Of a DNA stretch of 64,000 nt, positions 1-64,000 are shown in pieces. Under the pieces are notes generated by a model. The model was given only the letters and a program-made list of their open reading frames with translations. It was not told where the DNA came from and made no database searches. Within the stretch, counting starts at the first letter, position 1; each line of letters opens with the position of its first letter. The stretch is from positions 1 through 64,000 of the forward strand of contig JAFUOJ010000009.1 in assembly GCA_017481945.1 (NCBI GenBank), in the 5' to 3' direction. A program made the position numbers and the translations under genes. The DNA is from Parabacteroides sp. (GTDB lineage Bacteria; Bacteroidota; Bacteroidia; Bacteroidales; Tannerellaceae).

Positions 1-2570
1 CCTGCAGGAGCAGCGATTGTTGCGTTGTCTGATGTAAGAACTGTGTTAGCTACTACCTGACCTAAGATGTTGCTTACTACAACTTTCTTACCAGCAGCGC
101 CATTGATTGTTACATTACCTTCACCAGCGATTACTGTTACAGCAGAAGCAGAAATAGCTTCGTTAGCAGTAGGAACTACAGATGTCTTAGTTACAACCAC
201 CGGAAGAGCATCCATGTTAGTAGACATTACAACAACACCGTTGATCAAAGACAAACGAGCTTGTCTATTAATTGCTGGGTGGATAGTATATTGATTTTCT
301 ACATCTGTAATCTTGAATAAGAAGGTGTTCTTAGCAGCTTTTACTTTAGCCATTGTATCGTTGATCTTAGCCTTACCAGTAGCGAAGATTACGCTATCAT
401 TGTTTGCTTTATAAGTACCCTTTACAGTCAAGAAGTCACCAGATACAGAATCAGCTTCTACTGTTGCACCCTTCAAGATGTAATAAGTCGGATACAAACG
501 TTCACCAGCTTCGTCACATACGTGAGCAGAATCAATCCACAATGAGAAGTTTTCTTCGATTGCAGCTGCACTACCTAAGTTATCACCTAAGCTTAAGAAC
601 TTAGCTTCTTTATTTTCTTTCTTAGTTAATACTTCATTTTCAGACAAGTCTTCACTTTCAACTGTACCCTTTGAGTTATCAATGATCAAATAGTGACCAG
701 CTTCCAAACGAGCATATTCAGCGTCATCTAAGATTTCGTTAATAGTGAACAATGATACGTCATTGTTTGTTGTTCTAGTCCAAGTAGTTGTACCACCGTT
801 TTCATGTACACGGATAGCATCTAAACCAGCAGTAGCACAATTTGTATGAACAATAATCATCTTATATTCACCTTCGTTTTCTGCTTTGAAACCAAAGTAA
901 CGAACAACAGAATTTTCTTTTGCAGTTGTTAATGTCCAATTTCTAGTATTAGCTTCATTAGCTTTACCAACCCATAGTGTATCACCTTTGGCATTTACAG
1001 TATACAACTGATATACAGCCAATGTATCAGAAGCAAAAGTCTTAACACCCTTATCGTTCAAATTGAAGTTCTTACTACCAACATATTTAGCACGGAATTC
1101 TAACGGAGTTTCAGTTTCCAATACATTGATTGTTGAATCTTCGTTCATTACCATGTAAACATTTTCAGCGCCCAATTTGTTAACCAAACCTAAAGTAAAT
1201 GCAGAAGAAGCCAATTCTTCACCATCAAATACTTTATAACCATAGTTAGCATCGATAGCTTTTACAGAAACTGTATCTGTTCCAAAGATGAAGTATTCAT
1301 TATCACAAGTTGTGACTTTCTTAATAGGAGTTGCTTCTTCTTCGTTACCATAGAAACGGTTCCAAGCTTCATAAGAATAGATACCACCTTCGTAAGTAGA
1401 TTTAATCATCCACTGATTTTCAGGAACATATTCATTCTTCAATGTATTAACAGCATCACCAGCAGCTTCACAAACTGTTTCATAAGGGATACCCCAAATA
1501 CCTTTCTTAGAAGTCAAGATATACAAACCATCTGCTAACGGTTGACCAGCTTCGATTTGTGCAGGAGCAGGAGACCAATACGGTTGACCATTTGTTGTAT
1601 TATACAAGCTATCAACAGTGATATAATCTACCTTATCATTGATAAACTGTGCATTACCGATCCAAGCTACAGCCTGAGTTTTATTAACAGTATTTTCAGC
1701 TGCTAATTTTTTATCAACAACATTCCAAGACAATACTGAATCCATTACAGCTACAGCAATACTATCATTAACCGGGTTGAACAAAATACCGAAGTTCTTA
1801 AATGGAGACACAGCACCAAATGATACATTGAAACCAAATACTGCAGACTGACGAGGATCAGCTACGTTCACTGTTGAATTTGCTGTTACGTTAGAAGAAT
1901 CTACAGCCAAATACTTATTAGAAGTCTTTGATTGAATTGTGAAGATTATATCTGTACTTGAAGCGTCTGCACTTGTTGAAACAAATTCATAAGCAGCACT
2001 TTCTACATCAACACCTTCCATTGCAGCAAACAAAGGAACTGAATATTGTGCACATTGATTCAATTCAGCGACTGTCATCCAGTGAGTCATATCACCCGGT
2101 TCAGCCAAAACTACATCAATAGCGTTATTTTTATAAACGCCTGTATCAGGAGTTATAACTGTTGGGATTGCTGTTTTAACAGCAATTGTATAACCACCTT
2201 CTACTGTAAATAACTTTTTGTATTCAACATTTTCTGTTACATTTAGAGTATCCAAGTTGTGTCTTACTGCATCAACCTCACCCACTGCAAAGAGATCATT
2301 ACTCTTCAATTTTAAAGTGGTATTTGTTGCTTTGTTTGTAAACTTGTAAACTAAATTACCAGAAGTTTCACGAGAAACAACATCAACAGACCATAAAGAA
2401 GCCGCTGTTTTAGTAGCAGGATCATCTTTAGCTACTACAACTACAGAGTCACCTTGTTTAACCAATTCTCCATTTTGAGTCCGAATTTTCATCCAATTAC
2501 TCTGAGCATTAGCTGAGAAAGAAGTTAACGCAAGAGCTCCACACAAAAGAGTAGAAACAATTTTGTTCAT
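1..2570 (-). CDS. Large surface protein A with DUF6383-like C-terminal domain (3' end outside window)
   Basis: An open frame of 856 codons runs from an ATG at 2568-2570 to the window edge without a stop. It starts with a signal peptide (MNKIVSTLLCGALALTSFSA, cleavage likely after ANA before QSNW). The body is long, beta-rich and low in cysteine, full of short YxV/FxI strands. The last visible residues (AVTVIAGEGNVTINGAAGKK, then VVVSNILGQVVANTVLTSDN) match the C-terminus of the protein at 55846-58605, so only about 17 residues are missing. The C-terminal block resembles a DUF6383 domain and, more loosely, a type IX secretion sorting domain. It is probably exported to the cell surface, perhaps as an S-layer-type protein; that role is inference. 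A promoter homologous to the one in the invertible segment near 58.8 kb faces this gene. Confidence 0.85.
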   Translation of the reverse strand, partial: MNKIVSTLLCGALALTSFSANAQSNWMKIRTQNGELVKQGDSVVVVAKDDPATKTAASLWSVDVVSRETSGNLVYKFTNKATNTTLKLKSNDLFAVGEVDAVRHNLDTLNVTENVEYKKLFTVEGGYTIAVKTAIPTVITPDTGVYKNNAIDVVLAEPGDMTHWMTVAELNQCAQYSVPLFAAMEGVDVESAAYEFVSTSADASSTDIIFTIQSKTSNKYLAVDSSNVTANSTVNVADPRQSAVFGFNVSFGAVSPFKNFGILFNPVNDSIAVAVMDSVLSWNVVDKKLAAENTVNKTQAVAWIGNAQFINDKVDYITVDSLYNTTNGQPYWSPAPAQIEAGQPLADGLYILTSKKGIWGIPYETVCEAAGDAVNTLKNEYVPENQWMIKSTYEGGIYSYEAWNRFYGNEEEATPIKKVTTCDNEYFIFGTDTVSVKAIDANYGYKVFDGEELASSAFTLGLVNKLGAENVYMVMNEDSTINVLETETPLEFRAKYVGSKNFNLNDKGVKTFASDTLAVYQLYTVNAKGDTLWVGKANEANTRNWTLTTAKENSVVRYFGFKAENEGEYKMIIVHTNCATAGLDAIRVHENGGTTTWTRTTNNDVSLFTINEILDDAEYARLEAGHYLIIDNSKGTVESEDLSENEVLTKKENKEAKFLSLGDNLGSAAAIEENFSLWIDSAHVCDEAGERLYPTYYILKGATVEADSVSGDFLTVKGTYKANNDSVIFATGKAKINDTMAKVKAAKNTFLFKITDVENQYTIHPAINRQARLSLINGVVVMSTNMDALPVVVTKTSVVPTANEAISASAVTVIAGEGNVTINGAAGKKVVVSNILGQVVANTVLTSDNATIAAPA

Positions 2571-2684
2571 AAATCTAACTTTTAAATTAATAATATATTG
2601 TAATCACTTATTCTTCAATCGATTACCTTATTCTCCTTTCACAACAGGAGATACTACGCACATCAATATGCGATTTTTCAGCTA

Positions 2685-2714
2685 CAAAAATACATATACT
2701 TTTTAAACTTACAA
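2685..2714 (-). promoter_or_regulatory. Promoter of surface protein A, facing the gene (ON)
   Basis: On the minus strand a -33 TTG (2712-2714) is followed after 19 bases by the -7 box TATTTTTG (2685-2692), a good Bacteroidetes sigma-ABfr promoter. The box ends 115 bases before the ATG, giving a leader of about 110 bases. About 115 bases around it align with 58756-58872 on the plus strand. Confidence 0.75.
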
Positions 2715-2897
2715 TCCTTTTTCTTAATAAAATTCCCTTTTCTATATTCTTTCTTATCAATTAGATAACTTAACAAGTACGAAAAACCTCTTTTCTGATA
2801 CAAACCTGTATATATCCACAATCATACGCGTACCTACATTATATATAAAGAGTTTTTTCTCTGCCTATAGAAATATTTTTCCTGCCCAGAAAATAAA

Positions 2898-2929
2898 AAA
2901 GGCCTCAGCATTTACACGCCGAGACCTTT
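2898..2929 (-). terminator. Rho-independent terminator of rprXY
   Basis: AAAGGTCTCGGC pairs with GCTGAGGCCTTT (12 bp with G-U pairs) around a short loop. On the minus strand a T-rich tract follows. It lies 39 bases after the rprY stop. Confidence 0.8.
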
Positions 2930-2967
2930 CCTTTATCAAAATTCTATTTGCCTAATTCCGCAGTATC

Positions 2968-3699
2968 TTAAAGCACCTGAATACCTTCTTCGCGAGCAGC
3001 TTCTTCGCCGGAAGGAGTGATTAGTTTGTAACCCTTACCGTGAATATTGATAATTTCGATACCCGGATCGTCTTTCAACAGTTTACGTAGTTTTGTAATG
3101 TAAACGTCCATACTACGTGCGTTGAAGTAGTTATCATCTACCCAAATGGTCTTCAAGGCGTAGTTACGTTCCAAGATTTCATTAGCATGTGCACAAAGCA
3201 GGCTCAACAATTCACATTCTTTGGTTGTCAATTTAGTCACCTTATCACCGATAGCCAATGTCTGTTTTTGTGTGTCAAACAAGAAATTACCCAACTTGTA
3301 GAAAGGAATGTCTTTCAGCTTCTTACCTTTCACACGGCGAAGAATAGCTTCAATACGAAGCAATAGCTCTTCCATGCTGAACGGTTTAGTCAAATAATCA
3401 TCCGCACCAATCTTGAATCCTTCCAAGATATCTTCCTTCATTGTCTTGGCAGTAAGGAAGATAATAGGTATCTCCGGATTGATAGAACGGATTTCTTGCG
3501 CCAATGTAAAACCATCTTTCTTTGGCATCATCACATCCAATACACAAAGGTCATATTTTCCCTTGGTGAACCCTTTATAACCTGCTTCTCCATCAGAGAA
3601 AAGATCGGTTATATACCCTTTTGCCTGTAAGTATTCTCTTAATAGCATACCCAGGTTTTCGTCGTCTTCACAAAAGAAGATTTTCAATTTTTCTTCCAT
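2968..3699 (-). CDS. rprY: Response regulator RprY (OmpR family)
   Basis: The 243-residue protein has an N-terminal receiver domain (about 5-120) with the acidic pair EDD at 11-13, phospho-acceptor D55 in LCVLDVMMP, T83 and K105. An OmpR/PhoB winged-helix DNA-binding domain follows (about 130-230). It is encoded 2 bases after the sensor kinase gene and is surely co-transcribed with it. Architecture, length and pairing fit RprY of Bacteroides fragilis and Porphyromonas; its regulon cannot be read from this window. Confidence 0.9.
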   Translation of the reverse strand: MEEKLKIFFCEDDENLGMLLREYLQAKGYITDLFSDGEAGYKGFTKGKYDLCVLDVMMPKKDGFTLAQEIRSINPEIPIIFLTAKTMKEDILEGFKIGADDYLTKPFSMEELLLRIEAILRRVKGKKLKDIPFYKLGNFLFDTQKQTLAIGDKVTKLTTKECELLSLLCAHANEILERNYALKTIWVDDNYFNARSMDVYITKLRKLLKDDPGIEIINIHGKGYKLITPSGEEAAREEGIQVL

Positions 3700-3701
3700 A
3701 A

Positions 3702-5255
3702 CTAACTTTTTATAAGAGGTAAAGTAATAATAAATTTTGTTCCTATACTATTGGAACCACTTTCAGCACGAATCGTACCTTTATGGTCCTCTACTATTTT
3801 ACGTACATAAGCAAGTCCAAGACCAAAACCTTTTACGTCATGTACATTGCCGGTCGGTACACGGAAGAAGCGATCGAATACTTTCTTCAGATATTCTTTC
3901 TTGATTCCGATACCGTTATCCTCAATGGATATTAACAGTTTGCCATTCTCATTCCATGTACGACACATTAGCGTCAACGGAGTATCCAAACGGCGGTACT
4001 TCACAGCATTATCCAACAGATTAAATAGAACGTTTGTCACGTGCATTTCGTCTACATAGATTGTTGAATCTTCTGCTTGTAAGTCGATATCGATTGTACC
4101 TTCATACTTCTCCACTTTCAAAGCAAAGGTATTTGCAACTCCGGCCAACAGGTCATTAGCGTCTACCTCTTTCAGTTTGAGAGCGGCTTTCTGACGTTCA
4201 AACAGAGACATCTGCAAAACCTTTTCAACCAAGAAGCTCAATCGCTTCGTCTCATCATTAATAACACCTGAGATATGTTTGAACACATCCGGACTCTTTG
4301 TTATATCTGAGTCTTTCAACATCTGGGCAGCAAGCGAGATGGTTGATACCGGCGTCTTCAACTCATGTGTCATATTATTGATAAAATCATTCTTCATTTC
4401 CGAAAGTTTCTTCTGACGGAATACGATATAGATGGTTACAATAAATGTTACCAACAATATCAATGAGAAGATGATAGACGGAACAATAAATGTTACAGAA
4501 CTTGAAATGTAGTCCCCTTTCGTTGGGAAATAAACCTTCAAAAAGTTTTGTTTTGAAGGAGGATCATTGGGAAATAGCACCTGTGTAACCACATCTGCGA
4601 CAGGAGGTATCTCTCCACTCTGATACACTACGTTTCCGTCTTTGTTAATAACAGAAAATATAAACGGCAAGTTCAATCCGTTGTTAATAAATTCTGATTT
4701 TAAGTAATTATTCAGCTTTTTAAAATCGATTCGCTCTTCTATCGGTTTCAAATTAGCCGTATGCAGAATACTTAGGATGACTTCATTCATCAATCCATTC
4801 TGATAACGATACCGACGCTTCAGTATCTGCTGCAAATCTTTAGAGGTACTGACAATACTGCCTGCCGATTTATTCCGGCTTAAAGAGGAAAGCGGTTCGA
4901 TCTTGCGTGTCCGAATGTCACTATGAATCTCTATCTGCTCAACAGTGCCATCAGCTTTTGCGAACTGCATTTTATATTTTCCTTCCGTAATAATCTCGCC
5001 TCCCAGGTTATCTTGTCCTCCTTGGTAGAGATAATTATCTGCCTCTTCACGACTTAAATCCTCTTCCAAGTAACGTCGTGTCTCCTCTAACTCCAAGTTT
5101 TTTGAGACTTGGTGCAGAGAACGCTTCACAGTTTCATTGAACTGTTCGCTGCTTTTCTTTAGAATAATGCTTACGTATTGCATTTGTAAAAAGAGTAATC
5201 CGGCAAATGCAAATGCCATCACCACCGCAAGCAACCATATTGTTGACTTCCTCAT
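3702..5255 (-). CDS. rprX: Sensor histidine kinase RprX
   Basis: The 517-residue membrane kinase has TM1 at about 7-24, a periplasmic sensor region of about 225 residues, and TM2 at about 253-279. A HisKA domain follows with the phospho-acceptor H297 in MTHELKTP, then an ATPase domain with the N box (LFNLLDNAVKY) and G boxes (DNGIGI, GFGLGLAYV). There is no HAMP domain between TM2 and HisKA. It forms an operon with rprY. A possible promoter box lies at 5385-5392 (minus strand TAGTTTTG), giving a leader of about 125 bases. Confidence 0.9.
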   Translation of the reverse strand: MRKSTIWLLAVVMAFAFAGLLFLQMQYVSIILKKSSEQFNETVKRSLHQVSKNLELEETRRYLEEDLSREEADNYLYQGGQDNLGGEIITEGKYKMQFAKADGTVEQIEIHSDIRTRKIEPLSSLSRNKSAGSIVSTSKDLQQILKRRYRYQNGLMNEVILSILHTANLKPIEERIDFKKLNNYLKSEFINNGLNLPFIFSVINKDGNVVYQSGEIPPVADVVTQVLFPNDPPSKQNFLKVYFPTKGDYISSSVTFIVPSIIFSLILLVTFIVTIYIVFRQKKLSEMKNDFINNMTHELKTPVSTISLAAQMLKDSDITKSPDVFKHISGVINDETKRLSFLVEKVLQMSLFERQKAALKLKEVDANDLLAGVANTFALKVEKYEGTIDIDLQAEDSTIYVDEMHVTNVLFNLLDNAVKYRRLDTPLTLMCRTWNENGKLLISIEDNGIGIKKEYLKKVFDRFFRVPTGNVHDVKGFGLGLAYVRKIVEDHKGTIRAESGSNSIGTKFIITLPLIKS

Positions 5256-5572
5256 ATCAATAAATATCTCTTTTCAACGCCACAAATAACGTTTCTTTTC
5301 ATTTAATATTCACACAAAAAATGTAAAAACAAGGCGGCTTAAATGTTAAAAATACATTACTAAATATCCAGTAAAATCTATATACAAAACTAACAATCAG
5401 ACATTTAAGACCTATTTTCAAGCCTTTTCTTCTTCCTCTAAAACCCTTATTGCATTCCCTTGTAACAGTCCTTTCGAGATATTTGTTGCTAAGAAGTATC
5501 AATTTCTTGTGCAGAAAGCATTACTATTTAATTATTAACTCTATCTTTGTCACTTGTAAGAGTTATGTGAAA
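5256..5572. other. Intergenic between divergent rprX and glsA
   Basis: This 317-base, AT-rich gap between divergent genes has no credible ORF. It contains a candidate minus-strand -7 box at 5385-5392 for rprX and a plus-strand TATCTTTG at 5542-5549 for the acyltransferase pair, the latter 23 bases before its ATG. No other repeat or RNA was seen. Confidence 0.6.
5542..5549 (+). promoter_or_regulatory. -7 box TATCTTTG for glsA-glsB
   Basis: The box matches TAnnTTTG exactly and lies 23 bases before the ATG at 5573. No TTTG sits at the ideal upstream distance, so the call rests on the -7 box alone. Confidence 0.5.
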
Positions 5573-6397
5573 ATGGGTTCAGCAAGTTTAACACAGATAG
5601 ACATCAAGCAAATACTACGACAAAAAGCGCCTTCCGCAGCTCGGAAGATTCCCGGTTTTGTTGTTGACTATCTGATTCGCACTGTCCATCAAGATGAATT
5701 AAATGAGATACTTCGTCGGTACCAAGATAAGGAGGGAGTCGCATTTATGCAAGAACTGATTGGCTACTTTGACTTAAACTTACAGCTGATACATCCGGAG
5801 AATATCCCGACAGAAGGACGTTATATCTTTGCTTCCAACCATCCATTAGGCGGATTAGACGGCATTTGTCTGTCAGCAGTGATAGGGAAATACTTCCAAG
5901 GGAATATTCGTTATTTAGTGAATGACCTGCTTTTGTATATTCCAAACCTAAAATCTATTTTTATTCCTATCAATAAACATGGGACGCAAGGGAAAAGAAA
6001 TGCACAATTAATTGAAGAGGCTTACGCTTCCGATAACCAAATCATTACTTTTCCTGCGGGGCTTTGTTCGCGTAAACAACAGGGAGAGATTCGGGATTTG
6101 GAATGGAAAAAATCATTTATACAGAAGGCAATCGAGCACCAACGAGATGTTATTCCGGTCTTTTTCGAAGGACGTAACTCAAACTTCTTCTACAATCTCG
6201 CCAACTTACGCAAAGCGTTAGGGATAAAAATGAATTATGAAATGATTTATTTGCCGGACGAGATGTTCAAGAGTAAACACAAGACATTCCAGATTTATTT
6301 CGGAAAACCGATCCCCTGGCAAACGTTTACACAGGAGCGTAAACCCATAGAATGGGCCGAATGGGTCAAAGGAATTGTTTATAATCTAAAGAAATAA
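5573..6397 (+). CDS. glsA: PlsC-like O-acyltransferase of glycine lipid synthesis (GlsA-like)
   Basis: I chose the ATG at 5573, just after the -7 box, giving 274 residues; an upstream in-frame ATG at 5450 would put the promoter inside the gene. The protein has the catalytic acyltransferase block NHPLGGLD (H90, D96; one residue longer between His and Asp than the usual HX4D) and a FPAG motif in place of FPEG, as in PlsC/OlsA relatives. The next gene, 10 bases downstream, is a GNAT-type acyltransferase. This pair fits glsA/glsB of Bacteroides thetaiotaomicron, where GlsB N-acylates glycine and GlsA adds the second, ester-linked chain. Acyl donor and product are inferred from the family. Confidence 0.75.
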   Translation: MGSASLTQIDIKQILRQKAPSAARKIPGFVVDYLIRTVHQDELNEILRRYQDKEGVAFMQELIGYFDLNLQLIHPENIPTEGRYIFASNHPLGGLDGICLSAVIGKYFQGNIRYLVNDLLLYIPNLKSIFIPINKHGTQGKRNAQLIEEAYASDNQIITFPAGLCSRKQQGEIRDLEWKKSFIQKAIEHQRDVIPVFFEGRNSNFFYNLANLRKALGIKMNYEMIYLPDEMFKSKHKTFQIYFGKPIPWQTFTQERKPIEWAEWVKGIVYNLKK

Positions 6398-6407
6398 CAG
6401 ATTTTAT

Positions 6408-7379
6408 ATGCAAGATATTATTAAACCAATTGACCGAACAATTCTCAAGGCAGAGTTAACCCAAGAGAAAAAGTTACGGCGAACCAACAAATCTAATAAT
6501 GAAATATACATCGTCACCGCCCATGACGCTCCTCATGTCATGCAGGAAATCGGGCGACTTCGGGAGATTGCGTTCCGCCATTATGGGGGAGGAACCGGAT
6601 TACCGATGGATATTGACGAGTATGACACCATGGAAAATGCCTACCGACAACTCATTGTTTGGAGTCCGGAAGAGGAACAAATCTTAGGAGGATACCGCTT
6701 CCTTCGTGGTGCAGATGTAAAGTTTGACGAAACAGGTAAGCCTATCTTGGCCACAGCTCACCTGTTTGATTTCTCAAAGAAGTTTATTGAAGAAATCTTA
6801 CCGAGCACTGTTGAGTTAGGTCGTTCGTTTGTTACCTTAGAATATCAATCGACTCGTACCGGGAACAATGCAAAAGGGTTGTTTGTCTTAGACAACCTTT
6901 GGGACGGATTAGGGGCCTTGTCTGTCATAGATCCCAGCCTACAGTATTTCTTTGGGAAGGTAACCATGTACAATACCTATAATACGGAAGCACGCGACTT
7001 GATTCTTTCTTTCTTGCGCATGCACTTCAAAGACCCGGAAAAGCTGGTCTCTCCCATCCATCCTTTACAAACAAACATCGACCAAGAGCGGATGGAAGCT
7101 CTTTTCCATTATGACAATTTCAAGGAGAATTACAAGATTCTGAATCAAGAGGTTCGGAAGTTCGGTATTAATGTTCCGCCATTAGTCAATGCTTACATGA
7201 GCCTTTCGCCTAAAATGCGTGTCTTTGGGACAGCCATTAATCATGAATTTGGCGAGGTAGAAGAGACCGGAATATTAATCGCAATTGATGAAATCTTAGA
7301 AGAGAAAAAGAAACGGCATATCGAAACCTACCTAAAAGAGGAGTGGGCTTCTGCCGAACTGATAAAAAACAAAGGGTAA
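6408..7379 (+). CDS. glsB: GNAT-fold N-acyltransferase of glycine lipid synthesis (GlsB-like)
   Basis: The 323-residue soluble protein belongs to the hemolysin/OlsB-like acyltransferase class with GNAT fold. Recognisable parts are RLREIAFRHYGGGTG (about 48-62), DEYDTMENAYRQLIVW and the ELGRSFVTLEYQ segment. In this class it transfers a 3-hydroxy fatty acid to an amino group; in Bacteroides the acceptor is glycine. It forms a two-gene operon with the PlsC-like gene upstream. Its stop codon lies inside the bidirectional terminator stem at 7366-7404. Confidence 0.75.
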   Translation: MQDIIKPIDRTILKAELTQEKKLRRTNKSNNEIYIVTAHDAPHVMQEIGRLREIAFRHYGGGTGLPMDIDEYDTMENAYRQLIVWSPEEEQILGGYRFLRGADVKFDETGKPILATAHLFDFSKKFIEEILPSTVELGRSFVTLEYQSTRTGNNAKGLFVLDNLWDGLGALSVIDPSLQYFFGKVTMYNTYNTEARDLILSFLRMHFKDPEKLVSPIHPLQTNIDQERMEALFHYDNFKENYKILNQEVRKFGINVPPLVNAYMSLSPKMRVFGTAINHEFGEVEETGILIAIDEILEEKKKRHIETYLKEEWASAELIKNKG

Positions 7380-7404
7380 TGGTGCTTCCATTACCCTTTG
7401 TTTT
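7366..7404. terminator. Bidirectional terminator, perfect 17-bp stem
   Basis: AAAACAAAGGGTAATGG (7366-7382) pairs perfectly with 7388-7404 around a 5-base loop. It is flanked by A/T-rich tracts and works on both strands. It contains the glsB stop codon and the last codons of the convergent gene. Confidence 0.9.
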
Positions 7405-7972
7405 GTTTCTGCCATTCCTCTGCTACCTCTTCCAAAGCAGCGTACCATTCTTCTCCAAACTTACGGATCAACGGCTCTTTTAAGAACTTATATACGGGAA
7501 CATTCTCCTTCTTTCCTAACAGAACAGCTGCTTTACATACGCTCCAACGATGATAATTTACCGCCTTATAGGGACCGTAATCACCGACACGAATCGGGTA
7601 AAGGTGACAAGAAACCGGCTTATAGAAATTGACTTTTCCTGCCCGATAAGCTTTCTCTATAGCGCAATAACAGGTTCCTTTTTCATCATAACAGGTAAAG
7701 ACACAGTCCTTTCCGTTCACGATAGAGGTAACCAAATCGCCCTCTTCATCTACATATACAACTCCCTGTTTCTTGATAACAGCACGCGCTTCCGGCGACA
7801 AATCATCCCAAATGACCGGTAACACCTCTTCCAACCGGGCGACTTCCTCCTGCTCAACCGGTGCACCTGCGTCTCCCTCAATGCAACATTCTCCTTTGCA
7901 AGCCCCTAAATCACATAAGAACTTCTCCTGTAATACATCCAAAGAAACAACTACATCATCTATCTGTATCAT
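7391..7972 (-). CDS. DUF3109 family cysteine-rich protein
   Basis: The 193-residue protein is rich in cysteines: CDLGACKGECC near residues 20-30, CVFTCYDEKGTCYC near 88-101, then SCHLYP and WSVCKAA. This pattern is typical of the DUF3109/YkgJ-like group, which is thought to bind zinc or an iron-sulfur cluster. Function is unknown. It is convergent with glsB and shares a terminator with it. No operon partner is seen upstream. Confidence 0.8.
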   Translation of the reverse strand: MIQIDDVVVSLDVLQEKFLCDLGACKGECCIEGDAGAPVEQEEVARLEEVLPVIWDDLSPEARAVIKKQGVVYVDEEGDLVTSIVNGKDCVFTCYDEKGTCYCAIEKAYRAGKVNFYKPVSCHLYPIRVGDYGPYKAVNYHRWSVCKAAVLLGKKENVPVYKFLKEPLIRKFGEEWYAALEEVAEEWQKQNKG

Positions 7973-8096
7973 AACTTTCTTTTCCTCCCTATTATATGTG
8001 CAGACAAAGATACGGGAAAAATAGATGAATAATAAACGAGATCTCTTAAAAATAGAGCCGAGATGTGTTTTATAATCCAGTGTAGTTTCTTATTCG

Positions 8097-8170
8097 CGAG
8101 GGCGTCGAGTATATTTTTGAGGGCGTCGGGAAGATACACGAGGGGCTCAAGAATATACACGACGCCCTCG
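8097..8170. repeat. Inverted repeat with three GAGGGCGTCG copies
   Basis: Arms of 25 bases at 8097-8121 and 8146-8170 pair with two mismatches around a 24-base loop. The unit GAGGGCGTCG occurs at 8098-8107 and 8119-8128, and inverted at 8160-8169. It is markedly richer in G+C than its surroundings. It could be a dispersed REP/MITE-like element or an extended RNA hairpin downstream of gpmI. Confidence 0.7.
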
Positions 8171-8237
8171 TGAACAAGAAAAGAGCCAATGATATGGATC
8201 AAAAGATAGCGAAAAGGCAAACAAGATCTGCAAAAAA

Positions 8238-8269
8238 ACGGGGTAAAACTCCGAAGAGCCCTACCCCGT
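8238..8269 (-). terminator. Rho-independent terminator of gpmI
   Basis: ACGGGGTA (8238-8245) pairs with TACCCCGT (8262-8269). On the minus strand the stem is followed by TTTTTTT. It lies 28 bases after the gpmI stop. Confidence 0.85.
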
Positions 8270-8296
8270 CACCTTTAAAAAAATGAAAAATGAAAT

Positions 8297-9814
8297 TTAC
8301 TTAATCAGGTCTTTACCTGTCATTTCTGCAGGTTGTTCCATTCCTAAGATATGCAAAATAGAAGGAGCTACGTCTGCCAATACACCATTTTCTACTTTAG
8401 CTTCCTTGTTCTCTGTTACATAAACAAACGGAACCGGATTCAAAGAGTGAGCCGTATTAGGCGTACCATCTTCATTCAATGCATGGTCGGCATTACCATG
8501 ATCGGCAATAATAATCACCTCATAGTCATTGGCTTTTGCCGCTTCTACAGTATCACGAACGCAATCATCAATTGCAGTTACTGCCTTTTCGATCGCACCA
8601 TAAATACCTGTATGACCCACCATATCTCCATTTGCGTAGTTTACAACAATGAAGTCATACTTCTGTGTATTGATAGCTTCAACTAATTTATCTTTTACTT
8701 CGTAAGCACTCATTTCCGGCTTCAAGTCGTAAGTAGCTACTTTCGGAGATGGAACCAAGATACGTTCTTCTGTTTCATACGGAGTTTCGCGTCCGCCATT
8801 AAAGAAGAATGTAACGTGTGCATACTTTTCTGTTTCAGCAATATGAAGCTGTGTTTTACCGTTGTTTGCCAAGTATTCGCCCAATGTATTCTGTACGTTT
8901 TCCTTATCAAATAGGATATGAACGCCCTTGAATGAAGCGTCATACGGAGTCATACAGTAGTACTGTAAGTTAGGAATTGTGTGCATTCCCTGTTCAGGCA
9001 TATCCTGTTGAGTCAAAACAACTGTCAATTCTTTTGCGCGGTCGTTACGATAGTTGAAGAAGATTACCACGTCACCTTCTTTGATTGTACCGTCAACTGT
9101 TGCATTATTAATTGGTTTGATAAACTCATCTGTAACACCTTCGTCGTATGATTCCTGCATAGCCTGAACCATATCTGTAGCTTGTTTACCTTTACCTTCA
9201 ATTAATAGGTCATACGCTTCTTTCACTCGTTCCCAACGTTTGTCACGGTCCATAGCGTAAAAACGTCCAACAATAGAAGCGATCTTACCGGCAGATTGTT
9301 CGCAATGAGCTGTCAATTGTTCAATAAAGCCTTTACCGCTCTTCGGATCAGTATCACGTCCATCCATAAAACAATGTAGGAATGTACGTTCGCCAATACC
9401 GTATTCTTTAGCAATATCGCAAAGTTTGAACAGGTGATCAAAAGAGCTGTGTACACCGCCATTAGAAGTTAATCCCATGAAGTGGATATTCTTTCCGTTT
9501 TCTTTTGCATAAGAGAAGGCAGAAACGACTTCCGGATTCTTTAAAATGCTATTGTCTGTACATGCACGATTAATCTTTACCAAGTCCTGATAAACGATAC
9601 GACCAGCACCAATATTTAAATGTCCAACTTCAGAGTTACCCATTTGTCCATCAGGCAATCCAACGTTTTCACCGCTTGCCTGCAATTGTGAGTGCGGGTA
9701 ATTGGCCAATAAGCTATCCCAATAAGGAGTAGGTGTATTAAAGATTACATCGTCTTTGCCTTGATCGCCGATACCCCAGCCGTCAAGAATCATTAATAGG
9801 GCTTTCTTGCTCAT
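8297..9814 (-). CDS. gpmI: Cofactor-independent phosphoglycerate mutase
   Basis: The 505-residue enzyme interconverts 3- and 2-phosphoglycerate in glycolysis. It has the alkaline-phosphatase-like metal site D11 in [10 protein letters not shown], the phosphoserine nucleophile S61 in [11 protein letters not shown], the substrate motif DGRDT, and the C-terminal metal ligands in ADHGNADH and AHSLNPVPF. Length is normal for the manganese-dependent family. It is a single gene with its own promoter (minus-strand box at 9864-9871) and terminator. Confidence 0.97.
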
Positions 9815-9863
9815 GATTACTTCTTTTATTATATTGTTTATACTTACTATCTCTATTCAGCCG

Positions 9864-9871
9864 CAAAGATA
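9864..9871 (-). promoter_or_regulatory. -7 box TATCTTTG for gpmI
   Basis: An exact TAnnTTTG on the minus strand, 50 bases before the gpmI ATG, gives a leader of about 45 bases. Confidence 0.55.
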
Positions 9872-9923
9872 ATTAATTCCACGCATAATGTTTACTCTTA
9901 AAATATTACTTTTGTGAACAAAT

Positions 9924-10622
9924 ATGGAAAAGATTATACAAGATAAAGAGTTAGGGACTATTCAACTTCGTGTATCTGTTCGTGCGAAGCACTATTCTCT
10001 CAAAATTTCCAAAGGGACTATCACTGCCATTATGCCTATTCATGGTAGTGAAACTCATCTGCTTACCTTTATCGAGGCAAATAGATCCAAGCTGCTTCAG
10101 GTATTATCCAAACATCCTGCTCGTCCACTTTTTAATGAAGAGACGGCTCTACAGACAGCGACTTTCCGGCTTCATATCTTCCGTACTGACCGATCTAATT
10201 TCTACATGAAGTTAGAAAATGAGCGACTACACATCGCTTGTCCGGAGAAGACTGACTTTACGGAGGAGCGTGTTCAGCAACTACTCAAGGAGTTTATAGA
10301 GAAAGCTCTTCGCCATGAAGCCTGTCGTTTGCTTCCGGATCGCTTGCAAACGTTAGCGGCAACACATGGTTTTCTATATACAGGAGTAAAGATATTCAAC
10401 AGCAAAAGTCATTGGGGAAGTTGCACAGGTCGAAAAAGTATCAACCTGTCTCTTTCGTTGATGTTGCTCCCTTGGCACTTGATTGACTATGTCCTTTTGC
10501 ATGAACTTTGCCATACGGTGGAGATGAATCACAGTGAACATTTCTGGAAACTTCTGGACAAGGTGACAGGAGGAAAGGTACAAGCACTAAAAAAGGAGTT
10601 AAAAAGTTACCACATGTTGTAA
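9924..10622 (+). CDS. YgjP/WLM-type M48 metallopeptidase
   Basis: The 232-residue protein carries the conserved WGSC (164-167) and the zinc motif HELCH (193-197), with further histidines in MNHSEHFW (H203, H206), as in the YgjP/DUF45 family. No signal peptide, so cytoplasmic. The family is a predicted zinc protease, sometimes linked to restriction systems, but none is seen here. A TACTTTTG box at 9907-9914 ends 9 bases before the ATG, so the mRNA would have almost no leader. It is convergent with cstA. Confidence 0.85.
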   Translation: MEKIIQDKELGTIQLRVSVRAKHYSLKISKGTITAIMPIHGSETHLLTFIEANRSKLLQVLSKHPARPLFNEETALQTATFRLHIFRTDRSNFYMKLENERLHIACPEKTDFTEERVQQLLKEFIEKALRHEACRLLPDRLQTLAATHGFLYTGVKIFNSKSHWGSCTGRKSINLSLSLMLLPWHLIDYVLLHELCHTVEMNHSEHFWKLLDKVTGGKVQALKKELKSYHML

Positions 10623-10639
10623 GTAACCTCCTAACTCCT
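10594..10639. terminator. Convergent terminator between ygjP-like gene and cstA
   Basis: AGGAGTTA (10594-10601) pairs with TAACTCCT (10632-10639), and an inner GTTAC/GTAAC stem stacks after symmetric 4-base internal loops. The hairpin includes the stop codon of the plus-strand gene. Confidence 0.65.
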
Positions 10640-10665
10640 CTTATCACTATACCTATTTTACTATT

Positions 10666-12081
10666 TCAATCTTTCGCAATCTTTCTCTTCCAGATGATAA
10701 AGAAGACTAAAGATAAAACGGTTACAATTGCTCCTATTGTCTGTGAGATTCCTACTCCTAATCCTAAACCTTCCGGAGCGACAAAGATATATGTCGAACA
10801 GACTGCGGTCATAAATAGAGCCGGAATCAATGTCACTATATATAATTTCTTGGCTCCTGCTAAATAGACAGTCAAAGCCCATAAAGTAAACACTGCTAAT
10901 GTCTGGTTGCACCAAGCAAAATAACGCCAGATCATATCAAAGCCTGCCTGGTCTTTTTGACTGTACAACAACAGGCCGATCGCCACTAAAAACAGCGGAA
11001 TACATATCACTAAACGTTTAGAAATACTCCGTTGCTCCAAGTGTAAGAAGTCTGCCACAATCAGACGAGCCGAACGAAATGCGGTGTCACCGGATGTAAT
11101 CGGAGCAGCAATCACCCCTAAAACCGCCAAAATACCACCGACTGTTCCTAACCAGTCCTTGGTTATGCGATCCACCACAACGGCTGCATTGCTCTCTCCC
11201 ATTCCGTTTTCCTGGAAGAAATAGGTAGCTGCTGCCGCCCAAATCAACGCGACAATGCCTTCCGTAATCATGGAACCGAAGAAGACAGGACGAGCAAACT
11301 TCTCATTCTTTATGCAACGAGCCATCAAAGGACTTTGGGTTGCATGGAAACCAGATATAGCTCCGCAAGCAATACTTACAAACATTATGGGGAAGATCGG
11401 TAGTTGAGCGGGATGAGTATTCGCTAATCCATCCGTAATCTCCGGTAAGTTGGGATGATGAACAAACAACATAACCAAAATACCCACAGCCATAAATAGC
11501 AAAGCAGCTGCAAACAAAGGATAGATTTTACCGATAATCTTATCCACCGGAAGCAGGGTTGCCAGGATATAATAGATGAAAACTACCACAATCCAGAAGG
11601 TAGTATCTAAGTATTCCGGAGTTAAACTGGCCAGCAATCCGGCAGGACCTGAAACGAAAACAGCTCCAACCAATATCATTAATATAACCGTAAAGCCGCG
11701 CATAAACTGCTTGAAGTTTACACCTAAATAACGACCTACGATTTCAGGTAAGCTCTCTCCGTTGTTACGCAGAGATAACATGGCGGATAGGTAGTCGTGT
11801 ACGGCTCCCGCAAAAATACTTCCTAAAACAATCCAAAGAAAAGAGGCGGTTCCAAACTTTGCGCCCATAATGGCACCAAAGATAGGTCCCAAGCCTGCAA
11901 TATTCAAGAACTGAATCATAAAGACCTTCCAAGAAGGCAGAGGAATATAATCAAGTCCGTCCTGACTTGCATAAGCAGGTGTCTGACGTTGTGAATCAAC
12001 GCCAAACACCTTTTCTATAAACTTACCGTAACAAAAATAACCTGCTATCAAAGCGAGCAAGCAACAAACAAAGGTAATCAT
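10666..12081 (-). CDS. cstA: Carbon starvation protein CstA family transporter
   Basis: The 471-residue inner-membrane protein has about 12-14 hydrophobic segments. The family features are seen: GLGPIFGAIMGAKFG near residues 63-77, SLRNNGESLPEIVGRYLG near 100-117 and SGFHATQSPLMARC. It is of the shorter CstA type. CstA relatives import peptides or pyruvate; the substrate here is unknown. It lies 14 bases after yqeY. Confidence 0.88.
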   Translation of the reverse strand: MITFVCCLLALIAGYFCYGKFIEKVFGVDSQRQTPAYASQDGLDYIPLPSWKVFMIQFLNIAGLGPIFGAIMGAKFGTASFLWIVLGSIFAGAVHDYLSAMLSLRNNGESLPEIVGRYLGVNFKQFMRGFTVILMILVGAVFVSGPAGLLASLTPEYLDTTFWIVVVFIYYILATLLPVDKIIGKIYPLFAAALLFMAVGILVMLFVHHPNLPEITDGLANTHPAQLPIFPIMFVSIACGAISGFHATQSPLMARCIKNEKFARPVFFGSMITEGIVALIWAAAATYFFQENGMGESNAAVVVDRITKDWLGTVGGILAVLGVIAAPITSGDTAFRSARLIVADFLHLEQRSISKRLVICIPLFLVAIGLLLYSQKDQAGFDMIWRYFAWCNQTLAVFTLWALTVYLAGAKKLYIVTLIPALFMTAVCSTYIFVAPEGLGLGVGISQTIGAIVTVLSLVFFIIWKRKIAKD

Positions 12082-12095
12082 GGTATTGTAGTCTT

Positions 12096-12548
12096 TTATT
12101 CACTCAATAGCTTCTTAACAGCTTCTGAAATAGCACGACCTTCTGCTTTACCTGCTAATGCCTTAGAGGCAACACCCATTACTTTACCCATGTCTTTCGG
12201 GCTGGAAGCTCCCACCTGTGCAATGATGGCTTTCAATTCAACTTCTAATTCTTCTGCTGACATCTGTTTCGGCAAATACTTCTCTATTACGGTAACTTGT
12301 GCCAATTCAGCGTCTGCCAAATCCTGACGTCCTTGCTGAACATAGATAGTAGCTGAGTCTTTTCCTTGCTTTACCAACTTCTGCATGATCTTTAATGCGT
12401 CAGCGTCAGTCAAAGTATCATTAGCTCCCGGAGCCGTTTTCGCTTCCAAGAAGAATTTCTTTACGTTTCTTAATGTCTCAAGAGCGACTTTATCTTTCGC
12501 CTTCATTGCGTTTTTAATGTCTTCGCTGACTTTTTCAAACAAATCCAT
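12096..12548 (-). CDS. yqeY: GatB/YqeY domain protein
   Basis: The 150-residue helical protein has the YqeY pattern: LFEKVSEDIKNAMKAKDKVA at the N-terminus, a central KQGKDSATIY, and the C-terminal DMGKVMGVASKALAGKAEGR. It resembles the tRNA-binding tail of GatB, but stand-alone YqeY has no settled function. It follows ftsZ by 27 bases and may be the last gene of the dcw transcript. Confidence 0.9.
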   Translation of the reverse strand: MDLFEKVSEDIKNAMKAKDKVALETLRNVKKFFLEAKTAPGANDTLTDADALKIMQKLVKQGKDSATIYVQQGRQDLADAELAQVTVIEKYLPKQMSAEELEVELKAIIAQVGASSPKDMGKVMGVASKALAGKAEGRAISEAVKKLLSE

Positions 12549-12575
12549 AACCTTCTTGATTTTATGTTATACTTA

Positions 12576-13919
12576 TCAGAAAAATATCTTATTACCGCTT
12601 GTCTTCGCCTTCTCTCCCGGACCCTCAGAAGAGCTTGTCTTCGCTTTGTACTGTGGAGCCAAAGACGGATTATTATTTGTTCGTCTCAATAACTGTACTT
12701 CTTTTGCCGTACGTTTATAAACTGGGTTCTCTTCCAAGAAAGCGATTAGGCTGTCATCGTCTAATTCTTCATAAGAAAGAACAACATATTCAGATTTAGG
12801 AGCACTATCCAACAAATTAGGATAATAACGGTCTATCAAAGCATCTTCTTCCTCTCTTATCTGTTTTTCAAGAGCTGCCTTTTCGGCTGCCTCACGAATC
12901 TTTTCCTCCGTATCCAATTCTTCCTGCTCATTCTGGGACAAGATGTCTTCTAAACCAAAACCGGTTACTAAAATTGTAATCTTAATCTTATGTCCCAAAC
13001 TATCATCATAACCATGTCCCCATTTCACTTCATATTCGGTCTTGAACTGCGACATAAAATTATGAATATCGGTCATTTCACTGATACGTAGTTCATCTTC
13101 ATGGCTATAGTAAATAACAAACGCTACTCGCTGCGCATTGAAGATATTGTTTACATCATTAACTAACGTATTCTCCAACGCTTCATTAATAGCCTGATGT
13201 AGACGTCCTTCTCCCTCTCCAAAACCAATACTGATCAGAGCGACACCACTGTTCCGCATAGTTGTATCAACATCGGCAAAATCAACATTCTGTTCAAGAT
13301 TGGTTGTTACAATCTCTGCAATACTCTTAGCTGCAATAGTCAGCGTCTCATCTGCCTTACGATTGGCTTGCGGAATCGGCATATCTTTAAAGTTTCTCAA
13401 CCGTTCATTATTGATAACTAATAAAGAGTCGACATTTTGTGCCATTTCCCTTACGCCTCTCAATGCTTTTACTATCTTCGGGCGACCTTCAAATACAAAA
13501 GGAATCGTAACAATACCAACAGTCAAAATCCCCATATCTTTAGAGATCTTAGCGACTACCGGTCCGGCACCGGTACCGGTTCCACCTCCCATTCCTGCGG
13601 TAACAAAGGCCATACGTGTTCCATCATCCAGCATTTTACGGATTTCGCCCTCGCTTTCAATGGCTGCAGCTTTTCCTACTTCCGGAACATTACCCGAACC
13701 TAAACCATGTGTCGTATTCTGACCGATCAATAGTTTATCAGGGACTTCTGACTTCTGCAATGCTTGGTTATCCGTATTACACAACACAAAAGATACATCC
13801 CGAATACCTTCACGATACATATTGCTAACAGCATTACCGCCACCACCACCGACACCAATTACCTTAATAATCGTCTGAGGTGCTTTAGCCATGTCAAAAT
13901 CATATATCTTATCGTCCAT
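12576..13919 (-). CDS. ftsZ: Cell division protein FtsZ
   Basis: The 447-residue tubulin homologue assembles the division ring. The GTP-binding parts are clear: GVGGGGGNAV near 22-31 and the signature GGGTGTGAGP near 112-121. After the GTPase core (about 1-325) comes an acidic, coiled, Glu/Lys-rich linker and a tail with EENPVYKRTAKE, typical of the long C-terminal regions in Bacteroidetes FtsZ. It lies 26 bases after ftsA. Confidence 0.97.
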   Translation of the reverse strand: MDDKIYDFDMAKAPQTIIKVIGVGGGGGNAVSNMYREGIRDVSFVLCNTDNQALQKSEVPDKLLIGQNTTHGLGSGNVPEVGKAAAIESEGEIRKMLDDGTRMAFVTAGMGGGTGTGAGPVVAKISKDMGILTVGIVTIPFVFEGRPKIVKALRGVREMAQNVDSLLVINNERLRNFKDMPIPQANRKADETLTIAAKSIAEIVTTNLEQNVDFADVDTTMRNSGVALISIGFGEGEGRLHQAINEALENTLVNDVNNIFNAQRVAFVIYYSHEDELRISEMTDIHNFMSQFKTEYEVKWGHGYDDSLGHKIKITILVTGFGLEDILSQNEQEELDTEEKIREAAEKAALEKQIREEEDALIDRYYPNLLDSAPKSEYVVLSYEELDDDSLIAFLEENPVYKRTAKEVQLLRRTNNNPSLAPQYKAKTSSSEGPGEKAKTSGNKIFF

Positions 13920-13945
13920 TGTCGTCTGTCTTTAATTGTTACCGA

Positions 13946-15364
13946 TTATTCTTCCTCTTTCATTGTGTCCCCAATCTTTTGACCAATATCATCTGCTGCC
14001 CGTTCAGCTTTTTCCCATAAAGTACCGAACCAACCTTTGCCTTTAGGTTTAGTGGACTTTGGAGTTTTAGGAGGAGTAGGAGCCTTTATCTCGGGCTCTT
14101 GTTTCTTTACCTCCGGTTCCGGGTCGGGAGTTATTTCTTTTGGTTCAGGAGCTACAATTTTTGGTTCAGGAGCCGGTTCCGGTTTCTTCACTTCCGGTTC
14201 CGGAACTACATACAACGCACAGTTTTCTGTTCCTTTCAACAATAAAGCGGCAGCCGTTGTATATTCCAAATTATTAGCAATCATCTCTCCCTCAACAATC
14301 AAGTCCTTCCGAACTGCGGCATAGCTAACTTCCATATTGAAGCGGTTGCTTAGTGCCTCCCGTAAATTCTTCAATACGGAACCATTACCGGCTATTACAA
14401 TCTTATATCCCGGTTCGTTTGTTACACCTGCGTCTTCAAAGCGAGCGTATATATTCTCTATGATTTCACGAATACGGGCTTCCACTACATGATTTACGTC
14501 CGTTGACTTCACGCTACCATGACGTCCATCGGCCAAATCAACCGGAATCATCTGTGGGTCTTTTTCCTTTTCCCAAATTGCGTTTCCGTTTGTACGTTTG
14601 ATACGCTCAGCCTCTTTTTCCGGCAAATTATCTAAAGACATCAAGTCTCTTGTAATTAGATGACTACCTAAAGGAATCACATACAAGCCTGCCAGCTTTC
14701 CGGATTTATACAAAGTCACAGAAGTAACGCCAGCCCCAAAGTCAATCAATGCACAACCATTTTCTTTGGCTTGGTCTGTCAATATTAAGTCAGCTAACGC
14801 CAGCGGAGCTACAATCACTCCGGCAACATCTACCTTTATATGTTCTACCATATTGGTTGTAACAGCATGACGAAGCGAAGGGCGTCCTACTATCAACTTA
14901 TAATGTGCCTCTATACGAGAACAGGACATTCCCACCGGCTGTGACTCTGAATGATTATCTAAAGAGTACAAAGGAGAGGCAATATCCAAGACATCCAGCA
15001 TTTCCGGACGGTATTCGCTACACTCCCTATCCATTTCCTGAAGGGTTTCTTCGGTAACAACCCCTGTTCCCAATATCTTTGAAACTGTATGGTTGATTGT
15101 ACGAAGCGATTGACCACCCACACCGATATACACTTTTCCTATGCGGGCTCCACCTAATTTATTCTCAAGTTTGCGAATCAACCCTACGATCTTGTATGCT
15201 GTATCCTTTATGTTATATACACATCCTCTTCGAATGCATGTGTCGGACTTCTCTACCTCATAGGCAACAATAGAAAGAGCACCCGAAGTGTCTTTCGTTC
15301 CTACCATACCGACCATGTGAGAAGAGCCCAGGTCGATGGCCGCTATAAAGTCTGTGTATGCCAT
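13946..15364 (-). CDS. ftsA: Cell division protein FtsA
   Basis: The actin-like membrane anchor of FtsZ. I chose the ATG at 15364 (MAYTDFIAAIDLGSS), preceded by AAAGAGA and 7 bases after the ftsQ stop; an upstream in-frame ATG at 15391 would overlap ftsQ. This gives 472 residues. The phosphate-1 loop DLGSS and the ATP motif IVIAGNGS are visible. A proline/glutamate repeat region (about 385-440, PEP-like units) leads to an end with GWFGTLWEKA, probably the amphipathic membrane-targeting helix. Confidence 0.93.
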   Translation of the reverse strand: MAYTDFIAAIDLGSSHMVGMVGTKDTSGALSIVAYEVEKSDTCIRRGCVYNIKDTAYKIVGLIRKLENKLGGARIGKVYIGVGGQSLRTINHTVSKILGTGVVTEETLQEMDRECSEYRPEMLDVLDIASPLYSLDNHSESQPVGMSCSRIEAHYKLIVGRPSLRHAVTTNMVEHIKVDVAGVIVAPLALADLILTDQAKENGCALIDFGAGVTSVTLYKSGKLAGLYVIPLGSHLITRDLMSLDNLPEKEAERIKRTNGNAIWEKEKDPQMIPVDLADGRHGSVKSTDVNHVVEARIREIIENIYARFEDAGVTNEPGYKIVIAGNGSVLKNLREALSNRFNMEVSYAAVRKDLIVEGEMIANNLEYTTAAALLLKGTENCALYVVPEPEVKKPEPAPEPKIVAPEPKEITPDPEPEVKKQEPEIKAPTPPKTPKSTKPKGKGWFGTLWEKAERAADDIGQKIGDTMKEEE

Positions 15365-15371
15365 ATTCTCT

Positions 15372-16103
15372 TTATCTTTTTGTACAAACAATCTGGTTTT
15401 TATATTTTAAGTTTATTACGCTGTACTTCTCCCATCCCACTTTGGGTATCGCTTTCTCATAAAAGAGCTTAAGTTTGTCCAGCTTGCTTCCGAAATCAGC
15501 CAAAGAGCCTAATGCAATCCGATGGTTTCCTACCCGAGGTATCAAATCCACCTCTCCATTCGGATGTACATAAATCTGTTCTATCTGGCTATTCCAGAAG
15601 TCATCATCCTGCAAAAATAATGCAAATTTGTATAAATCGGTTACTGCCAACTCCTTTTCTACAAAGCCACTTGCCACTGGGACATGAGCCACATATCGCC
15701 GGCTGACCGGCATAGTTGTACCTAAATTATCAATGTAATAATTTCCTCGTGGACTAAGCACTCGCAAGATAGGAATTTTCTGTTCTACTTCCAACTTAAT
15801 AAGACCAGAAGGTGTCTTATATGCCTCAACCTGCGCAATCATCTCGTTTTTCAGCAGTTCATTCTCTATCTGATGTGTATTGATTTCCTTCATAGGCTTC
15901 TTAATGGGGTCCAGATTGGCCTTCTTAAGAATGTAGATCAAATCACTTTCGCTTACAAAATGCTCATCCAAGCTATCTACGATCACCACCTGCAAGTCAT
16001 GGCATTCCTTTCCTCCTCTATCTTCGTGGAAGAAGAAAGCAGCCAACACAATGTAAACAGACAAGAGTGTTGCAACAATTATGGAAATGACACGAAATAC
16101 CAT
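15372..16103 (-). CDS. ftsQ: Cell division protein FtsQ
   Basis: A bitopic protein of 243 residues with one N-terminal membrane helix (about 3-24) followed by a periplasmic POTRA-like part, in which IVDSLDEHFVSESDLIYIL is recognisable, and a FtsQ beta domain. Its ATG overlaps the murC stop by one base (TAATG), suggesting translational coupling. Sequence conservation of FtsQ is low; position between murC and ftsA supports the call. Confidence 0.9.
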   Translation of the reverse strand: MVFRVISIIVATLLSVYIVLAAFFFHEDRGGKECHDLQVVIVDSLDEHFVSESDLIYILKKANLDPIKKPMKEINTHQIENELLKNEMIAQVEAYKTPSGLIKLEVEQKIPILRVLSPRGNYYIDNLGTTMPVSRRYVAHVPVASGFVEKELAVTDLYKFALFLQDDDFWNSQIEQIYVHPNGEVDLIPRVGNHRIALGSLADFGSKLDKLKLFYEKAIPKVGWEKYSVINLKYKNQIVCTKR

Positions 16104-17509
16104 TATCCCTTTTTCTCCAATATTTGTTTTACAGGATCCACCAACAATTCAATGTTACCTGCACCCACCATCAATACAACTTCTAACTGATCCACCTCAG
16201 CAGCAACCACCTCTAACAACTCCTCCTTTCGGATCAAACGCTTATTGGGAATCGTTACAGCGTCATAAATAATTTGCGAAGACACGCCCGGAATTGGTTC
16301 CTCACGTGCCGGATAAATATCCAACAGAATCAATTCATCCAACAGAGATAAACTGGCAGCAAAATCTGCAGCAAAGTCTCGTGTACGAGTATACAGGTGC
16401 GGCTGGAAAACTCCTGTTACTTTCCGTCCTGCGTACAATTCCTTTACTGAAAGGATACTTGCCTTCAACTCCTCCGGATGATGGGCATAATCATCAATCA
16501 AAACAATATTCTCTCTTTTCAAATGAAAGTCAAAACGTCTACGGGGACCGGCGAAAGAGGCCATACCTCTCTTTATCTCTTCTGCCGTTACTCCGTTCAA
16601 CCATGCCAAGGCTATTGCTGCCACGCCATTTTCAATATTGACTTTTACCGGAACCCCTAACTGAATCTCTGCAATCCGGACGTCAGGACCTACAAAATCA
16701 AAAAAGATTTCTCCGTTCCCAATACGTACATTTTCAGCATAAAAGTCCGGCTTTTGAACAGATTCACAGTCTTCTATAGCACCTCTATAGGTATATAACC
16801 GGACATCCGCCTGTAAGCGTGGAGTCACTTGAACCCCTTGCTTCATAATCAAACAACCGTCCGGACGAATCAAGGATGTAAAATGCTCAAAGCTTTCCCG
16901 ATAAGCCTCCGGCGTTCCATAAATATCCAAGTGATCAGGATCCGCAGCTGTTATCACAGCCATATAGGGTGTCAGCCAATGAAAAGAGCGGTCAAACTCA
17001 TCAGCCTCTATCACTGTCAAATCACTTCGGTCAGAAAGCATTAAGTTGCTATCGTAGTTCTTTAGGATACCGCCCAAGAAAGCGTTACAATCTACATGAG
17101 ATTGTTTCAACAGATGAGCCACCATAGAGGAGGTTGTTGTCTTCCCATGCGTCCCGGCTACACAAAGACCCCGATTGCAATTCGTAATCTCTCCCAACAC
17201 CCGCGCACGCTTCATCACCTCAAATCCGTTGGCCCGGAAATAGCTAAGTTCCGTATGGGATTCAGGGACAGCCGGTGTATAGACCACCAATGTTTTAGCA
17301 GGGTCTGTAAAATCATCCGGAATCAAATCCACATTATCCTCATAATGAATTGCAGCTCCCTCACTATTCAACTGTCCTGTCAAGCCGGAAGGAGTCTTGT
17401 CGTAGCCCGCAACTTTCTTTCCCTTTGATAGGAAATAACGAATCAGAGCACTCATCCCAATGCCTCCAGCCCCCACAAAATAGACAGCCGTTATGTTGTT
17501 TATATTCAT
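16103..17509 (-). CDS. murC: UDP-N-acetylmuramate--L-alanine ligase
   Basis: The 468-residue cytoplasmic ligase adds L-Ala to UDP-MurNAc. The N-terminal Rossmann domain has FVGAGGIGMSAL, the ATP loop GTHGKTTTSSM lies near 119-129, and the C-terminal domain includes DDYAHHPEE. It overlaps ftsQ by one base. Confidence 0.96.
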   Translation of the reverse strand: MNINNITAVYFVGAGGIGMSALIRYFLSKGKKVAGYDKTPSGLTGQLNSEGAAIHYEDNVDLIPDDFTDPAKTLVVYTPAVPESHTELSYFRANGFEVMKRARVLGEITNCNRGLCVAGTHGKTTTSSMVAHLLKQSHVDCNAFLGGILKNYDSNLMLSDRSDLTVIEADEFDRSFHWLTPYMAVITAADPDHLDIYGTPEAYRESFEHFTSLIRPDGCLIMKQGVQVTPRLQADVRLYTYRGAIEDCESVQKPDFYAENVRIGNGEIFFDFVGPDVRIAEIQLGVPVKVNIENGVAAIALAWLNGVTAEEIKRGMASFAGPRRRFDFHLKRENIVLIDDYAHHPEELKASILSVKELYAGRKVTGVFQPHLYTRTRDFAADFAASLSLLDELILLDIYPAREEPIPGVSSQIIYDAVTIPNKRLIRKEELLEVVAAEVDQLEVVLMVGAGNIELLVDPVKQILEKKG

Positions 17510-17547
17510 CTTTCTTACGTCTTACTGATCTTTGATACAAAGATAAA

Positions 17548-18654
17548 TCATTTTATAATCTTTACAATCTCATCAACAATACGTTCTGCACTCTGATGGT
17601 GTGCTAATTTAGCGATATTGCGACTTAATGTTTCCAAACGCGCACTATCATGTATTACTTGAAGTGCTGTCGGGACTAAATTCTGTTCAGCCTCTTTGTC
17701 TGCCACCATAATAGCCGCCCCTTTATCGACTAAAGCTTGTGCATTCTTCGTCTGATGGTCCTCTGCCACATTGGGGGAAGGAACCAGTATCACCGGTTTC
17801 TTTAACAAACAAAGTTCAGAGATAGAGCTGGCTCCAGCACGAGAGATAATCAAATCGGCAGCAGCATAAGCATAATCCATTCGTGTAATAAAATCCGAGC
17901 ACCACACAGGCATGCCTCGATAGGCCTTCAAATGCTTCACTGCCTCCTCCTGATAGTAACGCCCCGTCTGCCAAATCACCTGTACATCTACATCCGAAGC
18001 AAACAATTTATCCAAATCCCCCTGTATACTCCGGTTAATCGTCCGGGCGCCTAAGCTACCCCCTACTACCAAAAGGGTCTTTTTCTCCGGTGAAAGTCCA
18101 AAGAAACGTAATGCCTCCTCTCTTTTATCCAGTGCCTCTTCCAAATCCTGACGAACCGGATTCCCGGTAACTACTATGCGATCTGCCGGGAAGAACTTCT
18201 CCATTCCTTCATAAGCGACACAGATTTTACCGGCCTTCTTCGCCAACAATTTATTGGTCACACCAGCGTAGGAGTTCTGCTCCTGTATCAGTGTCGGAAT
18301 ACCTAACGAAGCCGCCATCCACAAAGTGGGACCACTGGCATAACCACCGACTCCCACCGCTATATCCGGTTTAAACTCACGTATCGTCTTCTTGGCAAGC
18401 TGTAAACTTTTAAACAAACGACCTACAACCCGAATGTTGTTCAGCAAATGCGCCCGATCAAATCCGCTTACCGGAAGCCCTACAATGCGATATCCAGCAG
18501 CCGGGACTTTCTCCATTTCCATCCGGTCTTCAGCTCCCACAAATAAGATTTCTGAATCAGGGAAACGCTTTCTCACTGTATTTGCGATTGAGATTGCCGG
18601 GAAAATATGTCCTCCGGTTCCACCGCCACTTATGATAATTCGATACGGTTTCAT
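17548..18654 (-). CDS. murG: UDP-GlcNAc:lipid I N-acetylglucosaminyltransferase MurG
   Basis: The 368-residue GT28-family enzyme makes lipid II at the inner face of the membrane. It has the N-terminal G loop ISGGGTGGHIFPA, the second G loop GVGGYASGP, and the C-terminal donor site SRAGASSISEL with EDHQTKNA. The start overlaps the ftsW stop (ATGA). Confidence 0.97.
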   Translation of the reverse strand: MKPYRIIISGGGTGGHIFPAISIANTVRKRFPDSEILFVGAEDRMEMEKVPAAGYRIVGLPVSGFDRAHLLNNIRVVGRLFKSLQLAKKTIREFKPDIAVGVGGYASGPTLWMAASLGIPTLIQEQNSYAGVTNKLLAKKAGKICVAYEGMEKFFPADRIVVTGNPVRQDLEEALDKREEALRFFGLSPEKKTLLVVGGSLGARTINRSIQGDLDKLFASDVDVQVIWQTGRYYQEEAVKHLKAYRGMPVWCSDFITRMDYAYAAADLIISRAGASSISELCLLKKPVILVPSPNVAEDHQTKNAQALVDKGAAIMVADKEAEQNLVPTALQVIHDSARLETLSRNIAKLAHHQSAERIVDEIVKIIK

Positions 18655-20018
18655 ATTTTAGTTTCTGTTGTTGTTTCTTCTTTTAATTCCATAACGGCCT
18701 TCAACGGGTTCTCTTCCGCCTCTTCAACGCCATTCTCATCCCTGCCTATTGCTTCTTCAACGGGTGCCGACCCATTTTCCAACGGCTGCTGACCCATTTC
18801 CGGTTCGCTGCCGTCCGGATTTTCCTCTACTGGTAACTTATCTATCACCTCTACATTACCCATATTCGCACCAAAACGACTGACACTAAGGATAATGCCT
18901 ATATAAGCACAGGAAATTACAGTTGATGTTCCTCCTCGACTGATTAACGGTAAAGGTTGCCCCGTTACCGGTATCAAATCAACTGCCACTGCCATATTTA
19001 TCAGGGCTTGGACGACTATCAGCAAACCACACCCCATCACTAAATATTTCGGGAATAATTTGTCACACCTTCGGGCAATTATTCCCACACGAACCAGTAA
19101 TACTGTATATAGGAATAGGACGAAAATTCCTCCTGCAATCCCCATCTCCTCGATAATAATCGCATAGATAAAGTCAGAATATGCCTGAGGGAGGAAATCA
19201 CGTTGCTGACTATGTCCAGGAAGCCTACCAAAAAGTCCACCGCGCGCCAAGGCTATTTTGGCATGAATGACCTGATAATTTTCTCCATCAATATTCACCG
19301 TCTTCCCTGCTTCCATAGCAACAGGCGGCTCAGAATCGGAGAAGCGTTCTATACGCGCCTTCCATGTTTGCACACGATCAGGCATATAGTTTATAACACT
19401 GCCCGGCATTGTCAATAATAGAAAGACCATTAACGAAACAGCAGCGATCAAGATTCCCCAAAACTTCAATAAGCGTACGAGAGAGATTTGGCCAATGAAA
19501 ACCATCATCTGAACGATGGAAAAAAGCAAAATGGCAGTTGAACCATTCGTAAAGAAAATCAAACCACAAACCAAAGCAGTTCCACCTTGAATATACCAGA
19601 ACTTCTGTTTATCTGTAAGCCAATTCTTTAGGCTCAAGATTACAGCCGTATATCCAATCGTGGCAAGCTTAGTAATCTCCGAGGGTTGAAAGGTAATTCC
19701 AACTATATTCAACCACCGCTTCTCTCCATTGATCTCTACACCGATAAAAAAGGTCAGTATAAGCAGAACGACAGAAATCGGCAAGAAAACACTCAGCAGT
19801 GAATAGAAGCGACAAGGGATATTATGTAAGAGTAAAACCACCACAACGCCTGCCAAAAGAAAACTCGCATGTCGGACAATCGGGGTCCAATGAGTCGTAC
19901 TCTTATAGGCAAGAGTACTGGTCGCACTGAATACCTCTACCAGCGAAATCGCACAAAAGAACAGGAAGAGAATCCATATTACCCGATCTCCTTTGAATAG
20001 TTTACTTGCCAAATTCAT
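18651..20018 (-). CDS. ftsW: Lipid II polymerase FtsW
   Basis: A SEDS-family glycosyltransferase of 455 residues with about 10 membrane segments. The conserved C-terminal SEDS block PLPLISRGGTS is present near residue 355. A cytoplasmic acidic tail of about 70 residues (NPDGSEPEMGQQ, EEAIGRDENG) follows the last helix. Within the dcw operon it works with the transpeptidase FtsI. Confidence 0.95.
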   Translation of the reverse strand: MNLASKLFKGDRVIWILFLFFCAISLVEVFSATSTLAYKSTTHWTPIVRHASFLLAGVVVVLLLHNIPCRFYSLLSVFLPISVVLLILTFFIGVEINGEKRWLNIVGITFQPSEITKLATIGYTAVILSLKNWLTDKQKFWYIQGGTALVCGLIFFTNGSTAILLFSIVQMMVFIGQISLVRLLKFWGILIAAVSLMVFLLLTMPGSVINYMPDRVQTWKARIERFSDSEPPVAMEAGKTVNIDGENYQVIHAKIALARGGLFGRLPGHSQQRDFLPQAYSDFIYAIIIEEMGIAGGIFVLFLYTVLLVRVGIIARRCDKLFPKYLVMGCGLLIVVQALINMAVAVDLIPVTGQPLPLISRGGTSTVISCAYIGIILSVSRFGANMGNVEVIDKLPVEENPDGSEPEMGQQPLENGSAPVEEAIGRDENGVEEAEENPLKAVMELKEETTTETKI

Positions 20019-20033
20019 CTTTACTCTCCCTTT

Positions 20034-21368
20034 TTATAAGTTTCTTACACACGCTTTAAATTGTTCGCCTCGGTCTTCATAGCTCTTAAAGAGGTCGAAA
20101 CTTGCACAGCAGGGTGATAACAGAACCGTATCGCCTTTCTGAGCCAGTTTATAGGCTTTCGCTACACATTCTTCCATAGAGCGAGCGTCTTCGATCACAG
20201 GGACTTTTCCGTCAAAGAAGCTATGTAGTTTTGTATTATCCACGCCCAAAAAGATCAAAGCATGCGCTTTCGTCTTTACCAACTCCTCTATCTCGGAATA
20301 ATCATTTCCTTTATCCGTTCCGCCTAGAATCAAAACCAACGGAGTGGTCATGCTTTGCAAAGCATACCAACATGAGTTTACATTGGTTGCTTTTGAGTCA
20401 TTGATATAATCTACTCCCCGTACACGTGCAACTTTTTCCAAGCGATGTTCCACTCCTGCAAAGTCACTCAATGAAGCTCGAATATTCTCATCCCGAATAT
20501 CCGCTAACTTGGAAGTGATACTTGCAGCTAATGAATTGTATAAATTGTGGGTACCTGATAATGCTAATGAATCCTGTTCCATAGTAAACGTCCCGTTTGA
20601 AGTTTCAATAATAACCTTTTTATCTTTTGTATAAGCTTTTACTCCGTCTGCTGCGTTTTCAGCAAAAGGATAGAGAGTTGCCTGCGGATGGCGTTTGGCT
20701 ATTTCGCGGGCAATAATAGGATCGTCTTTCCAAAATATAAATGCGTCCTCAGCTGTCTGGTTCTGAAGAATACGGAACTTGGCGTCCACATAGTTTTGCA
20801 TTTCATAATTGTAGCGGTCCAAGTGGTCCGGCGTTATGTTCAACAAAATAGCTATGTCTGCCTTAAAATCATACATGTTGTCGAGCTGAAAACTACTCAG
20901 TTCAATCACATAAACAGCATGAGGGTCTTCGGCAACTTGCAAAGCTAAGCTATTTCCTACGTTACCCGCCAATCCAACATCCACTCCGGCCTGTTTCAGA
21001 ATATGATAGGTCAGCATAGTCGTAGTCGTCTTTCCATTGCTACCGGTAATACAAATCATTTTGGAATCGGAATATCTTCCGGCAAATTCAATCTCAGAAA
21101 TAATATGTATTCCTTTTTCTTTGATCTTCTTTATAATGGGAGCCTTGTCGGGAATCCCGGGGCTCTTGATGATTTCGTCGGCATTCAGGATGTCGGCTTC
21201 AGTATGTTGCTTCTCCTCCCAACGAATTCCGTGGGCGTCCAACATTTCTTTATACTTAGGCTTAATAGACGAAAAATCAGAGACAAATACGTCAAAACCT
21301 TTCGCCTGTGCTAAAACCGCAGCTCCAGCACCACTTTCTCCAGCCCCTAAAACAACTATCCTTTTCAT
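20034..21368 (-). CDS. murD: UDP-N-acetylmuramoyl-L-alanine--D-glutamate ligase
   Basis: The 444-residue Mur ligase has the N-terminal IVVLGAGESGAGAA, ATP loop GSNGKTTTTML near 109-119, NITPDHLDRY and NDSKATNVNS. It adds D-Glu in peptidoglycan precursor synthesis. It is spaced 15 bases from both neighbours in the same operon. Confidence 0.97.
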   Translation of the reverse strand: MKRIVVLGAGESGAGAAVLAQAKGFDVFVSDFSSIKPKYKEMLDAHGIRWEEKQHTEADILNADEIIKSPGIPDKAPIIKKIKEKGIHIISEIEFAGRYSDSKMICITGSNGKTTTTMLTYHILKQAGVDVGLAGNVGNSLALQVAEDPHAVYVIELSSFQLDNMYDFKADIAILLNITPDHLDRYNYEMQNYVDAKFRILQNQTAEDAFIFWKDDPIIAREIAKRHPQATLYPFAENAADGVKAYTKDKKVIIETSNGTFTMEQDSLALSGTHNLYNSLAASITSKLADIRDENIRASLSDFAGVEHRLEKVARVRGVDYINDSKATNVNSCWYALQSMTTPLVLILGGTDKGNDYSEIEELVKTKAHALIFLGVDNTKLHSFFDGKVPVIEDARSMEECVAKAYKLAQKGDTVLLSPCCASFDLFKSYEDRGEQFKACVRNL

Positions 21369-21383
21369 AAAAACTTTACTTTA

Positions 21384-22643
21384 TCATCGCATTTTTAACG
21401 TCACAATTGTTATCACTGCCAATATAATGCCTATCAACCAGAAACGGACTACGATCTTAGACTCCGGAACGACATTATACGGTTTCTGAATCAATGCCTG
21501 TATACCTGAATTTCCCGGCTTTTGGAAGTGATGGTGCAAAGGCGCCATTTTAAAAATACGTCTGCCTTCGCCATATTTTTTCTTTGTATATTTGAAATAA
21601 AAGGTCTGCATGATAACAGACAAATTCTCTACCAAAAATATACCACACAGAATAGGAATCAGTAATTCTTTACGGATAATAATTGCAAAAACAGCAATGA
21701 TACCTCCTAATGTCAAACTACCGGTATCTCCCATAAATACCTGTGCAGGAAATGCATTATACCATAAAAAGCCCACTGTTGCACCAATAAAGGCTGCAGC
21801 AAAAACAACTAACTCTTCTGCTCCCGGAATAAACATAATATTCAAGAAGGAAGCAAACTCAAAGTGAGACGACATATAGGCTAAAATACCCAATGCCACT
21901 CCTATAATCGCAGAGCTACCGGCAGCTAGACCATCCAGACCATCTGTCAGATTCGCCCCATTGGAAACCGCTGTAACCACAAAGATTACCATAAGCACGA
22001 ATACCAACCAAGCCGCTTCATCCTTATAATCGCCTGCCCAAGTCACTAACTGGGCGTAATCAAAGTTATTATTTTTCATAAATGGGATGGTCGTCTTCGT
22101 TGATTTCTGCTCTACCGTGTGATAACGCACTTCCTCAATAACATCACCATGACGGACCTCCATATTTTCTTTAATTACTACGTCCGGACTCATAAACAGA
22201 ACCAAACCGACAATCAAGCCTAAACCTACCTGACCGACCACTTTAAACTTTCCATGCATTCCCTCCTTGTTTTTCCGGAAAACCTTAATGTAATCATCGG
22301 CTCCCCCCAACAGACCTAACCACACTGTCGTCACCAACATCAGGATCACATAAATATTGGTCAACTTCGCACAAAGTAACGTAGGGACTAAAATCGCGAT
22401 AATAATAATGATTCCTCCCATCGTAGGAGTCCCCTTTTTACTCATTTGTCCTTCCAACCCTAAATTGCGAACCGTTTCACCAATCTGCAACATCTGTAGC
22501 TTATCAATGATACGACGCCCAATAGCTGTTGAAATAAACAACGATAAAATCAGTGCCAACCCCGAACGAAAAGAGACATATTTAAACATCCCTGCACCCG
22601 GCAAGTCTATCTGATCCAGATAATTAAACAAATAATATAACAT
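21384..22643 (-). CDS. mraY: Phospho-N-acetylmuramoyl-pentapeptide transferase
   Basis: The 419-residue integral membrane enzyme makes lipid I on undecaprenyl phosphate. It carries the catalytic aspartates in GGADDYIKV and [10 protein letters not shown], and the MAPLHHHFQ loop. A roughly 60-residue insertion after the third helix region (EENMEVRHG to NNNFDYAQ) is common in Bacteroidetes MraY. Confidence 0.96.
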
Positions 22644-22644
22644 A

Positions 22645-24117
22645 TCAATTCTTAAAAATTTCCCTTAATACTTCACGATCATCGAAATGATGTTTTACCC
22701 CTTTGATTTCCTGGTAATCTTCATGTCCCTTACCAGCGACTAAAATCACATCTCCCTTCTTTGCTAACATTGTGGCTGTTTTGATCGCTTGTGTACGGTC
22801 AGTAATGCACAGCGTATGTTCCATATCTGTAGCATTTAACCCTGCAACCATATCCTTAATAATCTCCTCCGGTTCCTCGAAACGAGGGTTATCCGAAGTC
22901 AATATCAGCTGATCACTTAATTTAGCAGCCTCTTTCGCCATAATGGGGCGTTTACCTTTATCCCGATTTCCACCACAACCGACTACCGTAATCACCCGGC
23001 CATTTCTCTCCAATACTTCATGGATACTATTCAAAACGTTGACTAATGCGTCCGGTGTATGTGCATAATCCACAATCGCAGTATAACCGGCTGGTGATTG
23101 AATCGTTTGGAAACGTCCTGAGACCGGACATAACTCACTCAATACCAGCAAGACGTCCTCTGGTTCTTTACCCAAAGAGACAGCAGCCCCATATACGGCC
23201 AACAAATTATAGGCATTGAAACGGCCAACGAAACGAGTAACAATCTCCCGACCATTTATCAACATCTCTGTTCCTTCAAAATGAGATTCTAATATCTTAC
23301 CTTTAAAATCTGCCAATGTTCGCAATGAATAGGTAAGTTTCTTTGCCTTTGTATTCTGTAACATAACCAAGCCTGACTTATCATCCATATTCGTCAAAGC
23401 AAAAGCAGACGCAGGAAGATCGTCAAAAAACTTCTTCTTTGCCTTTAAGTAGTTGTCTACCGTTTTATGATAGTCCAAATGGTCACGAGTCAGATTGGTA
23501 AAAATACCTCCATCAAATGACAATCCGCTAATACGCTTCTGATCAATAGAATGAGAACTAACCTCCATAAAGGCATACTCGCAACCGGCCTCCACCATCT
23601 GAGCGATTAAGCGGTGAAGGGTAATCGGATCCGGTGTCGTATGATCTGTTGGTATTGCCTCACCATCTATATAGTTACAAACTGTTGAAAGTAATCCTAC
23701 TTTATGCCCCATTTTACGGAACATCTCATAAAGAAGCGTAGCAATGGTTGTCTTTCCATTCGTACCTGTAACTCCCACTAAGACCAAATTATCAGAAGGA
23801 TTTTCATACCAAGTAGATAAAAGTAAGCCCAATGCCTCTGCTGAATCCTTTACCCGAATGTAAACCGGACTTTTCTTCTGTATATTTTTATCTTCATCCG
23901 AAGACGCAGGAATTTCCTCACAAACAATTGCAGCAGCTCCTTTTTCTATTGCACTTTGAATATAAGCATGACCATCTACAGATACACCACGCACTGCCAC
24001 AAACAAAAAACCTTTTTCCACTTTACGGGAATCCGATTGAATCCCGGCAATCTCGATGTTTACATTTCCAACGACATCAAGTACTTCTAACGGTTGAATA
24101 AGTTCTCTTAGTTCCAT
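22645..24117 (-). CDS. murE: UDP-MurNAc-tripeptide synthetase (meso-diaminopimelate adding)
   Basis: The 490-residue Mur ligase has the ATP loop [11 protein letters not shown] near 116-126 and DHTTPDP in its UDP-substrate site. The signature DNPR in [11 protein letters not shown] indicates the meso-diaminopimelate type, fitting a Gram-negative wall. It lies 1 base before mraY and 3 bases after ftsI. Confidence 0.97.
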
Positions 24118-24120
24118 AAT

Positions 24121-26322
24121 CTACTTCAACATTAATGAAACAGTTTGTCCCTTTATGACTTTACTTCCGGGGGCAACGGATTGAGAAGCGACACGTCCCA
24201 TTCCCACTAATGAGGCTTGAAGACCTACGCTTTCTAATAAATAGACTGCGTCCTTCACACCCATTCCTACCACATTCGGAACCAGTCCTTCTCGAATTGT
24301 AATCTCTTTCAGTGTTACTGTCTGAAGACTATCATCCACTACAGTCGCAACCCATTGTGAATCGATACTATCAGATTTCACATCAATATCTAATTCTTCT
24401 AAAACTTCATTCAAAGCAGCTCGATCCCCCCCTTTGGGTTTCGGTAACATAACGGCCAACGAATCTCTTTTCATTTCACGAATATCCACAGGGACATGAC
24501 TTGAATACACCTTTTCGGCAATTGCTTTTACAACTCCTCCCGACATAGTTCCTCCCGAAGGATATCCGTTACGGGGTTGACGAATCACCACAATACAAGA
24601 ATACTTCGGAGCGTCAGCCGGGAAATAACCACAGAAAGCTACTTGGTGACCCGCTCTTTTATAAACACCACCAGAAGCGATTTGCGCCGTACCGGTCTTT
24701 CCTGCTATACGAACAGATTCAGAGAAGACAGCTTTACCCGTTCCTTGCTCTACGACTCCTAACAGCATCTCTTTTACCATTGCCAAAGTCTGTTCCGAGC
24801 AGATGGATTCACGAATAACTTCAGTTGAAAAACTCTTCACTGTCTTTCCGTTCCGCAAAATTTCTTTTGTCAAGAAAGGACGAACCATCTTCCCATTGTT
24901 TGCGATCGCATTGTAAAAAGTCAATGTATAGATAGGTGGTATCTGTGTCTCGTATCCAAAGGACATCCAAGGTAATGTTACCTTCGACCAAGGACGATTC
25001 GAATCGTTCGGTCGGCGAATCTTAGCACGCCCGGCACCGGGAATCTCTAAACGTAAATCCTCCATTAGCCCGATTCGTTGCAATCCTTCCCAATATTTCT
25101 GAGGATTCTTCTCATATCCTTTCAAGATAGTTTTTGCAACTCCGATATTGGACGAATACCAAATAGACTGTGCTACGGAAATACGATGATACCCTCCCTT
25201 GTGTGCATTATGGTCTGTCATACGTGCTTTTTTATACATATAGATACCATTTCCTGTATCTACCGTATCTCCGGGAAGACAAACTCCATCTTCAAGGGCA
25301 ACCATGATAGAAGCAACTTTAAAGGTAGACCCCGGTTCTGTCTCATCAGCAACCGCATGGTTTGTATCTTCTCCATAGACTCCTTCACTAATACGTCCCA
25401 TATTAGTCATTGCCTTAATCTCACCTGTTTCAACCTCCATTACAACTGCCGTTCCAGACGCTGCGTCAATCTCTTTCAATTTGTCCAACAATGACTTTTC
25501 CGCAATATCTTGAATATTGATATCAATGGTAGTTCGAATATCAAATCCCTCTTCCGGCTCTTTTTCTACGACATTGGTCCACCCTCCTCCGACACGACGG
25601 ATAGACTTCAAGCCGGCAACTCCTTGCAATAAAGAATCGTATTGCAACTCCAAACCGTTCTTACCTTTTGTAAGTCCGGTTTCAGGATCTATATCTCGAT
25701 AGGTGTTTCCAATTGTACGATCAGCCAATGAGCCAAAAGGCTTTTGACGTATTACCATTTCACGTGTGTAAAAACCACTTTTAAAAACCCCTAAACGTAA
25801 GAAAGGATATTTCTTTATCTCCTTCAAATCAGAATAGGATACTCTCCCTTTATAAATGGGGAACTGGCGATTCTTCTTCTTAGCCTTTAGCCCGCTTAAC
25901 AAATAGTTTTTATATCCGGCAGGTGAACGATCCTTAAACTTATGAGAAAGGCAAATAGCCAAGGAGTCTATGCCATTACGTTTACTATATAAAAGCGTAT
26001 CTAAGCTACTCCAGCTCTTTGTTTTCTTAGAAAAACAATCTGCAGCAAAATCAATATACAAATAATAACAGGGCACACTGGTTGCCATTAACTTGCCATC
26101 CGAAGAATAGATATTTCCGCGACTTGGGAATATCAAACGATTAGGAAGCTCCTGGCTTTCTGCAACCTTCAACCAATGCTCCTTTTCCACAAAAGCGGTC
26201 CTACAAGCACTCACAACGATGCCTACCGCTACAGAGCCGAGCAATAAGACAATGAAAAAGTAACAAAACAAAATTCGGTTACTTCTTGGAGCTGTTTCAT
26301 TTGATTCTATATCTTCAGTCAT
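24121..26322 (-). CDS. ftsI: Division transpeptidase FtsI (PBP3) with PASTA domain
   Basis: A 733-residue bitopic class B penicillin-binding protein. It has a membrane helix at about 18-40, a dimerisation domain, then the transpeptidase with nucleophile S332 in GSTFK, SSN (SYxN-type) and KTGTA. A single PASTA domain forms the C-terminus (VPNVVGMGVKDAVYLLES to the end), typical of Bacteroidetes FtsI. Expected partner of FtsW and FtsL. Confidence 0.95.
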   Translation of the reverse strand: MTEDIESNETAPRSNRILFCYFFIVLLLGSVAVGIVVSACRTAFVEKEHWLKVAESQELPNRLIFPSRGNIYSSDGKLMATSVPCYYLYIDFAADCFSKKTKSWSSLDTLLYSKRNGIDSLAICLSHKFKDRSPAGYKNYLLSGLKAKKKNRQFPIYKGRVSYSDLKEIKKYPFLRLGVFKSGFYTREMVIRQKPFGSLADRTIGNTYRDIDPETGLTKGKNGLELQYDSLLQGVAGLKSIRRVGGGWTNVVEKEPEEGFDIRTTIDINIQDIAEKSLLDKLKEIDAASGTAVVMEVETGEIKAMTNMGRISEGVYGEDTNHAVADETEPGSTFKVASIMVALEDGVCLPGDTVDTGNGIYMYKKARMTDHNAHKGGYHRISVAQSIWYSSNIGVAKTILKGYEKNPQKYWEGLQRIGLMEDLRLEIPGAGRAKIRRPNDSNRPWSKVTLPWMSFGYETQIPPIYTLTFYNAIANNGKMVRPFLTKEILRNGKTVKSFSTEVIRESICSEQTLAMVKEMLLGVVEQGTGKAVFSESVRIAGKTGTAQIASGGVYKRAGHQVAFCGYFPADAPKYSCIVVIRQPRNGYPSGGTMSGGVVKAIAEKVYSSHVPVDIREMKRDSLAVMLPKPKGGDRAALNEVLEELDIDVKSDSIDSQWVATVVDDSLQTVTLKEITIREGLVPNVVGMGVKDAVYLLESVGLQASLVGMGRVASQSVAPGSKVIKGQTVSLMLK

Positions 26323-26323
26323 C

Positions 26324-26671
26324 TTACTTATACAATTCGTATGGCGGATTCTTTGCCGCCTCTAATTCTATTCCTTGTTCTTCTATCAATAATTCAATTT
26401 GAGACTGCCGACTGTTCCCCGTCAATTCAGAAGAAATGGACAACGCCTCAAAACGTACGTCGCGAAGCTGCTGCTGCAATCGGTCTATCTCACGCAATTT
26501 CTGCATACAAGTATAACGGTTCCCTATAAAGAAAAAGATTAGGATAACAATCAGCACAATCATGCGCGTATGTTTAACAACAAATTCCTCTTTCAGGATT
26601 CCGCCTCCCAAAACATATAAAAGAGAAAAACGATTCTCTTTCTTTTTCTTTGTCGATTGTACCTCTTCCAT
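26324..26671 (-). CDS. ftsL: FtsL-like division protein
   Basis: I chose the ATG at 26671 (MEEVQSTKKKK), 13 bases after the rsmH stop, giving 115 residues; an upstream ATG would overlap rsmH by 77 bases. It has a basic N-terminus, one membrane helix near 38-56 (RMIVLIVILIFFFIG) and a following coiled coil (LREIDRLQQQLRDVRFEAL). The sequence is poorly conserved; size, topology and position between rsmH and ftsI support the name. Confidence 0.85.
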   Translation of the reverse strand: MEEVQSTKKKKENRFSLLYVLGGGILKEEFVVKHTRMIVLIVILIFFFIGNRYTCMQKLREIDRLQQQLRDVRFEALSISSELTGNSRQSQIELLIEEQGIELEAAKNPPYELYK

Positions 26672-26684
26672 ATCCTCTAAAATC

Positions 26685-27602
26685 TTATAATTTCTCTGCA
26701 ATCCGTAATTTTGCGCTTCGAGAGCGGGGATTCCGTTCAACCTCTTCTTCCGAAGGCACAATTACCTTATTGTTCACCAAACGAAATGGAGACTTTACAT
26801 TTCCAAAAAAATCTTGTTCAGTCTTACCTTCAAAATTTCCAGACCTTAAAAAGTTTTTAACCAGACGGTCCTCTAAAGAATGATACGTAATGACGACCAA
26901 TCGCCCTCCGGGTTTTAAAACCTGCAATGTTTGTTGCAACATCTCCTTCAAGGCACGCATTTCATCATTCACTTCTATACGTAATGCCTGAAAGACTTGA
27001 GCTAAAAACTTCTTCTCCTTATCTTTTCCGACAAAAGGCTTTATAACTTCCAAAAAGTCCTGAATCGTATTTATTCGTTTCATCTCTCTACTACGGACCA
27101 ATACTGAAGCCAACTTCCGAGCCACCTTCAATTCGCCATAGAGATAAAACAAATCTGCCAATTGATCTTCCGTATAAGTATTAATAATATCAGCAGCAGT
27201 TTGACCCGCCCGCGTATTCATACGCATATCTAATACTCCCTCAAAACGAAAAGAAAATCCCCGTTCTTTATCATCAAAATGATGAGAAGAGACTCCTAAG
27301 TCAGCCAAAAGACCGTCTACTTCCCCCTCTACGCCATGATAACGCATAAAATTATATAAATAGCGGAAATTGCTACGAACAAAAGTAAAGCGAGTATCTG
27401 CAGGAATATTCTTTTCAGCGTCAGCGTCTTGGTCAAAACCATAAAGTTCTCCCTCACTTCCTAATTGCTTCAATATTTCCCGGGAATGTCCACCTCCACC
27501 AAAGGTAACATCCACATACACCCCCGATGGTTGAATATTCAAGCCTTCTAAACTCTCTTGAAGCATGACCGGTACATGATAACAAACCTCTTTCTCTTCC
27601 AT
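26685..27602 (-). CDS. rsmH: 16S rRNA C1402 N4-methyltransferase RsmH (MraW)
   Basis: The 305-residue SAM-dependent methyltransferase shows the opening HVPVMLQESLEGL, the SAM loop DVTFGGGGHS, DLGVSSHHFD and the terminal NPRSRSAKLR. It is the first gene of the dcw operon here; mraZ, usually next upstream, is absent. Confidence 0.97.
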   Translation of the reverse strand: MEEKEVCYHVPVMLQESLEGLNIQPSGVYVDVTFGGGGHSREILKQLGSEGELYGFDQDADAEKNIPADTRFTFVRSNFRYLYNFMRYHGVEGEVDGLLADLGVSSHHFDDKERGFSFRFEGVLDMRMNTRAGQTAADIINTYTEDQLADLFYLYGELKVARKLASVLVRSREMKRINTIQDFLEVIKPFVGKDKEKKFLAQVFQALRIEVNDEMRALKEMLQQTLQVLKPGGRLVVITYHSLEDRLVKNFLRSGNFEGKTEQDFFGNVKSPFRLVNNKVIVPSEEEVERNPRSRSAKLRIAEKL

Positions 27603-27969
27603 TTTTTGCTTGCAGTGTTAAACTTTTCCTTAAAATAAGGGTATGTAGTTTGTTGATTTGCACGTACATTACCTTATGAGAGGGTAAAATTACACATTTC
27701 CTATTTGAACCACCAAGAAATATAAGAGAAAAGTAATAAAAAGTTTTCAACAGGCAAACACAGTCTACTTTTTATCGCAAAAACAAACAGATAACTCGTT
27801 TATCTCTGAATCATTAAGAAATTACAATATAAATATTTGCATCTTTAATTTATTTTATCTTTCTTTGCTTGCAATTAACAATAGGGTAATACTCTATTGT
27901 TAAACACCATAACCAAAATACTAATTATGAAAGTGAGGCGGGAGTAACCAGTACTTCCGCCTTTGTATT
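27603..27969. other. Intergenic upstream of dcw operon
   Basis: In this 367-base gap no mraZ-like frame exists on either strand. An imperfect hairpin lies at about 27636-27680 just upstream of rsmH: 6 + 5 bp with a 2x2 internal loop, arms ATAAGGTAATGTA/TACATACCCTTAT on the minus strand. A second hairpin sits at 27936-27962, after the Lol-type permease gene. I did not find an exact TAnnTTTG box for rsmH. Confidence 0.55.
27936..27962. terminator. Hairpin after the Lol-type permease gene
   Basis: AGGCGGGAGTA and TACTTCCGCCT form an 11-bp stem with one G-U. It begins 8 bases after the stop of the minus-strand gene, but the T-rich tract follows on the plus strand only, so its efficiency for the minus-strand transcript is doubtful. 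Confidence 0.5.
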
Positions 27970-29205
27970 TTATTTATTCAACCATTTTTTCCCTAAATAA
28001 TGAACGGGATACCAAGCTGCAAAAAGGCCAATCGTTAAAACAGTTATAAAAACAAGTAATACATCTTCCAATTCTACTCGGACAGGATAGGCATCAATCA
28101 CAAAAGCTCCCGCTGTCTCTCCTAACTTAATTAATCCGAATTCCTGTTGTAACAAACAAAGAGCCAACCCTATTATTATACCAATCAGCACCCCAAATCC
28201 GGAAATCATCCAACCTTCAAAAAGAAAAATACGGCAGATTAAAGAGTCATCGGCTCCCATATTGCGCAAGGTACAGACATCTCCTTTTTTCTCAATCATC
28301 AACATTGAAAGAGAACCGATTACATTAAACAGAGCCAAAAGAAGTATAAAACAGAGAATCAGGAAAATCATCCATTTTTCCCCTTGCATCATCTTGAAAG
28401 CTGATTCCTGTTGTTCATAGCGGTCCTTCACAAAGAAATCTTCACCCAAAAGCGATTTTATTTGGTTCTTTACCGAATTTACATCTGCACCGGGACGTAG
28501 AGATAATTCTATAGCAGAGACCTCTTTTTCATAATGAAATAAGGATCGGGTCAGCGAGAGAGGCAACAACAAATAATTCTCATCATACATTTGTTGATTC
28601 GTTGCGTAAACACCTCCCACAAAGGCATATTCCAAATTAAAAGAGGAAGCCGGATTAGACAGATTGACCTTCTCATCTCGCTTCGGGACATAGATCTCCA
28701 AAGGGTCTACAAAATTAGCCCGTACCCCTAAAGAGGAGGCTGTCCCAACCCCCAAATTTGCATAATTGACAACCTCATCTGATAAAATAAACTTCCCGTC
28801 CCGACTATCAATCAGGAGGCTATCAATCTGTGTCAATTTCTCAAACGTATCATCGACACCTTTTACCGTCGCTACGATCTGGCGATCCCTATACCGTACC
28901 AGCGCATTATCTTGCAAGACCTCGCAAAACAATGCGACATCAGGTAACCTCTTTACCTCCTGAATAGCCGGTAAAGTCGAATCGAAAACCTTTCCATGCA
29001 CAGGTTGTATCTTCAATTCCGGATCGAAATTACTCAGCATGGAGGAGACTAATCCTACAAAACCATTTAATACAGACAACGCACAAACCAACGCAATGGT
29101 AACTACCACAACCCCACAAACCGATACCATAGATATTATATTTATGGCATTGTGAGATTTTTTGGAGAACAGATAGCGCCGAGCTATATAAAACGGGAAA
29201 TTCAA
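27970..29205 (-). CDS. LolC/LolE-family ABC transporter permease
   Basis: The 411-residue FtsX/MacB-type permease has one N-terminal membrane helix (after ARRYLFSKKSHNAINIISM), a large periplasmic domain, and three C-terminal helices. The start MFRYL-like region ARRYLFSK is typical of Bacteroidetes LolE-like proteins that release lipoproteins from the inner membrane. The best start is a TTG at 29205, 11 bases after the rbfA stop; no ATG lies close by in frame. It ends an apparent pyk-O-methyltransferase-rbfA operon. Confidence 0.85.
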   Translation of the reverse strand: MNFPFYIARRYLFSKKSHNAINIISMVSVCGVVVVTIALVCALSVLNGFVGLVSSMLSNFDPELKIQPVHGKVFDSTLPAIQEVKRLPDVALFCEVLQDNALVRYRDRQIVATVKGVDDTFEKLTQIDSLLIDSRDGKFILSDEVVNYANLGVGTASSLGVRANFVDPLEIYVPKRDEKVNLSNPASSFNLEYAFVGGVYATNQQMYDENYLLLPLSLTRSLFHYEKEVSAIELSLRPGADVNSVKNQIKSLLGEDFFVKDRYEQQESAFKMMQGEKWMIFLILCFILLLALFNVIGSLSMLMIEKKGDVCTLRNMGADDSLICRIFLFEGWMISGFGVLIGIIIGLALCLLQQEFGLIKLGETAGAFVIDAYPVRVELEDVLLVFITVLTIGLFAAWYPVHYLGKKWLNK

Positions 29206-29216
29206 GGCTGTAACTT

Positions 29217-29552
29217 TTATTTCTTCAATAAATTCTCGATATTCTCTATATAGTCCAAAGAGTCATCAATAAAGAATGTCAATTCCGGAATTTTACGTAC
29301 CTGCTGACGAATTCGCTGTCCCAAATCATAACGAATAGCCTTCGTATTTGCTCGAATGTTTTCAAGTAAATCCTGAGCTTTTTCTGACGGGAAGATACTC
29401 AAATAAGCACGTGCTACACTTAAATCCGGACTTACACGTACTACACTGACTGAGACCAGAACACCATGCATAGCCTGTGTCTGTCTCTGAAAGATACCTC
29501 CTAATTCCTTTTGTAAAAGACGTTCTATTTTACTTAATCTTGTACTTTCCAT
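29217..29552 (-). CDS. rbfA: Ribosome-binding factor A
   Basis: The 111-residue KH-like protein matches RbfA in size and pattern (STRLSKIERLLQKELGGIF; later SVSVVRVSPDLSVARAYLS and RYDLGQRIRQQV). It helps mature the 5' end of 16S rRNA on the 30S subunit. It lies 13 bases after the O-methyltransferase gene. Confidence 0.95.
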   Translation of the reverse strand: MESTRLSKIERLLQKELGGIFQRQTQAMHGVLVSVSVVRVSPDLSVARAYLSIFPSEKAQDLLENIRANTKAIRYDLGQRIRQQVRKIPELTFFIDDSLDYIENIENLLKK

Positions 29553-29565
29553 ATTATTTCCTTAT

Positions 29566-30189
29566 TTATTTTTTCCAGATCATTGTAAGACCGTCCCGCA
29601 AAGGTAAGATAACTTTTTCAATAAGTGGATTTTCTTTGACTTTATCATTAAAATGTAAAATACCCAATGTCTGTTTATCGGTAGGATGTTCCTCAATGAC
29701 ATGTCCATCCCACAAGGTATTATCTGCCAGAATCAGTCCTCCCGGACGTACTTTAGGGAAAATAAGATCGAAATACTCTGAATACAAACGTTTATCAGCA
29801 TCTATAAAAACTAAATCAAACGTCTCATCTAAAGTGGGAATAAGTTCAAGAGCATCTCCGAAATGGACCTTTATTTTATCTTTATGAGGCGATTTGTTCA
29901 GATACTTCATAATAAAATCCTCCATTTCGTCATTAATCTCCAAAGTATGGATCAAACTCCCCTCTTCCATCCCTTCTGCCATGCAAAGAGTCGCATATCC
30001 TGTATAGGTTCCTATCTCTAATACGCGGCGAGGCTGAAGCATTCGGCAAAACATCTTTAAGATTCGTCCTTGCAGATGACCGGATAACATACGAGGACGA
30101 AGCAGGTTCACATTGGCATCCCGATTTAACGCAGCCAACAAAGCCCCCTCTTCGTCACTATGTGAAAGAATGTATTCGTCTATTGTCAC
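29566..30189 (-). CDS. Class I SAM-dependent O-methyltransferase
   Basis: The 207-residue protein is of the catechol/caffeoyl-CoA O-methyltransferase type: VLEIGTYTGYATLCMAEG for SAM binding, DLVFIDADKRLY and LILADNTLWDG for the metal site. The start codon appears to be GTG at 30189. Substrate unknown. It follows pyk by 25 bases. Confidence 0.88.
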   Translation of the reverse strand: MTIDEYILSHSDEEGALLAALNRDANVNLLRPRMLSGHLQGRILKMFCRMLQPRRVLEIGTYTGYATLCMAEGMEEGSLIHTLEINDEMEDFIMKYLNKSPHKDKIKVHFGDALELIPTLDETFDLVFIDADKRLYSEYFDLIFPKVRPGGLILADNTLWDGHVIEEHPTDKQTLGILHFNDKVKENPLIEKVILPLRDGLTMIWKK

Positions 30190-30214
30190 AATTCTTTTGA
30201 TTTATAATTTTCTA

Positions 30215-31663
30215 CTATTCCTTAAACGTTGGCAACTGATAATTCCCTCCAGCGTCCAAAACCTTTCCTACATTATTGATTTCCAAAAAGCTGGTACCTC
30301 CTTCACCGAAACTGCTACTCAAATAAGCAACCATATTCTCACGCGTAATACGTCCACTTTTAATCAACTGATTCAATGCGTCACAGAAGAATCCGCGACG
30401 GCTATCATTATAAGGTTGATGGACAGCCCATACACCATAAGAAAGAGACAACATACGCATTACACGGGGATTATAACAAATAGCAAACACCGTAGATGTA
30501 CCCCGGAAAGCTGCCAAATATCTTGCGGTTCGTCCCGTATAACTATCCGTAATAATTGCTTTTACATGTAACTTAGAGGATGATTTCACAGCCTGTTTAG
30601 CCAAGAATGAAGTGACATCCAAATCGTTGCCGGTGATGGGCACACGAATATCATTCACTGCCAACTTCGTCCGTTCTGCTTCACGAGCCACCTTCGTCAT
30701 TGTCTGGACAGCCTCGATCGGATATTTACCATAAGCCGTTTCTCCGCTCAACATCAAGGCATCCGTACGGTCATAAATCGCATTGGCAATATCAGTTACC
30801 TCTGCACGTGTCGGACGTGGATTGTTAATCATAGAATGAAGCATTTGAGTAGCTACGATAACCGGCTTTTTCATCTCCACACATTTCCGAATCAATATCC
30901 GTTGAATCCCCGGTATTTTCTCGGCAGGTACTTCAATACCTAAATCCCCACGAGCCACCATAATTCCATAGGCAACCTCCAAAATATCGTCAATATTATC
31001 GATACCCTCCTGGTTCTCGATCTTTGCAATAATTTTTATCGGACTATACTGGTCGTCCAATATATGTTGGATATCCATCACATCCTGTCTACCACGAACA
31101 AAAGAATGCGCAATAAAATCCAACTCATGATCAATCGCCCACTGAATATTTCTCCGATCCTTTTCTGTTAACGAGGGCAGATTAATACGGACTCCGGGAA
31201 CATTTACACTCTTACGGTTACCCAAAGTAGCGTCATTTCCTACTTCACAAACCAAATAGTCCCCCTTTTTATCTACCACCTTCAACTCAAGATCTCCATC
31301 GTCAATCAAGATGTCGCTACCGACTGCCAAGTCTTTCACAAAATTACGATAAGAGACACATATACAATCATGTGTCGTCTCTCCATCCGGATTTCCCATG
31401 ACTTTGACCACTTCTCCCGTTTTAAAAGGAATCGGTGCTTGTGCAATCGTTGTTCGTACCTCCGGTCCCTTGGTATCCATTAAAATACCGATTCGATCAG
31501 AAACTGCACGGACATTCTGGACCACTCTTGTCAACCCCTCTTCCGACATGTGGGCTGTATTTAAACGCACTACGTTCATCCCGGCTCTATACAACGCATC
31601 AATAAATTCTACATCACAACGCTGATCTGAAATCGTAGCAACAATCTTTGTATGCTTTAACAT
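30215..31663 (-). CDS. pyk: Pyruvate kinase
   Basis: I chose the ATG at 31663 (MLKHTKIVATISDQ), giving 482 residues; a start 12 codons upstream would add a non-conserved tail. The active-site segments are clear: LNTAHMSEEG in place of the usual NxSH, IAKIENQEGIDNID, MVARGDLGIEVP and MLSGETAYGKYP. It makes pyruvate and ATP from phosphoenolpyruvate. It lacks any extra C-terminal domain. Confidence 0.96.
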   Translation of the reverse strand: MLKHTKIVATISDQRCDVEFIDALYRAGMNVVRLNTAHMSEEGLTRVVQNVRAVSDRIGILMDTKGPEVRTTIAQAPIPFKTGEVVKVMGNPDGETTHDCICVSYRNFVKDLAVGSDILIDDGDLELKVVDKKGDYLVCEVGNDATLGNRKSVNVPGVRINLPSLTEKDRRNIQWAIDHELDFIAHSFVRGRQDVMDIQHILDDQYSPIKIIAKIENQEGIDNIDDILEVAYGIMVARGDLGIEVPAEKIPGIQRILIRKCVEMKKPVIVATQMLHSMINNPRPTRAEVTDIANAIYDRTDALMLSGETAYGKYPIEAVQTMTKVAREAERTKLAVNDIRVPITGNDLDVTSFLAKQAVKSSSKLHVKAIITDSYTGRTARYLAAFRGTSTVFAICYNPRVMRMLSLSYGVWAVHQPYNDSRRGFFCDALNQLIKSGRITRENMVAYLSSSFGEGGTSFLEINNVGKVLDAGGNYQLPTFKE

Positions 31664-31773
31664 AAATAACCCTTTCATTCGTTGGCAGCCATCCGCCAAC
31701 TCGATTAAACATCTTTTTACCTTATAACCAATCTTTCTTCTTTATATCCAACAGTTTCAATATCCTGTTGTTC

Positions 31774-32208
31774 TTACTTGTTCTCAGAAAACTGAAGAAC
31801 AGCTTCTACAGCCAACCGATACGAATCCAACCCAAATCCTAAAATAACACCTTTGCAAGCGGCTGAAATCATAGAGACATGGCGAAAGGATTCACGTGCA
31901 TGTACATTAGAAATATGTACCTCTACCACAGGAGTTGTCACTGCTTTAATTGCGTCATGTAGAGCAATCGAGGTATGCGTATAAGCTCCTGCATTCATAA
32001 TAATTCCGTCATAATCAAAACCAACCTCATGAATCTTATTAATCATCTCACCCTCTACATTACTCTGAAAATAAGTAATCTCACATTGCGGATACTTTGC
32101 ACGTAGTTCACTCAAAAAACCTTCGAAAGCTTCCTTTCCATATACAGAAGGTTCGCGCTTACCTAATAAATTAAGATTAGGGCCATTAATAATCTGAATC
32201 TTCTTCAT
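31774..32208 (-). CDS. aroQ: Type II 3-dehydroquinate dehydratase
   Basis: The 144-residue shikimate-pathway enzyme has the N-terminal GPNLNLLGKREP, the catalytic loop arginine/tyrosine region (KREPSVYG), NAGAYTHTSIALHDA and HISNVHARE. It is divergent from xerD; a minus-strand TATCTTTG box at 32264-32271 serves as promoter, leader about 52 bases. Confidence 0.97.
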   Translation of the reverse strand: MKKIQIINGPNLNLLGKREPSVYGKEAFEGFLSELRAKYPQCEITYFQSNVEGEMINKIHEVGFDYDGIIMNAGAYTHTSIALHDAIKAVTTPVVEVHISNVHARESFRHVSMISAACKGVILGFGLDSYRLAVEAVLQFSENK

Positions 32209-32223
32209 TTTGTCGTAATTTAT

Positions 32224-32271
32224 TACTTTTGCACCATATTTCTACCTCATAGAAATATGGGGGCAAAGATA
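32224..32271. promoter_or_regulatory. Symmetric divergent promoters of xerD and aroQ with central palindrome
   Basis: TACTTTTG (32224-32231, plus) and TATCTTTG (32264-32271, minus) face away from each other's gene and flank a perfect 10-bp inverted repeat, CCATATTTCT (32234-32243) and AGAAATATGG (32251-32260), 7-base loop. Both predicted start sites fall at the ends of the palindrome, so both mRNAs would begin with the same hairpin. Confidence 0.65.
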
Positions 32272-32293
32272 GTAAAGATTTGTAATTTATCCC

Positions 32294-33196
32294 ATGCACT
32301 TAGAAAACGACAAAATAAAACGATATAAAACATACCTCCGTCTGGAAAAAGCACTTTCAGCAAATTCCATCGATGCCTATCTGACTGATTTGGATAAATT
32401 GACAAATTTCGTTGAGAACGAAGGAAAAAAATATGAGGATATCACCTACAGCGATCTGCAACAATTTATCGCTCAACTGCATGACCTCGGAATTCATCCC
32501 CGCTCTCAGGCCAGAATTATCTCCGGTATCAAGTCTTTTTATAAATTTCTCCTCTTGGACAACTACATAACCGTTGATCCGACTGAGTTATTGGAATCTC
32601 CCAAAATCGGGTTGAAACTACCTGAAGTCTTGACCGTCAAAGAGATCAATTCTATTTTAGACAGTATTGACCTTACCCAACCGGAAGGGCAACGGAACAG
32701 AGCCATCCTTGAGGTGCTATACAGTTGCGGACTACGGGTATCCGAGTTGGTTTCTCTCCGTTTTACAGACATCTATTTCGACGAAGGATTTATTAAGGTA
32801 GAGGGTAAAGGTAGCAAACAACGCTTGGTTCCTATCTCACAAATTGCCATAAAAGAGATCAAAAACTACCTCTACGACCGGAATCACATACCTGTCAAGA
32901 AAGGATTTGAGGACATCCTATTTTTAAGTAAAAGAGGAACTTCCCTTTCCCGTATCACCATCTTCCACATCATCAAACAACAGGCAGCTTTAGCCGGGAT
33001 AAAGAAAAACATAAGCCCTCATACATTCCGCCACTCGTTTGCTACTCATCTATTGGAAGGAGGTGCTCACTTGTTGGCTATCCAAGAGATGTTAGGACAC
33101 GAAAAGATTACTACAACAGAAATCTATACACATATTGACAGACAATTCTTACGGAAAGAGATATTAGAACATCACCCAAGAAACAAAACCAAATAG
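32294..33196 (+). CDS. xerD: Tyrosine recombinase XerD
   Basis: The 300-residue integrase-family protein has a SAM-like N-terminal core-binding domain (about 5-90) and a catalytic domain with the Arg in SCGLRVSELVSL, a lysine in GKGSKQRLVP, HTFRHSFATHLLEGG, GH in MLGHEKITTTEIYTH and the Tyr in YTHIDR. It most likely resolves chromosome dimers at dif with XerC. It is a housekeeping type, not obviously a DNA invertase. Confidence 0.92.
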   Translation: MHLENDKIKRYKTYLRLEKALSANSIDAYLTDLDKLTNFVENEGKKYEDITYSDLQQFIAQLHDLGIHPRSQARIISGIKSFYKFLLLDNYITVDPTELLESPKIGLKLPEVLTVKEINSILDSIDLTQPEGQRNRAILEVLYSCGLRVSELVSLRFTDIYFDEGFIKVEGKGSKQRLVPISQIAIKEIKNYLYDRNHIPVKKGFEDILFLSKRGTSLSRITIFHIIKQQAALAGIKKNISPHTFRHSFATHLLEGGAHLLAIQEMLGHEKITTTEIYTHIDRQFLRKEILEHHPRNKTK

Positions 33197-33238
33197 TTCC
33201 GTCGCTTGGGTGAGTAGCCTTTAAAATCTCTTTTCTAA

Positions 33239-34450
33239 CTATTCCTCGTCATACTGCTGGAACAGAAAATCATTATAGGGGAAACGAGTGATATGGATCT
33301 GTTTCACCCGTTCATATAACAATGCTTTGAGTGCTTCAATATTGGTACGCTCCTTGGCCGATATAAAAATACAGTTATCCTGCATCTTGTTCATCCAAGT
33401 ATGCTTCAGTTCGTCCAAGTCAATATTCTCTCGTGTACGCGGTGTGAGATCATCTTCCTCTTTAGGGACAAACGTAAATGCATCGACTTTATTAAAGACC
33501 ATAATCATTGGCTTCTCCGTCTTGTCTATCTCCATCAAAGTCCGATTCACCACCTCTATCTGTTCTTCAAAAGTAGGATGGGATATATCAACGACATGAA
33601 CCAATAGGTCGGCTTCACGTACCTCATCCAAGGTTGATTTGAAGGATTCCACCAGTTCGGTAGGCAACTTCCGGATAAAACCAACAGTATCGGACAATAG
33701 GAACGGCAGATTTTCAACAATCACCTTTCTTACGGTCGTATCCAAAGTGGCAAACAGTTTATTCTCTGCAAAAACGTCACTCTTACTCAGCAGATTCATC
33801 AAGGTCGACTTACCGACATTGGTATATCCCACCAAAGCAACACGCACCATTTTGCCACGATTCTTTCTTTGTACACTTTTCTGTTTATCTATTTCAACTA
33901 AATCTCGCTTTAGTTTAGAGATTTTATCCAAAATAATACGCTTATCCGTCTCCAACTGCGTTTCACCCGGACCACGCATACCTACACCTCCTCGCTGACG
34001 TTCCAAGTGGGTCCACAAACGGGTCAACCGGGGCAACATATATTTATATTGTGCCAACTCAACTTGAGTTTTAGCATGAGCCGTTTGTGCCCGACGAGCA
34101 AAAATATCCAAAATCAAATTGGTCCGGTCCAGAATCTTTACCTGCAACTCCTTTTCGATGTTACGTAATTGCTTCGCTGAAAGCTCATCATCGAAGATCA
34201 CCAATCCGATCTCATGCTCTACCACATATTCTTTGATTTCCAATAATTTACCAGAGCCGACAAAAGTAACTGAATTGGGACCGTCTAACTTTTGATAAAA
34301 ACGTTTGACCGCCTCAACACCTGCCGTATCAGCCAAAAAAGCCAACTCGTCCAGATATTCCTTTACCTTCTGTTCGCTTTGCGTAGGAGTGATCAACCCT
34401 ACCAAAACCGCTTTTTCTGTTTGTGCTTCCGATATAATAAATTCTTTCAT
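33239..34450 (-). CDS. hflX: GTPase HflX
   Basis: The 403-residue protein has the HflX N-terminal domain, the GGVGMRGPGETQLE linker, and a G domain with GYTNVGKSTL (P loop), DTVGFIRKLP (G3) and FNKVDA (G4). It acts on ribosomes. I chose the ATG at 34450 (MKEFIISEAQ): the -7 box TATCTTTG at 34455-34462 ends 4 bases before it, so the mRNA is predicted to be leaderless. Confidence 0.93.
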   Translation of the reverse strand: MKEFIISEAQTEKAVLVGLITPTQSEQKVKEYLDELAFLADTAGVEAVKRFYQKLDGPNSVTFVGSGKLLEIKEYVVEHEIGLVIFDDELSAKQLRNIEKELQVKILDRTNLILDIFARRAQTAHAKTQVELAQYKYMLPRLTRLWTHLERQRGGVGMRGPGETQLETDKRIILDKISKLKRDLVEIDKQKSVQRKNRGKMVRVALVGYTNVGKSTLMNLLSKSDVFAENKLFATLDTTVRKVIVENLPFLLSDTVGFIRKLPTELVESFKSTLDEVREADLLVHVVDISHPTFEEQIEVVNRTLMEIDKTEKPMIMVFNKVDAFTFVPKEEDDLTPRTRENIDLDELKHTWMNKMQDNCIFISAKERTNIEALKALLYERVKQIHITRFPYNDFLFQQYDEE

Positions 34451-34454
34451 GCGA

Positions 34455-34462
34455 CAAAGATA
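34455..34462 (-). promoter_or_regulatory. -7 box for hflX, 4 bases before the ATG
   Basis: Exact TAnnTTTG (TATCTTTG on the minus strand). The transcription start would coincide with or nearly touch the start codon, implying a leaderless message. Confidence 0.55.
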
Positions 34463-34481
34463 GTAAATCCAATTATTTTTG

Positions 34482-34489
34482 TATATTTG
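34482..34489 (+). promoter_or_regulatory. -7 box TATATTTG for the type IX-sorted protein
   Basis: Exact TAnnTTTG, 30 bases before the ATG at 34520. It is divergent from the hflX box, with 19 bases between them. Confidence 0.55.
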
Positions 34490-34519
34490 CAGCAATTAAA
34501 AATCAAAATAGTATTAACT

Positions 34520-36235
34520 ATGAGAAAGTCTATTTTACATTTCATGCAATGTGCATTTCTTTGCACCAGTTATGCGCTGCACGCGCAAGTTTCTAATCCA
34601 TCTACATGGGAAAGTTTTATAAACAGTGAAGACAACCCGACTGTTTGTGATACATTCCGAATACAAACTTTCGGAAAATCAGAAAAAGACAATTGGGATT
34701 TCACGTTAACCGGAAGTTCTTCTGTTGTCCAAGACAAATATACTTTAAAACTACCCGTTGGTTCAGGGGCTATTTTCCAGCCCTACTCACTATCTGCCTA
34801 CACAGATGTAAAAATCAAAATACATGTAGCAGGATTACATTTATCTAGTAAAGATTCCCTTTTACTATATGTCTTTCGAAATGGAGAAGACGAGAAATTA
34901 ACGGCTCACACACCAACGGAAGAAGATTACCTAAACTACAAATATTTCACCATAGGAAATAATCCCAACTCTTTGTCTTTTGTAACAACTCAAACAACCA
35001 GTGAGGCAACTGGATATTATATGACAGACAGTGTTTTTGCCTATGGGAACATTCCTACCTATTCTTTATTTACAGGAACTGGGATATGGACTGATTCTAC
35101 CCGTTGGTCACATCTTCCTCCTTTACGAAATCGAAGTGCCTTAATCAACGGTACCGTTTCCATAACTGAAGATACACAATGTCATGACATTGCTATCTAT
35201 TCAGGCTCCCTTCAAATTGAAAGTAGCAGTCAACTTTCCATCAACAATTTAGATTTGTATGGAGACGAAGCAAACGTTCTTTCTAATGGAGAGATCAATA
35301 TTTCAAATCGTATCACTGTACATAAAACATTTGAATCTACCGATAAATGGTATTTCATCTCTTTTCCTTTTGATGTTTATTTCTCAGGAATAGACTCTCA
35401 ATTTGAACAAAAAGATGACACCCCCAACGACGGAGGTAACTATTTCTATGTACAAACCTACAACGGAGACAAACGGGCAACAGAAAATCAATCGTCTGAG
35501 AACTGGGAAGTAGTACCCATTCACACAGATACAAATACCCCACTGTTTGAAAAGAATCGAGGCTATTTAATTGCATTAGACAAAAATGCCACCCAAAAGA
35601 CCTTATCTTTTTCTTCCCAACCAGGTGAGGTAACAGAAGACTTTGCCCAAAAAGGAACTCTTTCAATCACCTTAGAAAATAATTCCACCTCAACGAATCA
35701 GGAAAATTACGGATGGTATCTATGTGGAAATCCATTACCAGCTCCATTGGCTTTATCTCGTATAAAAAGCAATGCAGCTTTAGATGGATACGTCTATGTG
35801 TACAACGGTAGTAGTTATCAACCCTATGCAATCGGAAGTAATCATGCATTACCTCCTTTTTCTGCATTCTTTGTAAAAGCCTCCTCTTCAACGACCCTAC
35901 AGATCATGGAAGAAAACACAACAAAAAATGCAGTTTCCGTCATTGATACTCACCATCCACTCAACATTACGACTGAAGAGCCCCATACCAAACAGAATGT
36001 GCATATAGAAACCCCAGAGAAAGAAATTCGCTATGCTATAAAAGACAAACAACTCTATCTGCAAAACATCCCAACACCTGGAAATATAAAACTTTTCAAT
36101 CTCTTGGGAGAATGCGTATGGCAAAAAGTGATTCAAGCAGGGACGCAAACAATTCCTGTAACTACGGAACCGGGAATTTACATCCTGCAAATACAAACAA
36201 AGAACTCTGAAGAACGACATAAACTAATCTTCTAA
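34520..36235 (+). CDS. Secreted protein with type IX secretion C-terminal sorting domain
   Basis: I chose the ATG at 34520, which follows the -7 box and opens a signal peptide (MRKSILHFMQCAFLCTSYAL, cleavage after HAQ). The mature protein of about 550 residues is beta-rich with no recognised enzyme domain. Its last 75 or so residues have the type A sorting pattern: LFNLLGECVWQ, then TEPGIYILQIQTKNSEERHK and a basic end. That domain directs passage through the type IX system and surface attachment. The body is of unknown function. The gene is alone, with its own promoter and a shared terminator. Confidence 0.85.
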   Translation: MRKSILHFMQCAFLCTSYALHAQVSNPSTWESFINSEDNPTVCDTFRIQTFGKSEKDNWDFTLTGSSSVVQDKYTLKLPVGSGAIFQPYSLSAYTDVKIKIHVAGLHLSSKDSLLLYVFRNGEDEKLTAHTPTEEDYLNYKYFTIGNNPNSLSFVTTQTTSEATGYYMTDSVFAYGNIPTYSLFTGTGIWTDSTRWSHLPPLRNRSALINGTVSITEDTQCHDIAIYSGSLQIESSSQLSINNLDLYGDEANVLSNGEINISNRITVHKTFESTDKWYFISFPFDVYFSGIDSQFEQKDDTPNDGGNYFYVQTYNGDKRATENQSSENWEVVPIHTDTNTPLFEKNRGYLIALDKNATQKTLSFSSQPGEVTEDFAQKGTLSITLENNSTSTNQENYGWYLCGNPLPAPLALSRIKSNAALDGYVYVYNGSSYQPYAIGSNHALPPFSAFFVKASSSTTLQIMEENTTKNAVSVIDTHHPLNITTEEPHTKQNVHIETPEKEIRYAIKDKQLYLQNIPTPGNIKLFNLLGECVWQKVIQAGTQTIPVTTEPGIYILQIQTKNSEERHKLIF

Positions 36236-36274
36236 ACCGCTTTTGGTTATTTTTCATAGTTGGTTTTAAATAAA

Positions 36275-36307
36275 AAGGGACAGCGCCTGTGATAGGTCCT
36301 GTCCCTT
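36275..36307. terminator. Convergent bidirectional terminator
   Basis: AAGGGACAG (36275-36283) and CTGTCCCTT (36299-36307) form a 9-bp stem with an inner CCT/AGG pairing. It lies between the plus-strand secreted protein gene and the end of the polysaccharide locus. Confidence 0.75.
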
Positions 36308-36330
36308 GCTTTATTCTTCCGTTAATAGAT

Positions 36331-38376
36331 TTATCTTACCGGGAATTCCGTTACTCGAAGTGTCGTACACCCGTAAGGGATCAATTCTATTGGTTCTGCT
36401 TCTAATAAATCGGCCCCCTGTTGCGTGTAGTAGGGGACCTTACCTGTTGAACCTCGGTACAGAGTCCATCCTTTTACCGGATACCCTTTTGTTTTCAAAG
36501 TAATAGGAGCATTTTCCGCATTCCAAGGATAAGTAGCTATTTGCTCCACCTTCTCTACTGTAAAATGTTGATTGATACTTTCCGGAGTCAAAGAAGCTCG
36601 TTTGAAAGCATAATTCCAAGGGGAATCAGAAGTTACCTGATAATACCAATTTCCATACTTAGCAGCCTTTTCTCCTTCGAAAGATTTCTTTTCCCACTTT
36701 TCTTCCATCTTCAAAGCATACAACAGTGGACCTCGTTCAATCACTGCACTTCCACTATACCAACGACTGGCTGTAATCGGCATAGGCAACTCAATACTTA
36801 ACACATCTCCCTGTTTCCATTCTCGATTAACACGAGCAATTTCTCCCGGACAAACATCTACCGAAATAGATTCTCCATTTATCTGTATCACCGGTTGTTG
36901 ACACCAAGCCGGAATACGTAAATGGAACGGGAAAAAAGCTTTCTTTACTTTCTTGTCGGCAAAGGTAAAATGAAAGTGAATCTTCTCATCGAAAGGATAA
37001 GCAGTCTCCTCCTGAATTCGAACAGTTATCCCATTCGCCACTTTTGCCTCTACTGAAGATGGAGCATACACCAAAGCAGCTATTCCATTGTCTGCCGTTG
37101 CATACCATAAATTCTGAACAAATTTTGGCCACCCTTGATGTAAATTAGAGGTACAGCAAGGATACCCCGTCAGTTCTCCAAACAGAATATCTGTATCTTC
37201 ATGTGGAGTTGTAAACTCACGCCATTCCGGAGTGACTGCAACCTGATTCACCTGTTGATAATATTGACGAGCAGAATAGTCATCCGTAACCTGTGTCGGT
37301 AATGCATTATAAGCAACTCGTTCCAGATGATCAGCCCATTGTACATCTCCCGTTATTTCCAACATCTCCTCCAACGAAAACATCATCTCAACAGCTGTAC
37401 ATAGTTCAGAGCCGGTCGTTGGTTCTCCAAAACGTAATAACTCATCACCACCCCAAAGCCCGGTAGGCAATCCTATCGTATTACGCATAACCTTCACCGC
37501 TTTCTTAACTGCGTCAATTTGTTTCTGTTCTTTACTCTGTTGATAATACACAACAGGTTCCTTGAATCCCTGTCCCAAATTCACACAATGCAAACTCAAC
37601 TGCCGCGACAGATGGTCTTGATTCAAGAAAACATCTGTCCAATCAAATGTCTGCTTATGAATTAATTCGCCTAATTCCAAGAGGAACTTATCTCCTGTAA
37701 TATTATATAGCCAATAAACCACCATCAAGTTGTCCCCTCCGCGTCTTTCTCCCCAGAAGGTCCATTTTCCTAACGGATTTTTAGGTAGTTCTGCTAATTG
37801 ATACTTAAAATATTTCGTCAGAAAATCAATGACCCGTTCATCTTCTGTAGCCGAATAATATTGTTGCATAACCTTCAACATCACCATCTTCGGCCACCAA
37901 TCCTGCGCATTATTTCGCTGCAAGCCCGGTTCCGGTCCTCGATCTGTATCCGGTCCGAAATAACCACTCGGTTTTTGAGAAGCTAATGTCCATTCAATCC
38001 AAGGTTTTACCTTTTCTATCAATGCTTGATCATTCAATAGGTAAGCCAATGGCAAAAGTCCATCTATCCAATACGGTCCACGTTCCCAAACATCTCCATC
38101 TCCGCCTAACCAACCGTTACGCGGTCCCATTACCTTTTCATATACCTTATCCAAATTCCCTGTCATCCCGTTCTTCATTCGCAACAACTGCTCCTGCATC
38201 CAGCCTTCCGCATGAATAGCACCAATAGGCAATTCGATATAAGGCTTCTGAAGCAAAGGATACCGATTGTTTCTATAAGGGACTGAATTTGTATGATCCT
38301 CTTCTGTTGGATTGGCAGCCGTCGCCATAGATATCACCAACCAGGAAGCACATAATGCCTTTATAATAGATTTCAT
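36331..38376 (-). CDS. DUF1680/GH127-type glycoside hydrolase (second copy)
   Basis: 681 residues from the ATG at 38376, with a signal peptide (MKSIIKALCASWLVISMATA). The N-terminal two-thirds is an (alpha/alpha)6 barrel (GPYWIDGLLPLAYLLND, NNAQDWWPKMVMLK), followed by beta domains. The Cys/Glu zinc site of this family is recognisable in GSELCTAVEMM and GYPCCTSN. Family members are beta-L-arabinofuranosidases and relatives; exact specificity unknown. It is distant in sequence from its neighbour at 38403 and probably acts on another linkage. Last gene of the locus. Confidence 0.85.
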   Translation of the reverse strand: MKSIIKALCASWLVISMATAANPTEEDHTNSVPYRNNRYPLLQKPYIELPIGAIHAEGWMQEQLLRMKNGMTGNLDKVYEKVMGPRNGWLGGDGDVWERGPYWIDGLLPLAYLLNDQALIEKVKPWIEWTLASQKPSGYFGPDTDRGPEPGLQRNNAQDWWPKMVMLKVMQQYYSATEDERVIDFLTKYFKYQLAELPKNPLGKWTFWGERRGGDNLMVVYWLYNITGDKFLLELGELIHKQTFDWTDVFLNQDHLSRQLSLHCVNLGQGFKEPVVYYQQSKEQKQIDAVKKAVKVMRNTIGLPTGLWGGDELLRFGEPTTGSELCTAVEMMFSLEEMLEITGDVQWADHLERVAYNALPTQVTDDYSARQYYQQVNQVAVTPEWREFTTPHEDTDILFGELTGYPCCTSNLHQGWPKFVQNLWYATADNGIAALVYAPSSVEAKVANGITVRIQEETAYPFDEKIHFHFTFADKKVKKAFFPFHLRIPAWCQQPVIQINGESISVDVCPGEIARVNREWKQGDVLSIELPMPITASRWYSGSAVIERGPLLYALKMEEKWEKKSFEGEKAAKYGNWYYQVTSDSPWNYAFKRASLTPESINQHFTVEKVEQIATYPWNAENAPITLKTKGYPVKGWTLYRGSTGKVPYYTQQGADLLEAEPIELIPYGCTTLRVTEFPVR

Positions 38377-38402
38377 AACCACTCGATTTAAAAGACAAAC
38401 AA

Positions 38403-40259
38403 TTACTCTTTATAATCAATCCAGACCTTCATCTTTCCCGCTTCACGGTTATCCCATGCGTAATAAGGAATCAATTGTATAGTCTGCTTACCAGTCTCTG
38501 CCTGAATAGCAGTCACACCTTCCAATAAAGCAGGTTTGAATTCCGCTTTGAAAGAAGTGTTAGGCGTAAGAACCAACTCGTCAAATCCTTTCTGATTATC
38601 CACCTCTTCAATACAATATACCAACGGCCCTCGTTGGATCGCACGTTTACCCACATTCTGTTTCACTCGAGCATCAGCAGCAACGACCTCAACAGGCATA
38701 TCCATGTCCAAGGCAATTACATCTCCCTCTTTCCATTCTCTATTCAATACGGCATATCCCTTTTCTACCGGGGCATTCATTGTTTCCCCATTCACCGCAA
38801 TTGTGTATTGCTTACACCAACCCGGGACACGTAAACGAATCTCTTTTTTCAGAGGTGTCGCTGTTGATACGGTCAGTTTTACCGCACCCTCCCAAGGATA
38901 GTCAGTTTCCTGTTTTAAAGTCACCTCTTTCTTACCTAGTGGTATCTGAGTGGTACTACCGACATATAGATTGACCCAAATTGCTTGTTCAGAAACTCCA
39001 TAAACATAATTACCGATAGAAGGTAAGAAACGAGAAATCTGACTCGGGCAGCAAGCACATCCATACCACGCTTTCCTGTGATGTTCTCCTTTGGATTCTA
39101 ACGGATTAACATAAAAGAAACGATCTCCTGCCAAAGAGATTCCAGCCAAAGCACCGTTATACATCGAACGTTCCAATACGTCCACATATTTAGAATCTCC
39201 AGTAAACTGATTCATACGTAAATTCCAAAAGACCATACCTACAGAAGCACACGTTTCACAATAGGCCTCCAAATTCGGTAAATCATAATCTTCCGTAAAT
39301 CCCTCATTATGCTTAGAAGACCCGATACCTCCGGTGATATACATATTACGCAACACCACGTCATCCCACAAACGGTGCATAGCAGCAATATATCCGGAAT
39401 CTTGTTTCAAAGCCGCTACATCCGCCATACCACAATAGAGATACATACAGCGTACAGCATGTCCACCAATATCAGTCATATCTCGAACCGGTTTATCATC
39501 CTGATAATATTTCGGGTCCCACTTCCCTTCGTCTCCTTTTGTACCATGACCATGACCTCGTTCTTCCAATAACCAATTCGCAAAATCCAAATATTTCTGT
39601 TCCTTCGTCACTTGGTACAGTTTTACCAAAGCCAACTCAATCTCCTCATGTCCCGGAACCCAGTGACGTTTACCCGGACCAAAGATACTCATCATGTGAT
39701 CAGTCATACGAATACAAACATCCAGCAGTTTCCGCTTACCGGTAGCCTGATAATAAGCTACAGCCGCCTCTGTCATGTGACCCGCACAATACATTTCATG
39801 CTTATCCATATTGTGCCACCGTTTATCCAGTCCGGTCAAAGTATAGTAAGTATTGATATATCCATCCTCTTCCTGAGCAGCGGCAAACTTATCAATCCAT
39901 TCATCCGCCTTTTTCTCTAACTCCAGATCCGGATTATTAATCAATGTATAAGCCATTCCTTCCAATGCCTTGTAGACATCAGAGTCATCAAAAAAGATTC
40001 CGGAATGCTTTCCCTCTTTTTTAGCAGCATTCTCAAAATTCTTGATACGCCCCGTCTGGTTTTCTATCTGATCAATACAGACCGGAAGGGTAGTAGATAT
40101 ATGTTTACTCAAACGAGGAGACCAGAAATGATCCTGAATTTTCACATGAGAGAAGTCAACCTGATTTATCATTTTCAAAGGGGCTTCTTTCTCACTTCGC
40201 TGTTCAGCACATCCCCACAATGCCAAACAAGCCAATGATACGATAAAATACTGTTTCAT
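38403..40259 (-). CDS. GH127 beta-L-arabinofuranosidase-like lipoprotein
   Basis: 618 residues, beginning with a lipoprotein signal (CLALWGCAEQ, lipobox LWGC), so anchored in the periplasm or outer membrane. The catalytic (alpha/alpha)6 barrel contains NLEAYCETCASVG and WYGCACCPSQ, matching the glutamate and three cysteines that bind zinc in the Bifidobacterium HypBA1 enzyme. It probably releases beta-L-arabinofuranose. It lies 26 bases upstream of the other DUF1680 gene. Confidence 0.88.
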   Translation of the reverse strand: MKQYFIVSLACLALWGCAEQRSEKEAPLKMINQVDFSHVKIQDHFWSPRLSKHISTTLPVCIDQIENQTGRIKNFENAAKKEGKHSGIFFDDSDVYKALEGMAYTLINNPDLELEKKADEWIDKFAAAQEEDGYINTYYTLTGLDKRWHNMDKHEMYCAGHMTEAAVAYYQATGKRKLLDVCIRMTDHMMSIFGPGKRHWVPGHEEIELALVKLYQVTKEQKYLDFANWLLEERGHGHGTKGDEGKWDPKYYQDDKPVRDMTDIGGHAVRCMYLYCGMADVAALKQDSGYIAAMHRLWDDVVLRNMYITGGIGSSKHNEGFTEDYDLPNLEAYCETCASVGMVFWNLRMNQFTGDSKYVDVLERSMYNGALAGISLAGDRFFYVNPLESKGEHHRKAWYGCACCPSQISRFLPSIGNYVYGVSEQAIWVNLYVGSTTQIPLGKKEVTLKQETDYPWEGAVKLTVSTATPLKKEIRLRVPGWCKQYTIAVNGETMNAPVEKGYAVLNREWKEGDVIALDMDMPVEVVAADARVKQNVGKRAIQRGPLVYCIEEVDNQKGFDELVLTPNTSFKAEFKPALLEGVTAIQAETGKQTIQLIPYYAWDNREAGKMKVWIDYKE

Positions 40260-40278
40260 GGTGTTAAAACTTTAATTA

Positions 40279-41835
40279 TTACAAATCTATATTAATCCTT
40301 TTTATCAAAAAAGAAGATGCTACTTTTTTACCGTCTACAAAAATAGACAAACCACTTCCTCTATTATATTTTTTCCCTGTTTTATCATATAAAATACATA
40401 AAACTTTACCATGATAAAAAACATTATCCAAACAAAAATATTCCCAATAACCATCCGGAACTAGCGGATTAATTTCTAAAGAAGTTCCATCTTTGGGATG
40501 AATTCCTATTAATCCACTAATAATAAGATCACAAAATAAAGAATGATTATAATCTTTTCCTCTCTCTAAAGGTAATCGATTTCGTTGTAACAATAAGGTC
40601 CTTGAAATCCAATCACCTGTAAAAGGATTCAGATTCTCATCAATCCAAGGAATTTGTATTCCCTCTTCTGTTCTTTTATATTGGCTCCGAGCATAAATTC
40701 CTAACAAAGTTAGATAATCATATAAACTAACAAAAGATTGATCTTGATTATTTAACAAATTTGCCAAACCTACTAGAGTCATAGAAGTTGCGTATGGCCA
40801 AGAAGGACCGTTCCACTGACATTCATGCCCTTCATAAGCAATCTTAAAACCCGAATGGCAACGTTCTGCCGTTGTTAATCCGTAAGGAGCAAAAAAATGA
40901 GAAGTACTCATCAAAAACTTCCAGGCTACAGAATAAGTAGAATCCATCAGATTAAAAGCCCAAGGAGTATATCCATGCAATTCACGAACATCTTGTAATT
41001 TCGCATTTTTTTCTTTGGGTAACACTTTAAAAAAATCTGATTTCTGATCCCATAATTTCTTAGACATATTTGTCTTTATCATCTTTGCTTCATTTTTAAA
41101 GAAATCGGCTTGTTCATCCGCTTTCCATGAAGCTATTTTTGATAAAGTTTGTGCTTCAGCAACCATATAAGAATTTATAGTTGCACGAAAACCATGTCCA
41201 CCAATAGAGACCTCCATTCCATCTTGACCATCATTTTGCCAGAAAAGTTCCTCTTCTATACAAAATCGTTCCTTTTTCCATTCCAAATAATTTTTCGATA
41301 AATCAGTATATAGATCCTTCAAGATCTGATTATCTCCAGTTACTAAACAATATTGATAAATCGCATGTGTTATGGGGAAACTATAAGAACGAAGAGAGCC
41401 TCCTCCTTTTAACCAATAACGAGCATAATCCTTTAAAAAATCAGAATTTTTCAACCAGCGTCCTTCTCTAAAATGAAACCAAGCAGGACAGCTTATACCA
41501 TTATATTTTCCTGCCCACGGAACGTCTGGCAAAAATTCCGTTACAATAAAACCATCTGGTGTTTTTTTCAAATGTTTTCTAAATGCCCACCAACGAAAAT
41601 AATAAATTTCTTCTATATTTTTATCTGGACATTCAAATAAAGGAATATTTTCGAATAAAAAGTTAGCAGCCTGACTATTTGAAATAAACTGAACATATAA
41701 TTCCTCATCTTGCTCAGCAAAACGATTTACATATGAATCCAACAATGAACGACCCAAAACCTGAGATTGAATTTCCAAAGAGAATCCACAAATAAAGAAA
41801 AAAAATATATAGCAAATACAATAATTTATTTTCAT
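40279..41835 (-). CDS. (alpha/alpha)6-barrel glycosidase, MGH1/GH63-like
   Basis: 518 residues with a signal peptide (up to SLEIQSQ). Sequence features of trehalase/GH63-like barrels are seen: EIYYFRWWAFRKHL, DGQDGMEVSIGGHG, QWNGPSWPYATSM and DYNHSLFCDLIISGL near the end. I would place it among the MGH1-like (mannosylglycerate hydrolase-like) proteins common in Bacteroidetes loci; substrate not predictable. Candidate acids are the D in DGQDGME and an E in YEGHECQWNG. Confidence 0.75.
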   Translation of the reverse strand: MKINYCICYIFFFFICGFSLEIQSQVLGRSLLDSYVNRFAEQDEELYVQFISNSQAANFLFENIPLFECPDKNIEEIYYFRWWAFRKHLKKTPDGFIVTEFLPDVPWAGKYNGISCPAWFHFREGRWLKNSDFLKDYARYWLKGGGSLRSYSFPITHAIYQYCLVTGDNQILKDLYTDLSKNYLEWKKERFCIEEELFWQNDGQDGMEVSIGGHGFRATINSYMVAEAQTLSKIASWKADEQADFFKNEAKMIKTNMSKKLWDQKSDFFKVLPKEKNAKLQDVRELHGYTPWAFNLMDSTYSVAWKFLMSTSHFFAPYGLTTAERCHSGFKIAYEGHECQWNGPSWPYATSMTLVGLANLLNNQDQSFVSLYDYLTLLGIYARSQYKRTEEGIQIPWIDENLNPFTGDWISRTLLLQRNRLPLERGKDYNHSLFCDLIISGLIGIHPKDGTSLEINPLVPDGYWEYFCLDNVFYHGKVLCILYDKTGKKYNRGSGLSIFVDGKKVASSFLIKRINIDL

Positions 41836-41849
41836 CCCTTCTTATCATC

Positions 41850-41881
41850 TTAAGGAGATCCCCAATCGGAGATCTCCTTAA
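41850..41881 (-). terminator. Intercistronic hairpin after susD
   Basis: TTAAGGAGATC and GATCTCCTTAA pair perfectly (11 bp) around a 10-base loop. No T tract follows on the minus strand, so it may be a 3'-end stabiliser of the susCD message or a weak terminator. Confidence 0.6.
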
Positions 41882-41892
41882 TTAAACAAACA

Positions 41893-43509
41893 TTATAAAT
41901 AATTCGGATTCTGCTCCAATTTTGGATTAGAAGTTAACACACTTTCCGGTATTGGAAATACCGATCGATAACTTCCCTCAGGTTTATGTGACAACCAACT
42001 TTTAGTCGTATAAACACCAAAGCGAATTGCATCTCTACGACGATGCATTTCCCAAGCAAATTCCCAGCCTAATTCATCATACATACGGCCGAATTGTATT
42101 GGTGTTTGATCACCTTTATCTACAATCACATAATTTTCAACATAACCATATTGATAACAACTATTCTCTGCAAGTTGAGCATCCGTTACAACAGCTAATT
42201 CAGGATTATCTTTAAAAGCACGTTGGCGAACCTGAGTTACTAAATTTCCTGCACCAGACTTACCGGAACGAAGTAAACATTCAGCCTTCATCATCAATAC
42301 TTCTGCATAACGGAATACCGGAATATCTGTACTTAATGAAGAGCGTGCTCCTGCCGGTACTTCATATTTATTCATTCGATACCCTTCCATCTCACTAGTA
42401 TAATTACCACTTGGAATATTTTTTGTATAAATCAGTGGCTCGCCCATCTTATCATAGGTTCCATACAATGGAGATCCATCTGCAGCAAGTTGTTCACCCA
42501 TCAACCAACTATCGGCTAAACGGGAATCCCTCGTATCATAAGTATCAATAAATTGAGTAACACCCATTGCTGAACCACATCCCCAAGGTGTTGCTTCCGT
42601 ATTGAACTTCTTTTTTAATTCACCATGCCAAGAATACATATGAATTTGATTCCCAGTAGCAAGATTTTCATCAAATGGTATCGTAAAAAGAATTTCTTTA
42701 CATGTCTCAACCCCAGTTACACGAAATGGATCTTTGTAATTATCTGCTAATACAAACTTTCCACTATTAATAATATCATCACATTGAGTTATACAATCAT
42801 CCCAACGTGATTCATTCACATAAACTTGAGCATTCAAATATAAATTAGCCAATAACGCTTTTGCAGCCCATTTGGTCATACGTCCATAATAACTACCACC
42901 CACTTCTTCACTAAGATTAGGTATAGCTTCCTTCAACTCTTTTTCTATAAAATCAAAGATTTCTTTACGAGTATTTTTTACAGGAAGCTCCATCGCTGTT
43001 GTCGTAACCAAAGGTGCATCTCCAAAATTATCGCAAATCAACCAATAATAATAAGCGCGCATAGCTTTTAATTCTGCTAATCCCATTTGTTTCTCAGAAT
43101 CAGAAGCAGCAGGAAGTATTCCTTCTGTAATTTGCTCTATTACTTTATTACACAAAATAACTCCTTTATAAAACTGTGACCAAATGTTTGTCACATGATC
43201 CTGTTCAGAGTTCCAAGTTTGATAATGCATACGTCGATATACACCACCATCATCCCAGCCGGAAGCATTAGGAGGCATAACTATTGCATCAGCTGTTACT
43301 TCCTGTGTTGTAAAATATCCCCAATGTGATGTAAAATTCCGCATATAACTATACACACTAGCTACAGATGGAGCAAAATCTGCTTGAGAATAATTATAAC
43401 TTTGTTCTGTAATTGATGAATAAACCACTTCATCCATATCATTACTACAAGAGAATAATAATGTTGCAGAACAACAAGCACCTAAAAAACATTTTATATA
43501 AGTATTCAT
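41893..43509 (-). CDS. SusD/RagB-family glycan-binding lipoprotein
   Basis: 538 residues with a lipoprotein signal (LLFSCSND). TPR-like SusD motifs are visible: MRAYYYWLICDNFGDAPLV, AKALLANLYLNAQVY, YAEVLMMKAECLLRSG and the C-terminal LGWEFAWEMHRRRDAIRFG. It caps the SusC barrel and binds the imported glycan. It lies 13 bases after susC. Confidence 0.95.
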   Translation of the reverse strand: MNTYIKCFLGACCSATLLFSCSNDMDEVVYSSITEQSYNYSQADFAPSVASVYSYMRNFTSHWGYFTTQEVTADAIVMPPNASGWDDGGVYRRMHYQTWNSEQDHVTNIWSQFYKGVILCNKVIEQITEGILPAASDSEKQMGLAELKAMRAYYYWLICDNFGDAPLVTTTAMELPVKNTRKEIFDFIEKELKEAIPNLSEEVGGSYYGRMTKWAAKALLANLYLNAQVYVNESRWDDCITQCDDIINSGKFVLADNYKDPFRVTGVETCKEILFTIPFDENLATGNQIHMYSWHGELKKKFNTEATPWGCGSAMGVTQFIDTYDTRDSRLADSWLMGEQLAADGSPLYGTYDKMGEPLIYTKNIPSGNYTSEMEGYRMNKYEVPAGARSSLSTDIPVFRYAEVLMMKAECLLRSGKSGAGNLVTQVRQRAFKDNPELAVVTDAQLAENSCYQYGYVENYVIVDKGDQTPIQFGRMYDELGWEFAWEMHRRRDAIRFGVYTTKSWLSHKPEGSYRSVFPIPESVLTSNPKLEQNPNYL

Positions 43510-43522
43510 AATGCTTTACTAT

Positions 43523-46500
43523 TTAAAATTTAACAGAAACACCCAATGTATAAGTTCGAGTAGAAGGATAACGATTTTTATTATCGACCCCAGGAGCCAA
43601 ACCACTAAGACTAACTTCCGGATCAATACCAGAATAGCCTGTTATTGTTGCTAAATTCGAGATAGTTCCATAAACTCTTAATCGCTTTATCCAAGTATTA
43701 AAGTTAAATGTATACCCTAATGTTAGATTATCAATCTTCCAATAATCTCCTTTTTCTATATAATAATCAACATATTGAAGCTCCTGATCTACTGCCAACG
43801 GAACCTTTCCAAACTTTGTTTCAAAAGCTTCACTTAATACATTACCCCTAGCTAACATAACAGGAGCTCCATATTGTAATCGAGGCATATTCAAAATATC
43901 AAAATCAAAAGCTCCACGCATCGTTACACTTAAATCAAAACCTTTCCAACTCAAAGAATTATTCCAATTTAAATAATGTTTTGGAAGACCATTTCCAATA
44001 ATCTTTTTATCTGTAGGTTGTTGTTCAGATACTGGTTTAGGAGTACCATCCTCACCTTCAATGATCCAGTGACCATTCTCATCAATATCAAGTACTTTAT
44101 ATCCATAAAAGTTACCTATAGCTTCCCCTTCTTCTATACGATGAGTATAAGTCTGCAATGGTTCTCCCGTTGATCCTTGATTTGAATAACCGCTAGAAAC
44201 AAACTGATCATTTGACAAAGAGACTAATTCATTTTTATTGGTAGAATAATTTATTGATGTAGTCCACTGGAAATCTCTTAATTGTACCGGAATAGCAGTA
44301 AGCCCAATTTCAACACCTGTATTCTTCATTGAACCAGCATTTGCAACAATACTTGAATATAAATAAGGAGGAGAAGAAACTGTATAATCCCATAATAAAT
44401 CTTCTGTCTTACGATGATAATAGTCGATATTACCAGTCAAACGATCTTCAAATAAACCAAAATCCAAACCAATATTGATTTCTTTTTTCTTTTCCCATCT
44501 CAAGTCTGGATTCGCATTAGAATTAGGACGTAAAGTTTTTATCCACTCATTATTATAATAGACATACGTATTAAAATTCAAAGTATTCAATGACATATAA
44601 GGATCTGAAGGAACAGTACCGGTAACACCATATCCAGCACGTAATTTTAATGTAGATAGATTCTTTATATCATTCATAAAATCTTCTCCCTTTATATTCC
44701 AGGCTGCTGAAACTGATGGGAAGTTTCCCCATTTATGATCCGCTCCAAATTTAGTAGAACCTTCATGACGAATACTTGCAGCCAACATATATTTACCTTT
44801 ATAGCTATAATTTAAACGTCCAAAATAACCTATCAACTTACTTTCATTTGCTGTTGAAGATTCTGTTGCACGTCCATCTTTTAAAGCTTGCCCTGCTCCC
44901 ATATTATTATATGTATAATCATCTGAAGGGAAATTAAAGTTTTGCATATAATAATTTTGGTAGGTATCTTTCTGCCAGCTATATCCTGCTAATACAGTAA
45001 ATGAATGATCCTCCAACAGCGTTTTTCTCCACTGTACTGTCAATTCTGACAAATCCTGTGTTTTACGTGTCGTTCCTCTAGATGCATACCCATTTTTACC
45101 ATCTCTCCATGTTGATTTATGACTTTGTGTTTCATAATATCCACGAGACTGATTATATGTATTTGAAGAAATCAAATATTTGATATCCAGGCCCTCAATT
45201 GGAGTATAAGTAATATTTCCAAACATACGTAAATTTGTCGCTTGATTTTCACCTTCTACTTCATTTAATAAAGCTACAGGATTAAAATATTCATTTTTTG
45301 TACTTTCTGAATAATTTCCATCTGCAGTATATACAGGAGTCGTAGGATTATAAATCAAAGCATTTCTATACACTTCACTATTATAGCTACCTCCATCCGA
45401 ACCAGAAAAATAAGTCTGTTTATAACCACTTAAGCTCGCATTTAATTTCAACTTATTATTGAACATACGATGAGTTATCTCAATGCGAGGATAATACATC
45501 TGATTATTTGTTCGTTTTATCAAACCGTTCAATCCACGATATTCAAAACTTGCAACATAATTAGTAGTACGACTTCCACCCCGTAAGCTAATATTATAGA
45601 TCTGAGTAAATGGAGTACGTGTAACTTGATCTAACCAATCTGTTGTAGCCCCGTCATCCTGAGCACCCGGAACACCCTCCTTTACTCGTTGACGATATTC
45701 TTGTGCGTCCATAAACGGTAAAGTCTTTACAATCTGCTGAGTTGAGATATAAGCGTTCAAATCAACTTCTGTTGGCATTTCACCTGCCGCATTTTTAGTC
45801 GTTATTAAAATAACTCCGTTTGTACCACGGGTACCATAAATTGCAGCAGCAGAACCATCCTTCAACACATCAATTTGTGCTATATCATCTGGAGAAACGG
45901 AATTCAAATCTCCCGGAATACCATCTATCAATACCAATGGGCTTGAACTTGCCTTTAAAGTTGTAATACCACGTAATGAAATTTCAGATGTAGAAGTTGG
46001 ATTTGCATCTGGAGTTGTAATACTCAATCCGGGAACTTGTCCTTTTATTAATTGAGCTGCATCTGTAGAAGGAGTTTTAATAAAATCCTCGGATTTAATA
46101 GAAGAGATGGCACTTGCAATTTCACCTTTCTTTTGTGTTCCATATCCAACCACGATAACTTCTTCCAAATTCTGAGTGTCTTCAACCAAATAAACATCTA
46201 ATTTTCTTTGATTTTTTACTTCAATACTCTGGCTCAAATATCCAATATAAGATATCTGGACAATAGCATCTTTATTTGGAATTTCTAAAGAATATCCTCC
46301 ATTTATATCCGTTACAGTTCCTATTGTCGTTCCTTTAACAACTACATTTGCTCCAACAATAGGTTCACCCTTATTATCTTTCACTATACCCGTCAAAATA
46401 CGAGTCTGCTGTGTAACATTTGCTTTATCAGTAGAATTATTTCGGGGGCTAAGAAGAATATAAGAACCATCTAACACATATTTTATATTTGATTTATCAA

Positions 46501-46807
46501 ACAGTTCTTTAAGGACCTTATCCAAAGATGTTTTTTCATGATTTACAGAAACAATTCTATTTACATTTACCAGTCCATTATAAACAAAAAGATAGTCTGT
46601 TTGTTTTTCAATCTCACCTAAAACTTTCTCTATGCTAACATTATTTTCACGAACTGTAATAAAAACATCTTGCGGATTCATCTTTTCCGCACGCAGATAA
46701 AATACAGATGAAAACAAAAACAAAAATGTAATATTTACTATTCTAAAAAAGTATTTTCTTTGGTATCTTTCTATAAAAAGATGAGTCAACAAAAATTTTA
46801 TATTCAT
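43523..46807 (-). CDS. SusC/RagA TonB-dependent transporter with STN signalling domain
   Basis: 1094 residues. After an N-terminal signal region (to about 40) come an STN domain (about 48-120), a carboxypeptidase-like beta domain (about 137-215), the TonB-box region EEVIVVGYGTQKK, a plug (DVLKDGSAAAIYGTRGTNGV) and a 22-strand barrel ending in YTLGVSVKF. The STN domain is the part that talks to FecR anti-sigma factors, and sigma and FecR genes lie just upstream. It imports oligosaccharides together with the SusD protein. Confidence 0.95.
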   Translation of the reverse strand: MNIKFLLTHLFIERYQRKYFFRIVNITFLFLFSSVFYLRAEKMNPQDVFITVRENNVSIEKVLGEIEKQTDYLFVYNGLVNVNRIVSVNHEKTSLDKVLKELFDKSNIKYVLDGSYILLSPRNNSTDKANVTQQTRILTGIVKDNKGEPIVGANVVVKGTTIGTVTDINGGYSLEIPNKDAIVQISYIGYLSQSIEVKNQRKLDVYLVEDTQNLEEVIVVGYGTQKKGEIASAISSIKSEDFIKTPSTDAAQLIKGQVPGLSITTPDANPTSTSEISLRGITTLKASSSPLVLIDGIPGDLNSVSPDDIAQIDVLKDGSAAAIYGTRGTNGVILITTKNAAGEMPTEVDLNAYISTQQIVKTLPFMDAQEYRQRVKEGVPGAQDDGATTDWLDQVTRTPFTQIYNISLRGGSRTTNYVASFEYRGLNGLIKRTNNQMYYPRIEITHRMFNNKLKLNASLSGYKQTYFSGSDGGSYNSEVYRNALIYNPTTPVYTADGNYSESTKNEYFNPVALLNEVEGENQATNLRMFGNITYTPIEGLDIKYLISSNTYNQSRGYYETQSHKSTWRDGKNGYASRGTTRKTQDLSELTVQWRKTLLEDHSFTVLAGYSWQKDTYQNYYMQNFNFPSDDYTYNNMGAGQALKDGRATESSTANESKLIGYFGRLNYSYKGKYMLAASIRHEGSTKFGADHKWGNFPSVSAAWNIKGEDFMNDIKNLSTLKLRAGYGVTGTVPSDPYMSLNTLNFNTYVYYNNEWIKTLRPNSNANPDLRWEKKKEINIGLDFGLFEDRLTGNIDYYHRKTEDLLWDYTVSSPPYLYSSIVANAGSMKNTGVEIGLTAIPVQLRDFQWTTSINYSTNKNELVSLSNDQFVSSGYSNQGSTGEPLQTYTHRIEEGEAIGNFYGYKVLDIDENGHWIIEGEDGTPKPVSEQQPTDKKIIGNGLPKHYLNWNNSLSWKGFDLSVTMRGAFDFDILNMPRLQYGAPVMLARGNVLSEAFETKFGKVPLAVDQELQYVDYYIEKGDYWKIDNLTLGYTFNFNTWIKRLRVYGTISNLATITGYSGIDPEVSLSGLAPGVDNKNRYPSTRTYTLGVSVKF

Positions 46808-46848
46808 ATCAATAAAAAATTAAGTTATTAAATATTTTTATAGCTCTC

Positions 46849-46881
46849 GGATCGCTTAATGCACCCGTCATTAAGCGATCC
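46849..46881. terminator. 13-bp perfect hairpin between fecR-like gene and susC
   Basis: GGATCGCTTAATG (46849-46861) pairs perfectly with CATTAAGCGATCC (46869-46881). A T run follows on the plus strand only. On the minus-strand transcript it lies in the 133-base gap before susC, as a possible attenuator or processing element. Confidence 0.6.
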
Positions 46882-46940
46882 TTTTTTAAAGGTTAACCTT
46901 TACTTTATTATTCCATAGGCATTCTATTTTAAGTTAAACA

Positions 46941-47882
46941 TTATCTTATATATATAGTAAAATCATCCTTACCACGCTCGAACAAGAAATTCACATCTTT
47001 CTGCAATACAGACAATACCCTATCTACCCCATCCGAAATACGGAATTTCCCACTACATGTATAATTTACAAGTTTCTGATTTTCTACGATAATACGTACG
47101 TCATAACATTGTTCCAAACGTTGCATCAAATCCCTAAATGTTATATTCTTCAAACAAATAAGCCCCTCTTTCCAACGAAAAGAATCAAAATCCGTTATCG
47201 GCTTTGAACGTAAACAACCATCTACTAAAGAGACTTGGTAATTAGGTTTTAATAAAAGATCTTTTCCTGGACTATTCTTATCCAAAATTTTCACAGAACC
47301 TTCTAACAAAGAGGTACAAAAATTATCAGAATCATCATACACTTCTACATTAAATTTTGTGCCAAGTACTTCTATATCAAATTTATCTGTTTGAACTATA
47401 AATAGTTTATCATCTACATCCCGAGACACTTCAAAATAGGCTTCTCCTCTCAAATAAACATTTCTTTTTTCTCCTGTAAAAACAGAGGGATAACGTATTT
47501 CAGAACAAGCATTTACCCAAACATTTGTTCCATCTGATAAAGTCAAATTTACTCGTTGCCCAGCAGGAACAGTAACAATATTCATTTTCTGCCCCATTTG
47601 TTGAAGTTTCCATTGATAAAAATAACTGCCACATCCCACTATGCAAATAATTATAGCAGCAATCTTTAAAAACTCACATATAAACTTTGATAGGGATTTT
47701 TTCAATCTTACTTTTATGGGGGTTAATGATTCTCCTGATAGAATCATAGCATCAAAAAATTCCCGTTCTTTAAATAGATACTGTTCATTTTTAGATGAAG
47801 ATTCCAGCCATATCCGAATAGCCTCCTTTTCTTCAAAAGAGGCTTTTCCTTCAAAAAATTTATATAGTAATTCTTTTTCCAT
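46941..47882 (-). CDS. FecR-family anti-sigma factor
   Basis: 313 residues from the ATG at 47882 (MEKELLYKFFEGKASFEEKE). A cytoplasmic N-terminal part binds the sigma factor, one membrane helix lies near 75-90 (IAAIIICIVGCGSYF), and the periplasmic FecR domain has VPAGQRVNLTLSDGTNVWVN and the DUF4974 tail (ITFRDLMQRLEQCYDVRI). It senses the SusC STN domain and controls the adjacent ECF sigma factor. Confidence 0.93.
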   Translation of the reverse strand: MEKELLYKFFEGKASFEEKEAIRIWLESSSKNEQYLFKEREFFDAMILSGESLTPIKVRLKKSLSKFICEFLKIAAIIICIVGCGSYFYQWKLQQMGQKMNIVTVPAGQRVNLTLSDGTNVWVNACSEIRYPSVFTGEKRNVYLRGEAYFEVSRDVDDKLFIVQTDKFDIEVLGTKFNVEVYDDSDNFCTSLLEGSVKILDKNSPGKDLLLKPNYQVSLVDGCLRSKPITDFDSFRWKEGLICLKNITFRDLMQRLEQCYDVRIIVENQKLVNYTCSGKFRISDGVDRVLSVLQKDVNFLFERGKDDFTIYIR

Positions 47883-47972
47883 TTTATGTTCTTTCTTATA
47901 AAGCAAATAAAGAAAGAACATCCCTAACCTAAAATGGAACTTTTTTTAATCAAAAAGAACTATTTGTAAAAC

Positions 47973-48539
47973 TCAACAAAGGAATTTTCTGAAAAACAGA
48001 AATAGAAAGAAATAATCTTTTAAAACAACACGTAAAACTTTCAAAGCTTTAGTTATATGAAATTCTACAGTCTTAACAGAAATACCCAAAGCCGCAGCAA
48101 TCTCCTTATGACTCTGATTACGATAACGACTACGAATAAATATTTCACGTGTTTGTTCTGGTAACTCTTTTAAAGCTTTAGCCACTAAAGATTGTAATTC
48201 ATTTGAAAATAACTTTTCCGGATTACAAGCCTCTAATGTAGCTATACGTAAATTTAATTCCCAAGTATCACAATCTTTTAGATACTCAATAGCTTCTTCA
48301 TGTCTCCTCAATCGCTGCAAATAGTTCAAACACTTATGCTTTATAACAGTTAATATATATGCTGGTACATTAGAATCAGAGGCTAATTTTTCCCTATTCT
48401 CCCAATAATATATCAAACTATCAACAGTTATATCCTCTGCCACCGTCTCGTCTCCTACATATGTACAAGCAAAACGTATAAATCTACTTTTATAATCAAA
48501 GTATAATTGATCAAATGAGTATCTATTTTGTTTTTCCAT
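47973..48539 (-). CDS. ECF RNA polymerase sigma factor
   Basis: 188 residues with sigma region 2 (FDQLYFDYKSRFIRFACTYV, ITVDSLIYYWENREKL) and region 4 (LKELPEQTREIFIRSRYRNQ, HKEIAAALGISVKTVEFH). It is the Bacteroidetes polysaccharide-locus type, paired with FecR downstream. It starts 4 bases after the GH97 stop, so it is translated from the GH97 message and probably also controls this locus. Confidence 0.93.
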   Translation of the reverse strand: MEKQNRYSFDQLYFDYKSRFIRFACTYVGDETVAEDITVDSLIYYWENREKLASDSNVPAYILTVIKHKCLNYLQRLRRHEEAIEYLKDCDTWELNLRIATLEACNPEKLFSNELQSLVAKALKELPEQTREIFIRSRYRNQSHKEIAAALGISVKTVEFHITKALKVLRVVLKDYFFLFLFFRKFLC

Positions 48540-48543
48540 CGGA

Positions 48544-50439
48544 TTATTCTATCTCTTCAATTCTTATTGCCTCTCCACCGGTTGCCTTCAATGAAAGATT
48601 GAGGACAGACTGATGAGTGACTTTTATCTTTTTAATGCCTACTTGTGTTCTTGTTTTCACTTTGGAATCATCATAATACAAATGAGCCCAATAAGATTTA
48701 CCCGGTTCCAAGAAATCAAAAGCCAAAGGAACCTCCCGCGCTTCGTCATTCGTAATCACACCGACAAACCACTGCTTCCCACTCCGTCGTGCGATAGAGA
48801 CAAACTCACCCGGCTTTCCATCCAATACTTTCGTGTCATCCCAAACGGTCGGTACAGCGTCAAAGAAGGCCAACTCCGGTTCATCTTGACTATCTGCCGG
48901 CTTATCATACCAATACATAAACTGCAACGGGCTGTAATAAATCACAGCTAACGCCAGCTGATGAGCAGAGGTCGTCCGGATAAAACGCTTCGGCTCTTTA
49001 ACTCCCTTTGCCTCTAACACCTGTTTCTGCAAATAATAGCAAATCGTATAATCTGCCGGCCCCGCAATATAGCGTGTAAACGGTTGAATCGTATTCTGAG
49101 TCGCAGTCGGCATTTCCTCATTCCCGTAAATTCCCTCCTGAGTCAATAAATTAGGATAGGTGCGGCTGAAACCGGTCGGACGGTATTCGTCATGAATATC
49201 TACCAATAATCCATGTTGGGCACACTTCCTAACCGCCTCATGCATCCAGCTGGTCCAACGATAAGAACCAACTTGTACGAAACCAAACTTGATTCCATCT
49301 ACACCCCATGATTTATACAACGGCAAAATCTCATCCAATTGAGCATACAAAGCTCGCTGATTCACATAGACAAACACCCCGATTCCATGCTTCTTGGCAT
49401 AGGCAATCGCCTCCTTCAAATCCAAATCTCCTTTAGGATTACGACGAGGGTCTACTGTGACAGTCGTAGCGTCTGACCCCTTCTGATATTCATACCCATA
49501 CCAACCGGCGTCAAAATGGATATATTGCAAGTTTCGTTTCACAGCAAAATCGACTGCTTCTTTAGCACCTTGTGTACTTAAAGTCGTTTCGCGAATCACC
49601 TTTCCCGGACGAATCCACCAAGGGTTCTCAATAGCACAAGGCGGATTGAGGTTCAACAAAATATCATTATTTTCCAACAATTGTCCCGGCTTCTCTGCCA
49701 CCATCACCACGCGCCAAGGGGTAGCAAAAGGGCTGATTTCATCCACAGCGTCATACGGTTTACAAAGAATTGTATGAGGTTTTGTCTCACTCAAAACAAA
49801 CTTCGTACGGGTATAATCTACCACTGCTGCCTCTGCCAGACAGGCATATAGACTATTCGGAAGTTCCAACGTCAACGGTCGTTCACATTCATCCGGCCAA
49901 TCCGATAAAGGGAGTAACTGATAAGGTCTTTGTGCACGAGCCGTAAACCAGGCTTTTGTATTTTCCGGTAAAGTAAATTCGGTTTTCTCCTCCGTAATAT
50001 GCAGATAGCGTCCTCCATTCTCATGTTCGTCAAAAAAGTAACGGAAAGCAATCCCTTCATTGTAAGCCCGTATCTCCAACAGCAACTCATGGCGGTTCCG
50101 CGGACGAGCAATCCGAATTGTTTTTCCCGAATAGCAGTCTCTTATCTGACTTCGTTCACCATAGACCGGTGTCCAAACAGTATCTTTCTGTTCCTCCCGA
50201 ACCTCCTTCATCACCAGTCCGGAGACATATCCGGTAATCCCCAGACGGGAGGGTAAAACGATTGCCTGTTCTTGATAGTCAACTTTCCACATCAACAGAG
50301 AATCATCTGTCAAATAGAAAGTTCCTTTGATTTTTCCATCAGGTGAACTTACCGTTACCGGATGTGCCCATAAAGCAAAACATCCGCAAAGGACAGCACA
50401 CAACAATAGACCGATTCTTTTTATATATACGTTTCTCAT
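48544..50439 (-). CDS. GH97-family glycoside hydrolase
   Basis: 631 residues with a signal peptide (cleavage near ALWA/HPVTVSS). A beta-sandwich (about 25-270) precedes a TIM barrel (RNLQYIHFDAGWYGYEYQ, KSWGVDGIKFGFV, LVDIHDEYRPTGFSRTYPNL, TQEGIYGNEEMP). GH97 contains both alpha-glucosidases of SusB type and alpha-galactosidases. The aspartate in LVDIHDEYRP would be the candidate nucleophile if it is of the retaining kind, which I cannot settle. First gene of the locus. Confidence 0.92.
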   Translation of the reverse strand: MRNVYIKRIGLLLCAVLCGCFALWAHPVTVSSPDGKIKGTFYLTDDSLLMWKVDYQEQAIVLPSRLGITGYVSGLVMKEVREEQKDTVWTPVYGERSQIRDCYSGKTIRIARPRNRHELLLEIRAYNEGIAFRYFFDEHENGGRYLHITEEKTEFTLPENTKAWFTARAQRPYQLLPLSDWPDECERPLTLELPNSLYACLAEAAVVDYTRTKFVLSETKPHTILCKPYDAVDEISPFATPWRVVMVAEKPGQLLENNDILLNLNPPCAIENPWWIRPGKVIRETTLSTQGAKEAVDFAVKRNLQYIHFDAGWYGYEYQKGSDATTVTVDPRRNPKGDLDLKEAIAYAKKHGIGVFVYVNQRALYAQLDEILPLYKSWGVDGIKFGFVQVGSYRWTSWMHEAVRKCAQHGLLVDIHDEYRPTGFSRTYPNLLTQEGIYGNEEMPTATQNTIQPFTRYIAGPADYTICYYLQKQVLEAKGVKEPKRFIRTTSAHQLALAVIYYSPLQFMYWYDKPADSQDEPELAFFDAVPTVWDDTKVLDGKPGEFVSIARRSGKQWFVGVITNDEAREVPLAFDFLEPGKSYWAHLYYDDSKVKTRTQVGIKKIKVTHQSVLNLSLKATGGEAIRIEEIE

Positions 50440-50459
50440 GATTTATTTTTTAACACGAA

Positions 50460-50467
50460 CAAAGATA
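50460..50467 (-). promoter_or_regulatory. -7 box TATCTTTG before GH97
   Basis: An exact TAnnTTTG on the minus strand, 21 bases before the GH97 ATG, gives a leader of about 17 bases. It is the only clear housekeeping-type promoter of the polysaccharide locus that I found. Confidence 0.6.
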
Positions 50468-50502
50468 AATTATTTTTTCATGTTTACAAACAAAAATATA
50501 AA

Positions 50503-50529
50503 ACCCCGAAAGCATATCACTTCTGGGGT
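50503..50529 (-). terminator. Terminator of the HU/glucosaminidase operon
   Basis: ACCCC and GGGGT with extended imperfect pairing (AGAAG/CTTTC) form a hairpin on the minus strand followed by a T-rich stretch. It sits between the 37-codon gene and the GH97 promoter. Confidence 0.65.
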
Positions 50530-50546
50530 AAAACAAACCGATACCT

Positions 50547-50660
50547 CTAACCATTGTCACTCTTCTGCCGTTTTCCCAACAACACCTCAATCAGTGCCTT
50601 TAGAAACTCCAAAATCGACCGGATCTTACTTCTTTTACTTTCATCCATACTGTTACCCAT
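50547..50660 (-). CDS. 37-residue small protein coupled to the glucosaminidase
   Basis: A short frame, MGNSMDESKRSKIRSILEFL then KALIEVLLGK and a basic/acidic tail RQKSDNG. Its ATG overlaps the glucosaminidase stop in the sequence TAATG, a strong sign of translational coupling. It has a basic N-terminus and one amphipathic or membrane-seeking helix (ILEFLKALIEVLLG). Size and place resemble the so-called smalltalk proteins found next to amidase and HU genes in Bacteroidales; sequence match is weak. A holin-like or export-helper role is possible but unproven. Confidence 0.6.
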   Translation of the reverse strand: MGNSMDESKRSKIRSILEFLKALIEVLLGKRQKSDNG

Positions 50661-51121
50661 TAATCAATTATCAATCTACCCTCTTTCAGTCTCAGCTGTT
50701 TAGCAATCCCGATGATCGCCTTCCGATAAGCCTCTCGGTTATCCCCATTCGCCTCACTGATATATCTACTATAAGCAATCTCTTGCGCATACGCAGCCGG
50801 AAAGAAACTTACTGCTGCAGCCTGCGGATAGACAGTCGTTATCAGACGGGCAAAATCCAGGAAACCATGTTCCGGCGTGTCATATCGGCGAAACAACAGA
50901 CCGCCATTTCCTAAATCCGTTTTACCACCATGCCAATAGGCATTTGTCACTCCATAACCCGTAATTCCAAAGAAGTTATAGGCTTGTACCGCCAATGTAC
51001 TCATTCCCCAACCCGATTCCAAGGCAGCCTGTGCCAAAATAACGACCGGATTCAATCCATACAGCTGACCGGCCGTACAAGCCATCTCCCCATACTTCTC
51101 AACAAACTCCTGCTTTTTCAT
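50660..51121 (-). CDS. Glucosaminidase (FlgJ/muramidase-like) domain protein
   Basis: 153 residues from the ATG at 51121. It contains the GH73-like lysozyme core: NPVVILAQAALESGWGMST with the catalytic glutamate in ALESGWG, NFFGITG, and FARLITTVYPQ. No signal peptide is seen, as for phage-type endolysins that need help to cross the membrane. It lies 20 bases after the HU-like gene. In related cassettes this position is usually held by an N-acetylmuramoyl-L-alanine amidase. Confidence 0.85.
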   Translation of the reverse strand: MKKQEFVEKYGEMACTAGQLYGLNPVVILAQAALESGWGMSTLAVQAYNFFGITGYGVTNAYWHGGKTDLGNGGLLFRRYDTPEHGFLDFARLITTVYPQAAAVSFFPAAYAQEIAYSRYISEANGDNREAYRKAIIGIAKQLRLKEGRLIID

Positions 51122-51141
51122 ACACACTCTCTGGTAAAGAT

Positions 51142-51597
51142 TTACAATTCATCCGGTTTCTCTTCTGTACTGCTATCACTCGAACTACTACCGGTTGTTG
51201 TCTCCAACGTCATACGTTCCCCTTTGACTGTCTGCGCCAAAGTACGCAAAAGAGTTCCCGGACGGAAACAAAGGCGGGCTTTACGCAGCTGAGAGGATTG
51301 AAAAGTGTCAGTCGTCACACTCCCCGAGCTACCTATCAGAAATTGAAAATTACCCAACTCACCCAGTTGTACCACCTCACCCCGTTCCAAAGACTTCGCC
51401 ATAAAGGTGAGCATACGGTCTACAACCAGCTTTACATCGCCACTCGAAGCGGTTGAACTCTCTGCGATCAATTCACACAACTCCTCAAAGGTACAGGTAC
51501 GTGTTGCTCGTGTCTGCGCATAATAGAGCTGTTCCTCTCCCTCTGCAACATTTCGACTCATGTTCTTTCGAAGAACTAAATGATACTTTATTGCCAT
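51142..51597 (-). CDS. HU-family DNA-binding protein (HU-HIG type)
   Basis: 151 residues. Bacteroidales HU-like proteins of this cassette have the N-terminal AIKYHLVLRKN, an ELCELIAESSTASSGDV helix, GEVVQLGELGNFQF at the beta-arm base, and a FRPGTLLRTLAQTVKGER end. The tail is acidic and Ser/Thr-rich. A TACCTTTG box (minus, 51621-51628) lies 24 bases before the ATG. It is probably co-transcribed with the glucosaminidase. Confidence 0.85.
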   Translation of the reverse strand: MAIKYHLVLRKNMSRNVAEGEEQLYYAQTRATRTCTFEELCELIAESSTASSGDVKLVVDRMLTFMAKSLERGEVVQLGELGNFQFLIGSSGSVTTDTFQSSQLRKARLCFRPGTLLRTLAQTVKGERMTLETTTGSSSSDSSTEEKPDEL

Positions 51598-51620
51598 ACA
51601 TCTTATTTTTAATTACAATT

Positions 51621-51628
51621 CAAAGGTA
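51621..51628 (-). promoter_or_regulatory. -7 box TACCTTTG of the HU/glucosaminidase operon
   Basis: Exact TAnnTTTG; the same octamer (TACCTTTG) precedes the VirE-type gene at 55176-55183. Confidence 0.55.
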
Positions 51629-51775
51629 CAACCGGAAACAGGAAGGGATGAAGAGAGAAAAGACAAGGCGTGACGAAAGGAACTATTTTTTCGATTAAAG
51701 CTTGATAAACAGGCCGTTCGGTTTGGTTAATTGCAGATTATTTCGTATCTTTAATTCATTAAACAACAAAAGATT

Positions 51776-52000
51776 ATGGAGCATTCTACATTTCGTATTC
51801 ATGCCTATGGCATTGGAGAATTGGCACAACTATACAATCCGCACCTTTCCCATCGGGGAGCAATCATGCAACTTTGGCGTTGGATCAACTATCAAGGGGT
51901 TCTCAAAGAAAAACTGACCGCATTAGGCTATCGCCCCGGTCTCCGTTGCTTCACCCCCAAAATGGTCGCCTGTATCGTAGAACATTTAGGGGAACCCTGA
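51776..52000 (+). CDS. DUF4248-like small protein
   Basis: 74 residues: FRIHAYGIGELAQLYNPHLS, then WRWINYQGVLKEKLTALGYR and CFTPKMVACIVEHLGEP. The pattern (a helix-turn-helix-like fold starting with GxGELA and ending with QVxxIxxxLG) is that of the DUF4248 family that neighbours HU and VirE genes in Bacteroidales. It may bind DNA. It is divergent from the HU-like gene. Confidence 0.75.
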   Translation: MEHSTFRIHAYGIGELAQLYNPHLSHRGAIMQLWRWINYQGVLKEKLTALGYRPGLRCFTPKMVACIVEHLGEP

Positions 52001-52064
52001 AAGTTCTACCCATTTATGAGTGATGTCCACCCAGTCAGCATAAAGTCTATGTTCAATCTGGTTA

Positions 52065-52376
52065 TTAATAGGTCAAGGCAAATTTCAAGCCGACAGCCTC
52101 CGATATCATAATGAATGTAGAAAGCTGCATATCTGTTTCTCCTTTTTCGAGCATAGCCACATACTCACGCTTCTTGCCAATCTTGTCAGCAAGTTGCTGT
52201 TGCGTTATTCCGGCTGCTTTACGGGCATTCTTCAATACCTCGGCATAATACCAAGCACGAGACTTCGCATCGAACTCCTCACGCGAAGCAGTACCTTTTG
52301 CTCCGTACTCCTCGACAAACATGTCCTCTGTAGTAGGAAGATGTTTGAGTTTATTAATATCAATCTTTGGTCTCAT
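52065..52376 (-). CDS. HigA-like antitoxin (Xre helix-turn-helix)
   Basis: 103 residues. The C-terminal half is an Xre HTH (LKNARKAAGITQQQLADKIG, KKREYVAMLEKGE), and the N-terminal part should wrap the toxin. Its ATG overlaps the toxin stop (TAATG). The toxin-first gene order is of the higBA kind. It probably represses the operon through the palindrome at 52711-52734. Confidence 0.88.
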   Translation of the reverse strand: MRPKIDINKLKHLPTTEDMFVEEYGAKGTASREEFDAKSRAWYYAEVLKNARKAAGITQQQLADKIGKKREYVAMLEKGETDMQLSTFIMISEAVGLKFALTY

Positions 52377-52705
52377 TACTGTAAACTATTTAAAATTTGT
52401 TCTGCTTTTTGTATCTCCTTCTTATAGTCCTTTGTGGACTTCTTCATAAAACCATTCAAAAGAAGTATTTGCTTGGCTTCTATAAAATTTTCGTGGTCAA
52501 TAGTAAAAAGAATAACCCTATACTCATTACCCACAGATACGCGTAACTCATAAAAATCTGTATCTACAAGTTTCTTAACCAACTTAGTATTTACGACCTT
52601 TACATCCGCAATAATGTTCATAGCGTATTTTACTTTGTTCTGAACATTTGCAGGTAGCGAATTATAAAACTCATCAAATTCTCTACTTCTTATCATAGTT
52701 CTCAT
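52376..52705 (-). CDS. HigB/RelE-like toxin
   Basis: 109 residues from the ATG at 52705. A RelE-fold mRNA interferase: REFDEFYNSLPANVQNKVKY, LVDTDFYELRVSVGNEYRVI and the strand NFIEAKQILLLNGFMKKS, followed by KKEIQKAEQIL. The -7 box TACATTTG ends 4 bases before the ATG, so the mRNA is predicted to be leaderless. Upstream ATG 52723 would lie in the promoter. Confidence 0.88.
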   Translation of the reverse strand: MRTMIRSREFDEFYNSLPANVQNKVKYAMNIIADVKVVNTKLVKKLVDTDFYELRVSVGNEYRVILFTIDHENFIEAKQILLLNGFMKKSTKDYKKEIQKAEQILNSLQ

Positions 52706-53034
52706 ACCACAAATGTAATACATTTATTACATTTCACAAAGTAATATCCATAAAGTTTACGATGGAGAATAAAATCAGCAATGTGGAACCAATTATTTTT
52801 CTGAAAGGAGTTCAGTTTAGCACCTACCGAACCTCTTTTCTCTCCTCTCTCATTTTTTCTCAGACAGGAGCTGTTTTTTTCGGGACGGGGGCTAAAAAAG
52901 AGGGGACATGTGCCACGTGTGCCACGTAAAATGCAATTTCCAACACTTTTCTATTTTAGGGGCGATTGGGCTTTTACGAATTGTTCCAAAAACTACATTC
53001 GCCCCTTTTTTTAAAAAGTTTCGGAAAAACGTTT
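52706..53034. other. Intergenic between toxin gene and VirE-type gene
   Basis: Contains the toxin operator, a pyrimidine-rich stretch (52830-52880), and most of a long inverted-repeat structure (52908-53056). No convincing gene is seen; plus-strand frames through the repeat look like shadows. Confidence 0.6.
52711..52734. promoter_or_regulatory. Operator palindrome of the toxin-antitoxin operon
   Basis: AAATGTAATA (52711-52720) and TATTACATTT (52725-52734) form a perfect 10-bp inverted repeat with a 4-base spacer. It overlaps the -7 box at 52710-52717, the right place for autorepression by the HTH antitoxin. Confidence 0.75.
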
Positions 53035-53056
53035 TTACGTGGCACACGTGGCACAT
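52908..53056. repeat. 24-bp perfect inverted repeat overlapping the VirE-type stop codon
   Basis: Left arm 52908-52931 (ATGTGCCACGTGTGCCACGT plus AAAA) and right arm 53033-53056 are perfect reverse complements. Each arm holds two tandem TGTGCCACG units. Nested inside is a second stem, AGGGGCGA (52958-52965) with TCGCCCCT (52999-53006), followed by seven T on the plus strand. The right arm encodes the last residues (CATCAT) and stop of the primase gene. Confidence 0.85.
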
Positions 53057-55131
53057 AATTCCTCCCCAACTCCTTGCTGATTGGCCTTTCTCTCGTCAAA
53101 AGTAAGCTCAACAACGGCAAAATAGCGTCTTCCGCCCCTCCGGACCTGTTTAAAGCCGGCTCTTTTTAACATTTTCCCAAGGTTATTAACATTCCCATGA
53201 GTCATAGACAGACGCGAACCCACACAAATTTTCGACATAATTTCGCTGCTTGAGAGGTATTGTGGCTTTTCGGAATCATTCGGAAAACGAAAATAGGTAT
53301 AAAAAAGTTCCTCTTCGGGGCTGTTTTGCTGGAACGATTCGTTGTTTTCATTTACCTCGACAATGTCCCTGTCCGAAAACCAATACTTGAATCCACTACG
53401 ATACAACGCCAACGCCTGCGAGTAGATCCCCTCATAATCCACCGGCGCCATGTAGTCAATCTGTTTCGCCTCGAAACAAAGGAAACGACGGGAACCGGTT
53501 CGATCCGTCAGCACCTGATTATCATTAACTGTCGCCAAGAAAGAGGCTCTACGCACATAAGTTTCTGCATTACGGGCATAGGCACGCCGTTCCCGAACGA
53601 CATCTTTCGTAATCATCGCCTTCAGCCGGTTCAACTCCATACGGCTCTGTCCGGAAAGCTCATCCAAAATAATCAGAAAACAGTCGCACAGCAACAGCAA
53701 AGCGTCCTTTGAGGAGGGATCCAAATTACCGGAATAAACATAGCTCGCCAGTGCCGGCGGAACCAAATGCCTGCACCAACTGGTCTTCCCGATTCCCTGT
53801 TCCCCACTCAGCAACAGAATCGTATGGTTCTCCGGTTGTTTGTCTATCGCACAAGCCACCGTAGCGACCAACCACTTCCGAAGGCAAGACAACCAAAACT
53901 CCGGCCGTTCTGTGACCACCGTCTCTGCCAAACGGGCGATATGGTCAGTTACTCCGTCCCACTCAGGAAGTCCGGAGAAATAGGCTACAAACGGGTCAAA
54001 TTCCTGACTGAAATCGGAATGAACCACCGCATGCAGGTCACTGAGTTTACAAGGAACCCCTACCCGCTGCAAAGCACACCAGACCGAATTTTCCCAATAG
54101 TCCGTCACCGGCAGGAAAGGCTTATCCTCATCCTTACGCCTCCATTCCACAAAACGCCGTACCACGTTGTAACGCAACTGATAGTTCTTTCCCAAATACC
54201 GCTGGATACTCTGTACCAACTGTTCCCTACTCACCCCCTTTTCAATCAACTCTTTTCCCCGTTCTTCGATATGCAAGTAAGCACTCTCAATCGCTTGGAA
54301 CAGCTCCTCTACGACTAACCCTTTGAAACAACGTTGTCCATAGAGCTGCACACTCCTTTTGGGTACTCCCAACCGATTACAATGGCAGGCAAACTGAAAA
54401 ACATAATTATTCCGATTTCCCTCTACATAGCGAAACTTGCGGGAGGTACGCTTACGAGCCAACGAAAGTCGCTCTTTCACATCCGGGGAGAACTCGATTC
54501 CTCCTTCATCCGCTGCCGACTCCTCCGGCTCGCAGTGCGCAACCGGTTCCAAATCGGTAGGCAGCGGTTCATCCCCCTGTAACCATCCCTTAAAACGGGG
54601 AGAAAGGTAGAGATCCGGATCGTAAGAAACGAAGCACAGTCGCCCGGCGTCACTTCCGGAAGCGTCTATCTTCACCCCTAACAGCCATTCATACCAGATT
54701 CGCATACGGTCGTATATCAGCCGATGGTTCTCCACGCAGGAGGGTATCTCTACCGCAGCATAGACAATCACTTTCAACCCGTTCCCACTGGGACTCAAAA
54801 AACAGGCAACCGTATAAGGAGCCTGCTCGATTAGCTGACGCAGACGGGGAATCTCACTTTGGGGGAGCTTATCCAAATCCAAAATCAACAGGGGATGATA
54901 AGCGGTAAGATGTTCCCGCTTCCGTACCCCTTGATAAGAAGAAGAGACCGTAAAGGCAAGCAACCTCTTTTTCAACTGTTCCGCATCCACCTTATCCCCC
55001 TTGGCAAGGTATTCACGCAATAAACAGACAGGAGAAGCATACTTACCTTCGCGAATCTCATTCAATACTACAATCAACTCTCTATCACCCTGATACATCT
55101 TAAACTGGGCAAATAAACTAATACGTACCAT
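53035..55131 (-). CDS. VirE_N primase-like/VirE helicase-like protein
   Basis: 698 residues. The N-terminal half (VirE_N, BT4734-like) has archaeo-eukaryotic-primase-like motifs: LLILDLDKLP (D85, D87), SPSGNGLKVIV (113-123) and SGSDAGRLCF. A middle alpha-helical linker follows, then a VirE ATPase with Walker A GEQGIGKT (443-450) and Walker B LIILDELSG. This combination is found in Bacteroidales mobile islands and near capsule loci, likely in replication of a mobile element. C-terminus is inside the 24-bp repeat. A TACCTTTG box lies at 55176-55183. Confidence 0.85.
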   Translation of the reverse strand: MVRISLFAQFKMYQGDRELIVVLNEIREGKYASPVCLLREYLAKGDKVDAEQLKKRLLAFTVSSSYQGVRKREHLTAYHPLLILDLDKLPQSEIPRLRQLIEQAPYTVACFLSPSGNGLKVIVYAAVEIPSCVENHRLIYDRMRIWYEWLLGVKIDASGSDAGRLCFVSYDPDLYLSPRFKGWLQGDEPLPTDLEPVAHCEPEESAADEGGIEFSPDVKERLSLARKRTSRKFRYVEGNRNNYVFQFACHCNRLGVPKRSVQLYGQRCFKGLVVEELFQAIESAYLHIEERGKELIEKGVSREQLVQSIQRYLGKNYQLRYNVVRRFVEWRRKDEDKPFLPVTDYWENSVWCALQRVGVPCKLSDLHAVVHSDFSQEFDPFVAYFSGLPEWDGVTDHIARLAETVVTERPEFWLSCLRKWLVATVACAIDKQPENHTILLLSGEQGIGKTSWCRHLVPPALASYVYSGNLDPSSKDALLLLCDCFLIILDELSGQSRMELNRLKAMITKDVVRERRAYARNAETYVRRASFLATVNDNQVLTDRTGSRRFLCFEAKQIDYMAPVDYEGIYSQALALYRSGFKYWFSDRDIVEVNENNESFQQNSPEEELFYTYFRFPNDSEKPQYLSSSEIMSKICVGSRLSMTHGNVNNLGKMLKRAGFKQVRRGGRRYFAVVELTFDERKANQQGVGEELCATCAT

Positions 55132-55175
55132 GATAACACAATTTTTTATTTATACCAATTCGTTTTGATACTTAT

Positions 55176-55183
55176 CAAAGGTA
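55176..55183 (-). promoter_or_regulatory. -7 box TACCTTTG of the VirE-type gene
   Basis: An exact TAnnTTTG on the minus strand, 45 bases before the ATG. Confidence 0.5.
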
Positions 55184-55243
55184 TAAAGAATCAAGTAGTC
55201 AGTACACCCTTTTTCGTCTTTATTAATAAAAAAGGATACAGGG

Positions 55244-55621
55244 CTATTCGTCTGGGAGACAACGTTTCACAGCATCCAACAGACTGGGAAATTTCAAGTA
55301 TCCCTTTCCGTTTTCCAACTGGACCTTAATCACATTGTCAATCACCCGCAGCAGGGCTTCCCGGTTGTTCTTGCCGTTCACTTTACAGTGGTGCGACTGA
55401 ATCAACGGCAACAACAGGGAGACAAACTCCTTGGTCGTTCCCGTAAAAACAATCGACTCCTGTACCTCGACGTCCTCTTCCCAACCGATGTGTTCCAACT
55501 TACGGCTCAACGAATGGCACTGTTTACTCACTTCGCGCAGCAAATTCTCTGATTCTACGCAGCACGCTCTTAGTTCTTGCACCTCCTGATTCAATTCGGA
55601 GGCTGAAATTCTTTTCTTCAT
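55244..55621 (-). CDS. Hypothetical protein of 125 residues
   Basis: Not recognised. The N-terminal 50 residues form a probable coiled coil (SELNQEVQELRACC, LLREVSKQCHSLSRKLEHIG). The C-terminal half has helices with EFVSLLLPLIQSHHCKVNGK and GYLKFPSLLDAVKRCLPDE. It is soluble, has no signal peptide, and lies upstream of the VirE-type gene in the same direction. A minus-strand TATATTTG at 55720-55727 is a candidate promoter. Confidence 0.7.
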   Translation of the reverse strand: MKKRISASELNQEVQELRACCVESENLLREVSKQCHSLSRKLEHIGWEEDVEVQESIVFTGTTKEFVSLLLPLIQSHHCKVNGKNNREALLRVIDNVIKVQLENGKGYLKFPSLLDAVKRCLPDE

Positions 55622-55650
55622 GATAGAATGTATTTGTACACAAAAACAAA

Positions 55651-55676
55651 GGCTCAGAAGCGTTTGCCTCTGAGCC
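55651..55676. terminator. Hairpin terminator GGCTCAGA/TCTGAGCC
   Basis: An 8-bp perfect stem around a 10-base loop with T-rich tracts on both strands. It lies between the stop of surface protein B and the 125-residue gene, and would end transcription coming from protein B. Confidence 0.7.
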
Positions 55677-55845
55677 CTGTTTTTTACCTGCTCTCGTCCT
55701 TCGCAGGGGGAGTGCAGTACAAATATATTATTAATTAAAAAATTTGAAATGCTTGTTCACCTCTCTCAGGATACTTAGAAGCGTGTTTTGATTTCCGCCA
55801 CACGCTTCCACGCAATTCTTTAAAGTTAAATTTATGTCAATTTAA

Positions 55846-58605
55846 TTACTTAACGATTGCTTTAACAGCTGCTTCGCCTTCAACGGCTACAACTACTACA
55901 CCTGCAGGAGCAGCGATTGTTACGTTGTCTGATGTAAGAACTGTGTTAGCGATTGTCTGGCCTAAGATATTAGCGATAACCACTTTCTTACCAGCTGCAC
56001 CAGCGATTGTTACGTTACCTTCACCAGCGATTACTGTTACTGCAGAAGCAGCGATAGTTTCGTTAGCTGTAGGAGTAGCAGCACGTTCAATTACGAACAA
56101 TTCTGCCTGATCCCCGTAAGTTGTCCAATACAATACATTGTTCAAATGAGCCAAATACATTGTACGAGCTTCATAAATAGGTTTATCATCAACGTCTACA
56201 CCAGTCTTTTCATTCAAGATTGAAACGATACGATAAGTTTCGTCATTTACGTCAGCAGCCACTTCAAATGCAACAGCCGCAGGATTCAATTTCATTGAAT
56301 TGATTGTATCCTTTGCAATCGCCAAAGAGTCAGTACCACAAACAGAAGCTGCAATATAAGCAGCACGAACTGCTTCTTCATCACCGGTAGCAGGTTCATA
56401 AGCATAAATCTGATTACCTTTTGAATCAAATATATTAGCTGTATTCATCAAATAATTTCTTGTTTCAGTACCTTCTTCGTTGAATGCACTTGTAGAAATA
56501 TAATACAATGGCATAGCAGCGTCAAACTTAACACAAGCAGTATCTAACCACATTGTCAATGTATCAGAAGTATAAACATCTTCAGACTTCAAGCTTTGAC
56601 CTTCAGCCTTCAATGCTGCATAACCATCTTTCTGAGAAGCTAAATATTTACCATCATCTTCTAATGTAGTGATCTTCACATGACCAACAGCTGGTTTGCC
56701 ATAAGTTGGAGCATCTTTCTTAGCAAATACGAATGTTGTATTTTCTAAGTCACACAAACCTGTCAAGAATGTAATACCAGAACCAGCCTTTGCAGCTAAT
56801 GCAAATTCAGTACCCGGGAATACGATCTTATATTCATTTTCTGAACCTAAATATTCAAATGCAACCCAAGCAGGAATTGTAGCTTTTTCTACATCAATCA
56901 TTGCAATTTCACCATTTGCAATACCAGTAGTACCGTCAACCCAAGCTAATACTTTTGTTCCTAAACGATTAGTTACAAAATATCTGTTAACCACAATACC
57001 ATTAGAGTTTGTAACAGTCATTGCCTCTTCTTCAACCGGAGTTACTTTAAATTTAGCTGCAGTTTCCAAATCAGAAGCTTCAACATATAAATCACCTGAT
57101 TTTTCACACAAATATAAATCTTCTGCCAAATCAGATTTCAACATGAAAGAAAGAGCACCGTTTACATAGTCATCTTTTGATATTTTCTTATAAGAATTAG
57201 CCTGAATTGTTACAACTTTTGGACCTTTTACCAACTGCAATGTATCTGTACCAAATGCATAAGTGCTTGTTGTTTCGTCAATCAAAGTGATAAAACCAGT
57301 ACCTTTAATTTTATTGTTGTTCAACATATTTTTCAATACATTTGAATCCAAATACCACAAATCAGAAGGAACATCTGTTACAGAAGAAACTGAACTTACA
57401 GTTTCATTACAGTTATCATATACAAAATATTTACCAATGTTTTTACCTGTAGTCTTTGCATTCTTAATATAATATGTATAATTCTTATCTAAAGTAGCAG
57501 GAGCTGTAGCTTCACCAAATGTAGCTTTAGCAGGAGTAAACGCAGAAACTTGGTTTGGGTCAGAAAATGCAGCCATCACTGTTGTTCCACCGGCAAAATC
57601 ACCATAAGACAATGGTTTTACATCTTCTTGTACTGGTACATAACCTGGTTTTTCACGTTTACTTGCTACCGCAGGAGCATCAGTAGCTAATGCAGGAACA
57701 GCTTGCGGAGTGATAGTAATTGTATAACCATCACCAACATTCACTTCTGCTTTAAATGCGTAGAAACGAGCAGAGCGACCATTTTCTAAAACAGTCGAAG
57801 GAGTACCATTATTAGCATAAGTTTCTTTTGTATCTGTAGGTTTTACATCTGTTGTTAACTTGTAGTAGCTAAAATCTTTATTAGTAGACTGAGCCCAAGT
57901 TGCAGTATCCACTACCAAATATTTGCCATCAGCAAATTTAAAGTTCAAATAACCGTCAAGTTCTATTCCACTTGATAATGTTGCTGTTTCAGCTACAACT
58001 GCAACACCATCTAATGGATTACCTTCTACTTCTTTAGTAAAATTCAAAACAAATGATGTATTATACAAACCGTTCATTTGTTCGTATGTCAAAACCTTTG
58101 TTTTATTAACCGTTTCAATTATGACTGAAGTTCCTGTTGTTACTTGCTGTAAAGTTACTGCACCTGCTGCATTCACAACAAGAGCGTAAGTCTTACCACC
58201 AATTGTAATATCAATATTACCGTCATTAGCAACATTCCACAAAGCCTGACCATTCTCCGCTAAAACCGCACCTTTTGTTGCATTCTTTTTAGACAGATCC
58301 AAACTCAGTACAGTTCCAGTTCCATAGTTTGTAATTTTATAAACTTCTTCGTAACCTGAAACAGCAGTACTTTTTTCAAATTTCCAAAGTGTTTTTTTGT
58401 AAGCAGCAGAAAGTACATCTGCATCCTGTGAAGCAACTAATACCAAACTATCAGCACCCGCAGCAGTGGTTTTTGTAGTCAAGTATTTTCCGTCCATTTT
58501 TACAGTTGTCAATTTTCCAACAACACTTGAGTCTAATTTTGCAGATGCTGAGACTGAACCCAACATCGCTACACCCATCAAAAGAGTAGAAAACTTTTTG
58601 TTCAT
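55846..58605 (-). CDS. Large surface protein B with DUF6383-like C-terminal domain, phase-variable
   Basis: 919 residues from the ATG at 58605 (MNKKFSTLLMGVAMLG, signal peptide ending ASA), chosen because it aligns with the start of protein A; an in-frame ATG 2 codons upstream is less likely. The body is Ala/Thr/Lys-rich and beta-stranded with repeated ricin-like or beta-trefoil-like KYLxxK segments (YLTTKTTAAGA, KYLVVDTATWA, KYLASQKDGYA). The last 60 or so residues (AVTVIAGEGNVTIAGAAGKK, VVIANILGQTIANTVLTSDN, ending AVKAIVK) match protein A at both protein and DNA level. The end resembles a type IX sorting domain. The gene lacks a facing promoter in this assembly. Confidence 0.88.
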   Translation of the reverse strand: MNKKFSTLLMGVAMLGSVSASAKLDSSVVGKLTTVKMDGKYLTTKTTAAGADSLVLVASQDADVLSAAYKKTLWKFEKSTAVSGYEEVYKITNYGTGTVLSLDLSKKNATKGAVLAENGQALWNVANDGNIDITIGGKTYALVVNAAGAVTLQQVTTGTSVIIETVNKTKVLTYEQMNGLYNTSFVLNFTKEVEGNPLDGVAVVAETATLSSGIELDGYLNFKFADGKYLVVDTATWAQSTNKDFSYYKLTTDVKPTDTKETYANNGTPSTVLENGRSARFYAFKAEVNVGDGYTITITPQAVPALATDAPAVASKREKPGYVPVQEDVKPLSYGDFAGGTTVMAAFSDPNQVSAFTPAKATFGEATAPATLDKNYTYYIKNAKTTGKNIGKYFVYDNCNETVSSVSSVTDVPSDLWYLDSNVLKNMLNNNKIKGTGFITLIDETTSTYAFGTDTLQLVKGPKVVTIQANSYKKISKDDYVNGALSFMLKSDLAEDLYLCEKSGDLYVEASDLETAAKFKVTPVEEEAMTVTNSNGIVVNRYFVTNRLGTKVLAWVDGTTGIANGEIAMIDVEKATIPAWVAFEYLGSENEYKIVFPGTEFALAAKAGSGITFLTGLCDLENTTFVFAKKDAPTYGKPAVGHVKITTLEDDGKYLASQKDGYAALKAEGQSLKSEDVYTSDTLTMWLDTACVKFDAAMPLYYISTSAFNEEGTETRNYLMNTANIFDSKGNQIYAYEPATGDEEAVRAAYIAASVCGTDSLAIAKDTINSMKLNPAAVAFEVAADVNDETYRIVSILNEKTGVDVDDKPIYEARTMYLAHLNNVLYWTTYGDQAELFVIERAATPTANETIAASAVTVIAGEGNVTIAGAAGKKVVIANILGQTIANTVLTSDNVTIAAPAGVVVVAVEGEAAVKAIVK

Positions 58606-58675
58606 AAACATTACTTTTTTAGTTAATAATTTATTGTAATCACTTATATTTCAACGATTAACTTAAATTTGGTAT

Positions 58676-58904
58676 AATGACCAGCGAAAACGTTCGTTTT
58701 TGTTTGGCATATTTTTGTAGCTTTCGGAGGGAAAATGGGACTTCGTGTAAGAAAAGTGGTTTTTCGTATAGATTTAGCTATCTAATTGATAAGAAAGGAT
58801 ATAGAAAAAGTTTTTTTATCAAAGAAAGAATTGCAGATTAAAAAAGAATACCTATTTTTGTGCTGTGAAAATGGCAAAAAAAACGAACGTTTTCGTTGGT
58901 CATT
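58676..58904. repeat. Invertible promoter segment (inverted repeats with promoter inside)
   Basis: The 26-base arms AATGACCAGCGAAAACGTTC... (58676-58701) and its reverse complement (58879-58904) differ at one position; similarity continues inward for about 10 bases. Each arm contains the dyad AACGAA-AACG-TTCGTT (first base G in the left arm), the kind of symmetry bound by site-specific recombinases. The 177 bases between carry a full promoter. This layout is diagnostic of phase-variable promoters in Bacteroidales. Confidence 0.88.
58831..58860 (+). promoter_or_regulatory. Promoter inside the invertible segment, facing away from protein B (OFF)
   Basis: TTG (58831-58833), 19 bases, then TATTTTTG (58853-58860), the same as upstream of protein A. 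It reads rightward, away from the minus-strand gene. After inversion the box would fall at 58720-58727 on the minus strand, 115 bases from the ATG at 58605. Confidence 0.85.
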
Positions 58905-59089
58905 TTGTTTTCTACCTCTATTTAAATCACAATCAAGCATTTAATCACTCCGAATCCATCAAATATAGGCAAAAAAGCCTCTTATATATAATAACGTACG
59001 CATGTACATCTATTTATAATAAATAAAAGATTCCCAATAACATAAGTAGCTTTTCTCTTTCTTACTCCAATTACAAAAAAAGCATTAAA

Positions 59090-59120
59090 AAAGCCCGATT
59101 TTTACCCAAAATCGAGCTTT
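59090..59120 (-). terminator. Rho-independent terminator of the Rpn-family gene
   Basis: AAAGCTCGATTTT and AAAAATCGGGCTTT pair with one mismatch; on the minus strand the stem is followed by TTTT. It could also stop plus-strand transcripts from the OFF promoter, with a weaker T-rich tail. Confidence 0.75.
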
Positions 59121-59192
59121 CTCTATTCTTCGAGTTAACGAACTCTAAATTCAGCGACTTTCCTATAACACTTTTAAAGAGTAAATCCCAGC

Positions 59193-60185
59193 TTATAACA
59201 TTTGAATCTCTTCTATGGACAGACCGGTACAGGTAACTATAGCCTCGACTGACAGTCCCTGTTCCTTCAGTTGTAAGGCGATCTCTATCTTTGCTTTCCT
59301 TTCTCCTTCTGCCAGACCTTCCGCACGACCTCGTTCCAATCCTTCTGCGCGTCCCTGTTCTAAGCCTTGTTCCAGCCCCTCTTTGAGACCTTTTACATGA
59401 CCTTGCTCTAAACCCTCTTCACGACCCTCTTTATAGCCGTCGTCATGTCCTTCGATCCAGCCGGTCTGAATCACACTCTTCTGGTAGCGGACGGCATCCA
59501 TATGATGATAGTAAGCACGACGTTCAGCGTCAGTGAGGTTCATGATCCGCAGACATTCACGCGCTTCCGGAAGGCCTTGTGCCGTGGCATCTGCCGAAAT
59601 CGTTCCGGTCTTCAAAAAAGAAATCCATTCGTCTAACGGAGTGGTTGCCAACTGATCAAAGTCATCCACACGTAAGATGTAGTATTCCGGGAAGATGTCT
59701 CCTGCCTCTTTCCCTCTGAACTGTGCCTGCTGACGGGCTGTCAGCTGAAGGATGTCATTGTGATGAATGCCCCGGAAGACTGTTTTGCCATGATAAACAT
59801 AGTCCATACCGATTCCGATACCGAAATATATAATGTTGATTGAATAGACTTTGCGAATCACACCATACTGCTCCCCTTCGTGGATATATTCGGTTATGGT
59901 CTTTGAGGTGCCATACAGAATGCGGTGGAAGTAGTCTAACTCGCGGCTGTTCTGAATCTCTATAATAAAAAGCTCGTCTTTGTCGTTTTGCGCGAGCAAA
60001 TCTACCCGGTTGAACTTATCGTTCTCATCCTCCTTATTGCTTTCACTTTCCAACAGCTTGGTGATGTGAATATTCTCTTTCAACAAAGTAGATAGGAAAC
60101 CCTCTAAAACAACAAAATTCGCCTTGTTTCTTAGCAATCGCTTCATGGCCCAATCGAAGCGTACCAACTGTTCTTCCTTTTTCAT
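59193..60185 (-). CDS. Rpn-family PD-(D/E)XK nuclease/putative transposase
   Basis: I chose the ATG at 60185 (MKKEEQLVRFDWAMKRLLRN), preceded by AAAAGAATAACT and a CAAAGATA-type promoter at 60218-60225; 330 residues. The N-terminal nuclease core has FKxV-like NFVVLEGFLSTLL, RVDLLAQ and IIEIQ (the D and E of the PD-(D/E)XK fold, K replaced by Q). The C-terminus has tandem EGxxxG units (EGREEGLEQG, EGLEQGRAEG, near 250-300), then a helix resembling a Hin-type end. The proteins of this family promote recombination in some species; whether this one is active is unknown. Confidence 0.85.
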   Translation of the reverse strand: MKKEEQLVRFDWAMKRLLRNKANFVVLEGFLSTLLKENIHITKLLESESNKEDENDKFNRVDLLAQNDKDELFIIEIQNSRELDYFHRILYGTSKTITEYIHEGEQYGVIRKVYSINIIYFGIGIGMDYVYHGKTVFRGIHHNDILQLTARQQAQFRGKEAGDIFPEYYILRVDDFDQLATTPLDEWISFLKTGTISADATAQGLPEARECLRIMNLTDAERRAYYHHMDAVRYQKSVIQTGWIEGHDDGYKEGREEGLEQGHVKGLKEGLEQGLEQGRAEGLERGRAEGLAEGERKAKIEIALQLKEQGLSVEAIVTCTGLSIEEIQML

Positions 60186-60217
60186 AGTTATTCTTTTTTG
60201 TGTTTGTAACTGTACAA

Positions 60218-60225
60218 CAAAGATA
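60218..60225 (-). promoter_or_regulatory. -7 box TATCTTTG of the Rpn-family gene
   Basis: An exact TAnnTTTG on the minus strand, 33 bases before the ATG at 60185. Confidence 0.5.
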
Positions 60226-60330
60226 TAGAAAATTCTATTGGAACAAAAGAATGGAGAAGAAAAAACAAAAGTTTCAACAAACATACAAACCATTTGGATT
60301 TTTATCACATTTTTCATTCCTTTGCAGCCG

Positions 60331-60413
60331 AAATTCAAAAGGGGTGCTTATGGTAACATAGGCTGAGAATATACCCACATTACCTGTACGGATAATGCCG
60401 GCGTAGGGAATTT
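60331..60413 (+). ncRNA. TPP riboswitch (THI element)
   Basis: Conserved THI-box segments are present in order: GGGGTGC (60341-60347), GGCTGAGAATATACCC (60361-60375), ACCTG (60382-60386), GGATAATGCCGGCGTAGGGA (60390-60409). P1 is formed by AAATTC (60331-60336) and GAATTT (60408-60413). It precedes genes for thiamine uptake and activation, so thiamine diphosphate should turn them off. Confidence 0.95.
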
Positions 60414-60510
60414 GAAATGTAAGCTTTATCCTTAAGTTTACAGAGAATTGTTCTACTCACTCCCCTTTTTCATTTATAATTTATCGTTTTATCAAAATAA
60501 TAACAAATCA

Positions 60511-62718
60511 ATGAAAAAGGTTTTTTTATTAATTTCACTTTTCTCAATTCTGGGCGCACAAGCACAGACAAAGAGTCCAATCGACTCACTTGACTTTTCC
60601 AAAGACATCTCATTAGATGAAGTAGTCGTAACTGCCACCAAAGTAAACAAAGGAACTCCCGTGGCATACAGCGAATTAAAAAAGGAGGATCTAAATCGTT
60701 TAAATGACGGGCAAGGCATTCCTTTCTTAATCCTGCAATCACCTTCTGTAATCATGACCTCGGACGCAGGTACAGGTATCGGATACTCGGGGTTTCGCAT
60801 TCGAGGGACAGATGCTAATCGTATCAACATTACCGTAAATGGTGTCCCCATGAATGACTCTGAATCACACTCAGTCTTTTGGGTGAACATGCCAGATTTT
60901 GCCTCATCCGTGGACAACATCCAAATACAACGAGGAGCAGGGACTTCTACTAACGGGGCAGCTGCCTTTGGCGCAACAGTTGCTATGCAAACACAAAAGG
61001 CCGAATTAAAACCTTCAGCTGAATACTCTATTTCAGCTGGTTCTTTCGGGACAGTCAAAAATACAATTAAATTCGGTACCGGACTGATACATGATCATTT
61101 TGTATTTGACGCCCGTTACTCAAACATTCGAAGCGATGGTTACATCGATCGGGCGGACGCAAACATGCACTCCTACTTTGCTTCTGCTGCCTACTACGGA
61201 GCTAATACACTTATTCGGTTCCAAACATTCGGTAGCATTGAAAAGACATATCAGGCATGGACAGGAGTACCCTCCTATTTATTAGACACCAACCGGACTT
61301 ACAATCCTTGTGGCGAATATGAAGAGAATGGAGAGACTCGTTATTATGACAATCAAACGGATAATTATCAACAACAACATTATCATTTGACAGCCAGTCA
61401 ACGTATCAATGACCAATGGAACATGAATGCAACACTTCATTATACCCATGGGGCCGGATACTATGAAGATTACAAAGAGAATGCAAAGTTTAAAAGCTAT
61501 AAACTATCTCCTTACATCAACGCAACCGGAGACACAGTCTCTAAAACAGATTTAGTTCGCCGTAAATGGTTGGATAATGATTTTTACGGCATTATCTATA
61601 GTGCAAACTACAGAGGTGAACATCTACAAATTTCGGCAGGAGCAGCAATCAATCGTTATGATGGGGATCATTTCGGGCGAGTTATGTGGGCTAAATATTC
61701 CAACAGCCTTCCTCAACCAGACTACGAATATTATCGTAACCGGGGAGATAAATTAGATTATAATGTTTATGCGAAAGCGAATTATCAATTCCATCTTTAT
61801 TGGAATGGATATTTAGATCTACAATATCGAGGTATTCAATATTCCATTGAAGGAAGCGATGACAAAGCCGGAGACAATGTAGATATTGACAAAAGTTGGA
61901 ACTTCTTTAATCCCAAAGCTGGTATTAATTTCCAAAAGAACGGACATAATGCTTTTGCTTCCTTCTCCGTTGCCAATCGTGAACCCAACCGAGATAATTT
62001 TACGGAAGCTGGTCCTAACGAACGTCCGGTACACGAAACATTATACGACTACGAAGCCGGCTATGGTTTCAGTCATTCTCGTTTCCACATCGGAGCAAAT
62101 CTCTATTTCATGGATTACAACAACCAGCTTATTCTCACAGGAAAAATCAGTGAGATCGGAGAAGCACTCACATCTAATATAAAAGATAGTTATCGTATGG
62201 GTATTGAACTTACTGGTGGGGTTCAAATTGCTCGTTGGTTAGATTGGAGTGGAAATGTCACTTGGAGTAGAAATAAAATCAAGAACTTCACAGAAAGTAT
62301 TGAAGTGTACGACGCAGACTGGAATTATATCGGAGAAGAACAAAACAAACTTGGAACAACAAGCATTGCATTTTCTCCGGATATTATCGCAAACAGTATG
62401 TTTAATTTCAGTTGGAAACAATTCAATGCAAGTTTTAACTCTCAATTTGTAGGACGTCAATATATCGATAACACCTCCTGCAAAGACCGTTCTATTGATC
62501 CTTATTTTGTCAGTAACTTACGAGTAGGGTATGTATTCAAGCCTAAATTCATGAAAGAAATTGCATTGGATGTTACAATCAACAATTTGTTTAATGAAAA
62601 ATATGAAACAAATGCTTGGGTCTATTCGGCAATGGTCGGTGGAGAACGTTACAAAGAAGATGGCTACTTCACACAAGCCGGCACAAACGCAATGGCACGA
62701 GTAACATTTAAATTTTAA
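60511..62718 (+). CDS. TonB-dependent outer-membrane thiamine receptor
   Basis: 735 residues from the ATG at 60511 (MKKVFLLISLFSILGAQAQ, signal peptide); in-frame upstream ATG at 60448 lies in the riboswitch region. TonB box region SLDEVVVTATKVN, a plug domain (SGFRIRGTDANRINITVNGV, IQIQRGAGTSTNGAAAFGAT) and a barrel ending in MARVTFKF. It lacks the carboxypeptidase-like domain of SusC. A thiamine or precursor receptor is inferred from the TPP riboswitch upstream and pnuT and thiN downstream. Confidence 0.9.
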   Translation: MKKVFLLISLFSILGAQAQTKSPIDSLDFSKDISLDEVVVTATKVNKGTPVAYSELKKEDLNRLNDGQGIPFLILQSPSVIMTSDAGTGIGYSGFRIRGTDANRINITVNGVPMNDSESHSVFWVNMPDFASSVDNIQIQRGAGTSTNGAAAFGATVAMQTQKAELKPSAEYSISAGSFGTVKNTIKFGTGLIHDHFVFDARYSNIRSDGYIDRADANMHSYFASAAYYGANTLIRFQTFGSIEKTYQAWTGVPSYLLDTNRTYNPCGEYEENGETRYYDNQTDNYQQQHYHLTASQRINDQWNMNATLHYTHGAGYYEDYKENAKFKSYKLSPYINATGDTVSKTDLVRRKWLDNDFYGIIYSANYRGEHLQISAGAAINRYDGDHFGRVMWAKYSNSLPQPDYEYYRNRGDKLDYNVYAKANYQFHLYWNGYLDLQYRGIQYSIEGSDDKAGDNVDIDKSWNFFNPKAGINFQKNGHNAFASFSVANREPNRDNFTEAGPNERPVHETLYDYEAGYGFSHSRFHIGANLYFMDYNNQLILTGKISEIGEALTSNIKDSYRMGIELTGGVQIARWLDWSGNVTWSRNKIKNFTESIEVYDADWNYIGEEQNKLGTTSIAFSPDIIANSMFNFSWKQFNASFNSQFVGRQYIDNTSCKDRSIDPYFVSNLRVGYVFKPKFMKEIALDVTINNLFNEKYETNAWVYSAMVGGERYKEDGYFTQAGTNAMARVTFKF

Positions 62719-62720
62719 AC

Positions 62721-63323
62721 ATGGACCAACTATTAGAGTATTTTGGAGTATCAACCGGACTGCTTTATCTGCTTTTAGAGATAAAGCAGCACCGGGCCAT
62801 GTGGATTGTTGGTTTTCTAACCTCTTTTTTCTATATTTTTGTATTCTTTTCCTCCAAAATATATGCAGATATGGGATTGAATATCTACTATGTAATCATT
62901 AGTATTTATGGGTTCTGGCAATGGACCCGTAACAAAAAAGAGAAACAACCAGAAAATAATAGCCAACCGGAAGAAATTCTATACCGCCACATCACACTCC
63001 CCCTTTTCATTGGAATCAGTTTTTCTATCCTATCCATTTATCTTTTACTTTATTATATATTACACTATTTTACTGATTCTCCAATTCCAGTAGGAGATGC
63101 GTTTACAACGGCAGTCGGGATTGTGGCAACTTGGATGTTGGCTCGTCGAATCATTGAACATTGGATTTTTTGGATTATCGTTAATTGCGTATCTGTCTAC
63201 CTTTATTATCTTCGAGGTTTATATCCCACAATGTTTCTGTACCTTTGCTATGCTCTTTTAGCAGGAGTCGGATTATATACTTGGAAAAAGAAAGGAATAA
63301 ATACAAATGATAACACCTTATAA
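62721..63323 (+). CDS. pnuT: PnuT-family thiamine transporter
   Basis: A 200-residue inner-membrane protein with about 6-7 hydrophobic segments, from the PnuC/PnuT family (IKQHRAMWIVGFLTSFFYIF; NIYYVIISIYGFWQWTRNKK; later LYPTMFLYLCYALLAGVGLY). Context with the riboswitch and thiN points to thiamine rather than nicotinamide riboside. It starts 3 bases after the receptor stop and overlaps thiN by 17 bases. Confidence 0.9.
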   Translation: MDQLLEYFGVSTGLLYLLLEIKQHRAMWIVGFLTSFFYIFVFFSSKIYADMGLNIYYVIISIYGFWQWTRNKKEKQPENNSQPEEILYRHITLPLFIGISFSILSIYLLLYYILHYFTDSPIPVGDAFTTAVGIVATWMLARRIIEHWIFWIIVNCVSVYLYYLRGLYPTMFLYLCYALLAGVGLYTWKKKGINTNDNTL

Positions 63324-63954
63324 ATGTATAATAGTTGCAAATGGAAGCTTTCCACAAACAGCTCTTCCACTTCGTCTTTTACACGAAGCTTCAACAGTCA
63401 TTGCCTGCGATGGCGCAGTACAGGCACTACTTCAAGAGAATATCATTCCAGACGCCATTGTCGGAGATTTAGATAGTCTTCCCCACTCCATCCAGCAACA
63501 ACATGCAGACCGTATTCATTTCGTCGAAGATCAAGAGATCAACGATCTTACCAAATCCGTTCGTTTTGCTTATACTTCTGGTCATAAAGAGGTTCTCATC
63601 CTTGGAGCAACTGGATTACGCGAAGATCATACATTAGGGAACATTTCTTTATTAATGGATTATGCACCTCTATTCCAACGTATCGAAATGTTATCTGATT
63701 ATGGTATTTTTACTCCCCTGTTACAAACAACAACCCTCCAAAGTGAACCGGGAATTCAAGTATCTATATTTTCCCCCTCCGTCTCTGGGACAATCTCTAC
63801 AACCGGATTACGTTGGCCTATCCAAGACCGAACATTAACAGCCTGGTGGCAAGGGACACTTAACGAAGCTCTTGGAGACCATTTCACAATCACTCTTTCT
63901 TCCAATACGCAAATACTTGTATATCGGACATTAAAAAGAAAAATACACGCATAA
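63307..63954 (+). CDS. thiN: Thiamine pyrophosphokinase
   Basis: 215 residues. It converts imported thiamine to thiamine diphosphate, trapping it. The catalytic domain has ACDGAVQALLQ, PDAIVGDLDSLP, DQEINDLTKSVRFA and LGATGLREDHTLGNISLL. The C-terminal part is the thiamine-binding beta-sandwich (ISTTGLRWPIQDR). Last gene of the riboswitch-controlled operon. Confidence 0.95.
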   Translation: MITPYKCIIVANGSFPQTALPLRLLHEASTVIACDGAVQALLQENIIPDAIVGDLDSLPHSIQQQHADRIHFVEDQEINDLTKSVRFAYTSGHKEVLILGATGLREDHTLGNISLLMDYAPLFQRIEMLSDYGIFTPLLQTTTLQSEPGIQVSIFSPSVSGTISTTGLRWPIQDRTLTAWWQGTLNEALGDHFTITLSSNTQILVYRTLKRKIHA

Positions 63955-63958
63955 AAAA

Positions 63959-63984
63959 ACCTCTCAATCAATCGACTGAGAGGT
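63959..63984. terminator. Hairpin ACCTCTCA/TGAGAGGT after thiN
   Basis: An 8-bp perfect stem, 5 bases after the thiN stop. The T run (TTTTTTT) follows on the minus strand, so it best serves a convergent gene lying beyond the window, and perhaps thiN as well. Confidence 0.65.
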
Positions 63985-64000
63985 AATTAACGTAGCGAGA

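Follow-up and report, generated by a model that had tools for sequence, protein, structure and literature searches.

The closest described counterparts of the locus reported here are the S-layer glycoproteins of Parabacteroides distasonis, of which nine have been identified (PMC11647740, citing Fletcher et al. 2007) and for which phase variation has been described (PMC8400631, citing Fletcher et al. 2007). Tannerella S-layer proteins and the putative S-layer glycoproteins of B. distasonis are also reported to be alike at their C-termini (PMC4030854). The capsule loci of P. distasonis are described with adjoining tyrosine recombinases (PMC8400631), and their repeat is reported as GCTACTYRGNRAGTAGC (PMC12118408). 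In Bacteroides fragilis, a single serine recombinase, Mpi, inverts 13 regions, seven of which are capsule promoters (PMC4747536), and a paper on B. intestinalis, where the invertible promoters measure 183-186 bp, gives ARACGTTCGTN as the Mpi repeat of B. fragilis (PMC8375218).

The locus analysed here has its genus in common with the P. distasonis S-layer glycoproteins, and like theirs its expression would be phase-variable; its product belongs to a paralogous family of Parabacteroides. Against the nine glycoproteins of that species, the (incomplete) genome studied here has four paralogs with a related upstream region, one of them armless. With the Mpi promoters of B. fragilis and B. intestinalis, the locus shares the placement of a promoter between short inverted repeats and the core ARACGTTCGTN. 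The genes switched here would be those of surface proteins, not capsule operons. The repeats quoted for the two Bacteroides species have a single centre, TT, whereas the centres of the sampled Parabacteroides switches vary and are matched within each switch. We consider it very probable that the promoter before this S-layer-like gene is genuinely invertible and of the Mpi type, and that the assembly shows it in the OFF state.

A promoter between inverted repeats

The stretch analysed, hereafter the window, comprises 64,000 nucleotides of Parabacteroides sp. The first-pass annotation had described in it two 26-base arms, reverse complements with one mismatch, and between them a complete promoter directed away from a surface-protein gene. 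The arms were borne out (Table 1). They extend to 29 nt if two mismatches are allowed, form the only 26-nt inverted repeat in the window with at most one mismatch and arms within ~450 nt, and had no equivalent in any of 200 dinucleotide-preserving shuffles. Both contain the B. fragilis Mpi repeat, with the promoter between them. Taken alone, the short core is no rarer than chance: where 2.8 matches with at most one mismatch were expected in the window, 2 were found, and the genome has 17 copies of the degenerate core ARACGNNCGTTT on each strand, a reversed control giving 15-16. The weight therefore rests on the paired, promoter-containing arrangement. When 393 Bacteroidales genomes were searched for the exact pattern of core, promoter box and core, 3 matches came from 2 genomes, both Parabacteroides and one of them that of the window (G000), and a backward-pattern control gave 0. 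As the draw took in three genomes of the genus and exact cores were demanded, this search bears on specificity rather than frequency; in G059 it gave 2 matches against 8 pairs by the looser scan described below.

Table 1. Positions of the switch, its gene and related features. Unprefixed positions refer to the window; C2 and C19 are other contigs of the same genome.
Feature	Position	Strand	Remarks
S-layer-like surface protein, 921 aa, C-terminal DUF6383	55846..58611	-	PF19910 E 1.9e-31, above cut-off
Gene-proximal inverted-repeat arm, Mpi-type crossover site	58676..58701		Core AAACG-TT-CGTTT at 58688-58699
Spacer with promoter, predicted to invert	58702..58878		Basis: homologous segment reversed in C2
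Bacteroidetes-type promoter TTG-N19-TATTTTTG	58831..58860	+	Directed away from gene
Gene-distal inverted-repeat arm	58879..58904		Core AAACG-AA-CGTTT at 58881-58892; reverse complement has TT, in agreement with proximal arm
Rpn-family recombination-promoting nuclease/putative transposase gene	59193..60338	-	Adjoins switch
Paralogous DUF6383 surface-protein gene (locus A)	3..2570	-	Cut by contig end at its 3' end
Promoter facing locus A paralog	2685..2714	-	Homologous to switch promoter; no inverted arms found
Homologous switch	C19:2894-3103		OFF
Homologous switch	C2:2905-3114		ON
Armless gene-facing loci			G000 A, G002 L077, G007 L136, G013 L106, G014 L096, G016 L173, G021 L072, G022 L158, G059 L127

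The promoter was likewise found complete and pointing away from the gene, which lies on the opposite strand, and in the 349 bases before its ATG a search for TTG-N18-21-TAnnTTTG returned no promoter directed towards the gene. From the direction of the promoter we call the assembled state OFF, in which the gene is presumably silent. The earlier reading was of a gene OFF in the sequenced clone; the promoter direction and the OFF call stand, but the wording should be OFF in the assembled sequence, because the assembly consists of 45 contigs and is 83% complete. It presents this exact segment in one orientation. A -7-like box on the + strand at 58710 had no -33 partner in the promoter search, and a lone -7-like box facing the gene is found at 58960, just past the 349 bases and beyond the distal arm. 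Flipping the segment in silico between the central dinucleotides places the TTG of the promoter 138 nt upstream of the ATG and facing the gene, with the end of the -7 box at 108 nt. Five homologous ON switches with a gene beside them have the promoter at 144-161 nt.

Another way to view the locus is that a fixed promoter outside the segment transcribes the gene, while the flipping promoter has some other target or none. The isolated box at 58960 would fit this, and the position of the compared loci in itself says little, since they were mostly fetched as upstream regions of DUF6383 genes or as resembling this stretch. However, the box is located on the far side of the distal arm, with no full promoter directed at the gene within 349 bases of the ATG, the + strand has no open reading frame of at least 80 codons starting between the promoter and 60448, and the flipped promoter would come to lie at nearly the distance seen in the ON switches. 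We regard a fixed promoter as most improbable, and take the promoter within the segment to be the one that would drive the gene.

The gene and its protein family

The product had been given as a 919-residue protein; the count of 919 codons holds from the second ATG, while the first ATG gives 921. The comparison with P. distasonis S-layer glycoproteins was apt. The protein falls into a Parabacteroides paralogous family with a conserved C-terminus (PF19910). Judged by its first residues, the N-terminus resembles that of a secreted protein, and by family resemblance the product is S-layer-like and probably surface-exposed. PF19910 matches were present in all 38 genomes of the genus searched, with 1 to 38 in each, and in none of 14 control genomes. 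No ortholog of the 921-aa protein was found among the relatives compared (the best showed 34-41% identity over partial length), a protein search of genome contigs with it as query gave no confirmed relative, and a sequence search of the PDB gave one chance-level match (E 0.98).

We also considered whether DUF6383 is a type A sorting tail of the T9SS, an identity that the comparisons did not establish: the match to TIGR04183 had E 0.11 and 12.5 bits against a cut-off of 23, and when 20 DUF6383 tails were compared by hhalign with 5 of the genome's 9 T9SS tail matches, the probability was 1.5%. The genome does encode the T9SS protein SprA, so DUF6383 could still be a divergent sorting tail. The DUF6383-type genes at L118, L119, L138, L142 and L172 have a different upstream layout: they lack a core pair, and the promoter facing them sits at ~404-415 nt.

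Paralogs in the same genome

The upstream region of the switch matches three others in the genome, namely an OFF switch, an ON switch and the armless locus A (Table 1). The flanks of locus A (2968-6598) match those of a locus in another genome (G023 L083) that carries a matched switch; locus A therefore seems to have once had a switch, to have lost it and to have remained ON. Seven further places with AAACG-NN-CGTTT in the genome (C4, C7, C13, C27, C40:188717, C42 and C45) showed no matched pair with a promoter between. The resulting count of three switches comes from a scan that misses degenerate cores.

Two observations concern the assembly itself. Contigs end inside the conserved DUF6383 C-terminal stretch at G000:C40:1, C2:1, C19:1 and 41274, and C45:1, so repeats of the family probably broke the assembly. 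Equal-scoring XerD matches (window 32627-33142 and C30:7092-7607) and equal-scoring T9SS-tail matches (window 36059-36229 and C30:4005-4175) suggest that C30 duplicates part of the window in this assembly, for which 4.97% contamination is listed.

Arms agree at a variable centre

We scanned 100 stretches: the window, two other loci of its genome (L009 and L010) and a further 97 taken from 14 relatives. Sought were two cores 155-200 apart with a promoter between, the two central letters of each core being left out of the score. Most of the stretches had been picked for their DUF6383 genes or for DNA similarity to the locus, and DUF6383 genes were partly sampled. The scan returned 71 core pairs in 14 genomes. 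In 69 of these (13 genomes) the central dinucleotide of one arm is the reverse complement of that of the other; the two discordant pairs (G016 L168 and G029 L170) look mispaired. When arms were shuffled within genomes (20,000 trials), matching pairs numbered 35.5 on average and never more than 51, against the 69 observed. Two loci of G059 have identical arms, and dropping one of them left 68 of 70 concordant, with a shuffle mean of 34.5 and the same maximum of 51.

The agreement between arms, corrected for chance as kappa, was 0.94 and 0.95 at the central columns -1 and 0, as against -0.2 to ~0.3 at most flanking columns. Exceptions on the inner side, at +2 (0.85), +5 (1.00, from one variant only), +6 (0.45) and +9 (0.58), make the centre the clearest rather than the sole agreeing part. 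Such agreement at the centre is what continued, selected inversion would be expected to leave behind, whereas shared ancestry of the arms, by itself, should not favour the centre. Pooling each dinucleotide with its reverse complement, the 68 concordant pairs fall into four classes: TA (22), AA/TT (21), AT (21) and AC/GT (4). The genome of the window has AA/TT twice and AT once.

In other serine recombinases, differing central 2-bp overlaps are reported to give trace recombinants at most (PMC11607074), and at the hix site a single core change is reported to prevent ligation in the inverted orientation (PMC4817059). Among the matches listed in a search of open-licence literature, by titles and abstract openings, there was no report from Bacteroidales that switches served by one invertase differ in their central dinucleotides. 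Two papers in that literature mention DUF6383 by name.

An Mpi-family recombinase

The genome encodes one Mpi-family protein, a 207-aa recombinase on another contig (G000:C12) that has a full-length open reading frame and matches the NCBIfam model NF009949 ('master DNA invertase Mpi family') with 314.1 bits against a cut-off of 272. Mpi-like matches (E up to 1e-30) occur in 33 of 38 genomes of the genus. Four of the genomes without one (G006, G018, G034 and G061) contain just one DUF6383 match apiece, and the fifth, G004, an assembly of 490 contigs, has 27, which counts against a strict link between Mpi and DUF6383. At one locus (L098, G014:C1:1114000-1119000) a matched Mpi-type TT pair, with cores near 2065 and 2230 and a promoter, has no adjoining DUF6383 gene; an Mpi-family invertase may thus control further loci besides those of DUF6383.

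The genome has 11 tyrosine and 2 serine recombinase matches, the latter including Mpi, and inversion could accordingly be the work of another enzyme, either a tyrosine recombinase, of the kind that adjoins the P. distasonis capsule loci (PMC8400631), or the second serine recombinase (at G000:C9). However, the core is that of the Mpi repeat and not the repeat reported for those capsule loci (PMC12118408), strong agreement of the arms at the central 2 bp is expected of a serine recombinase acting on a dyad-symmetric site, and the window's single serine or tyrosine recombinase match, XerD, lies ~25 kb from the switch. We therefore judge another recombinase to be improbable, and favour the Mpi-family protein as the invertase.

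Orientation across relatives

One orthologous site is found in both orientations, OFF in G014 (L092) and ON in G013 (L102). The two loci are collinear on the gene side (L092 1-5667 with L102 11272-16927) and on the far side (5814-7095 with 17074-18399), and L092 5638-5842 matches L102 17103-16898 in reverse, such that the inter-core segment alone is reversed. It follows that the orientation of the homologous segment differs between G014 and G013. Thus, the proposal that the gene is switched by inversion is supported by homologous switches of the same genome in both orientations and by this reversed segment, as well as by the match of the core to the Mpi repeat, the Mpi-family invertase gene and the matched central dinucleotides. 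By analogy with these homologs, the individual segment studied here would invert too.

By script, 63 of the 69 concordant pairs were OFF and 6 ON. Leaving aside one ON and one OFF switch without a real gene beside them (L082 and L098), 5 of 67 were ON, and OFF is the usual assembled state. Without L082, each genome has 0 or 1 ON switches; a claim of exactly one per genome was dropped because the sampling was partial, the 100 stretches not taking in all DUF6383 genes.

The preponderance of OFF, together with the single orientation seen for the segment itself and the occurrence of armless relatives such as locus A, is what one would also expect if the switch were a fossil, inverted in the past and now locked OFF or inverting too rarely to matter. 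Against this, both 12-base cores are intact with matching centres, the Mpi-family open reading frame is present at full length, and the homologous switch on C2 of the same genome is ON. A fossil is, in our estimation, highly improbable, and we retain the reading of a working switch.

Classes mostly stay with sites and cassettes may move

Switches were linked across genomes by the DNA beyond the distal arm. Both members had the same class in 19 of the 21 pairs so linked, whereas shuffling the classes within genomes gave an expectation of 8.9 (0 of 5,000 shuffles reached 19). The two exceptions concern a single site, AA/TT in G002 (L079) and AT in its G013 and G014 counterparts, at which both arms change together. 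Protein identity at linked sites ranges from 97.5% (L091-L101) down to ~35% over partial length (L071-L091).

Three further loci (G013 L106, G014 L096 and G021 L072) have common flanks and a gene-facing promoter at 136-137 nt, but no arms. At this armless site the G013 and G021 proteins are 86% identical, while the G014 protein is 41.5-43.2% identical to them. An 81% relative of the G013 protein is instead found in G014 at another site, under an OFF switch (L093). Over alignment columns 1-800, L093 shows 61-95% identity per 100 columns to the G013 fixed-site gene against 32-44% to its syntenic counterpart (L103); over the remaining columns the two are about equal (67-93% and 70-97%). Such a mosaic is what an exchange of cassette segments from one site to another could produce.

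Among the sampled loci, a gene-facing promoter at 130-144 nt without a core pair occurs once each in nine genomes (Table 1), and G023 L088 has a similar armless layout with the promoter at 156 nt. At these ten loci, a general search for repeats turned up nothing arm-like apart from a weak repeat of 15 nt at L136 and shorter or weaker ones at L077, L088 and L096. The notion of one fixed-ON site per genome was softened, as the flank comparison covered three sites and the repeat at L136 may be a degenerate arm.

Discussion

The explanation that we find best, and hold with high confidence, is a site-specific DNA inversion switch operated by an Mpi-family serine recombinase. The recombinase, encoded elsewhere on C12, would bind both dyad-symmetric arms, cut each AAACG-NN-CGTTT core at its central TT/AA dinucleotide and religate the 195-base segment in the opposite orientation. 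As assembled, the segment's only consensus promoter points away from the gene; once inverted, it would promote expression of the 921-aa DUF6383 S-layer-like protein. Given three switches and a fourth, armless paralog with a facing promoter, a cell should display the protein of the armless locus plus those of whichever switches are ON. The Salmonella invertase Hin serves a single switch and is encoded within the segment that it inverts, whereas several dispersed switches would here share a distant invertase. What would make the two alike is a serine invertase needing matched core nucleotides for inverted ligation (PMC4817059).

Invertible S-layer promoters in Parabacteroides are already a known kind, which this locus joins. 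The new and testable part is the classes of central dinucleotide, which should limit which switches recombine with each other. We tentatively suggest, as a possibility short of an even chance, that Parabacteroides has one invertase and many switches, in which the central dinucleotides act as recombination addresses, the class stays with the site across species, and cassettes are exchanged between sites, including an armless, always-ON one.

The question raised is how numerous switches can share one invertase without the chromosome being scrambled. Centres of 2 bp that match within a switch, yet differ between switches and are inherited with the site, offer a simple answer, and one that predicts which switches recombine. 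If the address reading is true, the arms of one switch match and switches of different class cannot exchange ends, so that rearrangement between switches would be limited without several invertases. Arms that agree at a variable centre would also provide a computational sign, obtainable without reads, of a serine-recombinase switch that is working or was so recently. The locus belongs to a known class of surface switches, believed to protect gut bacteria from phages and from immune recognition.
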